Positions 1 to 64,000 of a stretch of 64,000 bases of DNA are shown one piece after another. Origin of the DNA: Liolophura sinensis (Eukaryota > Mollusca > Polyplacophora > Chitonida > Chitonidae); contig NC_088306.1 of assembly GCF_032854445.1 (NCBI RefSeq), forward strand, positions 6,383,924 to 6,447,923, given 5' to 3'. Each line of letters opens with the position of its first letter. Position 1 is the first letter of the stretch. A program made the translations under genes and the position numbers. A model generated the notes under the pieces. It was not told where the DNA came from and did not search any database. It saw only the letters and a program-made list of their open reading frames with translations.

Positions 1-237
1 GATCCCTTTGTTTTCTTAGCGGTACGAATATCAAATTCTGCTGTTTATTAATGTTGATGGATGAAGATGTTATAGATTTCATGGCTCTCAATCTGCTTAA
101 CAATAAACCACGGACACCAGTTGTTGGGATCTTCTCTTTGCTTTCGTGTCATTTTTTACTATATGTGATGAGAGCACATCATCTTGAGTAGCTCTGGACC
201 ACTGACATAATGCAATGATCTTATAAATGAGAATATT

Positions 238-400
238 TTCCATGTAATTCTGTCTAAGCCATGGTGCTAGGGGACGGGTAAAGTGCTACTCTATAAGTAT
301 ATGCATATATCACCCTAACTGAGGAAACTGCTGAGACGCGACTTCTCTTTACAGATTTGACCATTTGCCAACTGTCCCACTCGCTAATTTGGCTTCGCTC
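238..400 (+). repeat. Dispersed repeat B, copy 1
   Basis: This copy carries the family hallmark TCTAAGCCATGGTGCTAGGG, followed further on by CCCTAACTGAGGAAACTG and GACCATTTGCCAACTGTC. The same string of blocks recurs about a dozen more times in the window, on both strands. No open frame is conserved between copies, so it is a noncoding mobile repeat (MITE- or SINE-like), class unknown. Confidence 0.6.
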
Positions 401-1285
401 ACTCCAGCATAGTTCTTTACATTCCCTCAATATGGTACGTTAGTATTTTCTTCACACTGTTGCACAGGTCGATGGTTTACCCCTGACTCTCTGGTTAAAC
501 AGCAATCAAACAAGTAATAATTCAAATGTTGCATTATCAGGTTGTGGCAACGAAGCATAGATTATTACACAACAGTCACTTTTCCGGCCATTCTTGTGTT
601 TGATAACAACAGCTTTGTTTATCACAGCTCGTGACCTAAAGCAATGAACGCTTCCAATTGCCGGCTGTCATATGCGTGTACATGTCTCATTTATTACATT
701 GGTGACGGTTATCTTGTTTCCAAAGTGTCATTTATTTATGTGGCTGGTAGTTCTGGAAAAATAATCTTGCTTTTGTGTTTGTAGCCGACACTTAGTCGGT
801 ACGTTAGCGAGCAATCACACAGAAAATGAGGTCATACACTATTATGCTATCATGTGTCCATGGATTCCCTAACACAGTAACTCAGTAACACAGGCATGCG
901 TCATTCAGGTCATTGTACAACTGATGACGTCATTTACACTAAACATACGCTGCGTGTAAAAATCCAAGTCACTAATACTGGACCTTATCCGCATAATTGT
1001 CGGACTTGTGGTGTAGTGTGGTGTAGAAAATGTGCTTGGTATATATGCTTACATAGGCCGCGATGAATTATTCTATGACTGATTCTATGACGCCACCATT
1101 GGCAGTATTTCAGCCATAGACAAAGATCAAGTGGTTGTAGCCTTACTGATCTTTGCGCTTATGATGCTACCGTTATATATGGAGGATTTTTAACCAAGCA
1201 GAGAGTTAAGAAGCTCTTTGAACTCACATCAGAGCCGTCACTCTTGACTACTGGTCTATCATAATGTACGCTTCAGGTCAATTAT
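401..1285. other. Gene-free stretch
   Basis: I see no supported gene or recognised repeat here. The composition is AT-rich and there are stop codons in all frames. Confidence 0.5.
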
Positions 1286-1289
1286 GTGA

Positions 1290-1415
1290 AGACCAATGTC
1301 CAGACAACGTTTAGCTCAAACCACCAAAGAATTAAGAAGGCAAATATGAGGACGAAGCAATACATTACGGCGCAGTCAACTGAAAAGCACCGCTGAACAG
1401 TTTGTGTATATTTCC
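1290..1415 (-). repeat. Repeat F fragment
   Basis: Read on the minus strand, it contains the block TTCTTTGGTGGTTTGAGCTA followed by AACGTTGT. This matches the core of repeat F near 50.6 kb (TTCTTTGGTGGTTTGTG...). The stretch CCGCTGAACAGTTTGTGTAT at about 1391-1410 reappears as CCGCTGAATAGTTTGTGTTT just beside the F copy at 57 kb. Confidence 0.45.
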
Positions 1416-1419
1416 CGAT

Positions 1420-2735
1420 CCCCGAGAACGGGCATGAAAGCGGTCTGATAACTATGGTCGATCCTATGGAGCGGGATTTCAATAAGAAATCCACGAGACC
1501 CGTTAAAAGTTTCTTCCTTGCCGATTGCTTCATATTAGCAGCACTTCTTGCTAATCGTAGAATGGAAACCTGCTATGTATTCCTAATAATCCGCACGCAA
1601 TGAACTCGATTGCAAATGTGTGCAAAAGCGAAAGAAATTAAACAAGGAAAAAGTAATCCTCTACGAACACGTGCACGTAAACCACTATTTCACTGTAACA
1701 GGGAAGACAGTCCATGTGCATTGAGAGACCAGCCTTTTCTTCTCCTGATTTTCATTTCTTCTGACATCTCTTTTTGTTTACTGGTTATGGGTCTACAATG
1801 TATTTATAAATTTGATTTGCTGCCAAATACTTACCATTCCGTCGCAATATACAGGGCTACTTTCTGGATAGGCAGGTACTTGGCAAAACTATCTTCGACT
1901 GAATTTCTTTTTGTCATTTTTTTTTAAAATGCCGATTATGAATAGAACACCCGCAGTATTAGCATTCATGGCATGCCATCACAATTACAATACTTTGCCA
2001 ATTTATCTCGTTTCACATGCCACTAGATGTAATGCAGATATCGATTTGCTCAATTCGTTGAAGACGTTCACAATAAAGTTGCACACAAATGAGCACTGTA
2101 AACAACTTGTGACTTGTAAGTAGACAGAATTTGTGCATTTCTTTTCATCACTGGTAGTTTGTCTTAAAATGATCTAATCACCCCCACAAAAAAGATCGAC
2201 TTGCTTTCCACACCGTCTTACTAAGTCATTAATATCTCTTTAATCAGAAGACTTTAACATTCACGGAATTTTCTGAACGGCTCTGGAATTTCAATTTACG
2301 GCCTCCAACCAGTAACACTCTTGTTCTTGAATAAAATCAATCAAATCCTTTGCAGAACTTTTAAGTTGAGAATACAACAATCCTCTCGTCCAAAGAAACC
2401 CTCAGCTGTCATTTTTTTATAATCATATCACGGCCTTTAACATGTCCTTGGTGCGTAAAGAGGATTAGAGCACGGGGCTGGTCCTGTGAGACGGGATGGC
2501 GTTAAAATGAAAATAAATGTGTGCAAAATTGTTGCAAAATGAGGTGATATTCGCCGTGGATATTTTGTACTTAATGGAATCTTCTACTAAAACCAGTGTA
2601 TTATCCTCTGTTGTAGTTGCACAATACATAATGATGTACTGGAATTGTCGGGTCTTGTAACCAGGTTTCCGATTGTCTAATGAAACAAACATGACTATAT
2701 CAGTGAAGTCGAACCAGTCAGTCGTTTGGCCGGCC
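1420..2735. other. Gene-free stretch
   Basis: There are only short open frames with no recognisable protein features. I see no supported feature. Confidence 0.5.
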
Positions 2736-2747
2736 TCTAAATGTATA

Positions 2748-3013
2748 GGGGCCTCCGTGGCTCAGTCGGTTAAAGCGCTAGCGCAGCGTATTGACCCAGG
2801 AGTCTCTCACCAATGTGGTCGCTGTGAGTTCAAGTCCAGCTCATGCTGGCTTCCTCTCCGGCCGTACGTGAGAAGGTCTGACAGCAACCTGCGGATGGTC
2901 GCGGGTTTCCCCCGGGCTCTGCCCGGTTCCACCCACCATAATGCTGGCAGCCGTCGTATAAGTGAAATATTCTTGAGCACGGCGTAAAACACCAATCAAA
3001 AAAAAAAAAAAAA
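2748..3013 (+). mobile_element. Full-length tRNA-derived SINE (SINE-1) with perfect 12-bp target duplication
   Basis: The 5' head is tRNA-like, with an A-box-like CTCCGTGGCTCAGTCGG and a B-box-like GTGAGTTCAAGTCC. The body runs through CAGCAACCTGCGGATGGTCG and CCATAATGCTGGC to the family tail GTATAAGTGAAATATTCTTG, GGCGTAAAACACCAATC and a poly-A run. It is flanked by an exact 12-bp duplication, TCTAAATGTATA, at 2736-2747 and 3014-3025. That shows target-primed retroposition and fixes both ends. The perfect duplication and near-consensus body make it the youngest-looking SINE here. Open frames across it are incidental. Confidence 0.93.
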
Positions 3014-3025
3014 TCTAAATGTATA

Positions 3026-3705
3026 AGGTACACGTCGATATGAACAGAGGATATTTCAACAACTCCACATGTTTTACGTGGTGTTCCGGATAGAACGTCT
3101 GTTACTGGAGGTGTAGGTCCGAGATACAACCTCATGTCATCTATAAGATGTGGAATCGAAAGATTGGCATTAGCTGATTTTTAGCACTGTTCGTATGGTG
3201 ATATTGTGCCCGACTGCTACATTGTAACACCGTCGTTGTGCCACTGAATTATTGATGAAAGTGACTTTAATTACCTATCCAATATTTACACAAATTATAC
3301 ATGTACACCTTATTCTATAGCGGTTCAAACTCACTACCTGGGCGGTGATCTTAAAGGATTATAGAAACCAAGAAGAACGTGAATGAAACTGCAGCCCTTT
3401 GTCGGTTGCTTGACACACCTCCTCAAGTGTCATATTTGAGCCAGCAAGATTTTAACACAAGAGTTTAACGGCTAAATTCTTGTCTGCAGCGCAGAAAGAC
3501 ATTGTGAATATACTCTGCTTTTTTCATTTTGTGAACTTCTAACTACATGCATGGTGTAATTTTATTCTGTAACTGAGAGAAGTAACTTTCTCTAGTAGAG
3601 GTAGAAAAGTCTGGTGTAGTATATAGCTTTGTATACGTGGGCGTTAGTAACGTCTCAAGTTGGCAGTCCGCAAGACTACGTAACATCTAGCGGAGTCCAC
3701 TGACC
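3026..3705. other. Gene-free stretch
   Basis: I see nothing recognisable here. Confidence 0.5.
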
Positions 3706-3711
3706 AAACGC

Positions 3712-3783
3712 TTTCCTTCCATTATAATGCTGGCTGGTGTCCAAAAAAAATAATTCTTCAGTACGGTATTAAACATCAGTCAT
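3712..3783 (+). mobile_element. SINE-1 3' fragment
   Basis: Diverged tail: TTATAATGCTGGCTGGTGTC, then an A-rich interruption, then ATTCTTCAGTACGGTATTAAACATCAGTC. This follows the order of the SINE-1 3' end. Confidence 0.6.
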
Positions 3784-3785
3784 AT

Positions 3786-4611
3786 ACCGAAACAAATTTA
3801 ACGTAACACAGAATTTTGGATAGAACATCAACTTACACATTCTGCTTCTCAACTCTGATTCTCTCCCGCCTTCTGACTTATGTTGAGACTTCGTCTTCCT
3901 GAGTTTATACATGTAACAGGGTAAAATGTATTAACAAAGTTAAATGTATTGGCAGTCTTCCTACTGGTGAACAGGACTCTTGGTAAATGCGCAGCTGGGA
4001 TATGCTCCCGTAGTCCTTGGTTCAAACCTTAGCTGGGTTGCCTGTCGCATATGTAAGACAAGGGCCGTGAATAATCACTTGTTTATGTTGTTACGCCGAT
4101 GACAAACAAGCCTCTACATTACTAAAATTTAAAACTCAGGTCCTAAACAGCATAGGTAAAAAATACAAATGGTTTGTCGACTGCAGAACCTATGTAGGCA
4201 TTGCGCCGAAAGAAACACTGGGTTAAAAGTAATGCGGTATCGATATAAATATATATTTATTTCCAGATATAAATTACATTTAACACTACATTACCCTATG
4301 GAACTGGACATGTTGGTAGTCTGTATAATTCCTCGAACGTTCGCACACATCACCCTGTATCACCTGTTTTCGATTAACCAGCCTCTCTGCCAATGTTTTT
4401 ATCACCATGTTCTCTACCTGTTAGTCTCCATACTTAACAAAGCAATTCTGAATTCTGAAATAATTACACAGAAATTTTATAAATGTCCATTTAAACGTTA
4501 CATGTAATATGAACAATAAATTAGAGAGAACGATTGTTGGTAAATTGCAAGTATGTGTGTTTTTCAACATAGCGTTCTTGAATGAAGTGAAATAAGAACA
4601 AAAGTTTACAG
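3786..4611. other. Receptor 3' flank, gene-free
   Basis: This lies downstream of the minus-strand receptor. TTTATT at about 4257-4262 reads AATAAA on the minus strand and could serve as its poly-A signal, roughly 350 bases past the stop. Nothing else is recognised. Confidence 0.4.
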
Positions 4612-5709
4612 TTACACTGCCTGTCCCTTCGGTAACAATTTCATTTGTGTTTTCGCTGAATTCGCGTCGGTTACGTAGGAGTTACTCGTGACTTCTTGTG
4701 GAGGCTCTTTACCCTTTGTTTTCAACGGGTTAAGGCATACGCATAATGTCCTTCTGAAACTCTGGGAAAATGTCGCATATGTGATAATGCTGACGGAGAA
4801 CGTCAAGTAATACAACAGCTGCAGTAAATGCTGAGTCAGATACTGCTCAGGTGTGATGTCCCCGTACACTTGTACCTCAAGCCATATCATCACGAGCAGG
4901 GACACTCTCGCGATGTGACTAGGAAGCGCCATGATGATGAAGGAAACGGAAACAGCTGATAACATCCGAGTGATTTGTTGCTGCATCACAACGCTGACGG
5001 AAACACGAAGGCCGTTGTACATCCGCTTGTTTCGGGCTTTCGACATCCACACGGCCTCGAAAGACAAGAACAACAGGACGAGAATGGTGACCGAAGGCAG
5101 GATAAGAGTGACGACCGTGTCTAGGTAGGTGTAGATGGAGTTAATCATATGCATCTCTTGATTCATCTGACACAGGGGGTAATCTTCCATCAGTTCGACG
5201 TGATTTAGCCAGAGAACCGGACAGTATAGAACGAAGGCGGTCACCACCATGCTGGTTATGCACCACTTTGCCCCGCGAATTGTACAGTACTTGCCCACTT
5301 TGAACGGGTAACGAATCCTAACCAGGTTCTCCGTGGTCAAGGCGACAACAAACCAGACGGAAACGAAGGCGCTGATGTAAGTCAGATACAGAACGATCTG
5401 GCAGACGCCTTGTGTGTGGAGCAGAGTCACTTCCACCCTCTCCAGCCAGACAACGAAAGTACATAGTAAAAACACCGTATCGGAGATGGACTTTCCGATG
5501 AGATAGAGGCCACAGGAAGCTTGTCGGAAAGACTTGATGGAAAAGACTAACACCGCAACGATATTCGCCGGAACTCCAAAGGCCAAAATGACAGGAAGTG
5601 AGTATAGATCAATCGTGGTTGTCAGGTGGTACATTTGATAGTCGGCGCTGTGAAACTCATCGCTGTAGTTGTCATATTTGTCCCACGTGTCGTTCGCTGT
5701 GCCTTCCAT
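4612..5709 (-). CDS. Class A (rhodopsin-like) neuropeptide-type G-protein-coupled receptor, intronless
   Basis: A 365-residue seven-helix receptor of the plasma membrane, probably coupling an extracellular peptide to G proteins. I start at the ATG at 5709. The frame stays open upstream to a stop at 5839-5841 but has no other ATG. N-glycosylation sites NDT (6-8) and NYS (14-16) lie in the short outer N-terminus. Helices are near residues 34-57 (GVPANIVAV, as in TM1), 68-90 (D77), 102-125, 150-168, 196-219, 250-277 and 291-315. C103 and C180 can form the TM3-ECL2 disulfide. Key signatures are altered: E/DRY is ENL (127-129) before RIRYPF, the CWLP toggle is MALP (260-263), and NPxxY is SIITY (307-311). 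General resemblance is to the invertebrate FMRFamide/TRH-receptor-like group, but the ligand is unknown. The frame is uninterrupted for 365 codons. A 5' UTR intron is possible. The call of GPCR is secure, the subfamily tentative. Confidence 0.93.
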   Translation of the reverse strand: MEGTANDTWDKYDNYSDEFHSADYQMYHLTTTIDLYSLPVILAFGVPANIVAVLVFSIKSFRQASCGLYLIGKSISDTVFLLCTFVVWLERVEVTLLHTQGVCQIVLYLTYISAFVSVWFVVALTTENLVRIRYPFKVGKYCTIRGAKWCITSMVVTAFVLYCPVLWLNHVELMEDYPLCQMNQEMHMINSIYTYLDTVVTLILPSVTILVLLFLSFEAVWMSKARNKRMYNGLRVSVSVVMQQQITRMLSAVSVSFIIMALPSHIARVSLLVMIWLEVQVYGDITPEQYLTQHLLQLLYYLTFSVSIITYATFSQSFRRTLCVCLNPLKTKGKEPPQEVTSNSYVTDANSAKTQMKLLPKGQAV

Positions 5710-6440
5710 TTCGATGCTAACGGTGACTGGATTCCACTGGAAAGCGACAGAAATCTTCACCAGCTGAAGAAGTGAGCCCCGAAGAAGTCCTTCGCGACGT
5801 AGCGATATAATAGAAATCCTACGTGGTGCGTGTCGCGGTCATCAGCGGGCTAAATGTGTCTCTCCGCCTAAAACAGAAATTTATATAAATGTCAACAAGA
5901 TTTAGAATATTGGTATATTATGTTGAATAACATGCGAAATGCGTCACTAACTTAGATAATTAGAGAGACGATTGCGGTTACCAGTTATCACGTTCTGCCA
6001 TGACATGCGTGTTATATAACCGTGCTGTCCTGCCATATACATCACACATGCGCATCCAAACTATCACCAACAATACAGTTAACAACAAACAGTGTGAGGA
6101 ACCGAGAGATAGACTTTTGAATTGTCGTTTGGGCTTGCAAATATATGTCATGTAAGGGTGTAAAACTAGTAATGAGTACGGTCACAATTAGACTTACAGT
6201 GCAGCAGGCCCATTATCACTAGAAAGGTGAAAATCTGATTCGATTTTTTTTTGATTTGTTGCGTGATAATAAGCAATTTGTGCACACTAACGCACATGCG
6301 CTAATTATTTAAATGTTCGCCTCTACGTGTAATCCCACCCCCTCTTAACAATGCTTTGAGTTTTGTTCGAGAGGAGTATCCTGCCGTCAAGTCTGGTGTA
6401 GAGGTGTTAGGGTGAAGTTTATTTGATCACTCATTTCAGA
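5710..6440. other. Receptor 5' flank
   Basis: This holds the 5' UTR and upstream region of the minus-strand receptor. Weak acceptor-like sites (TTTCCAG, GAATCCAG on the minus strand) lie between 5710 and 5760, so a spliced leader exon cannot be excluded. I see no clear TATA box. Confidence 0.35.
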
Positions 6441-6625
6441 TGAATTTTACGCCGAACTCAAGATTACAACTTAAGCCAGCAGTATCGTGGGAGGAAACCG
6501 TATTGAGCCCAGAGGAAAGCTAAGACCATCCGCAGCTTTGCTAGAAGATCTTCCCACATACATTCTGATAGGAAGCCAGCATATGCTCGACTTAGAGAGA
6601 CTATATTGTAGAGGGCCTCATCACT
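6441..6625 (-). mobile_element. SINE-1 copy, diverged
   Basis: On the plus strand it reads TTTTACGCCGAACTCAAGAT, GTGGGAGGAAACCG, GACCATCCGCAG and GGAAGCCAGCATATG. These are the reverse complements of SINE-1 tail and body blocks in the right order. No target duplication was found. Confidence 0.75.
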
Positions 6626-6664
6626 AGACGGATCACGACTCGGCTGCAGAAGCCCGTCGGAACA

Positions 6665-6745
6665 TCTACACTATTTAACAAAGATGTTATTAATGAGAAA
6701 TTCAAGCAACTTGATGAACAATCTAGCGTCCCCTTTATTGAACAC
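6665..6745 (-). pseudogene. Scrap of the reverse transcriptase found at 57.5-59.0 kb
   Basis: AGATGTTATTAATGAGAAAT followed by TCAAG (about 6682-6706) is an exact 25-base match to the minus-strand reverse-transcriptase relic at about 58147-58171, in the same orientation. Read on the minus strand it gives EFLINNI. Similarity fades on both sides. It is short, so the call is tentative. Confidence 0.4.
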
Positions 6746-6769
6746 CGATACAATTAGTGATGAAACGGC

Positions 6770-6955
6770 CACAAAGGTCAAAATGACACACTACCAAAGC
6801 ATTAAAGACTTGCAGCATAGAGAACAAAATTGTACATCGACGACAGTGTGGAAATAGGTCAATGGTCACACGTAACCAGTGAAACATGGCCTTTTGTCAA
6901 TATACTTAAATGTTCATATAAAAGAGTTATGAATAGTAGCAAATTTCGCGCCCCT
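6770..6955 (-). repeat. Dispersed repeat B, minus copy
   Basis: Contains GCAGCATAGAGAACAAAATT, GGTCACACGTAACCAGTGAA and CGCGCCCCTTAGCACCACG, the reverse complements of the repeat B blocks. It lies head to head with the plus copy that starts about ten bases later, forming an inverted pair. Confidence 0.6.
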
Positions 6956-6964
6956 TAGCACCAC

Positions 6965-7240
6965 GAGTTAAACTGAAAAGAGGCCTGATTTCAACGGTTA
7001 CGTGTGCCAAGTATCACACTGTCGTGGCTGATAAGGTTTTAGCGTCCATGCTGTAGAGTTTAAAATCAGTTGCTGCCATTTAGACATTTACTTGCTCAGT
7101 TGAAATAAAACTCTAGATGACTTAAAGTGGTAAGAGACCGAGTCTCATGGGTTACGTATGACCATTTGGCACCTATGACACACTAGATGCTGCAATAGTA
7201 TTACTCTACATGCTGTAGACATTTATATTTAAAATCATAA
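6965..7240 (+). repeat. Two tandem copies of repeat B
   Basis: Copy one (about 6965-7090) has GAAAAGAGGCCTGATTTCAA, CGGTTACGTGTGCC and CCATGCTGTAGAG. Copy two (about 7098-7240) has GTTGAAATAAAACTC, GGGTTACGTATGACCATTTG and CATGCTGTAGACATTTATAT. Both follow the repeat B order. Confidence 0.55.
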
Positions 7241-9165
7241 AAGTAAATGTCCCACATGTTATTGCTCGATACGTAAACAATGAAATGACAAAGATGCATA
7301 CAACTTTAGGTTACTCTTGTTTTTAACAACCGTAGGCACGCCTTGCGTCTTTCACAATACAGCAAATATCGGTAAATGCGCTCTGAACCGTGGGTAGTTG
7401 TTTTTGATGTATTATTGCTCTTGGGAAATCACTTTTGCTTCGTTGTTGATAAAACGTTTTTTTTTTTGAGTGATTTCGGCCTTCTTTTCTAAACTTCAGA
7501 ATCACAAGCTTTTTGATTAAAGAAAGGCCACCATGAATGCCAGTCAGACACCACTGTCTTTCTTATAATCCATAAATAAGGAAATACGCCAAACTCCTTC
7601 CCGCCTTTAATAATGCGCTCCAAAGGCATGGCATTTTTTGTTCTTTCCAGTACTACGTCAGTACATGTGGGTGTGTGCTTATTAAAAACATCAAGGTAGT
7701 TATACACGCACTGTCACGTTACAGAACAACGCGTTTATTAACGCATTCCAGACACGCTTAATAAACACGTCTTTGCTGTTAATTCATACACGTAATGAGT
7801 ATGTTTAGCGATTACAGACATGCGTTTATTGTAGTAAACATATGGAAATGTTTACAAAATAATGAGGAGGACATTTTCAATCAATACAAATAGTCCAGTA
7901 AAATGACTTTGTGTTATTAGGTGTAAAAAGTAAAAAAAAAACATGTGAAAGTGTTCACTATAGCTAACGTATAATATCGGTTATGTAGTAAATACAGGAT
8001 GTGTTTATAAAGGAAACACGTATCTTAGAGTGTGCGAATCAGATCTGTGTGCGTAGCCCATCATATCACAGAGTCTCCCATTTTGCAAAGTCTGCTAATT
8101 CTCGGAGGAGATGAAAAAGATCTTTCATGTAACAGTGACTTCAGGCCAGCTCCAAGACATTAATAGGAAGAGATATTAGTGTGTATCTAGTCCAATAGTT
8201 TCGACTTTCCAGAGCATACCGTATAATATCTTTTCAATAGGTTGCCTGAAATGTAACATGTTGCGAAAATAGACACCTCTGGCAGGGGAACACGCTATGT
8301 TAGCTAAGTTCGCTTTCATGTACGGGTAACACACTAGTCCAAAGTTTGGATGCATAAAACATAGCCTGCCGAAATTCAGCAATCTTAAATATTTTGTGAT
8401 GCAAATGACCTGCGTAAAATTGCGGGTTTATCGAGCTTCTGGTATTTAGAGTGCATTAAGCCTAACCTAAATTGAGCTCATTTCTTGCAAATTACAGGAG
8501 TTTTTTTCTGAATTCTCGCATGTCTTCACGGTATCACGAAGCGAACTGGAGCGAGAATGTTACTGCGGAAGATGTTCAGCGGATTGCCATTATGTGTACT
8601 GTGTAAAATACCAGGATGTTTTTCAACTCAGCCATCATCCCTTACATTTGTCAACTAGAAGTGCCTTTATGGCTGAAGACCGAGATGAGACATGCCTTCA
8701 TACTTTTCATAACAGATCCGACAAATTGAATTTAATTATAAACATTCATTATGGTGGCTAAAAAAAAATGTGAGAGGGGATTCGTTTTAGCTACAGTAAG
8801 TCCTCTGTAAGTTCTGGGTGTTATTTTATAGATACTTATTCACGCATTATTGCACGTCGATATGCATTTTGTTTTATTAAAAGTCCAGTATGTGGGTAAG
8901 AAAGCCAATGGGCCATTTTGAGAAGTAAATGCTGTAGTATCGCATAGAATATGCTTTCTCAATCAATAATAGTGAAAATAAATAAAAAGGTAATAAATAA
9001 AACAAACAATTAAATTAATAAATTATAAAACAATTGAAGAAATATTTTCTGTGTCGTTACACAGGAAATAATGAGATAGATGATGACAGTGTTGCTCGTT
9101 ATAACAAAAGGGAGTCATACTAACCTCGTAAGTAACTTGGTGTGAACTGACTTACAATTCACAGG
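7241..9165. other. Gene-free stretch
   Basis: I see no supported gene or known repeat here. An A/T-only stretch of TAAA and AATA words occupies about 8977-9030. Confidence 0.5.
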
Positions 9166-9900
9166 GCCCGTACGCGTTCTAGTCTCTGTAAAGTCAGTCA
9201 CTCTCACTAGCAAAATTGCCACATTTTTGCAAAGAAAATCAAATTTGAACACTTTTTCTAATTCATATGGTTAAACTGCATAAGCTCACCTTCGACGCCA
9301 AGAACTCATTGCCTCGTATGACTACATAATTAACAAAAAAACAAAAGCAGTGGCATGTTGGGGAATAGTCGTGGAGAGTAATTTGTTTTACAACAGGTGA
9401 ATCAACATTGTGGTTAGAAGAAACTCCGCGTAGTAACACAGCCTACACTATACTCTCAGCGAATAGACTACATTGTTTCCTATAACAAGTTTCCTAACAT
9501 CCAGCTTTAGAAGCATATTGCCGTGAGATAATATACTACAAGAGGTCAAATAATTTTAATTTATTAAGGTTAAATTATACTAATACGTGTAAACAATTTA
9601 AATACGACAGTGTCAGAAAAAGAGTTTACAGCAAAATCGATAGCAGTTTAGGTAACTGGTGTCATCCTCCGTTAAAACACGTTGAATAATTATGACGTCA
9701 CCCCAGGCAATGGTCTCTTGTTGTCGAATACGAGCTTATGAAATTTAACATTATGAATTAGAAAATAGTGTTCTAACTTCAATTTCCCTGCAATAATGTG
9801 AACTTCAAACATATGAATGTGTAGAACTTATGTTGATACGTGTCACTGACAAAAGGCCATTTTGGTAGCGTGTATGACTGATTTTACAGACGACCACATA
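9166..9900 (+). repeat. Duplicated segment D, copy 1 (partner 36895-37560)
   Basis: Blocks shared in order with 36.9-37.56 kb include GTAAAGTCAGTCACTCTCAC, CAAGAACTCATTGCCTCG, GGTAACTGGTGTCA, GTTCTAACTTCAATTTCC and GACTGATTTTACAGA. The two have diverged strongly and share no open frame. Possibly an old transposon copy or a duplicated locus segment. Confidence 0.5.
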
Positions 9901-11585
9901 TACGCGACTCTATAAGAAATAGTCTTTACTTACATAATGCACTCTTTAATTATACTGTAACGACGTTGACACAAGGTTTATTGAGAATTCTACCCGTGAC
10001 TTTGTTCAAGTTTACCGGTAAAAAATTGTTTTGTAATTTATTCTTATGAAGAAAACTGGGCAAATTTGAACGGTAATAAAGGCAGAATTTGTACGCAGAA
10101 ACAATTCTTGTGTCAGTGATCAACTTTTTTAATCTCCCAGTTGCAAACCGTATAATATTAAAAAAGCCATAGTACAGAAACTTAGCTGTTTTTTTTTTCG
10201 TTGAGTAACTTAGTGCAACGCTTACAAGACTTACCACGATTAACGCACACTGTCTGAACGGTTATTCCTATGTTCACCGATTTCATCTGGCATGTCAAGA
10301 ACTTCCTGTTCATCTACCATCCCTCTCAGCCTATCCAACCCCAGGGCTTCCACGTTCGACGGCGCTATAGCAGACCGGGATTTAAGAAGTCGTCTAATTC
10401 TCCCTGTTGAGATAAGAGACGCACCAGACTAATCAGCATGATGCAGAAGCTTTAACAGTTCATATCGGTGCGGGCTTATTGATCTTGTTTGCACGATATG
10501 AAAACTCCACTCTTTACAGCTACGAAGTCATCAAGGAGGCTGGCTTGGTGAAGTCTCGTATGCGCAGCTTTGCTGGCAAAATGCACGCTATAAATGGAAC
10601 AAGTATATCCCCAACAGATGGCAATGGTATGTTCTATTCATCGGAGATACGATTAATTCACAAGACAGTGTTAAGTGCTCAGTCAGATTATGTAACAAAT
10701 GTGCATGTTCCCAAATGTCTGAAATGTCAACTAGTTCAATCCGATGGCAATATGAAACATTAATGTACATTTAAAATTCAACTGTCTGTGACTGGTTCCG
10801 ATAGTTTCAACTCTCTGCAGCTTTTTTACCGAGTTAACGGTGGGTTTCACGTTGAATACTCTTGAGTTCTGATCAAAAATGGATGAGCGGAAACCGTCTA
10901 GAATGTTCGCTTATATCTTAGAACGTCCCAAATGATTACATTCACATCCGTGTCGTTTGTGGTCAGGTTACAGTTCAAAAAGCGGATTGCATTAAGTTTT
11001 TAAGAATCATTGAAACTCTATATCAATAGTCAGACAGGAGTATCGTATTTACCGAAAGGCAGTAAATTTGAGCCACATGTTTTTTTGGTAAACACAGAAG
11101 TAGTTATGGATTTTCCACCACAAATGTCCAGAAAAGCTTTTTGAAACGAAAGTGAAAAGTTTGCTATCCAATCTGTGCAATAATGAGTGCGAGCATGAGT
11201 GGGAGATGTATGGCCTAGATACTCAATGAATTAGACAAAGTCGATCACTGATGAATGTCCTTGTATTATCATTATATAGAATACCCATAGTTTAAAGCCG
11301 GTCGTAATCCAAAGCCTTGTCGGCTTGAGACTCTCAAGAGCCGGCCAATTACAATATAATTACAATTACAACATGCCAAAGTCCTTTTATAGCACTGATT
11401 GATACACGATTATCCTACATGTGACAACATATTGTAGTGGAGCATGGACGACGTCTCTGGGTGTAACGTCCCGAAATACTGAAACTCCTGATTTTATTGA
11501 TGAGAAAGTTGCATGAGGTATAATATTAAGTAATCTCTCTTAATGATCCCGTTCTGTTTTCGTATTTTATGTACTTTCTTAGTTC
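9901..11585. other. Gene-free stretch
   Basis: The longest frames are under 100 codons and show no domain features. Nothing recognised. Confidence 0.5.
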
Positions 11586-11589
11586 TTTC

Positions 11590-11690
11590 GCGGTTTGTAT
11601 TATTCGTCATTTTGGAAATTGGTCTTGCGATTATTGACCTGAAACGTCCTATTGGTTGACAGCTGGTATACGAAGGTCTGTTTCGACCCA
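11590..11690 (+). repeat. Repeat F core fragment
   Basis: CATTTTGGAAATTGGTCTTG followed by CGATTATTGACCTGAAACG matches the F core at 52.2 kb and, inverted, at 17.7 and 57.0 kb. It translates as VILEIGLAIIDLKRP, close to the other copies. Confidence 0.55.
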
Positions 11691-11915
11691 TAGATTAGTT
11701 GCGCTACAAATATGTGACAGTAATATCTTCATGAAAGACAATTCAAACTTCCATGTGTGTCGTATTGTTGCTGTGTCGAAAGGCACGCGATTTTCTGTTA
11801 CAGCTACATAATGACGATGTAATCCGAGTTCAGCATTGAAATTCTACTACATCACTACAAGGCGTTAGACCAATTCACTGCAAGTTTAGTATGTATTAAA
11901 TTATAAACATCCAGG

Positions 11916-12062
11916 CAAACTAGCTTCCTCAACGGCCGTACGTGGTCTCCCAAGGTCTCCCAGCAATCTGCGGGTGGTCGTGGGTTTCCCTCGGTCTCTG
12001 CCCGGTTTCCTCCCGCCATACTGCCTGGTCGCCGTCGTATAAGTGAAATATCCTTCATATCT
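11916..12062 (+). mobile_element. SINE-1, 5'-truncated
   Basis: Begins in the body (AGCTTCCTCAACGGCCGTAC) and continues through CAGCAATCTGCGGGTGGTCG and TCGTATAAGTGAAATATCC. The distal tail is lost. Confidence 0.8.
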
Positions 12063-12157
12063 CGATACAAATATATTTACTTATTTCAATGAATGCGGTT
12101 TATGGAACGGTTTAATGACCTTTTCAAACATGAGATTGGTTGGTATTGCGTCTTTAA

Positions 12158-12495
12158 GTGCCTGTCCTAAAACACATTTCGGAGCCGGGGGAGAGCCCGG
12201 CACCAAACCCTGATCGGGTCATACCACAGACTTTAAAAATAAAACTTGCTGCTGATTCGCTTGGCGCTCAGCACCGAGAAGTTAGAGTAAAGCAACATGA
12301 CTGCTTCGCCCGGTCTCAGTATAACTTGACTAGGTGTATATAAATAAGGCATTATGCTTCAGTAGAGGCAGCCCGTTGGCGACATGGACTCGTCCTGCGA
12401 CAAGATATCACAATATATGTACACACACCTCATGACTCCTCGCTGTCATATGATTGAAGAGTTGTTAAGCACGGCGTGAGACCCCAAGCATACAT
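12158..12495 (+). mobile_element. SINE-2 (second tRNA-derived family), diverged copy
   Basis: Blocks GAGAGCCCGGCACCAAACCC, GGGTCATACCACAGACTTTA, TCAGTATAA and CGCTGTCATATGATTGAAGA, with the end TTGTTAAGCACGGCGTGA, follow the same order as the fuller copy at 30.08-30.43 kb. Confidence 0.65.
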
Positions 12496-13126
12496 ACACG
12501 CGCATTTTGAGGTGTACAAAGATATAAACTTAGGAACTGAGTTTGCCATCATTTCGAAAACGTAGTGAAAAACACGAAACCACAGCATAGTGAAAACCAC
12601 CTCTTTGCAAAAAGGACCACGAAAACGTTCCTCTCTATTTCCTGTAAGTGTTTTTATACTAACGCTTCCCATCAGGACCAAAAATGGGTCAACCACGCAT
12701 CCCAACACTTACCCACTCACCCACTCACGGAAAAAAACACATACGGAATGCACGGCTCTATATTGTACAGAGTACACACAGGTCGTCAAATATTTGTGAG
12801 CTAGAATGTGTGGACATTCAAAAAAGTGCACCTGTTTCTGACTTTACACGTCTGGTCCAATATGAAAAAATATTATCTTAATGGGATGATTTAAAAGCTT
12901 TTTACGCCTTATGGTGGGCTTTCTGAATGGCGTGCCTGGAATATCGACCTGTGCTTCACATCAGTTTGAGACTTTTAACTTTTTCTGCTAAGGCTCGGTT
13001 TCCTTTTTATGCAAATCTTTACATTACATGTGTGTTTGATGTTAATGTTTGTACTAAATCCGAGGTAATTGACTTTCTGATTTTGCAATTTGTCCTGTCC
13101 CAGCTGCATGCGAATGTGGATTTACC
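12496..13126. other. Gene-free stretch
   Basis: Overlapping short frames with no domain features. Nothing recognised. Confidence 0.45.
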
Positions 13127-13194
13127 CTAAATAGTGATCGCCGTCATATAAATGAAATGTTCTAAAGTATGGCGCAGAACACCTATTAAATAAA
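13127..13194 (+). mobile_element. SINE-1 3' end fragment
   Basis: ATCGCCGTCATATAAATGAA, TTCTAAAGTATGGCGCAGAA and CACCTATTAAATAAATG follow the SINE-1 tail. Confidence 0.7.
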
Positions 13195-13562
13195 TGTAAA
13201 AAGTATTTAAACAAATCTTGGATATGACGCTTAGATTAAGATTACAATCAAGTTGCTTATGTTTCCTAGGTAGTCTTGCTGCGATTCGCTTGCATACATA
13301 TGTCTCAGGGTGGCAATGAAGTAAATTTGGCACAGACTTACTCTGTCAGCCGTCTGAGCAGGATTTGGCGAGTTCTGGCAATAGTCGTGGTCTGCCTGGA
13401 TATCGCATTTGGTTAGGTTACCGCTGGGGCCTAGCAATAATAATAAATGAGGATAACTATTTAAATGTGTTATTTTAAGTGGTCGGTGGAATCGAGGCTT
13501 GCTGATAATTACCATCACGTCAGTTACTGAAAATCATAGTGATATCTGTAGATGTAAGGGGT

Positions 13563-13585
13563 GGGGGGGGGGGGGGGGGGGGGGG
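13563..13585 (+). repeat. Poly-G tract (23 G)
   Basis: An uninterrupted run of 23 G. Similar tracts occur at 23278-23291 (C), 44747-44761 (C), 47553-47570 (G), 52691-52702 (C) and 60024-60039 (G). Confidence 0.95.
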
Positions 13586-13589
13586 TGGG

Positions 13590-15245
13590 AGAGGAGTGGT
13601 TCAATCTAGCGCATTGGGCAATCTAGATGTACGTGTACATCCAGTAGCGGGGTATTCCTGAAAAAATCAGCACAATAATGATGTTAGTGTTTGAGTTATT
13701 TAATGATTCTTTTCGTTATACTTTAGAATTTTTCAGTTATAAAATGCGGTCACTGTTATGGATGGTGCAAGGCGGTCTGCCTGTGATAAAACCACCTACA
13801 CTTGGCAACATACTGTCGGTGTGGCGTACAGACTTACAAGTCATAGAGATGGTGGGAGGCTAGTGGATTTTGTTTTGGAGAATTCTTCAGTGACATGTAT
13901 TAGTATTAGCGTTTCTTGTGGTAAATCCTTTTGAACTGGAGGGTTAGCTATGACCTATGGGATTTCTTTATTATCATTAAAATGTCCGCTTAGTATCTCT
14001 TAAGCCTGGAGTAAAGTACCAAAGAGTCTTTGGTTCTGAGCTAGACAAATTTAATGTCAAATAAAATACCCATGTTACGATTACACCCGCAGAAATAGAT
14101 CGGGACGCGGACAGTAACTGCCATTAACAAGCTACAATGTACGTATAGATGGCCAGTAGATTAATAACGTATCCCACTTGCTACATCAGAACGAGAACTT
14201 AATATCATTGTGTACGGGATAGAATCAAGCAACGGCCTTGTGTTCGGACAGAAAAAAGAGGTTTTTATCCGATAATGTTAACTTGTAAGGCAGATTATTT
14301 TGACGCAAGTCGTCACAATATCGTAAACTTTCCAGACACTGAGAAATCAACAGTACGATGATTACACCACGAGGACGCCATATGTTTGACAAATCGTACT
14401 TTATATACAACTAAAGGTTGGCATCTATTTGGCAAACATGTCAGAGTGTAGGCGCCCAAACACACATTTGTATATCAACTGTCAGGTATAATGGATGTTC
14501 TCTGTCAATAAACGCTCTGTAAAAACCATTTGTCTTCTACCATTATGTTGTGTCTATATGTACCTGTACCTTTACAGATGGCAAAGATTTGCTAAAGGAT
14601 GGGGATTCACCCTGGTTTTCTCAACCTATTAAATGTCAGTCTCTGGCACCAAAAAAAAATTAAAGAGTATGGCAGTTAACAACAATGAGAGAAATAAATA
14701 AATCTAACTGCTCTGTAGTAAACAGCATTGTGACTTCATCGTAAAAAAGACGAATTTTAATGAACTTGGTGTCTTGTCGTCCAGATAGATAAAGACAGGA
14801 AAAATCGATAGTTTAATATAAAAAGTTCCAAGTATTATATTAGACCGGAACTGAAGGAACTGTACGCTTTCGAAGACTCTTCCGCGTTTGGCAAATTCAA
14901 AAGGATAAACATGATGTGCATATAACCTCCATAAATTAAGCATTAGCTTGGTATTTTCTAGGCACAAAGCGAATGTATCGGGCAATAGTTGTCATCATGA
15001 CATAGATACACGTTTACCACAAATACTTCACAGTGAGATATCATCATCATCGGAACGTTACAATGAATGGGAATTATGAATGATTGTTCTAACTGGACAT
15101 TTGTATTTTTGATACTTATGTTACAAATGAATTAATGAACTGAAAAAGAAATAGCACATTTTGAATGGAAACTTACAGAGTGAAAAGGCAAGACCTCGTA
15201 CAGTTTAAGATTGACTCTCTCTCTGTCTGAGTTTGAATGTTTTGG
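13590..15245. other. Gene-free stretch
   Basis: Nothing recognised. A short string at about 14650-14690 (CAAAAAAAAATTAAAGAGTA) weakly resembles a SINE-1 tail. Confidence 0.45.
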
Positions 15246-15249
15246 TTGA

Positions 15250-15390
15250 ACATGTTAGAATAAAACCCTAACTGAGATAAGCCGACAAGAGGCCGGATTT
15301 CATCCGTTGTGTGTCACCAGTCAACTATCACACTGTCTTCGCTGTTTTGATTTTACTCTCTATGCTGTAGACTTTTACATCGCCCAAAAT
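15250..15390 (+). repeat. Dispersed repeat B
   Basis: GTTAGAATAAAACCCTAACT, GACAAGAGGCCGGATTTCAT, AACTATCACACTGTC and CTCTATGCTGTAGAC match the family consensus closely. Confidence 0.7.
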
Positions 15391-17240
15391 AATCCCGACT
15401 GGAGTATCTTGATCATGGTGGCGCATATGTTTCAGAGCCTTTTTTTCCTAGCGTAAGGTCCTCAAAATGTGGAGCATTCTTATGTTAGAATAGAAATAAA
15501 CGACGCCTAGCCGTGAAGTGTTATCGTAAATATTGATTGTTGACGGAGAAGTTCGACAAACGTGCTTTATATGGTGTGATAGGGTAAATCGTGTATTTCT
15601 TAATAAATAGATACTTTGTAATAAACACGAACTTTATTTTTACATGACATGATTCTCTAGGCTTGGATAGCTACCAGGCATTATTCCAATAAAGCAATTT
15701 TTTCATCAAAAGTGATCGGTTCCTCACCCATGCGATGACACGTTCGAATCGTGTTTTGGCCGGTTTCAAACCGGCATCAAATTAGGAGGTCTGTCAGGTA
15801 CCTGATCAAAGTAGCTGCTTCACTGGAGTTTCCAGTTTTCGCTGCCCATGATCTAGTCCAGCTTTATAAAAGTCAGAAATTCAAGTGACAAATTCTTCTT
15901 TACAGCGTTAATATATGAATATGTATCCAATCCAATGAAAACAAATGTTGTTTTCCAGTCGCGAATGACTCAGAGACGGACAGACAGATTGACAGATTTA
16001 TATACAGCTACTCGTAGCAAATGCTACATTACGCAAAATTTGCTTAATATTCTATATTAGTCGGTCGGCGTCAGTGTATTAGCATTATAACACAGCACCA
16101 AACGTCCACAAAGATAAGTAATAAAACAATAACATTGTAATTTTGTACAATGTCAGAATCATATCCTCATATCTTCCGTATTTTGTGTTTATAAATTAAA
16201 CATTTTCATATCGAAAACGTTCGTTTGACTATTAACCACATAACCAGTTTGTAACTGCTTTTTCCTGGTTTTTAATTGTCAATTTAGCCTATTATGTGTT
16301 TAAAAAGAATATACACCAACTGAATCACAAGCTATTTAGCAAACTGATTATCATTAAGTGTTCACTAGCATCACACTGAACTATGCATATGGTTTTATAA
16401 GTGAACGGAAGTTTGTAGATATATGGCCATCAATACCTGCATTCAATTTTCCTTCATAATCTTAACCAGGAATATGCAAAATCTGGATCAAGTCCACGTT
16501 TACCACTGGCTACACAGAAACATCCTTATGATCATCATGTCCTTTCTAGTACATCTCAAAATGTTTAAAATATTCAGTCTGTGAGGCGAAAGAGAGAGTG
16601 TCTAGCAATAAGATAGCCCTACGGCACGCTACTTCATCCATTCTCCCATCCCATAATGTTGACGGTCATCAACCCACCCGATCCCAACGCCTCATGTTGA
16701 AAGCCCGTACTTGGCTACTGGGTGAAAGTACGAGGTAAAAACCGTTGTACCCATTACAGATCAGTACTATAATCCTGTCTAATTCCACTTTCCACAGCTT
16801 CAGGCATGACATATTTTTCTTTCAATATGTCTGATAGTTCTAGACTAGGTGAAATTAATCTGAAACAATGATGCTATTATTGTCCATACGTCCTGACTTG
16901 AATATTAACCTATTTCCGCCATGGATAAAAACAGATCGCATACTTTAGAATTGCGTGAGTTTCGCTTTAGCGACACAACTAGCTGCGACTTTGTTCATCC
17001 GATTGTGGGATTAAATTCAGCAGAAACAACGGCAGTCCTATAACGGACAACCTTGGGAGTTTGGAATGATTTGTTAGCGTAGTAAACTGGAACCCAGACA
17101 ATTCCAATGCGATTGAGCTGTACCTAAATCGATTCTTTATATATGCGATTGGTCCTGAAAGCTGATGTTACCTATCATTTGGGGCGTTTTCATCTTCACA
17201 GAGGAATCTATGTCCTCTATTAAATTTTCCGTAACACAAC
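15391..17240. other. Gene-free stretch with a small perfect hairpin
   Basis: No gene is seen. GCCGGTTTCAAACCGGC at 15759-15775 is a perfect 8-bp inverted repeat around one base. Its role is unknown. Confidence 0.45.
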
Positions 17241-17246
17241 TTCACC

Positions 17247-17425
17247 TTTTTACATAATTCTGCTTAAGCCTTGGTGCTTGGGTTAGTGAAATTGGCTATT
17301 AATTTGTTATTTAGACTTAACATAAAACCCTAACTGAAGTAAACTGACAAGATGTCGGATTTGAGTATTCGTCAACTATTACATTGTTTGTGTTACTCTG
17401 GTTTTATTATTTACGTCTTATTTAT
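17247..17425 (+). repeat. Dispersed repeat B
   Basis: TAATTCTGCTTAAGCCTTGG, ATAAAACCCTAACTGAAGTA and CTGACAAGATGTCGG follow the family order. Confidence 0.65.
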
Positions 17426-17615
17426 ATACTGTAAAGTGGTTTAAACATTTTCTGTGGATTAGCAGATGTGCGAATCCAGAAGAAAACTATCAGCCTCAAC
17501 TAGGAATCTGACAAACGTGCCAAGGCCAAGCTGCAGTCAAATAATTCACAGCAGGAATGAGGATTAAAACGCAAATAAAATGTCAACATTATGTTCGTGT
17601 TAAAGTATAAGCGTC

Positions 17616-18087
17616 AAGTCCGACATTCCTATACCATTCGTAGTCCGTAAAGGGCGTTCCAAGTCGATAATCGCAAGATCCATTTCCACAATAACGTTTA
17701 ACACTAACTCCCGAAGACAAAGGTATGTAAGAAATTATACAAATAAAAAAAAAGCTGGTAACACACAAGAGAGCAGCAGTCATCAGTTCTCAATGATGCC
17801 GGGCAGACAATGAATATTCCAGGCATGAATTCCATATCAAAGTTCAAATTCGTAGTCCGTGAATGAGTTCCATGTCAAATAACAGCTAAAAAAGTATCTC
17901 AGTCGCGCTTTAATTGCAACTCTTCATAAATGCATCATGCTGATGTAATTAGCATGGCTACCTTTACGGCCCCTAGCCCCAGGTTAAGCGGTATTAGATA
18001 CAGTTTGAAAATGACGAGCGTTACAGACCCTAACCGATCAGATTATGATTCAAAAATAACGAACGATTACGTCTTTCCCGTTAATAT
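17616..18087 (-). repeat. Repeat F, long copy
   Basis: About 470 bases nearly identical over the whole length to 56974-57443, in the same orientation. Shared blocks include CGATAATCGCAAGATCCATT, CAGACAATGAATATTCCAGG, TGACGAGCGTTACAGACCCT and CCCGTTAATAT, where both copies stop abruptly. Read on the minus strand, one frame gives NVIVEMDLAIIDLERP, a peptide roughly kept in other F copies. The closeness of these two copies suggests recent activity. Confidence 0.85.
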
Positions 18088-18143
18088 ACAATATGATACA
18101 AAATGTTAGATTTCGTGACTGTTTGAACACTGATAATATTTAG

Positions 18144-18383
18144 TTATTTATTTAATTGGTGTTTTACGCCGTACTCTGGAATATTTCCCTTATACCACGG
18201 ACAACCAAACAGAGCCCAGGGGAAACCCATGACTATCCGCAGGTTGGTGCCAGACCTTCCCAGATAAGATCGGAGAGGAAGCCAGCTTAAGTCGGACTAG
18301 AACTCCCAGCGATTGTAGTGATGGGAGGCTCCGATGTCATTCTGCTTTGCTACAATGTAGCACCTTAACCACCAGGACACCAC
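18144..18383 (-). mobile_element. SINE-1, near full length
   Basis: On the plus strand: TTATTTAATTGGTGTTTTAC, GCCGTACTCTGGAATATTTC, GGGGAAACCCATGACTATCC and GGAAGCCAGCTTAAGTCGGA. The tRNA-like head is diverged and ends near 18383. Confidence 0.85.
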
Positions 18384-18533
18384 TTTTAAGTATCACGTAG
18401 GAAACACCTAAAAGTATTAATTTTGATACTTAGATGATTAATATTCCATTCATTTATAAAAGGTGTTAATGTTATAACTAATCATGTAGCTTACACTGAC
18501 TTGATACGACTACAGCCGAATTTATGTATCACT

Positions 18534-18740
18534 GATTTTTTTCGTTGGTGTTTCATGCGGTACTCAAGAATATTTCACTTATACGACAGTATTACAGCAG
18601 AAGGAAAGCGAGCTGGGCCTTGAGAAAACCTACAACTATAAGCATATTGCTGGTGAGCCTTTCCACGTAAACCGTGGAAGCAACCAGCATGAACGTTAGC
18701 TAAACTTGGACACAGCAACCACATTGGTAAGAGGCCATCG
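18534..18740 (-). mobile_element. SINE-1, diverged
   Basis: On the plus strand: GTTGGTGTTTCATGCGGTAC, TCAAGAATATTTCACTTATA, GAAAACCTACAACTATAAGC, then CAACCACATTGGTAAGAGGC in the head. It lies about 150 bases from the previous minus-strand copy. Confidence 0.8.
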
Positions 18741-21700
18741 CAATCAAAATGTTGCATTTGACAATATTAAAGTTATAACATTTCGGTTTTAAGGGTATAT
18801 AGTCCACTTCACTAGCATACGCTTAGCGCTGAAAACATAAAATTTTAAACAAAGCAAAAAATACATAAAACCGCAGATTTTCCGAACCCTTACCTTGATT
18901 CGTAAAAGTAGCCATACTACCCCGCACATGGTAACGCTAATGAGGTTTCTGCATATAAATGTCACTTTTCTGACTTGACTTCCCGTCGTATATCTTCTTT
19001 ATATTCCTGTAGCGTTTCACAAGCACTTTCTTTGATCTTTCTTTGATCAGTAATTACAAAAAAAAAGCACAGCTAGCTCTCAAACATTCTTACGGGTAAA
19101 AGCATAACGACTGAACGCAGAGGGCGATATGTTGGCTCTGCACAGGGAAAGAATTTGATTCTTGACTTAGATGTCTAATGGACTCCGTAGCTTTCTGGTA
19201 ATCTTGACCATACGTGGCTCATGTTCCCGATGTCTAACATTTCAATGCGAGAGCTGCTTAATAGAATCCGACCTCTGCAAACGGCACTATTCGTATTGAG
19301 TTTGAAGCGTTTCTACCTTGGTCTTAAGGTTTTCCAAAAATGCCTCGGGCAAAGTGTTCCAATACAGTAGCCAGAAGCACCTGCCGGTAGAGTATCCACT
19401 CGCACTCACACACTTAGACCTTAATCTGTCGCCAGATAAGCCCAAACATTTGTATACAGTGTATGCGAGCAGACAACAGTACAGCAAGGGGCGGGTCAGC
19501 ACCAGCTCTTCCAATCAGCTGCCACTCTACACCAACATTTTCTGAGGAATGCAAATGCGAAAGAAAAATGCCACTAGTGATTGACAGATAAGGAAAACAT
19601 ATTTTGAAGAAGACGTCTGTATCAATTATGATGGATTATTATATGGATGGGTATCCCCTATACAAGATCTTCGCAGTTCGAGTCTTGCAACCCAGTAGAC
19701 TTACAGATTGAGAAGATAGCGACAACTGGTAGCGGAAAAGCTCCACCGACTGTCGTCGCAGTGTACACAGAACACCGGCGTAAAACCAAGTTATTCTTCA
19801 AGTGCTGGGCGCGAGGAGATACACATATCCTGTGCTAGCTGTGTGGCCAGTAAGTCCTCCGACGTCTGTAACCCCAGCAGATCTGTATGTAGCTGATAAG
19901 ACGTGCAACAGAGGCATTGAATTATAAATTGGCAGAAAAGAGATGGATACGTTTGTGATCGGATTTAGTGGATTTTTTTCATAATTGTGTTGCTCTATTA
20001 ATGGCCATGTTTCCAAAAGCTATTCGTCGTACTGTTTACCATAAAAGGAATTTTATCAATCACTTTGTAGTCCACAGATTACTTCGACGCCAGCAAGATA
20101 TGATGTCTTGGTCTAGGCCTTTTAATCAGGTATTTGATCTTTTTTCTTCACCACAAAAACAACGCTGTCACGGATTTTTTCATCTATAGATTGCTATGAC
20201 GCCAACGTGACAAAATATATATGTGTCTAGCTTTTGTAAGCAGGTTGATGTCCTGTACAATTCACTAAAAGATAAGATGATCGGTTTGACGGCTCGTTAC
20301 AGTGCGTGCAAGACAGATTACATATTTAATAACACAAAGCACATTATGTATTAAGGATTGCTTTTTCACCGGCAAATGTGGGATGCTTGAGGGCTTTTTT
20401 ATTTCTTATTTATTTCACTGAGACATTTGGTTTCAGAAACAAAATATTCCCGGGCTTTCACTTCACAACATCTGCTATTATTCCCTGTTGCTTTACAAAT
20501 TTGTTTATGCCTCGTACATGGCTCTCATCAATAAACAGGAAAGGCCTACGTCAGTCTGAAGCGCTGAAACGGCTCGCAGATGCGATGGTTTAAACGTAAG
20601 GCCTGCGTGAGCGAGGCGCTAAAGCCTAGAAACCGGCTAATGGAACAATGGTGTTTTTATAGTCAACGTTTACACCATAGCGTATGTTGATACTCTGCAC
20701 ATGAGGATGCTTAGAGCTCATTACTTGATTAACCATGCATTGTTTCATCGTAGTTCACAAAGCTTTGCTTTGTGATTGACATAAGCCATGAGGTGTGTTA
20801 GGACGCTGACGACGATTGGTGGGAACTCCGGGAACTACGGCTTCTTCCTCCCAAGAAAGTAACCATGGAAATGAACAATTCTTGAATGCTAAAATGGAAG
20901 ATAATGGCCCAATACTACTGCCTGAATATGACGACCATATCGCCCCAAGAACATGTTTAATCCAGGGGCTAGTGAATGGTGAATAAAATAGAGAGGTACT
21001 TTGAAGCCAGTTAAAAGCACCAATCCGCAGTTGGAATTCGAAAACCACAATATTGTTAAAATCTATAGTTGTGTATGTATGATTACATTGGAGTTTGTTT
21101 TTTTTTTTTTTGGTCTTTTTTTAACTTTATTATCCGAGGGCTCTCGGATATAAAAATATGACTAATTGTTGAGTGCACGTTAAAAGCGTTAAAAAATCAA
21201 GTAAATTCATAAATACCATTATTTCGGTCATACCCCTTGGGTGAGTGCAGTCAATGTTGAACAATTTAAGGTATTCCTTTTATTTAAACGCACTGCACCA
21301 GATAGTACAACCCACCCACTTCTAATAAGCTGGCGTTTCCGGTCAACTAGAGCTTATGTTGAGCGCCGCCAAACCAGAAAGTACCAAGATTGCCCGTTTT
21401 AGTCGTAGCTAAGATCTGATTGCTCTTGAGCTCGGCTCTTTTGCCGTGGATACGGACGCACTGCCATCTCATTGCGTTTCGCGCTAGACTTAATGCCGGG
21501 AGTGAATTTTGCATGAAGCTTGGGCAGGATGAAACATTAGTGACTGTCAGTACAACGCATGCTTCGTTTTTTAATGGGCCACAGACTCAATCTTGTAGCA
21601 AATCTGGGCCAATCAGGTGGTATTTACGGTCACACACCACGCACTTCCTTGACTAATGATGATTGCTAGTGTTCTTAAACCAGTGTTCTTAAGCAAATTA

Positions 21701-23410
21701 GATCAAGTTCATTCAGCGCATGGCTGTGTTGCTGCTCGTGGACTTAAGGAAGTTCTGCTTCTTGTAGTGTGGGGGATAAGGGGCTTCCGTACCTGTAACA
21801 GACCTACACTCGCGTGTGCATTTTAGAGTACTCAGTTGATGCAAGTGTCTATTGATCTGGCTTTTATCGAAAAACAGCTGCTTGGGTTATTTTTATTCAC
21901 TTACCAAGACCTTAAATGGAAATAGTCACCTTTAAACACGAAACATATGCTCCACAACCTACAAAAACCCAATGCATTATTCAAATAGCTGTTACATGAA
22001 ATAGATCGTGAATGATCACTAAACTACAAAAGAGATTGGGAATAAATATAACTTACCACGCTTCGTCAGGGAATAAAGATTCTTTTCAAAAGCAGCTTAT
22101 AACTCATACAACTTTTTTGTTACCCTAGTTTTATTATATTCAACTAAAAAATACTTTCAACTGGACTTAACGCGCTAGATAACGTTATTTGATTTTCTTT
22201 ACAATGTGACTTTAAAACAGGCAAGAACTCAACAAATGCTTTTCTTATATTTCAACGCAGTAATGCTTGTCTTAGTTTCACGACTTGGCATAATGGTGCA
22301 CATATGATGAATTTGAAATTGTAAGGGATCCATCATCAAATTACAAGAGAGTGAATTTCCAAAGGTGAATTTTGCCCTGTCTTAAGCATGGATTCACATT
22401 CGCATGTGTACAGGCACAGCCACAAGGAAAGTGACTGTCTTTTGCGTTTGCCGGAAAAGACAAAAGGCTTTTCTTCATTAGAAACTTGTCCTCAGGGAGG
22501 ATATTACCCGACCTAACTGTTGGGAATCCATGTGGAAATTTATCGATCTCGAGCGGGTGTTGAAACAGCTGCTTTCTCAGTGCCTTCGATTTATTAGTGG
22601 GTTAGTCCGCGAGGTGAGTACTGCTTGGTAGACACGACGAACATAACGCACACACGAGTATATTCTTAATTACGCACCGGATTAAGAAAACCGTTTACTA
22701 GCTTAAAGTTAATTACCTCTATAAGTAATGAATCTGGGATAAATTTGCAGCACCTTCATAGTTCTAATGAAGATACACGACAAAGTCCCTATTAACCAGT
22801 AATAATATTAATGAAGTCGGAATCTAAAGTTTTCTCAACCCACACATCAAGAAGCCCCGAATATTCGTGGTATATTCTTTCACGCCACGTTCATCTTAAA
22901 TTTCAAAGCATCTAACGTAGAATAGAAGTACTTAATTGAAATGTTGCATTAAAGGTTGAAAGAAGACTTTCCAACATAGTAATCAAGAAATGCTCATTAA
23001 AATGTGCCTAAAGTTTGGTATGATTCGGTTTTGTCCTTTTGCTTAACACAACGAAGACAAGTAAACCAAACCGAAATAGGGCTTGTGATGGAAAGTACCC
23101 AAAGGACAGTGTGGCCAGAGACACATGTATATGTATGCCATTCCACTGTACACTGATGTAAGCTTGTTACCTTCAGCTAAAAAACTTCCTTTAAATGCAT
23201 ATGCGAGAGAGTTAACAGAATAAATCAGACGATATAGCAGATTTTGAATTTTGCAATGTGAATAATAGAGAACTTAACCCCCCCCCCCCCCGCCGCCAAA
23301 AGTAATTCGAGAATACATTTTTAATATATCTAAACTAGTCATGTCTAATGATTTGCAGGCAACACTAGAGTAATATTTGTTCCTAATTCTGCTTAGTCTA
23401 ACACAGCACT
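18741..23410. other. Long gene-free stretch
   Basis: 4.7 kb with no supported gene. Frames reach at most 97 codons and have no domain signature. It holds a 14-C tract at 23278-23291, a T-rich run near 21097-21120 and the small palindrome CCGAGGGCTCTCGG near 21135. No known repeat was recognised by eye. Confidence 0.45.
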
Positions 23411-23414
23411 TTGA

Positions 23415-23670
23415 TTAATTCTACGCCAGTAACATCTGATAAATTGCAATAAACATAACCTTATTTTTTACCTAATTCCGCTTAAGCCATGGTGCGAATT
23501 TAATTATTAGCTACTATTCAAGCATTTACATGAACAGTTAGAATAAAACTGTATCTGAGGTAATTTGAGAGGAGATAAGATTTCATCGGTTATGTGTGAT
23601 CATTTACCAACTATCATTCCGTCGTTGATGCTGTAGCTTTACTGTCCTTTGCCGCGTGCTATACCGTAGA
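23415..23670 (+). repeat. Dispersed repeat B, extended copy
   Basis: Includes an upstream part shared with the 51.8-kb copy (CATCTGATAAATTGCAATAA), then CCTAATTCCGCTTAAGCCAT, ACATGAACAGTTAGAATAAA and CATCGGTTATGTGTGATCAT. This sets the family length at about 270 bases. Confidence 0.75.
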
Positions 23671-24195
23671 GCCATCGCACACGTATAGACCATCTTTATT
23701 ACAGTTACCGTTATAAACATATATCATGCTTAAAAATATCTATCTCAGATCGTGCTGAAATCACCGCCATCGCAGGCATCGCTACTGAGCCAAGGGTGGC
23801 GTGATTAGTCTACATTTGAGTGAAATTCGTGTGAGGCTAACTCACGTTTCAGAGCAACATTTTAATACGAAGTATCAGGTGAACTCATATCCACATTTCA
23901 GTTCTACACTTTTGAAGAAAATTTACGCTGATAAGCAAGATTTTGCAACATAGTCCGATAAATACACAACTAGTTTTCACGTAAAGTACACGCAGTGCAA
24001 GTACGAAAAACGAAATCCTTTTGTTCTCCATGGGACACCTCGTGGACAAAATAACAAGTGGAAATACTGATTCTTGTAAAACTCGAATTATTAGCACAAC
24101 CTATATATCCCTATTAATTAACCATATTCAACCTATGCTAGATACAACAGGAGGGATTATCTCCCTTTCCTCATGCTTTCATAGGTATAAACGAT
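23671..24195. other. Gene-free stretch
   Basis: Nothing recognised. Confidence 0.45.
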
Positions 24196-24202
24196 TGCTA
24201 GG

Positions 24203-24475
24203 TCGGTTCCGATAGTACAGTTGGTAGAGCGTCCGCTTCAGGAGGTGGTAGATCCATAGTCACCTGAGACCTCAAAGGAGGAAGTTGTAGCTTCGCTTGG
24301 CGTTAGTGGTTGACTAGTTGACCCGTATCAGTATAATGGCTATAATTTACTTGCCTTGGTTAAGTCGTCTTAGTGAAGGCATGAAAACCCAACCTACAGT
24401 AAGGACTCACAATATATGCACTCTAAGGGCTCCTTCGTCGTCATATGACTGAAAGTCCTCACTCCAGAGATTGCT
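24203..24475 (+). mobile_element. SINE-2 copy
   Basis: A tRNA-like head (TACAGTTGGTAGAGCGTCCG) is followed by GTGGTAGATCCATAGTCACC, AGGAGGAAGTTGTAGC, GTTGACCCGTATCAGTATAA and CCTTCGTCGTCATATGACTG, the same order as at 30.08 kb. Confidence 0.75.
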
Positions 24476-24865
24476 TGAGTTGAAAACGGATTCGCCAGTG
24501 TTAGAATGCTTTGTGACAGAAACCAATTTATAGTACGATAACATTAAGTATTCTTTCTTGAACGTCTCATGGGTAATAGATAATAGCGTGGGAAGGGAAA
24601 AGCCGTAAGCCAAACAGTCATGATGTGTCTCGTATGTATACGGGGATGTCATCAATCTGATCACTATCATCAAAAACGTCGCATGATAACTGCAATGTAT
24701 ACGCTAATGGCGATTTGACAGCCATGTTGACCTGTTTATTTGCAGTGACTTCCATCGATGTATGATAATGTATGTTGACAAGGATGGCAAAACAACAACT
24801 TCAATGCAGACAGTTTACTCTATTTAAGAAGGAAGATTCATTGTTAAAAGATGTGTCACCCCAAA
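24476..24865. other. Gene-free stretch
   Basis: Nothing recognised. Confidence 0.45.
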
Positions 24866-24867
24866 AC

Positions 24868-25045
24868 AAAAGTTTACAGCATGTAGAACAAAACCACAGG
24901 GTAATAACAGCGTGACAGGTGGCAAGTAATCATACGTAACCGGTGAAATCCAGCCAATTTGTCAAGTTACCCCAGTTATGGTTTTATTCTAAATGTAATT
25001 CTTATTCTGAATTCTTAATGTAAATGTAAGACAGTAGCAGATTCC
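24868..25045 (-). repeat. Dispersed repeat B, minus copy
   Basis: TTTACAGCATGTAGAACAAA, GTAATCATACGTAACCGGTG, CCCCAGTTATGGTTTTATTC and CACGCCCCCCGTCGCA are reverse-complement repeat B blocks in order. Confidence 0.7.
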
Positions 25046-25985
25046 ACGCCCCCCGTCGCATCATGCCTCGGGCAGAATTAGGTAAGCAAAGTGTAGTTAT
25101 GTGAACTACAATATATTAGACACCAATGGTGTAGGATTACTCAAAATGTTATGTTGTCATAACATTTAATAAACAATAACATTTAATACGCAATGCAGTA
25201 TGCTCACTATAACGAGGCAAATTATCTCTGACATGACGAAAAAGCTTAAACAACTCAACGTTAGTTAATGTGGACATAGGTGCATTTGATTAGTGGTTAA
25301 CATCGGGCTGAAGAACATAGCACGCGTTTTAACATAAAGATCTTAACGAGAACTGTCTATGTGAGAGCTCGATAATCATCCAGGTCGGGAAAGAATGGAC
25401 ATACGCTTTGTGTACAAGAATAGATTTCTTACGGTTCAGTGTCCCCGTGTCAGACTTCTGTCTGGCGGTCCCTCTCGCCTTCATACATGCATTACGTAAT
25501 TTGTGGGTGGAAGGTCTCAAAATAAAAGGTATTGCTGGCCGGTTGGATAAATGGGAGCGCAGAAATGCAGCATACTTTTCGTGGCCTAACTTTCAGAAAT
25601 CTAAGATTTTTATGTTTTTATGTACTCTGTTACACTCAGCCCACATATGACTAATGCCAGTGTTGCAGTACGTTCTGGCAAATCCACTGTCAGTTCCCTT
25701 CGGTGACGTGCATGTTCGCTCGCAGGAAGGCGGTCGTACTATCGGCCAGCTTTGGCCATTGTATGGGGAGTAAAAGGGAAGCGACGAGAATGTAATACTT
25801 GATAACATGACTGGTTAGTCGATTTAGCCTAGTTAAAATTTTATTTCCACTGTTCATAGAAATGATTATAAGGTAGCACCTTACACGTTTCAAGGCGCTA
25901 CGGCTGGAACAGGATTAGGGTTAACAATGAAGTCATGATTTTAACAATTTATTTGGCCTGACGGGTCTAGAATTGAGCTGTATAT
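25046..25985. other. Gene-free stretch
   Basis: Nothing recognised. Frames are under 81 codons. Confidence 0.45.
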
Positions 25986-25988
25986 TTC

Positions 25989-26400
25989 ACACCAGCCTTT
26001 CCTTGGATTCATCTCCACCGGGAGTCTTGTCATGTGCGTTTCTTCGTCAATGTATTTCCAACCTTAATTACCCGTTGATCACTATCGCATCCGCCCGTCG
26101 CCTTCCTCCCGTCAGTTAAAATTAGAGCGATGACCCTCAGAAGGAAAGCCCCCTGGGAAGTACGCACCTGATGTGTTCTGAGCACAGCGGTCGGTAGTTG
26201 TGGTGATGTCAACCCGTGATGCCTCAAGTGAAATGTATTAAGCCGTAGCATAAACACGCTACTGCTAGGCCCAAGTCCAAATCACTCATACATTATAGCC
26301 TTCGAGTGTTTCTCTTTATTACATTCGCAGTTACTGGGCTAGGTGAAGTTTCCATGTTAATCAAAGTTTAACCTGAGCATGCTCAGTGGATGGAATGATG
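25989..26400 (+). repeat. Segmental block G, copy 1 (partner 36428-36835)
   Basis: Shared in order with 36.4 kb: CACCAGCCTTTCCTTGGATT, CATCTCCACCGGGAGTCTTG, CCTTGGGAAGTACGCACC-like strings and CTACTGCTAGGCCCAA. It is the first of several blocks whose order is the same in the 26-34.6 and 36.4-48.6 kb regions. Confidence 0.7.
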
Positions 26401-26531
26401 GAAAAAATGTACCCACTGACGCGCTGTTCTATTATCTGCCAAAAGGCTCCAGATTTATTGGATTTGACTTGATTGTTACTTGGTATTCATCTTCGCAAGA
26501 TTTTTTAGGTTTATAGACAGAGGAATTTCAT

Positions 26532-26617
26532 GACTGTACTGTACTCAAGAATATTTAACTTATACGACCGTAGCCAGCATTAAGATGTGAGAAAACCGGC
26601 CATAACCCGAGGGAAGC
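26532..26617 (-). mobile_element. SINE-1 fragment
   Basis: On the plus strand: TGTACTCAAGAATATTTAAC, TTATACGACCGTAGCCAGCA and GAAAACCGGCCATAACCCGA. Confidence 0.65.
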
Positions 26618-26839
26618 GTTTCTGTTTTGAAATACTGTCAGTTGAATCTTATTATACGCCGAGGATTTTTTTCTGGTGGTAAATTTTTAGCTAAGATGAA
26701 GACAGAAACAATATGTATATAGAATACTGGAAATCCAAAAGTAAATATTTAAGAAAATCCACTGGTAACCGTATTAAAGATTGCGCGAGGTGTATAAACA
26801 GATATCAGTTTCGGTGTTAAGTTACATATCAAGCAACAC

Positions 26840-27165
26840 TGCATGGGGCTAGATGGAATCTACCATTAGACTGCATGCCCGAAGGAACTCAACAGAAAAT
26901 GAAGGCAGCTGTATGAAAGAACTCTTCGTTAGCGATACATTTTATCTTTCCATAGGTGATGTGTTGTTAAAAGCCTTACAAAAACTTTATATTCTCAGGG
27001 CAAAATTTCTGAGGTAATGGAAAAACCCTAAACACCCTAAAAACTCAGCAGAAGGTGAAGTAAGGTATGAAGGCCATACAGGTGTATAAAAAAATTCTTC
27101 GTTAGGAATGCATGTATATCTTTTCAGAGGTGATGATGTTAAAAACCGTGCAGCAACTAAAGTTA
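26840..27165 (+). repeat. Segmental block H with an internal tandem duplication; paralogue of the transposon target site
   Basis: GCATGGGGCTAGATGGAATC at 26842 is identical to the string at 38661. Two diverged tandem units follow (CAACAGAAAATGAAGGCAGC ... AGGTGATGTGTTGTTAAAAG and CAGCAGAAGGTGAAGTAAGG ... AGGTGATGATGTTAAAAACC). The second unit reads GTATATCTTTTCAGAGGTGA where the 38.7-40.6 kb region is split by the transposon, so it resembles the empty site. Confidence 0.6.
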
Positions 27166-27185
27166 TCTTCTCTTATTTTAACGTC

Positions 27186-27226
27186 AAAAGACCCCCCCCA
27201 CCCCCACCCCCACCCAAAAAAAAAAA
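27186..27226 (+). repeat. Low-complexity C/A tract
   Basis: CCCCCCCCACCCCCACCCCC-type sequence followed by ten A. Confidence 0.9.
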
Positions 27227-27605
27227 CATCGTGAAAGGTGAAAGGGATGCAGGTACCATTCTATTGGATACATCAGCAAGTACATCAACATGAAAAAAAA
27301 TATCCAATTATAGTTGTAAGTGAATACACATTGCGCGGTAGGATTTCGTTGTTCGATTCTTTTCACGAGCAAAAGACTTGTGACGTAGTAATTTGCATTC
27401 GTCTGTACAAAGTCGAAATAGACTGAGAAAGTGTTTCTTAACATTGTAAGCAAAATTTTATTCTCGCCAGTTACTAATCAAAAACCGGCAGTGTACCGAA
27501 GCAGGCCGCTTTTCCCCGCCCATAAAACTCGCCAACGCCCTGGAAGTAAAATACCGAGTAGCTCGCCAAGACCAGTAAGTCCGGCCTAGAGTAGCATTAT
27601 AGCAT
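27227..27605. other. Gene-free stretch
   Basis: Nothing recognised. Confidence 0.45.
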
Positions 27606-27609
27606 TACA

Positions 27610-27785
27610 CGAACACATTAGACGGATAAAAGAGTCACAGCACAGATAAGTAAAACAAGAGCAATGTGGACAATGTGCTGGGTGGCAAGTAGTCACATGT
27701 CACAGGTGAAACCCGACCTTTTGTGAATTTACTTCAGTTAGAATATTTTTTCACATAAAAAGTAGCGAATTACACGCCCCCATAC
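27610..27785 (-). repeat. Dispersed repeat B, minus copy
   Basis: GGGTGGCAAGTAGTCACATG, CAGGTGAAACCCGACCTTTT, ACTTCAGTTAGAAT and TTACACGCCCCCAT match the family in reverse. Confidence 0.65.
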
Positions 27786-28054
27786 TCATATCTCAGAAAT
27801 GTGTCTAAAAAGTGCAGTGATGTCAAATTGCAATATTTTTGAAGTCACAGGTCTAGTATAACTCAAAATCGTCTGTTGCACATGCTTGAGATATGTTCTC
27901 CGAAGGGTGTTCTAGTCGTCATGAATAATAAAACATTCGAAAGGTCTGAGCAGGTTTTTTTGATAATACCTGAATACATGTCTAGAGAAGGTTGCCTGGG
28001 CAATCGCTTGTTTTCCCCCCAAAAAACAAAAAAAAAACTCACATTTCTACAGTG

Positions 28055-28240
28055 AGCACCACATTTACCTCCGTACGTTAATAGGCCATTTGCTCGTTCA
28101 CACCACCAAAGAGCGCCCACCTTTCCACTAAAGTAGATACGTAACAGTTTCCTGTAGGATTAAATGCCAACCTTTCCATGAAAGTACCTCATCTATATCA
28201 GTGTGTTGGCGAGCTGAGTGTTCGTTTCCTGAAACACAAA
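28055..28240 (+). repeat. Segmental block I, copy 1 (partner about 42870-43010)
   Basis: GGCCATTTGCTCGTTCACAC, GAGCGCCCACCTTTCCACTA and CCTTTCCATGAAAGTACCTC align with strings at 42.88-43.0 kb (GGCCATTTGATCATTCTTTG, AACGCCGACTTTTCCAAGAA, CCTTCCACGAAAGTAC). Confidence 0.5.
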
Positions 28241-29090
28241 ACGCTGATCTTTCTGTACCACAGTTTACTCGAACAGTTTACCAGGCTATGAAAGCAATGT
28301 GTTAGCAGGTAAGAAATATTCACCCTCTGCAACTTGTTATCAACATACGGAGTTTGCCAAGATTTATTTAGTAGGCAAAACAAGGCCCATTGTAAGTCCC
28401 TTATAAATAAAGATATTTATTTGTGTCTCAACTTTTCCGTGTTTGAGCGCGTTTATGTAGTTCGTGGGAAGCCTGATGTGCATGTTCAACTCTAAAGAAA
28501 GAGTGTGAAAATACTCAACATTTCCCATAGGTCATCATTCAAATAAAGTATTCTCCGGGACGAGTTGAGTGCTCATGTACGCACGAGTCTAACCTATTTG
28601 GTTATTCTATGGAACGTCTTTAAGTTTCTTAAGCTTTGCTAAGTAACTACGAGCAGAGCGTCGACAATCGCTCGCTCTCTGCTTTATAACTATGTATAAT
28701 TCACGACGGGTAAGGGGACGTCTATCCATCGTGTGGAATCAGAACGCCACATGAGATATTTTAACAGTCCTAAACAACAACTTGTATGTTACATAGTACA
28801 TTCATTCGCCTACAACATTCCCGGTGTCTCTTTAATTTCCAAAATCATTGAAAACTGTTGACTCATTCTTTTTGCAGGATTCCATACCAATGCCAGAAGA
28901 TTTCTGAAGGCAGAACGTTAGCAATTTCAGTCAAGCAGAGCAGCTTCCGGTCTGTGTTAAATTACCATGGAGAAAACTTGCATAGGGTTCGGTGAACTTC
29001 TGATTTAATCTGAAGCCCGTGAGTGCTGCAACGGAGCCACGTGAATGTAAGTGCATGCACACAACACGATTTCAGTGAACGCATAGCATG
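28241..29090. other. Gene-free stretch
   Basis: Nothing recognised beyond its place inside the collinear duplicated region. Confidence 0.4.
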
Positions 29091-29094
29091 AATA

Positions 29095-29310
29095 AATGGA
29101 GGCCTTACCACAGGTTCCTCCGCCTCTTAGCAACAAAAATCATAATTGACCATCGGCCTTGCTAATTACTTTCCAAGAGTCAAAATGCAAACATATTGAA
29201 GGAGAAAAGATAATTAACAATTTCACCCCATACATGCACTAACATTTGTTGCAAGTTTTTAAAATCACTTGTGTATGTTTATGCAATAGCCGTATGTACA
29301 TGTAGCTGCC
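29095..29310 (+). repeat. Segmental block J, copy 1 (partners 43625-43870 and 47395-47500)
   Basis: CCTTACCACAGGTTCCTCCG, TCTTAGCAACAAAAATCATA and CATGCACTAACATTTGTTGC correspond to CTTACCATAGGTTCCCCAGT, TCTTAGCAACACGCAATGAT and ATGCACTAATGGTTATTGC at 43.6-43.8 kb. Confidence 0.6.
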
Positions 29311-30070
29311 CATGAGCCGTATGCCGCTTTTTATAGGGGCCTCAGGTCATCGTCGCCAATAAGACATACAGTACAGCTGGATCCTAACCATCAATCCTAC
29401 GCCCATTGGCTGGACCCTGATCAAACACGCCGTGATCCTTCGCCTACCGACAGTCAGTCCATGGTGGCGTCATGGCCAGTGTATCGTTTTGCGACATTCA
29501 TTCACTTGCTGGAGTTTGATGTAACATCAGACGTGCACTGTAGGTCTTGTATTATTCGCGCGACTTTCTCTATAAATTTAAGAAGTTTATTACCGATTTT
29601 GAACAAAACACGTGCACAGATGAGGCTGATATTTTGTGAAAGGTGATTATTTGGGCCATTCTAAAGTAAAAGCAAAAATTGGATTGGAATTGCGATAATA
29701 GATTTCTTTTTACGGATACCAAAAATCTCCGGTTTGGATTTTTAATTTCTTAATTTAGACATGGATGGGAAGAAGAATATTCTCAAAATATGTAATACAT
29801 TTTATAGCTTGATTTTATGCAGGATTTAGAATGCATATATCGGCATAGGGCCTACATCTCCTGTCTTCACGCGTATATTAAGGCTTCACATGATTGCCCT
29901 CATAATAAATACGTCTTGTGCTTATAAAAAATAATAAACGATAAGATCGACAATTGTGAAATTGGGGATACAATTTAGGGACTTAAGATTAAGGGGAAAC
30001 ATATTAACATGCTGACCTTTATGCGTGTTAGCGGTTCGAATTTCATAAATTGTAGACCTTGTGTCATTTA
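29311..30070. other. Gene-free stretch
   Basis: Nothing recognised. Confidence 0.45.
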
Positions 30071-30075
30071 CCGAA

Positions 30076-30429
30076 CCGGCACGAATAGCACAGTTGGTCG
30101 GGGGCCGGTAGATCCAGGATCAATCCTTGATCGTGTCACACCTAAGACTTTAAAAGAGGAAGTTGTAACTTCCTCGCTTGACGTTCAGCATGAAGGGGAT
30201 AGTGCAACGACTGGTTGACCCGTGTCAGTATAATGGCTCGGGCGGGTTAGCCTACTTGCCGTGGGTAAGTCATCTCAGTGAAGCAGCACTAAATAAAAGA
30301 GGGGTGGAAATCCGCCCTGCTACAAGGAGGCACATTACACGTACATGCACCCTAATGATTCCTTCGTCGCCATATGACTGAAAAATTGTTGAGTACGACG
30401 TTAAACTCCCTAGCACTCACTCACTCACT
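30076..30429 (+). mobile_element. SINE-2, fullest copy
   Basis: A tRNA-like head (ATAGCACAGTTGGTCGGGGG, then GTAGATCCAGGATCAATCC as B-box region) leads into AAAAGAGGAAGTTGTAACTT, TGACCCGTGTCAGTATAATG, GAGGGGTGGAAATCCGCCCT, TCGTCGCCATATGACTGAAA and AATTGTTGAGTACGACGTTA. It ends in a (CACT)n simple tail at 30412-30429. A different tail and body separate it from SINE-1. It interrupts one side of the segmental duplication. Confidence 0.8.
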
Positions 30430-30950
30430 CATTTACCGATATGACTCATTACATATACATTTTCAGTAAACGTTTTTAAGCGTACAGAAGCACACAAACG
30501 TCACACAATAAAGTCAAATATTCCTGCATAAGTTTGTATCCAGCATGAAACTGTGATAAATTTACTGATAAGTCAAACAACTCGAGTCCGTTTCCAAATT
30601 CTGGAACAAGTACAGCGCGTCGGACTTCAGAGAAAGCAATGTGTTGCATATACACATAACTCTGCCATAAATGCCTCTAAGTAGGTTTGCTATTTAATAA
30701 TTAGTGAAGTACTTTATATAGACAGACTTTAATTCCCTGTAATCAAGAGAACGGTGTGTATGGGTGGCGGCCCAAAACAGTAGCGGTCCCAAACACTAAG
30801 CTACTAAAACTCGAATTTTGCGTATCATACGCGGACCATGTGCCGACCATCACCGTATCATCCGGCCACATTGGGAGTAGGGTTGATTGTTAGGATTAGG
30901 TTGTACTATCTCTCACACAATGACTGCTTGAGAAATCTTCCCTATATTGT
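30430..30950. other. Gene-free stretch
   Basis: Nothing recognised. Confidence 0.45.
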
Positions 30951-30954
30951 CCTC

Positions 30955-31690
30955 GCCTAAAAATGTCCTCAATTCGCCTTTGCGTTCTTGCTAGTCCAAG
31001 TCATTTACCGCGACACCATTGGCAATGAGGTAACGTGATCCAGAGGACATATCCCTAATCTTGGCACGTAAATTAATCTCATTGTCTTTATGTCAGAATG
31101 TAGCAGTTACGCGAAGCTTTGCCCAATTATAAACCTATTCTCCTTTGCAGAGCATTCATAGGATTAAACGCAATCAGTGCATCTTATAATCGCAGTCTGG
31201 CCTTTCTCTTCTAGACGCTAGACAGTGCTCCCCACCCAAGCAAAGGCCTGCATTTTCTAGTCTACCAGGAATTTGCAGCCATATTATTGCTGACAGACGA
31301 AACATACGGCCACATAAGCCATTTATATAGGTTTTCGGCATTCAGCGGATCACAGTTTAAGTGTTACGTCGATAGTGCCCAGTCACTGTAAATAGCAGAT
31401 ATTTGTCCAATGCTTTACCCCCCAAATCCATCGAGGGATAGAGTGACCGACAATAATACACACGTATTCTCTAAAACCATGTGCGTAAATAGGCAGCTGT
31501 CTGAAAGTTCGTGCGGCACACATACGTTTGCCACAGTCTATATTTGCTCTGAACCATTTCTCCTTAATGGCTTCCTTTCGGAATAATTACATTCTCGTGA
31601 AATTCCAGATTGTACTTTGTTAACATCTCAGCCGCTTATGCGAGCTGAAATTCGGTACCATATTACAACGGTACAGGATCTGGTACGGTA
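30955..31690 (+). repeat. Segmental block K, copy 1 (partners 44090-44850 and 45835-46310)
   Basis: Shared order: AGTCATTTACCGCGACACCA, GATCCAGAGGACATATCCCT, TTATGTCAGAATGTAGCAGT, TTGCTGACAGACGAAACATA, CACATAAGCCATTTATATAG and CGTGAAATTCCAGATTGTAC. No frame is conserved across the copies. Confidence 0.7.
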
Positions 31691-32235
31691 AGGCGGAGGA
31701 TCGGCCTCAGAGAGGTACGATCAGAAAGTGCCAATTTCAAAATGCCAGCACAATTCTGTAAATTTCCGAATCACAAGTACAAACCTTGATCGAAGAAGAA
31801 CAGTTATATGACCATAAAACAGATAGTTGCCTATTTAATAACACATCAAAACTGCACACTCCATCAAAAACGCCAATTTTTCGTTCAAAAGAGACACAGT
31901 GTGTTTAATTCATAGAATAAAGATAAAGGTTAAACAGAAAAATATCTTTACTGAAACTTTCATGTATGTATTTATACGTGCTGTCAAAGTTTCGTTAATG
32001 TTTGGTTAACGTTTGTCTTCATATGTATAGCATAAACTTTGCAATGCGATCAGGTTTGTCATATTTTGGTAAGTTTAAAATCTGTATTTCTTCCATGGTT
32101 TGTCTGGTACCCTTCATAGTACAACGACCTAACGACCTCCCGATCGACAATAAGTAGCACCTTAAGGAACAGTTCGAATCTTTATGGGGCTTTTTTTTGG
32201 AAACACACTTCTGTGTAAGTAAAGATGTGGGTCGT
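31691..32235. other. Gene-free stretch
   Basis: Nothing recognised. Confidence 0.45.
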
Positions 32236-32240
32236 TTTGC

Positions 32241-32396
32241 ATTATTTATTTATTTGCATGGTGTTTTACGCCCTACTCAGGAGTATTTTACTTATTCGAC
32301 GGCTGCCAGCATTATGGTGGGAGGAAACCAGGCAGAGCCTGGGGTAAACCCACGACCATCCACAGGTTGCTGCAGACAGAGAGGAAGCCAGCCCGT
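32241..32396 (-). mobile_element. SINE-1, 5'-truncated
   Basis: On the plus strand: TTATTTATTTGCATGGTGTT, TTACGCCCTACTCAGGAGTA, GCCAGCATTATGGTGGGAGG and GACCATCCACAGGTTGCTGC. Confidence 0.85.
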
Positions 32397-32639
32397 TGCA
32401 TTCAATAAGTGTTATCATGAATTATAATCGATAATTGTTAAGGTATGGGATGCGTAACTTGTGGCAACGACACGTGTAGCGAAACCATATCTTAATCCTT
32501 CTTCTTTAACATTAACGTTTTACGCGTAGCGGAATTATGAGTATGACAGTTACATTTGCTATGTATTTATTTAATTGGTTCATAACTGTGCGTTCAAGAA
32601 TTGTTCAGAAAGTTGCATTTGTGGTGCGGTGATATTCCC

Positions 32640-32800
32640 TAGTCGGTCAAATTTTTGTTGGCGTGTCAGTCGCTATTATTTAAGAATTTTCATGAACATT
32701 TAAAATGAAACTTTAACCAAACTAAATTAACAAAAGGTCGATTTCCATCGGTTACGTGTGACCATTCACAAACTATCACACAGTCGTCGTGTGTAAAAAA
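32640..32800 (+). repeat. Dispersed repeat B
   Basis: CATGAACATTTAAAATGAAA, AATTAACAAAAGGTCGATTT and CATCGGTTACGTGTGACCAT follow the family order. Confidence 0.6.
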
Positions 32801-32977
32801 TGCCAAAAAACTTAGTTCATTGGGGACTGGAGATGGCTACAATTTGTTCCATTTTATGACCTATGCATTACTTCAGAACTTATTTTTGGAGCTTTGCAAG
32901 TCGCATGCTTGCCATAAAACAGGAAAAAAAGAGCTAAAAAAAAATTATACCATCCGATGTTTCCACCAAGTAAGCCC

Positions 32978-33270
32978 TAAGGTCTGTTTTCTACACTAAT
33001 TAGGGTTATCATGCCGTCAGATCGACATCCAGTTAAAGGGTCTAAAGTGGCGGAAATTTTTCCCTAAGTTTCCCCAGTGCCAGAAGGAAGGCTTCTAATG
33101 ACACGTTAGACATGCGGAAATGGAAAGACGGGCGGGGAAAATGTCTATTTCTACCCCAGAGACGTATCGTATGTTGAAAGTATTTGCTCTAAGTGGTTTG
33201 CCTGCCCTCAAGCGCCCGATAGGAAACGATGAAATTGCAAATATTGAATCGCAATCATGGCAGAACTTGC
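32978..33270 (+). repeat. Segmental block L, copy 1 (partners 44945-45215 and 46410-46690)
   Basis: TCTGTTTTCTACACTAATTA, GGTTATCATGCCGTCAGATC, AAAATGTCTATTTCTACCCC and AACGATGAAATTGCAAATAT are shared in order with both partners. The frames differ, so coding is unlikely. Confidence 0.7.
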
Positions 33271-33760
33271 AGAGTAGGCCGATAATTAGCCACATGCATG
33301 AATATATTAGGTCATTTCCTTTTCTCAGATTTCAATCTTGCCATTGTTTACTGATTTTTACTTAAAAACAAAAGCTAGACATGTTCAAACTTGCTATGAG
33401 CTTGCATGCAGCGTAACATTGGCCTATGTTTGCGGTATACCTGTGAAGTATAACATGACGGACGGTACAAGACTTCTTACGTTGGTGTTGTACAGATGCC
33501 GCTGTTGTAATTAGTGCTACGCGAATTATTCGCACACTATTGGCTTTTGAATGTAGAATTTGTTTAGCATATACTTGCTTGGGAGTGGAAGTCAGCAGTA
33601 TCAAACGACTCAGGACAAACGTACCTATGTACCTATTAAGATTTTTAGTGGAAGTATTATTTGACGTAGATTGAAATCGGTGACGTCACGCATGATTGAT
33701 TTCTGTAAAACATAATGTTAGAAGCCCGTATAACGTGTTTTTTTTCGAGCTGGTGCCAAT
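33271..33760. other. Gene-free stretch
   Basis: Nothing recognised. Confidence 0.45.
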
Positions 33761-33764
33761 ATGA

Positions 33765-33920
33765 TTGAAGATGTACAGCATAGAGAATAAAACCAGAGCA
33801 GGCACGACAGCGTGATACATGTAGCTGGCAAATGGTGACACGTAACTGGTGAAATACGACCGTTTATTCTAACTGTTCATGTAAATGTGATAACTATATA
33901 CAGCTCACATCCCTCTCCGA
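33765..33920 (-). repeat. Dispersed repeat B, minus copy
   Basis: GATGTACAGCATAGAGAATA, GGCAAATGGTGACACGTAAC and CTAACTGTTCATGTAAATGT are reverse-complement repeat B blocks. Confidence 0.7.
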
Positions 33921-34009
33921 TATGATAAAAGCAAAGGCAACTTAGCCACATGTCCCTCCTGCGCTGACCCTGAAAATACTGATGCTTAACAAATAGTCAT
34001 AAAGTATTC

Positions 34010-34440
34010 AAATGCCGACTAGGTCTGATCAATCGACCACTACCGCGTGTTGTTTTCCGGAAACTCTATGTCATTTCACCAAATACGGATGACTGGAGGA
34101 GTATCCGGCACCAGTGACCCAGTTGAATATTTAATGGTTTACGGCATGGTATGAAACATACGTTTACTAGATATGATATATGTTAGTGTAAATCAGGCTT
34201 GTCCGATAGACGTCCACTGTTTGAGCAAAAGGCCTCGCTACTTTCAATCGAATAGCTCAACCTGTCTACCCTGGCTGTAAAACACCTGGAGTATTGTCGT
34301 TGTGTTAGAATTCTGACGCTATAACCAACTCTTTCTCTATTTGGGCTCACTTTATAGGCATAGATTTACTACCACTTTCTCCAGTATGTAGTCTCTTATG
34401 GCATAAACACTGACTTGCAAGCAACATTTTGAATATTAAG
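34010..34440 (+). repeat. Segmental block M, copy 1 (partner 47275-48025)
   Basis: GTTGTTTTCCGGAAACTCTA, GGAGGAGTATCCGGCACCAG, TGTTAGTGTAAATCAGGCTT and TTGAGCAAAAGGCCTCGCTA align with GTTGTTCTCTGGAAACCCTG, AAGGAGTATCCGGTTACAGC, TGCTAGTATAAATCACAGCG and TTGAGCACGGGGCATCCTGA. Confidence 0.65.
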
Positions 34441-34456
34441 GCTCTTACTGTACAAG

Positions 34457-34597
34457 GTCTTCAGCAACCTTTGGATGATCATGGGTCTCCCCTGGGCTCT
34501 GCCCTGTTTCCTCCCACTATTCTGCTGGGCGTCGTTGTATAAGTGAAATATTCTTGAGTATGGCGTAAAGCATCAATCACATAAATTAATACATAAA
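34457..34597 (+). mobile_element. SINE-1, 5'-truncated, with 14-bp imperfect target duplication
   Basis: Body CAGCAACCTTTGGATGATCA through GTATAAGTGAAATATTCTTG and GCGTAAAGCATCAATCACAT. Flanked by TCTTACTGTACAAG (34443-34456) and TCTTACGGTACATG (34598-34611), 12 of 14 matching. The 5' truncation ends exactly at the duplication, as in target-primed insertion. Confidence 0.85.
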
Positions 34598-34612
34598 TCT
34601 TACGGTACATGT

Positions 34613-34651
34613 ATGAGCACGGATTTACAACCTTGCTCAGTATTTAGGGTC
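34613..34651 (+). repeat. Single unit of the minisatellite expanded at 48.03-48.64 kb
   Basis: GAGCACGGATTTACAACCTT then GCTCAGTATTTAGGGTCTT matches the unit of the array at 48 kb. A second diverged unit lies at about 34411-34448. The SINE at 34457-34597 separates them. Confidence 0.6.
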
Positions 34652-35905
34652 TTACGTTTGTGTGATAGAAGGAAAGAACAAATAAACGATATTTTTTGCC
34701 ACGATTTATGAAAAGCTTGTAAAGAGAAAGTAACCGACTTCTGCATTTTCGCATTGGGGTAATTAGTATCTCTTCTAAAACGCATGTTAAATATAGCGGA
34801 AATGATATCGTAACGGAAGTATTTCATTTTTGTTTTTTTTTGTGACTTTCTTGTGTTATATGATCTTTCCAACAAGGAATTTTATACGGGCACAAAATTC
34901 TTCAATGTCAATTTGAGATTTCAGTATGACAGTCATCTCGATGATACATCTATATATACTGCCTTCCTACAGTCTCGGTACTTAGCCGAATTGTAGAACT
35001 ATTTACCAGCATTAATCTGGCAAAATATATTAGTCCATTTTGAAAACTGCGTCTGATTTTATTAGAAGATATGAGACATGTTCCTACTGAACCTCGCCAG
35101 GATGTCAAAATACTTTGTCATCAATAATACTTGCTACCAGAAAGCCACCGTTTGCTAATTGCTAGGGCCACCATTATCCTACCTAAACCAGAGCACAGCG
35201 TTGACAAAAACCATGAATGATGTACGTCTTTGTCTATATACAGAATGGAGGAAGTTGCGAGAAGACTTAACTGACCTCAGCTCCCGACCAGAGGACAGCT
35301 GAATTTTTCCACGTGAAAGACAGGGAAGGTTTTTCATTTTGCAGGTCAGGGACCAGTTGATATTCAAGATCGATTTCAATTTTCAAAGTACACGTTGATA
35401 TATACAACGTGGAGGTAAATTGTGACTGAAGTCCTAGTTTAATAAAAATGTTGACCACTAATAGTACGCCTCTGCGCAAAACGCCATGTGATTTACTTGT
35501 GCCCGTTCATTTGGTCTGGCTTTTTCAACATTTAAGAGAACCTTTGTCGCCTAATAATTTAGCCCTTTCCCTCTGGCTTTAATTTTTTTATCGATCAATT
35601 ATTTCTGGCCACACAGAGCCGGTCAAATATCACTGGATATTCCCGATGGTGTGACCGAAGCTTGTAAAAGTGAAATTGGCCCTTTTCATTGATCTGGATA
35701 AAGTTTCCGAGCCTGAACGGCAAATCGTTTCCATAGATCACGGTTTAAGCGACGACAAATTAACACCACCCGTGGGCAAAATAGGTTACTGCTATTATAA
35801 AACGAAACTTTTATTGATAGGAAAGCCTACACGGTATATTATTAATTCATAGGGTTAGGGGTTAAAAAGTTACGGCATCGCACTAACTTCTAAACCTATT
35901 TCCAA
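34652..35905. other. Gene-free stretch
   Basis: Nothing recognised. Frames are under 92 codons with no domain features. Confidence 0.45.
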
Positions 35906-35910
35906 TTCAA

Positions 35911-36028
35911 TCGCTGGGAGTTCCAATCCCATTTCCGGTCATATGTGGGAAGGTCCGCCAGTAGCCTGCATATGGTTGTGGGTTTCCCCCGGGACGAGTA
36001 AAACACAACTAAATTAAATAAATATATA
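35911..36028 (+). mobile_element. SINE-1 with internal deletion
   Basis: GCTGGGAGTTCCAATCCCAT (B-box region), GTGGGAAGGTCCGCCAGTAG and GTGGGTTTCCCCCGGGAC jump directly to GAGTAAAACACAACTAAATT. The central tail section is missing. Confidence 0.75.
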
Positions 36029-36427
36029 AATATTTGTGTCTACATTTAATGAAGCACGAAATTTGTAAACATTATGTCAGCTCTGAGAATATTGGAACAG
36101 AGTAATATATATCTCTTTAGGCTAGTTTGAGATTTTCAATTGGTTTTCATGTCTTACAAAATCAACGTTCCCCTCCCCCCCCCCACATCAACGAAACTTT
36201 ATTATTACGTCCCTTTTATTAGTTAACCACTTGACTTGTACAGTTGTCTTGGAATGTGTTTTATCGGCTTAAAAGAGCTCTTAATGCTTTACCAGTGGTA
36301 TACCTTAGATTTAGTACCCTTCTATAAATCCACGGTCTACGGCCAACTAGCGTACATTTTACCCGTCAGGATAAACGTTATTACTTTGCTTCGCTTTGGT
36401 GGACTATGCTCTAAGTTATCTGCATTA
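36029..36427. other. Gene-free stretch
   Basis: Nothing recognised apart from a C-rich tract near 36171-36184. Confidence 0.45.
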
Positions 36428-36835
36428 ACACCAGCCTGTTTTTGAATTCATCTCCACTGGGAGTCTTGTTGCATTGCCTTGGGGTTAGATGAATCTCACT
36501 AACCTTAATTATCCGCTGGATCACCATCGCATCCTCCCCTCGCCTTTCTCGTGTCAGTTAATATTAGAGTTTTTAACCTCAGAAGGTAAGCCCCTTGGGA
36601 AGTACGCACCAGATTTGTTATGGGCACTGCAGTCGGTAGTTCTGGTGATGACAAACTCCGATATCTCATGTGGAAAGTCTTAGGCGAGAAATAAACAGAC
36701 TGCTGCTAGGCCCAATTCCATATCCCAAAACACCTAAATCATTTGAGCGTCTCGACAAGCTGCCATGGAGTTTACAGAGCGTATCTGAGTTAACCAATGT
36801 TAACTCAGGCCATGCTGGTGGCTTAGCGGGACTTC
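36428..36835 (+). repeat. Segmental block G, copy 2 (partner 25989-26400)
   Basis: CACCAGCCTGTTTTTGAATT, CATCTCCACTGGGAGTCTTG, CCCCTTGGGAAGTACGCACC and CTGCTGCTAGGCCCAATTCC match the first copy in order. Confidence 0.7.
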
Positions 36836-36894
36836 AACCAATATTCACACCGTGTACACCACACCATAGTCTATTTTTTTAGAGAGTTACCTAT

Positions 36895-37560
36895 ATTCAG
36901 CTTTCTGTAAAATCAGTCATACTAGCTACAAAAATTGCCTTAGTCACTCACACGTAACAACACAAAATGTACACATTGATACATCGTACGTTTATATTAT
37001 TGCAAAGAAAATGCAGTTGGAGTAATTATTTTAATTGATAGTGTTAATCTCCATCAGCCTTGTTTCGACAACAAGAACTCATTGCCTCGGGTAACGTGAC
37101 ACTTATTCAGAAACAAGTGGAATGCTGGGCAATGGATTCTAGGCGAATGAATGAAATCAGTATTCAAATCGTGTATTGTGCTACAATATCGGTTGTCGAA
37201 GATAAAAGCTGATACTAAAACCTGTAAATAATTTCAAACATGGCGGCGTCAGGAACATTTAAAGTAAAGTTGATAGGAGCGAAGGTAACTGGTGTCACTT
37301 TCCTTCAAAACATACCAGACAACTCCCATTGCCCAATATGCCACTTGTTTTTGAATAAATGTGACTTCATCGGAGGCAATGAGCTCTAGTCATTGAAACT
37401 GTGCTTAGAAAGTCTTCTAACTTCATTTTCTATGCAAGGATATAAGTTTTCAACACACGGATATGTAGAGCTTTGATCTTTCGCGTCGCCGACTAAAAAC
37501 AATTTTCTGTAGCCGGTGTAGTTGATTTTACAGAGAACAGAGTACAGACAACTCGCTAAG
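36895..37560 (+). repeat. Duplicated segment D, copy 2 (partner 9166-9900)
   Basis: CTGTAAAATCAGTCATACTA, CAAGAACTCATTGCCTCGGG, GGTAACTGGTGTCAC, TCTTCTAACTTCATTTTCTA and GTTGATTTTACAGAGA follow the 9-kb copy. AGTATTCAAATCGTGTA near 37161 also resembles repeat F near 50.06 kb, so the block is composite. Confidence 0.5.
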
Positions 37561-37584
37561 ATTAATTGACTATAGTATACAAGT

Positions 37585-37800
37585 TGTCCATGATAAAACA
37601 TGTTTCTCAGTTGCGCTTTCATTGCAACTGTTCATATATCAAGACTATTTCACCTGTGTGTTTTAGGGTTACGGTTGGTGCAACCTTAGACCAACATAAG
37701 TCATAGACGCACATAGTTAAACGGTATCATTGCATCACTATCACCATATGGGAACACATCCAACCGATATGATTTTCTACACTGATAAATCGAAACCAGC
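37585..37800 (-). repeat. Repeat F-like fragment
   Basis: TTCTCAGTTGCGCTTTCATT followed by GCAACTGTTCATATATC matches ATCTCAGTCGCGCTTTAATT and GCAACTGTTCATAAAG in the long F copy at 57.2 kb. The rest is diverged. Confidence 0.5.
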
Positions 37801-37805
37801 GAAAT

Positions 37806-37877
37806 ACTGGCTCTAGTGAGACTCAAACTCATCACATAAAGTGCATAGCCACAACGCTCTGTTAACTGAGCTATCGT
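37806..37877 (-). other. tRNA-like sequence, not an intact tRNA
   Basis: The minus strand reads GATAGCTCAGTTAACAGAGC (A-box-like) and, 30 bases later, GAGTTTGAGTCTCACTAG (B-box-like). The acceptor ends do not pair, so it is more likely a tRNA pseudogene or the head of another SINE. Confidence 0.35.
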
Positions 37878-37947
37878 GTAAAATTTTAATGGCTCGAGCG
37901 GTGGGTCAATGTACCCAAACTATATTTCGCCGATCTGTATTTATCAG

Positions 37948-38132
37948 TTCAAGTCCAGCTCATGCTGGCTTCCTCTATGGCCGTATGTGGGAAGGTCTCC
38001 CAGCAACCTGCAGATGGTCGTGGGTTTCCCCCATGCTCTGCCCGGTTTCCACCCATCATAATGCTGGCCGCCGTCGTATAAGTGAAATATTCTTGAATAC
38101 GGTGTAAAACACCAATCAAATAAATAAATAAA
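37948..38132 (+). mobile_element. SINE-1, 5'-truncated, with 14-bp target duplication
   Basis: Starts at the B-box (TTCAAGTCCAGCTCATGCTG) and runs to a clean (TAAA)n tail. Flanked by TCTGTATTTATCAG (37934-37947) and TCTGGATTTATCAG (38133-38146), 13 of 14 matching. The body is near consensus, so the insertion is fairly young. Confidence 0.92.
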
Positions 38133-38146
38133 TCTGGATTTATCAG

Positions 38147-38660
38147 AGTGGGAAATCAATTCTATTATAGAATCAGAATATATATGTTTAAAAATATCAG
38201 GGAAAATAATTTATTACGGCTTCAGCCACACCTAGATTTACGACTGACCAAGACAACCTCCGACTGAACAATCGCAAGTAACTGACGTAAAACGCAGAAG
38301 GATCGCACAACAATTCGAGACGATCTTGGCGATCTTGCCGATAGGAAGACGGCCGAAGACTCATACAAAATCACGTACAATGTACATAATCATGACTAAT
38401 CCTAAATATTCGTGTATTGACTTAACGGGCCCCGTACGAGCATCGCAAACGATCTCCATGACTCGTTTGCACATTTTCCCACAGAGCGCCTTTGTTTTCA
38501 TACAATCGCGTGACTACCGCGGATAAATTGGGAGTTCCGAAAGTCCAAGGGTCAGTTTGGGAGCCAATTTCCTCTGGCATCTCGATTTGCCAGATTTCTT
38601 TGAATGGATATCATTTACGGTTTATATATATTTCATGTCTGTGTCTATAAGAATCTTTCA
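38147..38660. other. Gene-free stretch
   Basis: Nothing recognised. Confidence 0.45.
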
Positions 38661-38753
38661 TGGCATGGGGCTAGATGGAATCGCCACTCATATTGACACA
38701 CACTCGCAACATAGTGGATAAAGGAGAAAGGCATATAGGCTGTTCCCCGTTAT

Positions 38754-38788
38754 ATATCTCCTGTCATCTGGAAAAACCTAGTAAGTCA
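38754..38788 (+). repeat. Left terminal inverted repeat
   Basis: Pairs with 40568-40602 at 33 of 35 positions. It includes one copy of the 19-bp motif at 38770-38788. Confidence 0.88.
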
Positions 38789-38821
38789 AATTTTGGTGAA
38801 AAATGAGTTAGGCCCACAACT

Positions 38822-39102
38822 GGACTTGCTATGTTTTTCTCTTTCATTTCATCCAGGTAAAGTGTGTGAAAGTCCCTCCTGTTGAGAATTTTTGATCTTG
38901 AAGAACCTAGTAAGTCAATATCATGTGGAAAAATACCACATAGTCATCTGGGAAAACCTAGTAACTCGTCTTGCTAGGTTTTTCCAGATCAATGTACGAC
39001 TACATGTCACTTACTAGGTTCTACAAGATCAAAAGCTCTCAACAGGAATCGCTTTCACACTCTTTACCTGGATCAATTGAAAGGGAAAAACATAGCAAGT
39101 CA
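38822..39102. repeat. Nested palindrome in the transposon left subterminal region
   Basis: Outer arms of about 90 bases (38822-38914 and 39009-39102) are imperfect reverse complements. For example GGACTTGCTATGTTTTTCTC pairs with GGGAAAAACATAGCAAGTCA, and ATCCAGGTAAAGTGTGTGAA pairs with TTCACACTCTTTACCTGGAT-type sequence. Inside, arms of 19 bases (38946-38964 and 38971-38989) form a second hairpin around a 6-base loop. Five of the 19-bp motif copies sit on these arms and a sixth straddles the right edge. Confidence 0.8.
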
Positions 39103-39152
39103 AATTATTTCTCATATGAGTTAAACCAATCACATTACCTAATTCTGGTCAT

Positions 39153-40103
39153 GTGATCACAACAAATTGGACAACTTTTTTAAAGACAATTCAGTCAGGA
39201 TGTTCTCACGTTTTCTGTACCCATTATCGAGAAGACCACGATGGTGCTGTTGATAAGGAAAACGCCAGTATATTTACTGTAGATATGCAAAAGGTTATCC
39301 TCCTTCCCAAAATGACCATCAAAGAACATTTCTTTGTTAGCAGATTAGTTGTCTTCAATGAGACATTTGCATCAGTAAAAGAAGACGGTGACTTTGTTAT
39401 TTTGTGGCATGAGGCTATCAGGGGTAGATTAGGAGTTGACATTGCCTCCACGTATATAAAGTGTTTGTGCCTTTGTGAGACAGATTTTGTGATATTCTGG
39501 GCAGACAACTGCACGGGACAAAACAAAAACTGGGTCCCTTACACGGTGTTGTGTTGGTGTGTCAATCAACCCTGGGGCCCACAAAGTATCACAATGAAGT
39601 ATTTTGAAAGGGGACACACTTTTATGCGTGCAGACAGCGTCCATGGCTGCATTGGAAGGAAAATGAAGAAATGTCCCGAGATTTGTAATTTCCAGGACTT
39701 CGTAGATTTGTGTGACAAATCGGGAACTAAGATCAAGCCAATCACAATGCAATACCATGACTTTTATGAATTTGAGGACGGTCACGGTAATAGAAAGTCC
39801 AAGAACGTAACGCTACCTCATCTCAGCTCCATACCAGTGGCAGAATTTCGTAAAGGTTCACGCGCAATGTGGTTTAAGGAGGGTTTTGAAGGAGACTACA
39901 TGTACCAGGAAGTTGACTTTCTTAAACCCAAGTTCAGACTGGACTTTACACCACCAACACAGAATGAACCAAGAGGAATTCCTAGCGTGAAACGCCAGAA
40001 TATTCTGAAACTGGCCGATTCATTCCCCGCTGCTAAGAGGAAATTCTGGCAGGAAATTCCAGTAAATGACAACAATGATGACCTTGTTGAACACTTTGGG
40101 TGA
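39153..40103 (+). CDS. Transposase-like protein with DNC-GQNKN motif (DUF7869-like), 5' end uncertain
   Basis: An intact frame of 316 codons that stays open back to 39120. It begins at GTG here. The first ATG in frame is codon 45 (39285), so the real protein either starts there or gains an upstream exon. Motifs: VDMQKVILLPK (43-53), then WHEAIRGRLGVDIAS (85-99), FWADNCTGQNKN (115-126), GHTFMRADSVHGCIGRKMKK (154-173) and a tail IPSVKRQNILKLADSFP (276-292). This order matches, from memory, a widespread uncharacterised animal and fungal family typed by DNC-GQNKN (Pfam DUF7869, not checked). D118, D161 and H164, with D44, are candidate catalytic acids or metal ligands. The N-terminal half typical of relatives is missing. 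Placement between inverted repeats argues for transposase function. That function is inferred. Confidence 0.8.
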   Translation: MITTNWTTFLKTIQSGCSHVFCTHYREDHDGAVDKENASIFTVDMQKVILLPKMTIKEHFFVSRLVVFNETFASVKEDGDFVILWHEAIRGRLGVDIASTYIKCLCLCETDFVIFWADNCTGQNKNWVPYTVLCWCVNQPWGPQSITMKYFERGHTFMRADSVHGCIGRKMKKCPEICNFQDFVDLCDKSGTKIKPITMQYHDFYEFEDGHGNRKSKNVTLPHLSSIPVAEFRKGSRAMWFKEGFEGDYMYQEVDFLKPKFRLDFTPPTQNEPRGIPSVKRQNILKLADSFPAAKRKFWQEIPVNDNNDDLVEHFG

Positions 40104-40137
40104 TTCCTAAATATGTAATCAAGCTGCAGTTGCTGCT

Positions 40138-40233
40138 ATTCCTCGAAAATGTCTCAGACTGGTAGATTTATTTACCACGGCTAAGATAAAATTCTGGCTG
40201 GAAATCACAGCAAATCATGATCTTGTTGATTAG
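40138..40233 (+). pseudogene. Decayed second copy of the transposase tail
   Basis: Just past the stop, a frame reads IPRKCLRLVDLF, TTAKIKFWLEI and then ANHDLVD before TAG. It parallels the real tail (IPSVKRQNILKLADSF, PAAKRKFWQEIPV, NDNNDDLVE). Spacing of about 158 bases points to a tandem duplication of the 3' end. It has no start of its own and is probably untranslated. Confidence 0.7.
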
Positions 40234-40567
40234 TTAAAACACTTGTTTTATGTATTCAAACTACACTTGGTGTTATTTCTCTGATAATTGTTCATGTGTT
40301 AGGCAATAAAGTGAAGTTATCACGCTGCTGTTGACATACTAGGCTTTTGTTGATAAAATGTTTTAGTTGAAGGATTGGTTAGATCAGGTAAAACATAGTA
40401 AGTCATTTTGTAACCAAATTAAACCAGTAACAATAATATACCTATGTGAGCTGAAAAGGCATCTAATTGTCTTGATCTAAAATGCCGAAATAAAATTTAT
40501 TTCATATTTTGCAGCTTAATCCTGAAACAAAACACGTTTCCTTTGTTTCCTCCAATTTGCATTCAAC

Positions 40568-40602
40568 TGACTAACTAGGTTTTTCCAGATTACAGGAGAT
40601 AT
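40568..40602 (-). repeat. Right terminal inverted repeat
   Basis: TGACTAACTAGGTTTTTCC, then AGATTACAGGAGATAT. It complements the left terminus with two mismatches. Confidence 0.88.
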
Positions 40603-40754
40603 CTACAGGCGATACGGTGTTGAAAACCATGCAGTAATATCATTTGTCATTAGACAATGACTGCAAAAGTCACGTGGTGACAAACCTTTGACAACGATAA
40701 TGCCCGTAAGCATGTACCGTGGAGGGGTTCAGCTGAAGTAGGCTATCTAGGCAC

Positions 40755-40883
40755 CTGGGACCGGTTTCATAAAGCTTGCGTAGCGTTAAGTTGCCCTTAG
40801 CTAAGTACACTTTATAATTCTACAACATACGTTGTCATGGTAGTTAAGAGCTTACTAAGCGATCTTCATGAAATCGGCACCAG
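40755..40883. mobile_element. Short MITE-like element with 20-bp inverted repeats
   Basis: CTGGGACCGGTTTCATAAAG (40755-40774) pairs with CTTCATGAAATCGGCACCAG (40864-40883), 16 of 20 positions. The inner region is also partly self-complementary (GTTAAG / CTTAAC-type). At 129 bases with no frame, it fits a MITE. I recall similar 'CCGGTTTCATAAAGC' repeats from marine invertebrates. Confidence 0.65.
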
Positions 40884-41180
40884 ACCGTTAGACAGGGTAA
40901 CAAGCATACCGATATCTAAAAAAAAAATCAATTATATACGCCTATTTCTTATAGTAAAAAAGATGTTGCAGCGTTGGATTGCACTAAGGAAAGTTTGATA
41001 GCAATGCAAAGCAAGGTCGTGTCGTGCTTTTCACGAAAAGATTTGTGACATGAATTTGCTTTTGATTGTTCAATGAGGGGTATCAACAGAAGCCGAGATA
41101 TTCGCAGTAATTTGATCACGTGCCATCACAGATAACAAACGTCAAAATGAATCAATGTAAGAAGAAACTACGAAACCATT
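40884..41180. other. Gene-free stretch
   Basis: Nothing recognised. Confidence 0.45.
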
Positions 41181-41184
41181 GTAG

Positions 41185-41917
41185 TGTTACGACCCAAACT
41201 GTCTGCATTACAAAAAGATGGCTTGTTCGAAATACACGACAGTTTAGCCGCACAAAAAAGTAACCAAAACCAGCAGATTTTATTTTACAACAATTTATTA
41301 CGTTTAACAAGAACAGATAAGTACTTAAGTTTAACAAGAAAGGATAGCAGTATCTATACAAATACTAAAGTACTTAGATGTACAACGGTGTCAAGTCCAA
41401 ACGAACGCATATATTGCACAATGCTGAAAACCACACAGGCATAAATGCAGAGAGGCAATATTCATAAGAGGGAAAATCCACACTATAACTGAGTGTATGA
41501 CGAAATATACACACAATTCCACAGACAGGGTCCGCACTGTGTACACAAGAGTACACATTAAATATACAAGTTCAGACTGAACAAGTGCTCGGTGGATATA
41601 TGATATAACAAAGCCAGAGGTTATAAAGACACCAAAATTCATCACAAAAGGCCTACCAAAGTAACACACAGCGAAAGCATTCAAAACTCTCAATAATTCT
41701 CCTTTCTCTTCCCCTTTTGACCTGCTTTCATAGGTCTTATATAGACTGGTGGAATTTTCTAGAATAAGAAATTCTTGAACACTTGTAAACAAACAGGCCC
41801 CGAACTGAGGGTATTCTGGAACATTCTAAGGCAGAGGCAGACAGCAGGCCCTGAACTCAGCATATGTAAACAGTGGCAAGCTAAATTTAGAAGCTGACAG
41901 CAGTTGTGCACATAACA
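41185..41917 (-). mobile_element. Solo LTR of an LTR retrotransposon
   Basis: 733 bases. On the minus strand it begins TGTTATGTGCACAACTG and ends GGGTCGTAACA, giving the TGTTA...TAACA terminal inverted repeat typical of LTRs. It is flanked by the 4-bp duplication GTAG (41181-41184 and 41918-41921). A TATA box CTATATAAG (41736-41744, minus) precedes two AATAAA signals (complement at 41294-41299 and 41279-41284) about 100 bases before the LTR end, so U3, R and U5 are all readable. No internal gag or pol lies beside it, which fits LTR-LTR recombination. The frames inside are not genes. Confidence 0.82.
41736..41744 (-). promoter_or_regulatory. LTR TATA box
   Basis: CTATATAAG on the minus strand inside the solo LTR, about 440-460 bases upstream of the AATAAA signals. 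Confidence 0.6.
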
Positions 41918-41921
41918 GTAG

Positions 41922-42295
41922 GAACAATCAAATGGGATTTCTCTAACACAATGGGAATGATGAGAAGAAGAAAATGTACGACAATGGCCTAGAAAGCCAA
42001 GAACATGAAGAAATTCAGCCTATGGAGACTGCTTTATCCTCGGCGTTAAACTGAATGAATAAGTAATGGCCACATTGGATGATACAGTCTTTAAGGAGTT
42101 TTCACAATAGGAAATATTTGTTTTCTGTTGTCAATCGCGCAATTTGCATCAGGGAAAAAGATAGGCACAAACAGCGTAGCGTTTAACAATCTATGTTTGA
42201 AAGAATACTAGAGAATGTGTTTTATTTTCTATTCCTTGTTTCTTGAGAACGGTGATGAGATACATGTAGTCTTTGTATGTGTACAATTCTTAATC
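41922..42295. other. Gene-free stretch
   Basis: Nothing recognised. Confidence 0.45.
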
Positions 42296-42299
42296 CTGC

Positions 42300-42425
42300 A
42301 ATGCACACAAAAGGACAGTAGTGCATGTAACAAACAACTCAAAGTCCTAGAATGGACACTGAAGGACGACACTACATGTAACAAACAACTCAAAATCCCG
42401 GAATGCTTACTGGCAGATGACAAGA
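42300..42425 (+). repeat. 51-bp tandem duplication, 2.4 copies
   Basis: The unit contains GCATGTAACAAACAACTCAA / ACATGTAACAAACAACTCAA. The period is 51 bases, a multiple of three, so the frame at 42215-42457 repeats the peptide CNKQLK. That frame starts with ATG but shows no domain. I leave it as a repeat, not a gene. Confidence 0.75.
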
Positions 42426-42429
42426 CGAC

Positions 42430-42865
42430 AAGAGTTCGCTGGATTGCAAAAAAGTGACAAAACAATAATTTACAGCCTGCAAAGAAAAAAAACGCCATTC
42501 TTCTGAACAATAATCTAACGCAACAAGGAAAGTTTGAAGTCAGATGTTAAGACTTATCAAAGGTTTTGCTCCTTATCAGACCTTCGCGATATGCACAGCA
42601 TTTGGGGAAGATGGGGAAACTCTGCAAGGCGAGGACAGTGATAAGTTGTACGGAGTTGACGTTAGCCGAAGTTTCTCACGCTTGCAAACAACAGACAGAA
42701 GAAAACGTCTCACCCTGGGGTTCAAGCCATAAATTCAAGGCAAATGGACTTGGACATGCAATCTACTGACATATCCATCACCCCACAATACAAAGTGCCC
42801 ATTTTTTTTTCAGCTAAAGCTCGCATCTAAACCAGCTGCTTACCGGGTCTTTTGCTTATTTCCTA
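42430..42865. other. Gene-free stretch
   Basis: Nothing recognised. Confidence 0.45.
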
Positions 42866-42869
42866 CAGC

Positions 42870-43010
42870 ATCTCAGTCGGCCATTTGATCATTCTTTGCA
42901 CCATAAAACGCCGACTTTTCCAAGAAAGATTATCATCTATATCACTAGGTTACCAAAACACTGACAAACATACACCCTTCCACGAAAGTACAGTGACGGT
43001 CATGTGCTCG
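42870..43010 (+). repeat. Segmental block I, copy 2
   Basis: Partner of 28055-28240 in the same orientation (see that entry for matched strings). Confidence 0.5.
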
Positions 43011-43620
43011 TTTTCAATAGCATTAAAGGCTTGGAACTCCAAAAAAGTATGATATATAACTTAACAATTATCTTCAATTGCTCGCTGAATGCGGAATGAA
43101 ACACCCTACTCCGTGAAAGTGTATGTGTAGTGCACAAGATGTGTACAGCATGAACACACTAATTCTAACAAATTTATACAGAAGTACATGTGCACAAAAC
43201 GGTACACCTTATAAAATTAGAGCGAAAACTGCATTAAAAAAGGAAGTGTACTTTTTTTAGGATAACTTCGTTCATGTGGACCTTCTTGGCTCAGCACACT
43301 ACCATTTTCGTTTGACGAGCCTATATAATTCCATCGCAGTGTCACTCAGTGTTAACCGAGAGCTGAAATCATTCAATTTTGTCTTTCTTTAGCAAAACGC
43401 ATTTAGTCTGAAGTGAACACAAACTTATCGGTTTGCTCCACATGCATTTGTACAGAATTATTAGCTAGATCGTTCACGTTTTAATTTTGAGTTTACATTT
43501 AGGATAATCATGCATGAAAGTTTCAAATGGTTACTTTAACCTCTTGCCTGTGATTGTCTTAAAGGCGTCATGTTTATGAAGATACACGTGGGCGTCAAGT
43601 TTCAGGGTAACGTAAAACGG
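43011..43620. other. Gene-free stretch
   Basis: Nothing recognised. Confidence 0.45.
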
Positions 43621-43624
43621 GACA

Positions 43625-43870
43625 AAATGTAGGTCTTACCATAGGTTCCCCAGTATCTTAGCAACACGCAATGATAATGGACTTTACACACTACATCAGC
43701 ATATGTATGGTTTTATACTTTTAGCTTATTATTTTCCCGGAGATAATAGTCAACTTACTGAAGAAATAAAAAGAGTTACCAATTCGCCACATGTATGCAC
43801 TAATGGTTATTGCAAATTTGTGAAATCACCTTGGCATGTATATGCAAAAGTTGCATGTAGCCGATCAGGT
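43625..43870 (+). repeat. Segmental block J, copy 2
   Basis: Partner of 29095-29310. The part ATGGTTATTGCAAATTTGTG, AAATCACCTTGGCATGTATA and GTAGCCGATCAGGTGGCTTT is almost identical to 47.40-47.48 kb. Confidence 0.75.
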
Positions 43871-44039
43871 GGCTTTGGATAAATTGTTTTAGGTTAATCG
43901 GACAGAACTACTTTTCGGTTCTTCAAACAATTCGAAGTGGGGTGTTTCCTGTTTTGAGTAGATGTAAAAAAAAAAGAAACAATTCTGGCTGTTAGGTAGT
44001 AACTGCCAATAGAAGAAAGGCCTTCACTCAAATGTTTCT

Positions 44040-45400
44040 CCTACAATTAACCCTACAGAATATTTCACGTGGTCTTCCGTCTTAGCGTCGGATACAAATC
44101 TTCAGGGAAAATCGACAGTGCGCTCTTTCGGGCTCAGTCATTTACCAACTCGCCTTGAGCAACGAGGGAACGCGTTCCAGACGACATGTCCCTAACATGG
44201 CTGTCCTTACATCAGAATGTATCGATTCTACTGGGTTTTGTTCAACTGTACGCCTTATAAGCATTGTAAAGCACTCATCTGTTCAGCAACAATACTTCCC
44301 TCAATCCATCAAAAAATCGCCGTCTGCTTGCGTTTGCTCGCTTACGCTTACTCATATGAATATACAAGACGCAGTTTTCCCCATCCATGAACACCTTAGC
44401 TATTCCCCCCAGGACTATCCTTTTATTACCGACAGGCAAAACACACGATCACATAAGCCAGTTATGAAGGACTTTAGCATTCGCCGGTTCACAGTTTCAG
44501 GGAGGATGAGCAGAGATGGCGTCTGTCAAACGTTTTATCCCAGCATCCAAAGGGGCATAAATCATTCGTCAGTGGTATGCAGGTATTCGAAAATAATGGG
44601 CGTGCACAACAGCTACAAAGTCTCGCTGTCGTCGCTGCTCTCGTTTTTCTCTCTATGCTGTACGTCTTAATTATATGGCCTATGCTACCTATAATACATT
44701 CTTACATTTTTCCATTATCTATATTTGCTCGTAGTTCCAACAACCACCCCCCCCCCCCCCCTCACCCCCAACATTGTATGTTTACTGGAATTGTTTACGT
44801 TGCTGTGAAATTTCAGTTAGTAGTTGACTCGTAACGCAGCCCAGCAGTGACAGCTGGATTTCCGTGCCTGATAACAATGGCAAATCTGTTTTACCTAAAA
44901 CTATTCGAGTTCGGTACATACCATATTATCACAACGTCCCTCAAGCCTGTTTTCGACACTGATTGGCGTTATCACGCTGTCCCATCATCAATAATTGCAG
45001 GTTAAGGGGCTAAATTTCTGTTCGGGTTTCCCTAATGCAGGGCAAACCGTTTCAACCTGCACGATCAGGAAGATGTGCTGGGAAATTGTCTATTTCTGCC
45101 CTAGGATGGCGTCATATGCTAGAGGTATTTTTCTGTGGTAAGTGGTTTGTGTGGCCTCCAATGTACGGAAAGGCAACGACGAAATTGCAAACTCTTCTGG
45201 TAAATATGTAAAAATATCTTGTGGCAATATATTGCACGGCGCAATAAAATAGCTTTCAAAATACAAGATTCCTTAATTTTTCGTAGTTTTATGTGAAGAA
45301 TACTGTTTGTTTTATAGACCTGGATATGCGACATGAATACGGTGCAACCCAGGGATAAATTTCGCCAAGTGCATCTAAGTAGAGTAATATTGGCCTTTGT
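44040..45400 (+). repeat. Segmental blocks K and L, copy 2
   Basis: K part: GTCATTTACCAACTCGCCTT, TGTCCTTACATCAGAATGTA, CACATAAGCCAGTTATGAAG and TTGTTTACGTTGCTGTGAAA. L part: GTTTTCGACACTGATTGGCG, GAAATTGTCTATTTCTGCCC and GCAACGACGAAATTGCAAAC. A 171-codon frame at 44155-44670 is not kept in the partners at 30.96 and 45.84 kb, so it is most likely chance. Confidence 0.75.
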
Positions 45401-45799
45401 ATGCTTTCAATGCAGCATCACCTTGAGACGAAACATAGGGAAAGGGATCAACATGTTTCAGTTGCTAGGACACGTGAGGTGCCTGTTCAGCCGTGTCCTT
45501 GGGCGCAGACTTCGAGGATTTGCAGTGCAGTATGTGGTGATTTGGTGACAACCTTTGTGTGGCCTAAAAGACACATGCCTTTTGTCGGTATGTTGCCAGT
45601 ATCTATAGGGCCTGTGTGGGAAAATGTGAGTGTGTGAGTGCTTGTGGTTTAATGTGTGTGAAATTGTCTTACATATGGTAACAGTTTGTTTCTCCTGGGC
45701 CCTTAGGTAGTCATAGCCCATAAGAGATAGGTACTTCACACAACACTTTCTCTTACAATTTGCTATAACCAATATTTTATGATGCCTTAATATTTTCCT

Positions 45800-46930
45800 T
45801 CGTTTTGGCGTCGCAGACGAAAGTCTTTAAGGAAAATCTCCATTGCGCTCTAGCTAGCTGAGTCACTTACAACGTCGCCTTGAACATTGAGGCCGTGTGT
45901 TCCAGACCATATGTCACGTAAACTAATCTGAATGTCCTTGCGTCAAAATGAACCAATTCCATTAATAACGATTTGTCCAACCCTAAACCTATTCACCTTT
46001 GTACAACAGACCCAAACTCGCCCTCAGTTTACCATAAAATCGCCGTCTGGTAAAATCTGCTTTGCTTACTCTTTGTCCTCTAGGCATCTAGCCATCACGC
46101 TCACATTTTCTAGTCTTCCAGTCATACTATTGCTAACAGCCAAAACAGACGGCAACACAAACGAGTTATGAATGTTTTCGGGATTAACCAGTTCAGAATT
46201 CATGCAGGGCGTCGGTAACGCCGAACGCTTAACACTGTCTACTGGGATTGTTTACGTTGCTGTGAAATTCCAGTTCGTATTTGATTCATAAACCCTGCCC
46301 GCCAGTGACAGCTGGGTATCTATGCCAGGTAACGGTAAATGTGACAAGTATCACCTATAAGTGTTCGAGCTAGGTAAACATATGGATATATGCAATCCCT
46401 TCCAGTCTGTTTTCAACACTAATTAGCGTTATCACGCCTTCAGATCTTCACTAATTGAAGTTAAAGTGACTAAAGTGGCAGTAATTTTTGTCTAGGTTTC
46501 TTAGGTGCCCGTCAGAGCTGTTCTATTAGCACGTTATGTCTGGTGGACTGGGAAGATGGGCGGAGAATTTGTCTATTTCTACCCACAGAAACTTGTCATA
46601 TGCTGCATGTATAAATATTTGTTTGTGGTAAGAGGTTTGTACGGCCTCAAATGTCCCAAAAGGCAACGACGAAATTGCAAACACTTCTGGTAAATATCCA
46701 AACATAATCACAAACGAATTTGTTCAGCTGACCGCTAACTATGAACATTGCAATAAATAGCTATCAGGATACAGGTTTCTTCCATTTTGACACACTTTTA
46801 TCTGAACAATGTTTACTACTTTTTATATAGATCTGGAAAAGTGACATATATACCGTAGAAATCAGCGATAAATTGCGCCAAGGGGATCCGAGTAGAGTAA
46901 TTAATTTTATGAGCATTGCTAACCCATACA
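45800..46930 (+). repeat. Segmental blocks K and L, copy 3 (tandem to copy 2)
   Basis: Repeats copy 2 in order about 1.75 kb downstream: GGAAAATCTCCATTGCGCTC, CTGGGATTGTTTACGTTGCT, CAGTGACAGCTGGGTATC, GCAACGACGAAATTGCAAAC, CTTCTGGTAAATAT and GATAAATTGCGCCAAG. This is a local tandem duplication on top of the larger collinearity. Confidence 0.75.
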
Positions 46931-47270
46931 TGTATGCTTTCCATGCGGTTGGCAAGGGCGGCAGTTAACTCAGTCTAACATTCGTTAACAACACTGGTTT
47001 TCGGCAGTATGGTGACCATATCTGTACGACACATGTGGGAAAGTGCCTTAGTATCTTGCCAAAAGACGCTGATATACCCTGCTATTATAGCCTCTTTCAC
47101 TTATAATACCGACGGCTATTGTATGGTTAAATAATTCGTAGTAAGACCTCGAAAACTGATGAAGTCACACGTCACTTGCGTTCAGTAAATATGCCACTTC
47201 ACCGTCCGCTGATAGTGAAAATGTTGATAATTGTCATATTCACACGGACCATGTAATTGCCTGCTAACGT
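46931..47270. other. Gene-free stretch
   Basis: Nothing recognised. Confidence 0.45.
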
Positions 47271-47274
47271 CTGG

Positions 47275-48025
47275 TCCGTTGTCCACTGTCGCCAGTTGTT
47301 CTCTGGAAACCCTGTTTTCACTAATTAAGGAGAACTAAAGGAGTATCCGGTTACAGCTATCTTGTTCAATGTCGACGCTCATGCCGTACACATGTGTGCA
47401 TTAATGGTTATTGCAAATTTGTGAAATCACCTTAGCATGTATATGCAAAAGTCATATGTAGCCGATCAGGTGGCTTTGAGTGAATTGTTTTGGGTTACTC
47501 ATATATGACATATAAACAATCTGATGTGTAGTGTTTCCTGTTTTGAGTAGATGGGGGGGGGGGGGGGGGGAGAATTGTTTCACTCAGATGTTTCTCCTAC
47601 AATTAACCCTACATAATATTTCACGTGGTCTTCCGTTTTAGCGTCGCATACAAGTCTTCAGAGAAAATCGACATTGCGCTCTTTCGGGTTTAGTCATTTT
47701 CCGACCCGCCTTGAGCAACGAAATAACGCGTTTCCACCAATTAGTGATGAATAAAGGAGTATCCAGTTACAGCCATCTTGTACAATGTCGACGCTCTACG
47801 GTACGGTCAAGAACGAAGGAATTTCTTGCCTGGATATATGCTAGTATAAATCACAGCGGGGAGACGTCCAACACTTGAGCACGGGGCATCCTGATTTTCC
47901 ATCAAATTGTTTTAGCCGTTATGCCCTTCTCTGCAATGTGTTAAAGCCACCTTGTTCACGTCTGATATGTTAGAATTACTGATCTACAAACTTCTCGTTT
48001 TTATTTACGCTCTTAAGGCATAAGT
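47275..48025 (+). repeat. Mixed blocks M, J and K (partial extra copies)
   Basis: Order: an M piece (47275-47380), J copy 3 (47395-47500), the start of K (47585-47740, GCGTCGCATACAAGTCTTCA and GACATTGCGCTCTTTCGGGT), then M again (47740-48025). The phrase GGAGTATCC(G/A)GTTACAGC(T/C)A occurs twice. An 18-G tract sits at 47553-47570 where copy 2 has A-rich sequence. Confidence 0.65.
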
Positions 48026-48640
48026 AGGGATTTACAATGACGTCGACCAGTACTTAAGCCTTTTTTATATAAGAATTGATTTTCAACCACGTCGTTCTGT
48101 ATTATTCTTTTGTGAAATCTTAGATTTACAACCACGTCGTTCAATATTTAGGCTTTTTTATGAGCACTGATTTACAATCACGTCCCTCTGTATTTAGGTT
48201 CTTTCATAAGCATCGATGTACAACCACGTCGTTCCCATTTAGGCTTTTATCTAAGCATTGATTTACAATCATCTCGTTCAGTATTTAGCTTCTTTATGAG
48301 CATTGCTTTACAACCACGTCTTCCAGTATTTAGGGTTTTTAACAAGCAAGGATTCACAACCACGTCGTTCTGAATTTATTTTTTTATAAGAATGGATGCG
48401 CAGCCACCTCATACCCTATTTAGGTTTTTTTATAAGCATGGTTTTATAACAACGACGCTGAGAATCTAGGCATTTTTTATAAGCATGGATGGACAACCGC
48501 GTCGTTCTGTATTCGACTTTTCATAACCATGGTATACAACCACCTCGTTCAATACTTAGGCTTTGATATAAGCATGGCTTTACAACAATCTCGTTCGGTG
48601 TTTAGACTTTCAAACCATGTCGTTGAAACCCTGACGTGTC
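48026..48640 (+). repeat. Minisatellite, about 13 diverged units of about 46 bp
   Basis: The consensus unit contains TTTACAACCACGTCGTTC, then AGTATTTAGGCTTTTTTATA and AGCATGGA. Units vary and differ by indels, so the array is old. Single or double units lie at the matching place near 34.4-34.65 kb. Confidence 0.85.
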
Positions 48641-48769
48641 ACGCTGTGCTTTATACATGCTATTGTGGACACTTATGCACTTCATGATTTCACAGCAAAA
48701 AAGGCTGGTACAGGCCTCTTCAATAGATTCCCTGTGGCATACTTCTTCAGTTCAATCATATTGATGGTA

Positions 48770-49051
48770 CGTGTACATATTCTCGACCTGTGAGATGCAT
48801 GTACTGTATATTCTCGGCCCATTAGATTTGTTGCATACCGTGTACATGTACTGTCTTTGTATATTCTCGGCCCATTAGATTTGTTGCATATCGTGTACAT
48901 GTACTGTCTTTGTATATTCTCGGCCCATTAGATTTGTTGCATACCGTGTACATGTATTGTCTTTGTATATTCTCGGCCCATTAGATTTGTTGCATACCGT
49001 GTACATGTATTGTCTTTGTATATTCTCGGCCCGTGAGATTTGTTGCATGAT
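48770..49051 (+). repeat. Minisatellite, 53-bp unit, about 5.3 copies
   Basis: TTCTCGGCCC recurs at 48811, 48864, 48917, 48970 and 49023 (every 53 bases; the last copy has G for the next A). The copies are nearly identical, so expansion or homogenisation is recent. Unit parts are CATTAGATTTGTTGCATACC and GTGTACATGTACTGTCTTTG. It is a direct tandem repeat without unique spacers, so not a CRISPR array. Confidence 0.93.
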
Positions 49052-49765
49052 GTTAGTCATCACCATTAACCCTCCAACTCATTCCAAAAGCTGTGCCATA
49101 AAGCTTGGTGAGAAAATATGCGCTTTGTTTCCACTAAACCACGTTACTATTAACTTTGACTGACAAAGAGGTCAAAGTATCATCGTTAAGTCTTGCGACT
49201 AGGAAGTCAGTGTTAGCTAATGAGTAGGCCTACAGCTATCGCTATGCTAGGTAAACCGCCGCACAAGGCTGACATAAATCGTGTAGAATGTACATCCTGG
49301 ATTAAACTTCGACAGCAAGCTACAGACCTCAGAAAATTCCAAGCTTCGTGACATAGCGTATAATACCATTGCCGAGTTACCCTGAGCCGGTGAAGTAGCG
49401 TTACATGATGTTGTTAGCGTATGCACATCGCGGTACATTGCTCAAATTAAAAAAATGTCTTCAGCATGTACCCTTCACAAACTGCATTTCCTCGTTGACT
49501 ATAGCAGGTGGCTGTGGAAGAAATATAAAAAGCTAAAACCAAGGTTGTAAATATTAACAAACGCCAACTGTAGATTAGAAACAAGCGGTGTATGTAAATC
49601 TTGAATCGCACAAGACTATAGTTCCCGTTGTGATGAAACAGCATATGACTTGTAATTAACCGATTCATTTGTTCACTAGGATACCTGTTTTATGCGTTGA
49701 TCAAACCGGTGTGCCTTGAAAAACCCTCACATCAGTGGCAAGTGGCGGACAAGCTTTCCCATGCT
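49052..49765. other. Gene-free stretch
   Basis: Nothing recognised. Confidence 0.45.
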
Positions 49766-49799
49766 TGATGTACAGATATGGACATTATACTGGTGGTCA

Positions 49800-50225
49800 A
49801 AAATTGGACGAATGTAAATCATTTTTATGCGTCCAAACACATTCACATCCCGGCGTCCACGAAGATAAACGATCCAGGTTAATAATCGCAAGGCCAATTC
49901 CCAGTAATTGGTCGTAATTCTCAAAACGTCGTAAAACACCAGCCACCATAGAACTAAGTATATACCATCTTGGGGAAGATACAAAGAGAAGCAGGCATCG
50001 GTTTTTAATGATGTTGAAACGACGCAAGGTATGTTCCAGTCGAATGAGTGAAATTAGTATTCAAACCATGTACCATGCTTCATGTAGTATATATGTTTTT
50101 GATAATAGCAGATGTATCTCAGCTGTGCTGTGGTTGCAGCTGTTCATATACCCAAGTTGCCGATCTAATTCAATACGATGATCATACAGCCCCTAGACCC
50201 AAACGGCCTCTCAGGCCGCCCATTG
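49800..50225 (-). repeat. Repeat F, long diverged copy
   Basis: On the plus strand: GGTTAATAATCGCAAGGCCA, GTATCTCAGCTGTGCTG-like strings (ATGTATCTCAGCTGTGCTGT), GCAGCTGTTCATATACCC and CAGCCCCTAGACCCAA, in the order of the 57-kb copy. It carries an extra segment around CCAGTAATTGGTCG. Confidence 0.6.
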
Positions 50226-50490
50226 GTATCAGGGTCCCATGAACATTGCGAGCATGAGAACCTAAAAATCTCTTGTCTAAGGACGGGTTTTCCTTACGTT
50301 ACACTGCAAACAATGCACATGTAAACGGCGTGCCAGTAACAATGTTACAGTCATCTTTCCATAATTGACACTGCGCACTATCAACGAGTCCGCCTTAAAA
50401 CGCTTTCATCCATCCTTATTTACCATACACAGTACATACACGTAATCAATGTCGCCCTCGCCTCCGTGTGTAGTAAAGATCAGAAAGTAG
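50226..50490. other. Gene-free stretch
   Basis: Nothing recognised. Confidence 0.45.
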
Positions 50491-50494
50491 TGTG

Positions 50495-50650
50495 ATAAGT
50501 AAATAACAATTGATCAATGGGCACTCACAAATTCGTACGCAAATCGTCAACCATACTGGACGTTCTGGGTCAATGCTCACAATGCCAATTTCTAAAACAA
50601 CTTTAAACACAAACCACCAAAGAACTATTAGTTGTTGAATAAAAAAGAAA
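50495..50650 (-). repeat. Repeat F core
   Basis: The minus strand gives VLWWFVFKVVLEIGIVSID, the clearest version of the peptide that recurs in F copies. Confidence 0.55.
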
Positions 50651-50654
50651 TTAG

Positions 50655-51760
50655 GAAGAAGGTTAGGTTTGTAAAGCGAATGGTACAAGAAATGTTCTGG
50701 GTGCGTGAACTTAAATATATCCATTTTCTGTATTATGCAGGATTATTAAGTTTCGTTAATCAAAAATATTTATTGGCGTTCCACTTTAAGAAAATCCAAC
50801 ACAACTTCCTTCTTTAAGTGGCCTTAAGTGCACTTGATGATTTATGGATATCGCTGTGTATCACAAAGTACTAAGCCCAAGGAAAAACTTGTAGTTCAGC
50901 ATAATGCAGAATAAAAACTGAAACACTAAGAAATCGCATGTCCGACCGTTCATTACTTCGACAATGTTGTGTTTGTCATCTGTAAGGATACGTATAGAGT
51001 AATACAAGTAGTTGTTGCTTAAGTACGTAAATCCTGTCAAACAGCAGAAGACTGAGCGGGCTGTGTGGATTCGCAGAAGATGGTGCTGTATGATAAAAAT
51101 GTAAACATGGCCTACACACTACTGATTAAACAACGAGATATAGAGCCCAACCTCAAAGACGTGACCATCCTATCAGATAAAAATATACTGAAAACGGCCT
51201 GATCAATACTCGACCAACTCCCTTCTGAAGAGTATCAAGGAAGACAAATGCCAATATTACTGATTTTTAGCTCATCCGATACCGGATTTAATTCGAGTCT
51301 CCTTCCTTAACGCCGCGCAAGACTGTGGAGGACAAGTGGGCGTGGCAACGAGAAAACAATTAATCCGCCCTCAGTGATGGAATAATTGTGGTAAATGTTC
51401 AATATAAGACATGAGTAAAAAGACGGTCATCTGGAACGTCACAGAAGCCTTCACCTGCTGCCTGTGTCATGGATCAGTAGACTTATTTAATTAAAATATA
51501 ATGTGGTCCGTATTTGACCTGTCAACTCAACACCCAAGGCTCAAATGCACTATTAATTGCATCTTACACAAATGTCGATGGTATTTGCATTTCCCCTTTC
51601 AGTATGAACTATTCCAGGTGGTCATCATAAGTGACAAATGAGTCTGGCGGTATGTATATTGTTCCTAAGCAACGAGGTGATTGATAGTACATCCGTTTCA
51701 GTTCCTAGCAACAGCTGTGAGCACGGCTTTCAAAGATTACAATGGTCAGCTCGCACTGCA
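50655..51760. other. Gene-free stretch
   Basis: Nothing recognised. Confidence 0.45.
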
Positions 51761-51764
51761 GCAT

Positions 51765-51975
51765 TCTGAGTAATTCCAGACCAGTGACGTCTAATAAATT
51801 ACAATAATTATCACTGTATTTTTTTTACCAAATTCCGCTCAAGCCATGGTGCTAGGTGACGTGTAAATTGTTACTATTTATGCATTTACATGAACAATTA
51901 GAATAAAACCCTCACTCAGATAAATTGACAAGGGACCGCACATGTATTTTACGTGTGACCATCGCACCGTTGTTG
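51765..51975 (+). repeat. Dispersed repeat B, extended copy
   Basis: ATTCCAGACCAGTGACGTCT, AATTCCGCTCAAGCCATGGT, ATGAACAATTAGAATAAAAC and TTACGTGTGACCATCG. It aligns with 23415-23670 from the upstream part onward. Confidence 0.75.
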
Positions 51976-52159
51976 CTGCCCTGGATCTACCCAATGTGCT
52001 GTTGTGTGTTCACTGTTCTCACAGACAATAAGCCCCTTATGAAGTTATATCAGTTAAAATTGTATTCTGACTGCTCCTGTAAATGCTTAAACAGCAGTAA
52101 CTTGAACCCTTCCCATCTATCATCATGACATTAGCAGAATTATCTTTAAATATGCCTTA

Positions 52160-52305
52160 ATGCCTATTTGTATAATTTCTTGCATACCTTTGTCTTTGGG
52201 AGCTAGTGTTAAACGGTGTTTTGGAAATGGGTATTGCGATTATCGACTTGGAACGCCCTTTACAGAATAGTATACGAATGTCGGGCTTGACGCTTATATT
52301 TAATG
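52160..52305 (+). repeat. Repeat F core
   Basis: AATTTCTTGCATACCTTTGT, GGGAGCTAGTGTTAAACGG and TATTGCGATTATCGACTTGG are near-identical to the reverse complement of the 17.7-kb copy. The frame gives NGVLEMGIAIIDLERP. Confidence 0.7.
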
Positions 52306-52460
52306 TTAATTGCACTGTATTCAACGTCGTTTGTCTATATAAGTACACAAAATGCTGATAATAACTAATAATATGATTAATATTATGATAATCAGTCCAC
52401 TTTATTTAAAACAAATGGCTGATTTTGTAAATACTCCACCAGTTTTTCTTTAGTGATGTA

Positions 52461-52711
52461 ATTTTTTTTTTGTTTCTGTTTTACGCAGTACTCAAGAATA
52501 TTTCACGGCTACGACGGTGGCCAGCATTATGGTGGGAGGAAGGTTATGGTGGAAGACCCGCGGATTGCTTAAAGACCGTCCCACGTACGGTCGAAGGAAC
52601 CCAGCGTGAGCTCGACTTGAACTCATGGCGACCGCACTGGTAAGAGGCTTCTGGGTCACTGCGCCGCGCCTGGCACGCGAACCATGGAGGCCCCCCCCCC
52701 CCTCCATTTCT
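52461..52711 (-). mobile_element. SINE-1, near full length, with 8-bp target duplication
   Basis: On the plus strand: TTACGCAGTACTCAAGAATA, GGTGGCCAGCATTATGGTGG, GAGCTCGACTTGAACTCATG (complement of the B-box) and ending at a 12-C tract that complements the G-rich SINE start. GTGATGTA flanks both sides (52453-52460, 52712-52719). Confidence 0.85.
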
Positions 52712-52719
52712 GTGATGTA

Positions 52720-53625
52720 TGGTGAAACCTGCTTATCATTCCCATGTAATGTAGATAGGCGTTTTTCCTGTACCCACTATATCAATACAAATAGAGATTA
52801 ACCGTGAGGTATACAATACATTGTTTCTTCTAATAAAAAATTCTGTTTGGGGAAGCTTTCTGTAATCGCGTAATATACATTTATTTCTTGCGATAGGCTG
52901 CTGTTGTTGGGCTTGGTGCGACATTTTCTGGTAGTGAAGTATTGCATACTTTAGAAATTTGAATATAAGTATAATTGTAAAGCGGTTTGGTAAGGAAATG
53001 GTAAATTTAACCACACACCATAGAGTTTACGTTAACTACGGGTTGGTGAAAGTCTTGTTACCCGCATTGCCGTTGAGTTAGACCGTTGGAATGTCGCACA
53101 GACAACTCGTTTAACTTTCACAAAAGAAAGCTTACAATAACAGTTTTGTATATAGTGGATAGGACAGGTTTAAATCCAATACTGACATGAATGTTTAACT
53201 TCATTGTTTTAGGCTCATATCAGTTGTCGGTTCTATTTTGGTATAAACTCGACGTTCAATTCTTCGTAACTATAAAGTCGAAGCGGACAACGATCGAATA
53301 GGCATGCCACATAGCAATTTACACATGTTACGAGAAATATTGCTGTACGGCGTGTGTAGAAGGTCATGTTAAAGTAACCCAAAAAATAGCTTTGAAAAGA
53401 AAAATTTGAAAAATATTTTATTGCTTACCTTTCTGTCCAAAATTGTCTCCATTCTACCGCATACCGATGTGATGTTAACTAACCACAACCTTGACTTCCT
53501 GTCGTTTGTATTTTGTACGGTGCCTCAGGAAGCTTCACCGAGTCCAACACACCTATGACAGTACAGAAGGCAGCTATTTGTCACTGGTATGCACTAACTT
53601 TTACCTTTGTGACGAATGTGTTTAG
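52720..53625. other. Gene-free stretch
   Basis: Nothing recognised. Confidence 0.45.
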
Positions 53626-53632
53626 ATGCGGC

Positions 53633-53818
53633 TCAGCTCGATGAAAAATCATCTGCATATGCGACTTGACGTGCAGATGTCGGTCTGTGCGAATCACGGC
53701 AGTAAGTTGAATCAGCGGTTACTTGGCGAGGACTCGGAACCAAACATTCAGAGCTTAGCCCTGGCTCTATATCCCAGCTGCTGGACGAGGGATGCACAGT
53801 GAGCGAATGCAAGGGCAT
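53633..53818 (-). pseudogene. Possible reverse-transcriptase scrap with YADD box
   Basis: A 61-codon frame ends RPTSARQVAYADDFSSS and then stops. QVxYADD is the metal-binding box of many retroelement reverse transcriptases and is preceded here by SARQ as in some invertebrate elements. The rest of the frame shows no clear RT motif, so this is a relic at best. Confidence 0.35.
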
Positions 53819-53824
53819 TCACCC

Positions 53825-54960
53825 AATACACATATTTTGTCTCCTGCAAGTAGGTTAGCTTAACCGTTGCTCAACATTGGCTGACTGTCAGCAAATGCGA
53901 TGGGCCGGAAACTGTGATCGAGCTATGATATGGGATAGTTCAGGCTAAGCAGTACAATGAAACCGACCGCTGTTTTACTTTATGCCTCCAAGGCATTGCG
54001 CTGGTGCGTAATCTCACCTGTGCACAGCTAGCAACCGCAGAATAAAAAGTAGCGGGCAGTCTCTCACCTAAATCAATTTTCCCCAGCTAAATGACAGGAT
54101 AATTACGTTTTCAATTGTTTTGCGAACCTTATATTGTAACGGGTTTATGTAAATAAGGTGTCTAAAAAAACGCGAGGTGTGGTCTTTAATTGAATTACCA
54201 AAAGTTGGCTAGCCAACCAACTCTTCATCGATTATGCCGTGGGTTCGAAACCATTCCCTGACAACTCGTCTTTTAGTTTACGTCAAAGGATATGTCAGTT
54301 AGTTGGCGCTGAGCATTGGTTTTCTACACGCTCTGGCGCGGGGGTTGAAATGAACAGGACTTTAGCTTGGCGTAAATAGCGACTAACCTAGAAATCTTAC
54401 GCGTATAACTGGTAAACAAAATAGGCACTTCACGTTCTAAAACAATTTTGTTTTCTATTCCTAGCGTGTTAGCACGTTATTCAAAGTATGGCTTCAAATG
54501 TCTTGATCGAATGTCAAAACTTCACTGTTACTAGGTGAAAGTTCCAGGTATGTAATAATTAAATATTTTAAGGCGTATTAAACATATTAACCTGTATTTT
54601 ATGTGGATTTCTAACCATACTAGTAACTGATTTTGCTTTGTTATGGCTGATATTAAAATCATCTAGTCTCTCTAGAATTTTGATGTTGTCACAAATATCT
54701 AGATAACATTACTTTTCTGTCCGATTAAAGAGATTTAGTAACCCAGGTGGACAAATAGAAGCGTAAGTCTCAATGCCTAATACACAAAGGAAATAACTAA
54801 ACCGATCAGTTTACGTCAAAACCTATGACTACAAGATTTAATGTTTCAAAGATATTATATCAAACATCATCACTGAAAGTTCCATAAATTTTTCAGCAAG
54901 TGTAATTCTCCTGTAAGTAAATATTGACTGATTGTCCTGAATCCTAGGCGCTTTCTTCAT
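53825..54960. other. Gene-free stretch
   Basis: Nothing recognised. Confidence 0.45.
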
Positions 54961-54968
54961 CGCAGTCG

Positions 54969-55200
54969 AGGGGTGGGGGCGGGGGTGGGGTGGGGGGAGT
55001 GGGGGTAGCTCGCCAGGGCGGCGCAATGACCCAGGAACCTCTCAACAATCCGGTCGATATGAGTTCAAGTCCATGGTCGTGGGTTTACCCCGGGGTCTGC
55101 CCGTTTTCCTCTCACTATAATGCTGGCCGCCGTCGTACAAATGAAATATTCTTAAGATCGGCTAAAATACCTATAAAATAAATAAATGAATAAAATAAAC
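54969..55200 (+). mobile_element. SINE-1 with internal deletion
   Basis: A G-rich start, TAGCTCGCCAGGGCGGCGCA, ATGAGTTCAAGTCCATGGTC (B-box joined directly to the body) and GCTGGCCGCCGTCGTACAAA, ending in TAAATGAATAAAATAAAC. Confidence 0.85.
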
Positions 55201-55425
55201 AAATCATAGTTATGTGTAACTCCGCTTTAACCGGAACTATAAAGGCTGTTCCAGCAATGTGCTGAATTAAGTCGCCAAGTTGAATTGTTGACACCGCAAT
55301 CGACGTACGTCTTTTTGATTCACCAAGACTGATAACTTAGCATGTTGTACGGTTTAAATAGCGATTAAATTTAGGTGCCTGCATGCAACATTCCTGATGT
55401 GCACGGCTTTACATTGCTCCGTCTT
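55201..55425. other. Gene-free stretch
   Basis: Nothing recognised. Confidence 0.45.
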
Positions 55426-55429
55426 TATT

Positions 55430-55570
55430 TCTTATTTTGTGGTGACTGGGTGGATTCTTTTAATGTTATTTCGAAAACTGGTCTCTGAGTATACACGTGA
55501 GAAGCCCACGATAGTTAACGGTTGGTATACAAATGTCTGCATCGACGCCTGGAACAATGCATATATACCA
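55430..55570 (+). repeat. Repeat F fragment, weak
   Basis: TTTTGTGGTGACTGGGTGGA, AATGTTATTTCGAAAACTGG and TTGGTATACAAATGTCTGCA follow the F order with heavy divergence. Confidence 0.4.
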
Positions 55571-55574
55571 AAAT

Positions 55575-55745
55575 AAAGGACCACAGCATGGACATTAAAT
55601 CCAGAACAGTGACGACAGGATGATACATTGTGGTTGGCAAATGGCCAGATGTAACATGTGGAATACGTCCCCCTATCATTTACCTCACTCAGAGTTCTAT
55701 TTACACTGTTCACGTGGATGCCTAAAGTGTTATTTTACACAGCCC
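55575..55745 (-). repeat. Dispersed repeat B, minus copy
   Basis: GGACCACAGCATGGACATTA, GGTTGGCAAATGGCCAGATG, TTACACTGTTCACGTGGATG and CACAGCCCCTAACAGCATGG. Confidence 0.6.
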
Positions 55746-55749
55746 CTAA

Positions 55750-56790
55750 CAGCATGGCTGGAAAACAATTAGATGAAAATAATTATGATGATAAATACTA
55801 TTAGTAATATACCAAAAAAGGCAAAAAAAATCACATATTGTAAATAGCACAAAAATGACTTTTTTCTACCCACGTAAAAGTTTTCCCTCTTAATTCTCTA
55901 CTGAAGTAATTCCAAAGTAAATACTTTTGTATTGATGGCTATTCATTCCATTTACTTTAGCAGCATTCACCTCCTGTTCTATGAGAGGACGGGATATAGA
56001 AATCCTAATTGCTGAGTATGCCAAACACCTGGGTACTTGTACTTCTGAATAAACAGTACTGATTTCATGTATATCAAAGCGTTTCACTCCCTGTACCAAA
56101 ATGACAGAGTTTAATGCTCGGGAAATGTTATTAATTTTTAGCCATATGCCACTTAGGGCTATTAGATTTTTCCTTTATGATCTGTCGAACCCTGTAGGCA
56201 TGCTGTGGTGTGATATTACACCCTCATTGAGAAAAACATCGTTTTTGCACACACTTTGTTTGGTGGTTCATTTAATGCTGCTTATACTGGGTGCTTCCAC
56301 TTCTGACTCCACGATCTCTTTCATTATTTCGCAAAAGCCAATCTATCTGTTATGTAACACCAAGAAAAATCGATAACAACTGGCTTTTGGTGTGTTAAGA
56401 GTTTTTGGAAACATAAACTCACGAACCAAAATCCCGTTTAATCCTTTGTATCATTCTTTATGAGACGAGATACGCACTATCGTCACAACGTGGACAGCTT
56501 TTTTTCTGTATATCTAGCACTACATGTAAAAGTACAGTTTCTTTATTATAGCCATAGTAATATTATAGTTACATTATGAGGAAAAAAGTTACGTAAGTGA
56601 AATGCACATTTTATGCTTCTGCTTATGGTTTAGATTTCACAACCAAAACTCAAAGGCTAAAATTGTTTTTGAAATTGACACATCCTGAAAATGATTACTG
56701 TGGCAAGAGAATATCATAGTTTTAGAAAGTGGACGGTAAAAGCTGTGTACAGAGCACTTGGAAGCCGTATAACGCATGCAGTTGTAGTTT
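55750..56790. other. Gene-free stretch
   Basis: Nothing recognised. Confidence 0.45.
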
Positions 56791-56973
56791 CATTTATTTT
56801 CAAAAAGACAACCGCTGAATAGTTTGTGTTTATATGACATATGCACAACATGTTGACTGCCTTACCTTACAAATACTAATGAAAAAACTAGTGTCAACGT
56901 TAATCCATCAGAGACTTTCACTGTAAGCTTTTTAAGTTTTACCACAAGTATAATTCACTTGTAAATAAACATG

Positions 56974-57443
56974 AAGTCCGACATTCATATACCATTCGTA
57001 GTCCGTAAGGCGTTCCAAGTCGATAATCGCAAGATCCATTTCCAAAACAACGTTTAACACTAACTCCCAAAGACAAGGGTATGTAAGAAATTATACAAAT
57101 AAGAAATAAAGCCGGTAACACACAAGAGAGAAGCGGTCATCAGTTTTCAATGATGTCGGGCAGACAATGAATATTCCAGGCATGAATTCCATATCCATAA
57201 TTTCAAATTCGTAGTCCACGAATGAGCTCCAGGTCAAATAATTATACAGGTATCTCAGTCGCGCTTTAATTGCAACTGTTCATAAAGGTATTATGCTGAT
57301 GTAATGACCATGGCTACCTTTACGGCCCCTGACCCCAGATTAAGCGGTATTAGATACAGCTTAAAAATGACGAGCGTTACAGACCCTAACCGATCAGACT
57401 GTGATTCAAAAGTAACGGATGATTACGTCTTCCCCGTTAATAT
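56974..57443 (-). repeat. Repeat F, long copy
   Basis: Near-identical partner of 17616-18087. Both end sharply at CCCGTTAATAT. In minus-strand terms this copy lies directly 3' of the reverse-transcriptase relic, so F could be the 3' untranslated part of that element. That link is inferred. Confidence 0.85.
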
Positions 57444-57529
57444 GTAAAGATCTCATCTATGTTGTTAAATACCATGTACGTGATAGATATGTACATAGGG
57501 ATAACAGCGCCGTCTATGTGGTTGATCGC

Positions 57530-58985
57530 AATGCAGCTCGCCAGAGATTCCGAACGCTCTGTCCATACCTGCCAACGAGAGTAAAATTTGAGAAACTTAG
57601 AATGAAGGCGTTTGATGGAGTATCCTTGACAAACTACATGTCGTTTTTGAACTAGCAACTTGTGACGCAGATTAAAGTCATCACAATTAACGCAAGATCT
57701 GACAAATGCTACAAGGCGAGATGTGTATATGCCATATGCAGGGCCCTTTGGTATATTGCTATCTAAATAAGGATAATTTAGCACATCAAAATTGAAATTA
57801 TCCCTTTTGTCGTAAAGGCGGCGTGAAAGGAGACCGTGTTCGTCTTTGTACAGATATAGATCCAAATAAGATGTACCATCAGGACTATCTGTTGTCTCCT
57901 TTAAATCCAATGAAGGCGGATAGATTTCCTTCACGGCTTCAGCAATATGGGGGTTATTTAACGCCAGTAGATTATCAATATACCGCTTGGTAAATGAAAA
58001 GGATCGAGGTTTAAAGATATTACTTTTAAGTAATTTCTGCATATAGTCATATAGTATTCATATGAAAACAGGTAAAAGAGGCGTACAAATGGTACCCATT
58101 GGAATACCTATTCACTGTTGGTAAATGGTATTTCCGAATTTCACATAGATGTTATTAATGAGAAATTCAAGTAATTCAATAATTAATGTAACATGGCATG
58201 AGTGGTAACATTATAAAGAGTAGAACTAAAGAAAGCCTTATTGCTTCTGACGTTAATGTAACGGTGACCTGTTTTAGTATACACCGAGACAATGACGATA
58301 TTCTTTCAATGAGATCTTTGTGACAAATCGTAGTATAGAGAGTATACACATCCCATGTGCATATGTCTTTGTACGGTATATGCATATGAACATCGAGTTC
58401 TTCTGTAAGACGTTTGGAATTGTTAAAAATCCACATGCAGTTGACACCTGAATTTTTTTTGTTATGACACAACAATACTTTTTCCAAAATGACTTTAGTT
58501 CTTGTTACGCTCTCGTAAGTAGGGTTGAAAAGAGTTTGGTAGTACAGCTTCTTGAATCCGCGATAAATCGAGCCTTGTATGGGGATTTATGCATTTTAGG
58601 AATCCAGTAAAGTTGTGGTATTTCTGTATGACGGGTAGGTATACATATGCGCCTTTCTTTAAGAACGGTTTTGTGTTGGTTAAATAGTTCCTCCAGAGTT
58701 CATGTAGTAGGAGAATACGTGGTTGTCGTTGTAGATGCACATAGCTCTTGAACAAGAATTTGATAATAATAATTCTTGCAATTAAAGATGACATTATTGA
58801 GAAGCCTTGTCTGCTCCAGTGATGACAAATTTACAATGAAAGTCAGCGAGTGTTTCTTGCACAGAGGGATCCTTCAGAACCTGTTTAATTTTAGGTAGAG
58901 CATCAATGTCTAGACGGTTTATAATTAAACTAACCTTCTTTTTGACAATCTCAAGCCAATCGTTAAGTGCCGAAGAATCCACTTT
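57530..58985 (-). pseudogene. Reverse transcriptase of a retroelement, frame-broken
   Basis: Pieces of one RT in order on the minus strand, scattered over different frames: an N-terminal piece ending FVITGADKAS (near 58800), LYWIPKMHKSPYKARFIA (about 58550-58610), TWDVYTLYTTICHKDL (near 58320), GIPMGTICTPLL (near 58100) and RYIDNLLALNNP (near 57970), then YLDLYLYKDEHGL and YDKRDNFNFDVLNYPYLDSN toward the C-terminus. The active-site box is YIDN where YIDD is expected, so the second aspartate is lost. Several frameshifts and stops separate the pieces. The order fits a family of invertebrate elements I associate tentatively with Penelope-like RTs. No GIY-YIG endonuclease was found. A SINE abuts its 5' end. 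It is non-functional. Confidence 0.85.
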
Positions 58986-59012
58986 CTCCCGTTTTGACCA
59001 TGTTATGGCAAC

Positions 59013-59236
59013 TGAGCCTCCGTGGCTAGGTTGGTTAGCACGCTAGCGCAGCGTAATGGCCCAGGAGTTCAAGTCCAGTTCATGCTGTCTTCCTCTCCGG
59101 CCGTATGTGGTAAGGCCTGCCAGCAACCTGCGGATGGCTGCGGATGGCTGTGCCAGGTTTTCACCCACCATAATGCTGGCCGCCGTCTATTCTTGAGTAT
59201 GGCGTAAAATACCAATCAAGTAAATAAATGAATAAA
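59013..59236 (+). mobile_element. SINE-1, near full length
   Basis: GAGCCTCCGTGGCTAGGTTG, CGCTAGCGCAGCGTAATGGC, GGAGTTCAAGTCCAGTTCAT and ACCATAATGCTGGCCGCCGT. GCGGATGGCT is duplicated in tandem, and the TATAAGTGAAATAT segment is deleted (GCCGTC joins TATTCTTGAG). Confidence 0.9.
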
Positions 59237-59535
59237 CAACAAAGACTGACGGGAGTGAACTGGATTTGAACAGGTGGCCGCTAGCATGAAGCTCCCTTGT
59301 TTTTTTGAATAAGAGGTTTTGTCAATTTTTGTATGTATGTACGCTGGAGGTGCAGGAGTTGCGTCATACTTCATATTTTTCTGGGTTTTTGGTCATAACC
59401 TGAAAACTCAAAAAATAATTCTTACAGATTTGTAAACCTAACGTCAATTAGGACCAGACAATGTGTGTATTTAAGCATTTCAAGCAGTTTTTGGACTTAA
59501 TTTTTAGCTAATTTCATTGATCATGGTCATGATCA
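59237..59535. other. Gene-free stretch
   Basis: Nothing recognised. Confidence 0.45.
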
Positions 59536-59537
59536 AT

Positions 59538-59662
59538 GCGGATCGTCATGGGTTTCCCCAGGGCTCTGCCCGGTTTCCACCCACAATAATGCTGGCCACC
59601 GTCGTATAAGTGAAATATTCTTGAGTGTGGTGTAAAACATCAATCAAATAAATAAATAAAGT
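59538..59662 (+). mobile_element. SINE-1, 5'-truncated
   Basis: GCGGATCGTCATGGGTTTCC through GTATAAGTGAAATATTCTTG and a (TAAA)n end. Confidence 0.88.
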
Positions 59663-60415
59663 AAGGTGTCCGCTCACGTGGCATTTGAAAAATGCCACTA
59701 AAATGAGCTTTAACTGCCAGTTAAAGAAAAACTATACATCGTAGGGGAAAATAAATTAAAACCACGATATACTCAATCGTTCAAACAAGAGGATACCGTG
59801 CCTGTGGTGAAAGACTTTGTTTTCAAAAGTCAGTCTAAATTCGACAACAATTCTGCCATTTTTTTAAATATACATTGTACAATTTGGATAGAGTAATTTG
59901 AAAATCTAATATGGTCTCCATGAACGGGGTCAAAGAATTGAAATACAGAGAGGATTGTGAAGAACATTCGTGCACATTGGCAAAGTCTACGTGGCCATGC
60001 TTAATGTGTGTGTGTATGTGTGAGGGGGGGGGGGGGGGGTGTCGCCATCTAAAATGGCGATCATCTTAAATTTGTTGTTACGAAATATTAAAATGGCGTT
60101 CTTAGAACGAAATACTTTCATATTTCTCTGTGTGGTTCGGAACCTAGTCTTTTTACATGTATACGGAAGATGCAGAGAACGGCTACAGGAATGACTGCGT
60201 CCATTGTGTAAACGGTTCAAACAAGAATGTCCTACCCAGTACACTCCAAGTACCAATCATCTGAATGCATCATTGGTGTTTGATTTTATCAAAGAATACT
60301 TTCAATACTAGCTCATCATAATATGTAGCAAAACAACCCCAAAATACCTTTTCGAATCTTATTTACGTAATGCTTTTTAGTTTCGTATAATCTTCCATTC
60401 CTTTCATGTCTATTT
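59663..60415. other. Gene-free stretch
   Basis: Only a 16-G tract at 60024-60039. Confidence 0.5.
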
Positions 60416-60420
60416 TTTGC

Positions 60421-60830
60421 TTTCTTGAATAGAGAGGTTTTGGAAGTAAACAAGACGTGCACGTTTATTTTTACGCAAAAATGACTCGAGCGATGTAAGC
60501 TGTGTCATTGAAATAACGATTAAACCTATGTTAGTATTCCCATTAACCCGAATGTTCATTCCATAATTCACCGGCTGGCTTTTGAAATTTAAAGTGTGAC
60601 ATTTAAGCATATGTATTTATTCATTTATTATTATTTATTATTTTAAATATAAGTATTTTTAGGTTTGGAATTAAACATGTTGTGTACGTTTTGGTTCACC
60701 TGAACATGAGCGATATAATGTGTGTCATTGAAAATAATGATTAAACCTATTTTAGTAATCCAATTAAACAGACTGTTCAGGCCATAATTCATTGGTAGAC
60801 TTATAACCAACGTGTGATACAATTATTATT
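60421..60830 (+). repeat. Local tandem duplication, spacing about 235 bp
   Basis: ACTCGAGCGATGTAAGCTGT, CATTGAAATAACGATTAAAC and CCGAATGTTCATTCCATAAT recur as ACATGAGCGATATAATGTGT, CATTGAAAATAATGATTAAA and CAGACTGTTCAGGCCATAAT. An AT-rich stretch (60615-60660) separates the copies. Confidence 0.7.
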
Positions 60831-60834
60831 GTTG

Positions 60835-61280
60835 ATGGGCTGGATTTGCTTTACCAATGGCCAGAGGCAGGGAAGAGTTGATTATAGTTCATTCATAAGG
60901 GAGACATATTTTGGGCATGACAATCTGTGAATGCAGCTATTTTCTATGGCCTCTTCGTCGTGCTTCATCATTGTCTCCCCTTTCACAGACACGTGTATTT
61001 AACATCAAGAGTGTACTTCCCCGGGCAGCGTTTGATGGATAGTTTTTATGTGCTTATGACATGTAGCACATTGGTTTGCGGGTATATTTCGCTGAATATT
61101 TGTCAGTGTAAACAGATGGGATGTTCATTGTCGCTGTCGTTTACATCATTATCATAATATGTTCCTATATTCCATATTAGAATTAGAATAACGCAAAGTA
61201 CGTGAACATTTGCAACCCAGGTGTTGCGGTTTGCGAAACTGTATAAAACTTGAATGCTATCGTGATTCAGCTCCGAACCC
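60835..61280. other. Gene-free stretch
   Basis: Nothing recognised. Confidence 0.45.
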
Positions 61281-61282
61281 TG

Positions 61283-61439
61283 CAGGCTTTCTTTCTACGT
61301 GGGAGGTTCTTCCAGCAACCTGCGAATGGTCGTGGGTTTCCTGCCGACTCTGGCCGGTTTTCTCTCACCGAAAATGCTGGCCATCTTCGTATCAGTGAAA
61401 TATTCATGACTACGGCGTAAAATTCCAATTAAAGAAATA
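61283..61439 (+). mobile_element. SINE-1, 5'-truncated
   Basis: TACGTGGGAGGTTCTTCCAG, CAACCTGCGAATGGTCGTGG, AAAATGCTGGCCATCTTCGT and ATCAGTGAAATATTCATGAC. Confidence 0.85.
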
Positions 61440-63730
61440 GGCACTAGCATACAGGTTTTCACAAATACCTGTGTATAATGGAAATTTGAAGGCTTCTATC
61501 CAATATGATACCACTCACTGAGTAGAAAAAAAACTACAGCCCCACCCACCACAGGAAACTATGAGTACAATCTACGGAAATCTTAATAGGAATAATACGG
61601 AATAATAGTCGCAATTTCTCCAAAACTATCAGCAATGGAACCGATTCCGCCTTTGATTCATTTATTTATATATTTTTTTTTGCGTGGTGGGGAGGGGGGG
61701 GGGCACATAGTATCGCTACACTAAGGTAACGAACATAATAACTTTTGACGAAGATTGATCCATAGGTCAAGGTCATGCAAAAGTTGAAACATTCCTGGCC
61801 GTCACAAACTTTACATTAAACGTACTTTTGTGACATTAGTTATTGTAATATATTTGAAGTAATAATAAATGTTCACACTTAATTGTATGCCGAGCTCGTC
61901 TGTACAGAATTTAATAGTTAATGTCATCGTTAAAATGCCAAAGTTCGGTTAAAGTGACAGATTTAATTTTCCAATCATTTGACACAAAAGTTAGATATTT
62001 TAGTAACACGTCTGTTTACCGAAAAAGAAGGGTTGATTTGGTATTTGTCATTCACATATACATTTTCTAGTTGTTGTCTACATTTACAGTGTCTGTATTA
62101 CCACTGGCTTAGCTTTTGTGTAAGTACGAGGTATGGCTAGACTGGCGCAGTTTTGATGGACATGTTTATAGGTGTTTTCACACGTTTTATTTGCAAGACT
62201 TTAGGCCGTTAAACATACAGATAATTGTTGTATAGCAAGCTGTGAAACGAGGGAAGATTAGAAACAAATAGGACCTTGATGTTATTGAATAATTTGTCAT
62301 TGTTTTTAAATCTCGAGCTTAATTCAGATTCATCATTAAGGAACATTTGACGTGACTGCCTACCGGGATTACTTGTAATAACTGAAATGTAATAACGGAC
62401 ATGTAGAACGTTAAAATACCGTACTTACAGCGCCTATTGCGTGTTATATAGGCACTAGGTGTCTGAACTAAACTAACTTGCACAAGACGGTGTTTCGTGG
62501 AGAAAGCCCTGAAGAAATCAGTTGCCATGTGTCGTTCTTCTTCGTTCTTTATGCTGTCATATTCACTCTCCATAAAAGCTTGGGTCCTGGGACGATGTTC
62601 TGGTCTTACTCTCTCTTCTGTATGTCCTTATTTATACTGTTTTCAATGACCCCACATCTCTTCTCCAGTGTAACGTCCATAGAATAACATACAGAGTGAA
62701 GGCATGCACACGGTATATAACTCATACTGCTTTGTATACTAATGAACAATAGGCACTGTCCATATTGAGTTTAGTCATACATTTAGTATCTATGTATCAC
62801 ATTTCCATGCTTTGGGAATGCGATGGGAAATTTAAATTATAGTTAGCAAACAAATTATACATCGGTTCCCTAGTGGCATTCAGGAGGATGGACGTACCCA
62901 ACATCGATATCCGATCGTATTCAAAACATTCTGTACAGTTTCCATTTTTTCTCAGTGCATAGTATATCACATCTTCAGTAGCCCTATTGGATAGTGCCTC
63001 TGACTTTTAGATACACACAAAAATTGCTGTGTTGTACATTTATCAGACATTTTTTTGCCAAAAATATCATATGATTACAAGACACCTCACAAGAGGAAGA
63101 AATTTACATGTTTATTTGAGAAAATAAAATTGCATTGGGACTGATTAGATCATGAATCGTGCCAGTATTCTAAACATGTTGGAGTTTCCTTGGTTGAATT
63201 TAATTTGATTAAATACTGGTAGGACGAAGTGTTTTGTTCTTGGTTATTCCATTTCTAATCTGTTCTAGGACAACATGTAGGTGAAAGTTTTGCTTTTTTT
63301 AACCCAGTGCAGTCTTGCCATCCATACACGTTACAGGGACAGCTTTATTCAAAACAAACAGGCCTGTAGCAAATTGTATCAGATCATGTCTAAATTCTAC
63401 GACAGTAATTATATTGTCCATTATACACTGACACCTAACAGAGACAAAGATTATTGATCTATCAGAGTGGAAGGCGAACAGACCACTATCTGCCTGAATT
63501 TATTGTTTTAGATTACTTCTGCTATACATTTAATTCCATTCGTATGCTTCAAATAGTAACAGGCAACAACTTCAACGAGCGTCCTGATAGCCGTCCATCG
63601 ATTTGTTTGGAAATATTCACCCAAATCCAAATATTAAAAACTGATCTTTAAAACTGATTTAATTGTAAGCTATTAAACAAAATAATATAGAGGCTAATAT
63701 CAATCCTGTGGATACCGTTGTGCATGCCAG
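61440..63730. other. Gene-free stretch
   Basis: Nothing recognised over 2.3 kb apart from G-rich runs near 61688-61702. Frames are under 85 codons. Confidence 0.45.
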
Positions 63731-63737
63731 ACACCAA

Positions 63738-64000
63738 GGGCTTCCGTGGCGGAGGTGGTTAGCACGCCAGCGCGGCGCAATGACCCAAGAGCCCATAAAC
63801 CAATGCGCTCGCTGTCTAACTAATGCCTTTTCTGGCTCACCAAATGTGGTTGTTTGTCTAACAATGCAGTTGCTGTGAGTGTCAAATCCAGCTCATGCTG
63901 ACCTCCTCTTCAGCCGTACGTGGAAAAATCTTCTTCAGCCTGCCGATGATCGTGGGTTTTCTCTTGGTTTCGCCAGATTTCCTCCCACAATACTGCTGGC
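63738..64000 (+). mobile_element. SINE-1 with insertion in the head, cut by the window end
   Basis: GGGCTTCCGTGGCGGAGGTG, CGCGGCGCAATGACCCAAGA, then two near-repeats of the AATGCGCTCGCTGT / AATGCAGTTGCTGT segment about 73 bases apart, then AATCCAGCTCATGCTGACCT and TCCTCCCACAATACTGCTGG at the edge. The head is lengthened by an internal duplication or insertion. Confidence 0.85.

Follow-up and report, generated by a model that had tools for sequence, protein, structure and literature searches.

An internally deleted DNA transposon of Liolophura sinensis and the probable DDD transposase of its DUF7869 family

The window, a stretch of 64,000 nucleotides from the genome of Liolophura sinensis, carries what is very probably a non-autonomous, internally deleted cut-and-paste transposon. 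Its full-length form would encode a DDD transposase of the DUF7869 family, and the short form would have been moved recently in trans. The features of the element and of the rest of the window are collected in Table 1.

Table 1. Features of the window, with positions counted from its first letter.
Feature	Position	Strand	Observation
Non-autonomous DNA transposon, internally deleted, 1,841 bp	38758–40598	+	Found as 17 genomic copies whose termini agree and whose flanks differ
Target site duplication ATAT, left copy	38754–38757		4-bp exact duplication in 16/17 copies
Target site duplication ATAT, right copy	40599–40602		4-bp exact duplication in 16/17 copies
Left terminal inverted repeat, 31 bp	38758–38788	+	Starts CTCCTG
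Right terminal inverted repeat, 31 bp	40568–40598	-	
Ten copies of a motif like AAAACCTAGTAAGTCA, candidate transposase binding sites	38773–40583 (span)	both	
Subterminal 98-nt inverted repeat	arms 38818–38915 and 39009–39106		87% complementary
Junction of the internal deletion of about 1.87 kb	39217–39219		Common to the short copies (13/13)
Probable DUF7869 transposase, C-terminal 294 codons	39219–40103	+	D22, D96, and D139 are D44, D118, and D161 in the frame of the sequence-only reading
Frame of 316 codons, starting at GTG	39153–40103		
Stop-to-stop frame, 327 codons	39120–40103		
Codons without a counterpart in the transposase	39153–39218		Homologous part starts at 39219
Empty site corresponding to L017	about 51762–51892		Gapless across a single AATT
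Frame of 408 codons, rhodopsin-family seven-helix receptor	4612–5838	-	Pfam 7tm_1, E 5.3e-16
Frame of 206 codons, by impression a retroelement fragment	57437–58057	-	Similar words in L034
Adjoining tandem arrays	48020–49048		Period 46 (12.9 copies, 68% matches) and period 53 (4.6 copies, 97%)
Examples of repeats of about 170 bp	2833–3016, 37952–38133		Related to a SINE-like repeat in the long copies

A search of the host genome with the 1,849 bases of the element and its duplications gave 52 matches, which fall into 17 loci: 13 near-full short copies (98–100% identity), three long copies (L014, L015, and L016), and L017, a copy with a different internal deletion. The sequence-only reading had made its proposal depend on ends that other genomic copies hold in common, and the same termini are found at all 17 loci, in flanks that differ. 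When a 24-base pattern of the terminus was run over the 609-Mb host genome with up to two mismatches, it matched at 33 places, every one of them an end of one of the 17 copies (16 left and 17 right); the reversed pattern, run as a control, matched nowhere. L015 is missing six bases near its left end. Within the limits of this 24-base pattern search, no further short derivatives with these ends were seen.

The copies also give the length of the target duplication, which had been left to be read from their flanks. It is 4 bp and exact in 16 of the 17 (ATAT, ATTG, AGGA, TAGT, CACT, CGCT, CAAT, ATAA, ATTG, AACC, AAAT, AAAT, TGTA, AGTT, AACA, and AATT), with L003 as the sole copy without a duplication (flanks AAGG and CGCT). 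Over a length of 3 or 5 bp the flanks agree in none of the 17 copies. As a control, left flanks were paired with right flanks of other loci, and 5 of 272 such pairs agree over 4 bp. In addition, the two flanks of each of the 17 copies were joined and matched against the window and the loci that had been fetched, a set in which paralogous empty sites were found for two loci. The site corresponding to L017 lies in the window itself, and that corresponding to L006 is formed by satellite monomers of L025, where the alignment has a 1-base gap at this point. This satellite, seen in L025:1–6601 and in the flanks of L006, has monomers of about 550 bp, one of which holds the short transposon L006 while the others are empty. 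Thus, 17 copies, 16 exact duplications, and two empty sites establish a mobile DNA element, as the delimited cut-and-paste transposon proposed from the sequence would be. The family was mobile in the past, presumably by excision and reinsertion.

The terminal inverted repeats of the element pair at 29 of 31 positions (two mismatches). They had been described as repeats of 35 bp with 33 matching positions; the repeats are indeed there, but their true length is 31 bp, the ATAT duplication accounting for 4 bp more on either side. Because ATAT is a palindrome and pairs with itself, the longer alignment came to 33 of 35. Internal repeats are present as well. With up to three mismatches, the motif listed in Table 1 is matched 10 times in the 64-kb window, all 10 within the element, where a mean of 1.23 would be expected, and these copies are candidate sites for binding by the transposase. 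Rfam gave no matches across the window, and the 206-codon frame elsewhere in it has no Pfam match at E <= 0.1.

The protein encoded in the window is linked by profile comparisons to a wider family. Pfam finds only DUF7869 (PF25273) in it, at 19.4 bits against a cut-off of 26, in a match that covers the second and third of the aspartates discussed below; a profile built from seven other animal members of the family finds the same protein at 113.8 bits (E 1e-32). NCBIfam assigns it to no family, and the PDB, searched by sequence, returned 2 and 2 weak matches (best E 0.031 and 1), none of them to a related protein. In the host genome there are at least 31 DUF7869 matches, a lower bound from 60 scored candidates, and all 31 listed are above the cut-off. 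The window protein itself has 65 matches there, which range from copies of the element itself, by way of relatives at 38–48%, to diverged families. Of eight animal relatives scanned with Pfam, five exceed the DUF7869 cut-off, two (L035 and L038) do not reach it, and one (L041) has no match.

The relatives also sit in transposons. A further 26 DUF7869 loci (17 and 9) were fetched, and the ends of 23 were sought by script. Inverted repeats delimit 18 of these 23 loci, and 14 of the 18 have exact 4-bp duplications; the delimited loci without one are L026, L031, L042, and L035, with a difference of a single base in L026, L031, and L035. An end was not located in five loci, one of which, L025, has AATT on both sides when judged by eye. 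L029, L032, and L033 are not among the delimited loci. The termini vary among families (for instance, GAAGAG, GAATCGG, CGCTACC, CGCGACC, and CGAGAGC), and the common factor is therefore the protein. By this anatomy of inverted repeats and 4-bp duplications, the earlier proposal that the family protein is a transposase is sustained. One 2.9-kb DUF7869 family, L018–L023, has copies that are 99.55–99.79% identical to L018, with exact 4-bp duplications and an open 451-codon frame in all six fetched copies; it appears a better candidate for a presently active family than that of the window.

Conservation within the family points to three aspartates. In nine aligned animal rows, that of the window included, the invariant acidic residues are D288, E339, D371, and D415 (L035 numbering), so that D288, D371, and D415 are the sole invariant Asp. 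These three correspond to the aspartates that the sequence-only reading had picked out (Table 1), and they align in the bacterial rows too, one of which ends short of the first Asp. A Glu seven residues past the third Asp is found in eight of the nine animal rows, is replaced by Gly in the window, and is not there in the bacterial rows; a DDD arrangement is thus favored over DDE. The three Asp are read here as a common acidic triad, presumably the catalytic one.

Relatives are also encoded by bacteria. One scan of prokaryote genomes gave 44 pattern matches and, from these, nine DUF7869 loci, in Thiomargarita (two), Desulfobacterales, other deltaproteobacteria, a Legionellales bin, and a Verrucomicrobia bin. 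All nine proteins exceed the DUF7869 cut-off (57.5–88.9 bits). In seven of the nine loci, inverted repeats lie close to the frame on both sides and delimit elements of 2.05–2.72 kb. Six of these (2.06–2.72 kb) are full-length and insertion-sequence-like, with a DUF7869 frame of 635–668 codons that takes up most of their length, and the remaining one, L050, has a frame of 310 codons. Exact 4-bp duplications, judged by eye with the boundary set at the run of G that the elements share, are present at three of the seven delimited loci (L045 AAAT, L048 AATT, and L050 ATTT); the duplication is off by one base in L044, L046, and L052, and L049 does not fit. Each of the six bacterial genomes searched has one match, and in the phylum of L049 only one genome in 297, its own, has a match.

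When a profile was made from the bacterial proteins, it detected the window protein at E 1.1e-9, against a best value of 1.6 among 2,000 shuffles, and the profile of seven animal relatives finds eight of the nine bacterial proteins, missing L052. For four of the nine bacterial proteins, NCBIfam gave only two matches, both far below the cut-off. A tree built from 19 rows places the window protein with L035 (support 100/100), and the animal protein L029 groups with the bacterial L052 at 88/86, a value below the threshold for strong support, with L052 on a long branch. L029 is a 456-aa frame of the host genome (C4:7250700–7257300), with no bounding inverted repeats found within the fetched stretch. 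Its grouping with a bacterial lineage makes transfer between kingdoms possible. Among viral, phage, and plasmid sequences no relatives were found: in three scans of viral contigs, 11, 11, and 41 stretches fit the pattern and none was confirmed, and neither phages (queried with one animal relative) nor plasmids (queried with one bacterial relative) gave a match.

The predicted structure of a bacterial relative is suggestive of a nuclease-like core. The model of the window protein is unusable (pLDDT 39.6), and that of the bacterial relative L049, built from nine rows, reached a pLDDT of 72.1 and a pTM of 0.53. From residue 360 onwards, the L049 model runs strand, strand, strand, helix, strand, helix, strand, which is the order of RNase H folds. 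In this model, D366 lies in the first strand (360–373), D445 immediately after the fourth strand (439–444), and D487 in a low-confidence loop, the surroundings of the third Asp being below 50 pLDDT. Foldseek gave nothing at E <= 0.001 for the L049 model; its best match was the IstA transposase (5.2e-3), and its list also contains Argonaute, UvrC, and some proteins that are unrelated. A structural second look, which re-aligns only the chains ranked by Foldseek, had 560 chains that reached Z 2. The best 50 of these are Mos1/SETMAR transposases or retroviral integrases with Z of 7.0–8.6, where values below 8 can reflect merely a common arrangement. Forty-five of the 50 superpose with an rmsd of 3.0–4.0 over 118–169 residues, and the first four rows (rmsd 14.5–20.8) and row 34 cover more, with an rmsd range of 11.4–20.8. 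The library of viral structures gave no match at E <= 0.001. The resemblance of the predicted L049 core to transposases and retroviral integrases, at middling scores, is suggestive and not proof.

How the family should be filed is the point on which another reading fares best. It is conceivable, if unlikely, that DUF7869 transposases are a previously unrecognized DDD superfamily of their own, apart from Sola and common to bacteria and animals. Such a superfamily would take in complete insertion-sequence-like bacterial members, many families in one animal, and, in L029, an animal lineage placed among bacterial ones as though it had crossed kingdoms. In its favor, none of the scanned proteins, 8 from animals and 9 from bacteria, reaches the cut-off of a Pfam transposase family, a literature search returned no mention of DUF7869 or PF25273, and the papers that contain the motif letters appear unrelated from their titles and the beginnings of their abstracts. 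Against this, the DDD triad, the 4-bp duplication, the size, and the occurrence in bacteria and metazoa all match the description of Sola in the excerpted part of PMC10741241, and the AWWT duplications of Sola2, as excerpted from PMC3627910, match several of the duplications seen here. The family of the window probably belongs to the Sola superfamily, a membership drawn from a comparison of traits. Consequently, the superfamily that the sequence-only reading considered little described has probably been described already, as its traits fit the published account of Sola.

The same reading had taken the 316-codon frame for the transposase. The frame does contain both motifs on which that assignment was based, WADNCTGQNKN and GHTFMRADSVHGCIG. 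Nevertheless, the frame as a complete transposase was rejected, as the long copies show it to be the C-terminal part left after an internal deletion, in a non-autonomous copy. No in-frame ATG precedes the first of the three aspartates; the first in-frame Met directly follows it. The long copies, of 3,705–3,719 bp, hold 1,871 alignment columns that are absent from the short copy L001. The deletion junction is identical in all 13 short copies, with nearby substitutions in L012 and L013. These copies diverge from each other by a mean of 0.44% (0.05–0.77%), and L001 diverges from the three long copies by 1.4–1.5%. The single junction and the lower divergence among the short copies thus point to the recent spread of one deleted form.

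L016 can be read as an exon that has its ATG at 790, followed by a GT-AG intron and a second coding part, and the exon limits are tentatively drawn from this. The coding frame is interrupted in each of the three long copies, so this assembly yielded neither an intact long copy nor a source of intact enzyme. No tRNA-like sequence was found in the long element. Within their presumed intron, the long elements contain a short SINE-like repeat (L016:1463–1545). Its partial matches run over positions 700–802 of the query (2,054 first-look candidates, 40 of them scored), and the window has many related repeats, each about 170 bp long.

It might be supposed that the short copies have been kept because their truncated protein represses transposition or competes in binding. 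The KP product of P elements is an example of such a repressor. There are 13 short copies against three long ones, and the 294-codon frame is kept in full in six of the 13, and at 290 and 288 codons in two more, as a retained function would have it. Yet the frame is broken in the other five, and the absence of an ATG ahead of the first Asp counts against a product of this kind. The short-copy frames have 15 nonsynonymous and three synonymous changes, against an expectation of 3.38 to 1 in the absence of selection; with few changes, the comparison has little power, and it shows no sign of purifying selection. A truncated repressor under selection, which these counts do not support, is very unlikely, and the 294-codon frame is most likely carried passively. 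Still less credible is a DUF7869 protein that is cargo, or a captured host gene, in an unrelated transposon; the window protein alone matches DUF7869 weakly, and L029, L032, and L033 have no demonstrated element ends, but this reading was rejected because several DUF7869 families with differing termini are each bounded by inverted repeats and because the frame fills most of six bacterial elements.

The favored reading, a deleted transposon of a DUF7869 DDD family, can be put as a sequence of steps. A full element of about 3.7 kb would encode a transposase of the DUF7869 family whose core is RNase H-like, and this enzyme would bind the terminal and subterminal repeats. The three Asp, with metal ions, would cut both 31-bp ends, and these would be joined to target DNA with a 4-bp stagger, the gaps being filled by host repair to leave the 4-bp duplications. 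One copy would have lost about 1.87 kb, comprising exon 1, the intron, and about the first half of exon 2 in the putative exon structure. This shortened form would then have been moved in trans, very recently, to at least 13 places.

With these observations, DUF7869, a Pfam domain of unknown function, gains a likely one, that of a DDD transposase with a 4-bp target duplication. From the comparisons made here, it is likely to be readable in this way in bacteria and in Liolophura sinensis. Many DUF7869 gene models in annotations may, by extension, be transposon genes. The defined ends, the duplications, the empty sites, and the compact bacterial relatives are material with which the reaction could be tested.

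Among known systems, the DUF7869 entry of Pfam gives no function, and the window protein scores below its cut-off. The ISAzo13-type transposase (PF07592) has weak matches in three of the nine bacterial proteins (E 0.018, 0.02, and 0.13), which include the second and third acids. However, these are far below the Pfam cut-off, and hhalign gave probabilities of 0.7% and 6.7%, with the first and second acids coinciding in the better run. Tc1/mariner provides the highest Z for the L049 model (Mos1, 8.6, at an rmsd of 19.7), and SETMAR reaches 8.0 with an rmsd of 4.0 over 160 residues. By contrast, the target duplication of Tc1/mariner is by rule TA, not the 4 bp seen in 16 of 17 copies, and the window protein has no Pfam match to Tc1/mariner. 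PiggyBac, which the excerpted literature describes as having a DDD transposase and a TTAA target, is similar in its triad and its 4-base target, but none of the 17 copies is flanked by TTAA and there is no Pfam match to piggyBac.

The closest likeness is to Sola. The excerpts of PMC10741241 describe a DDD enzyme, a 4-bp duplication, elements mostly of 2–9 kb, and repeats of 11–1124 bp, in bacteria and metazoa; the triad, duplication, size, inverted repeats, and distribution of DUF7869 elements are alike. The AWWT duplications given for Sola2-type elements in the excerpts of PMC3627910 resemble those of several DUF7869 families here, while the duplications of the window's own family follow no strict consensus. 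The window copy, at 1.84 kb, is under the size range of Sola because it is deleted. Sola elements are reported in bivalves in the consulted part of PMC10294476, and PMC4455052, PMC10045372, and PMC11071193 provided background. Should the family be Sola, which is likely, two names will have been connected, with no new kind of mobile element added.
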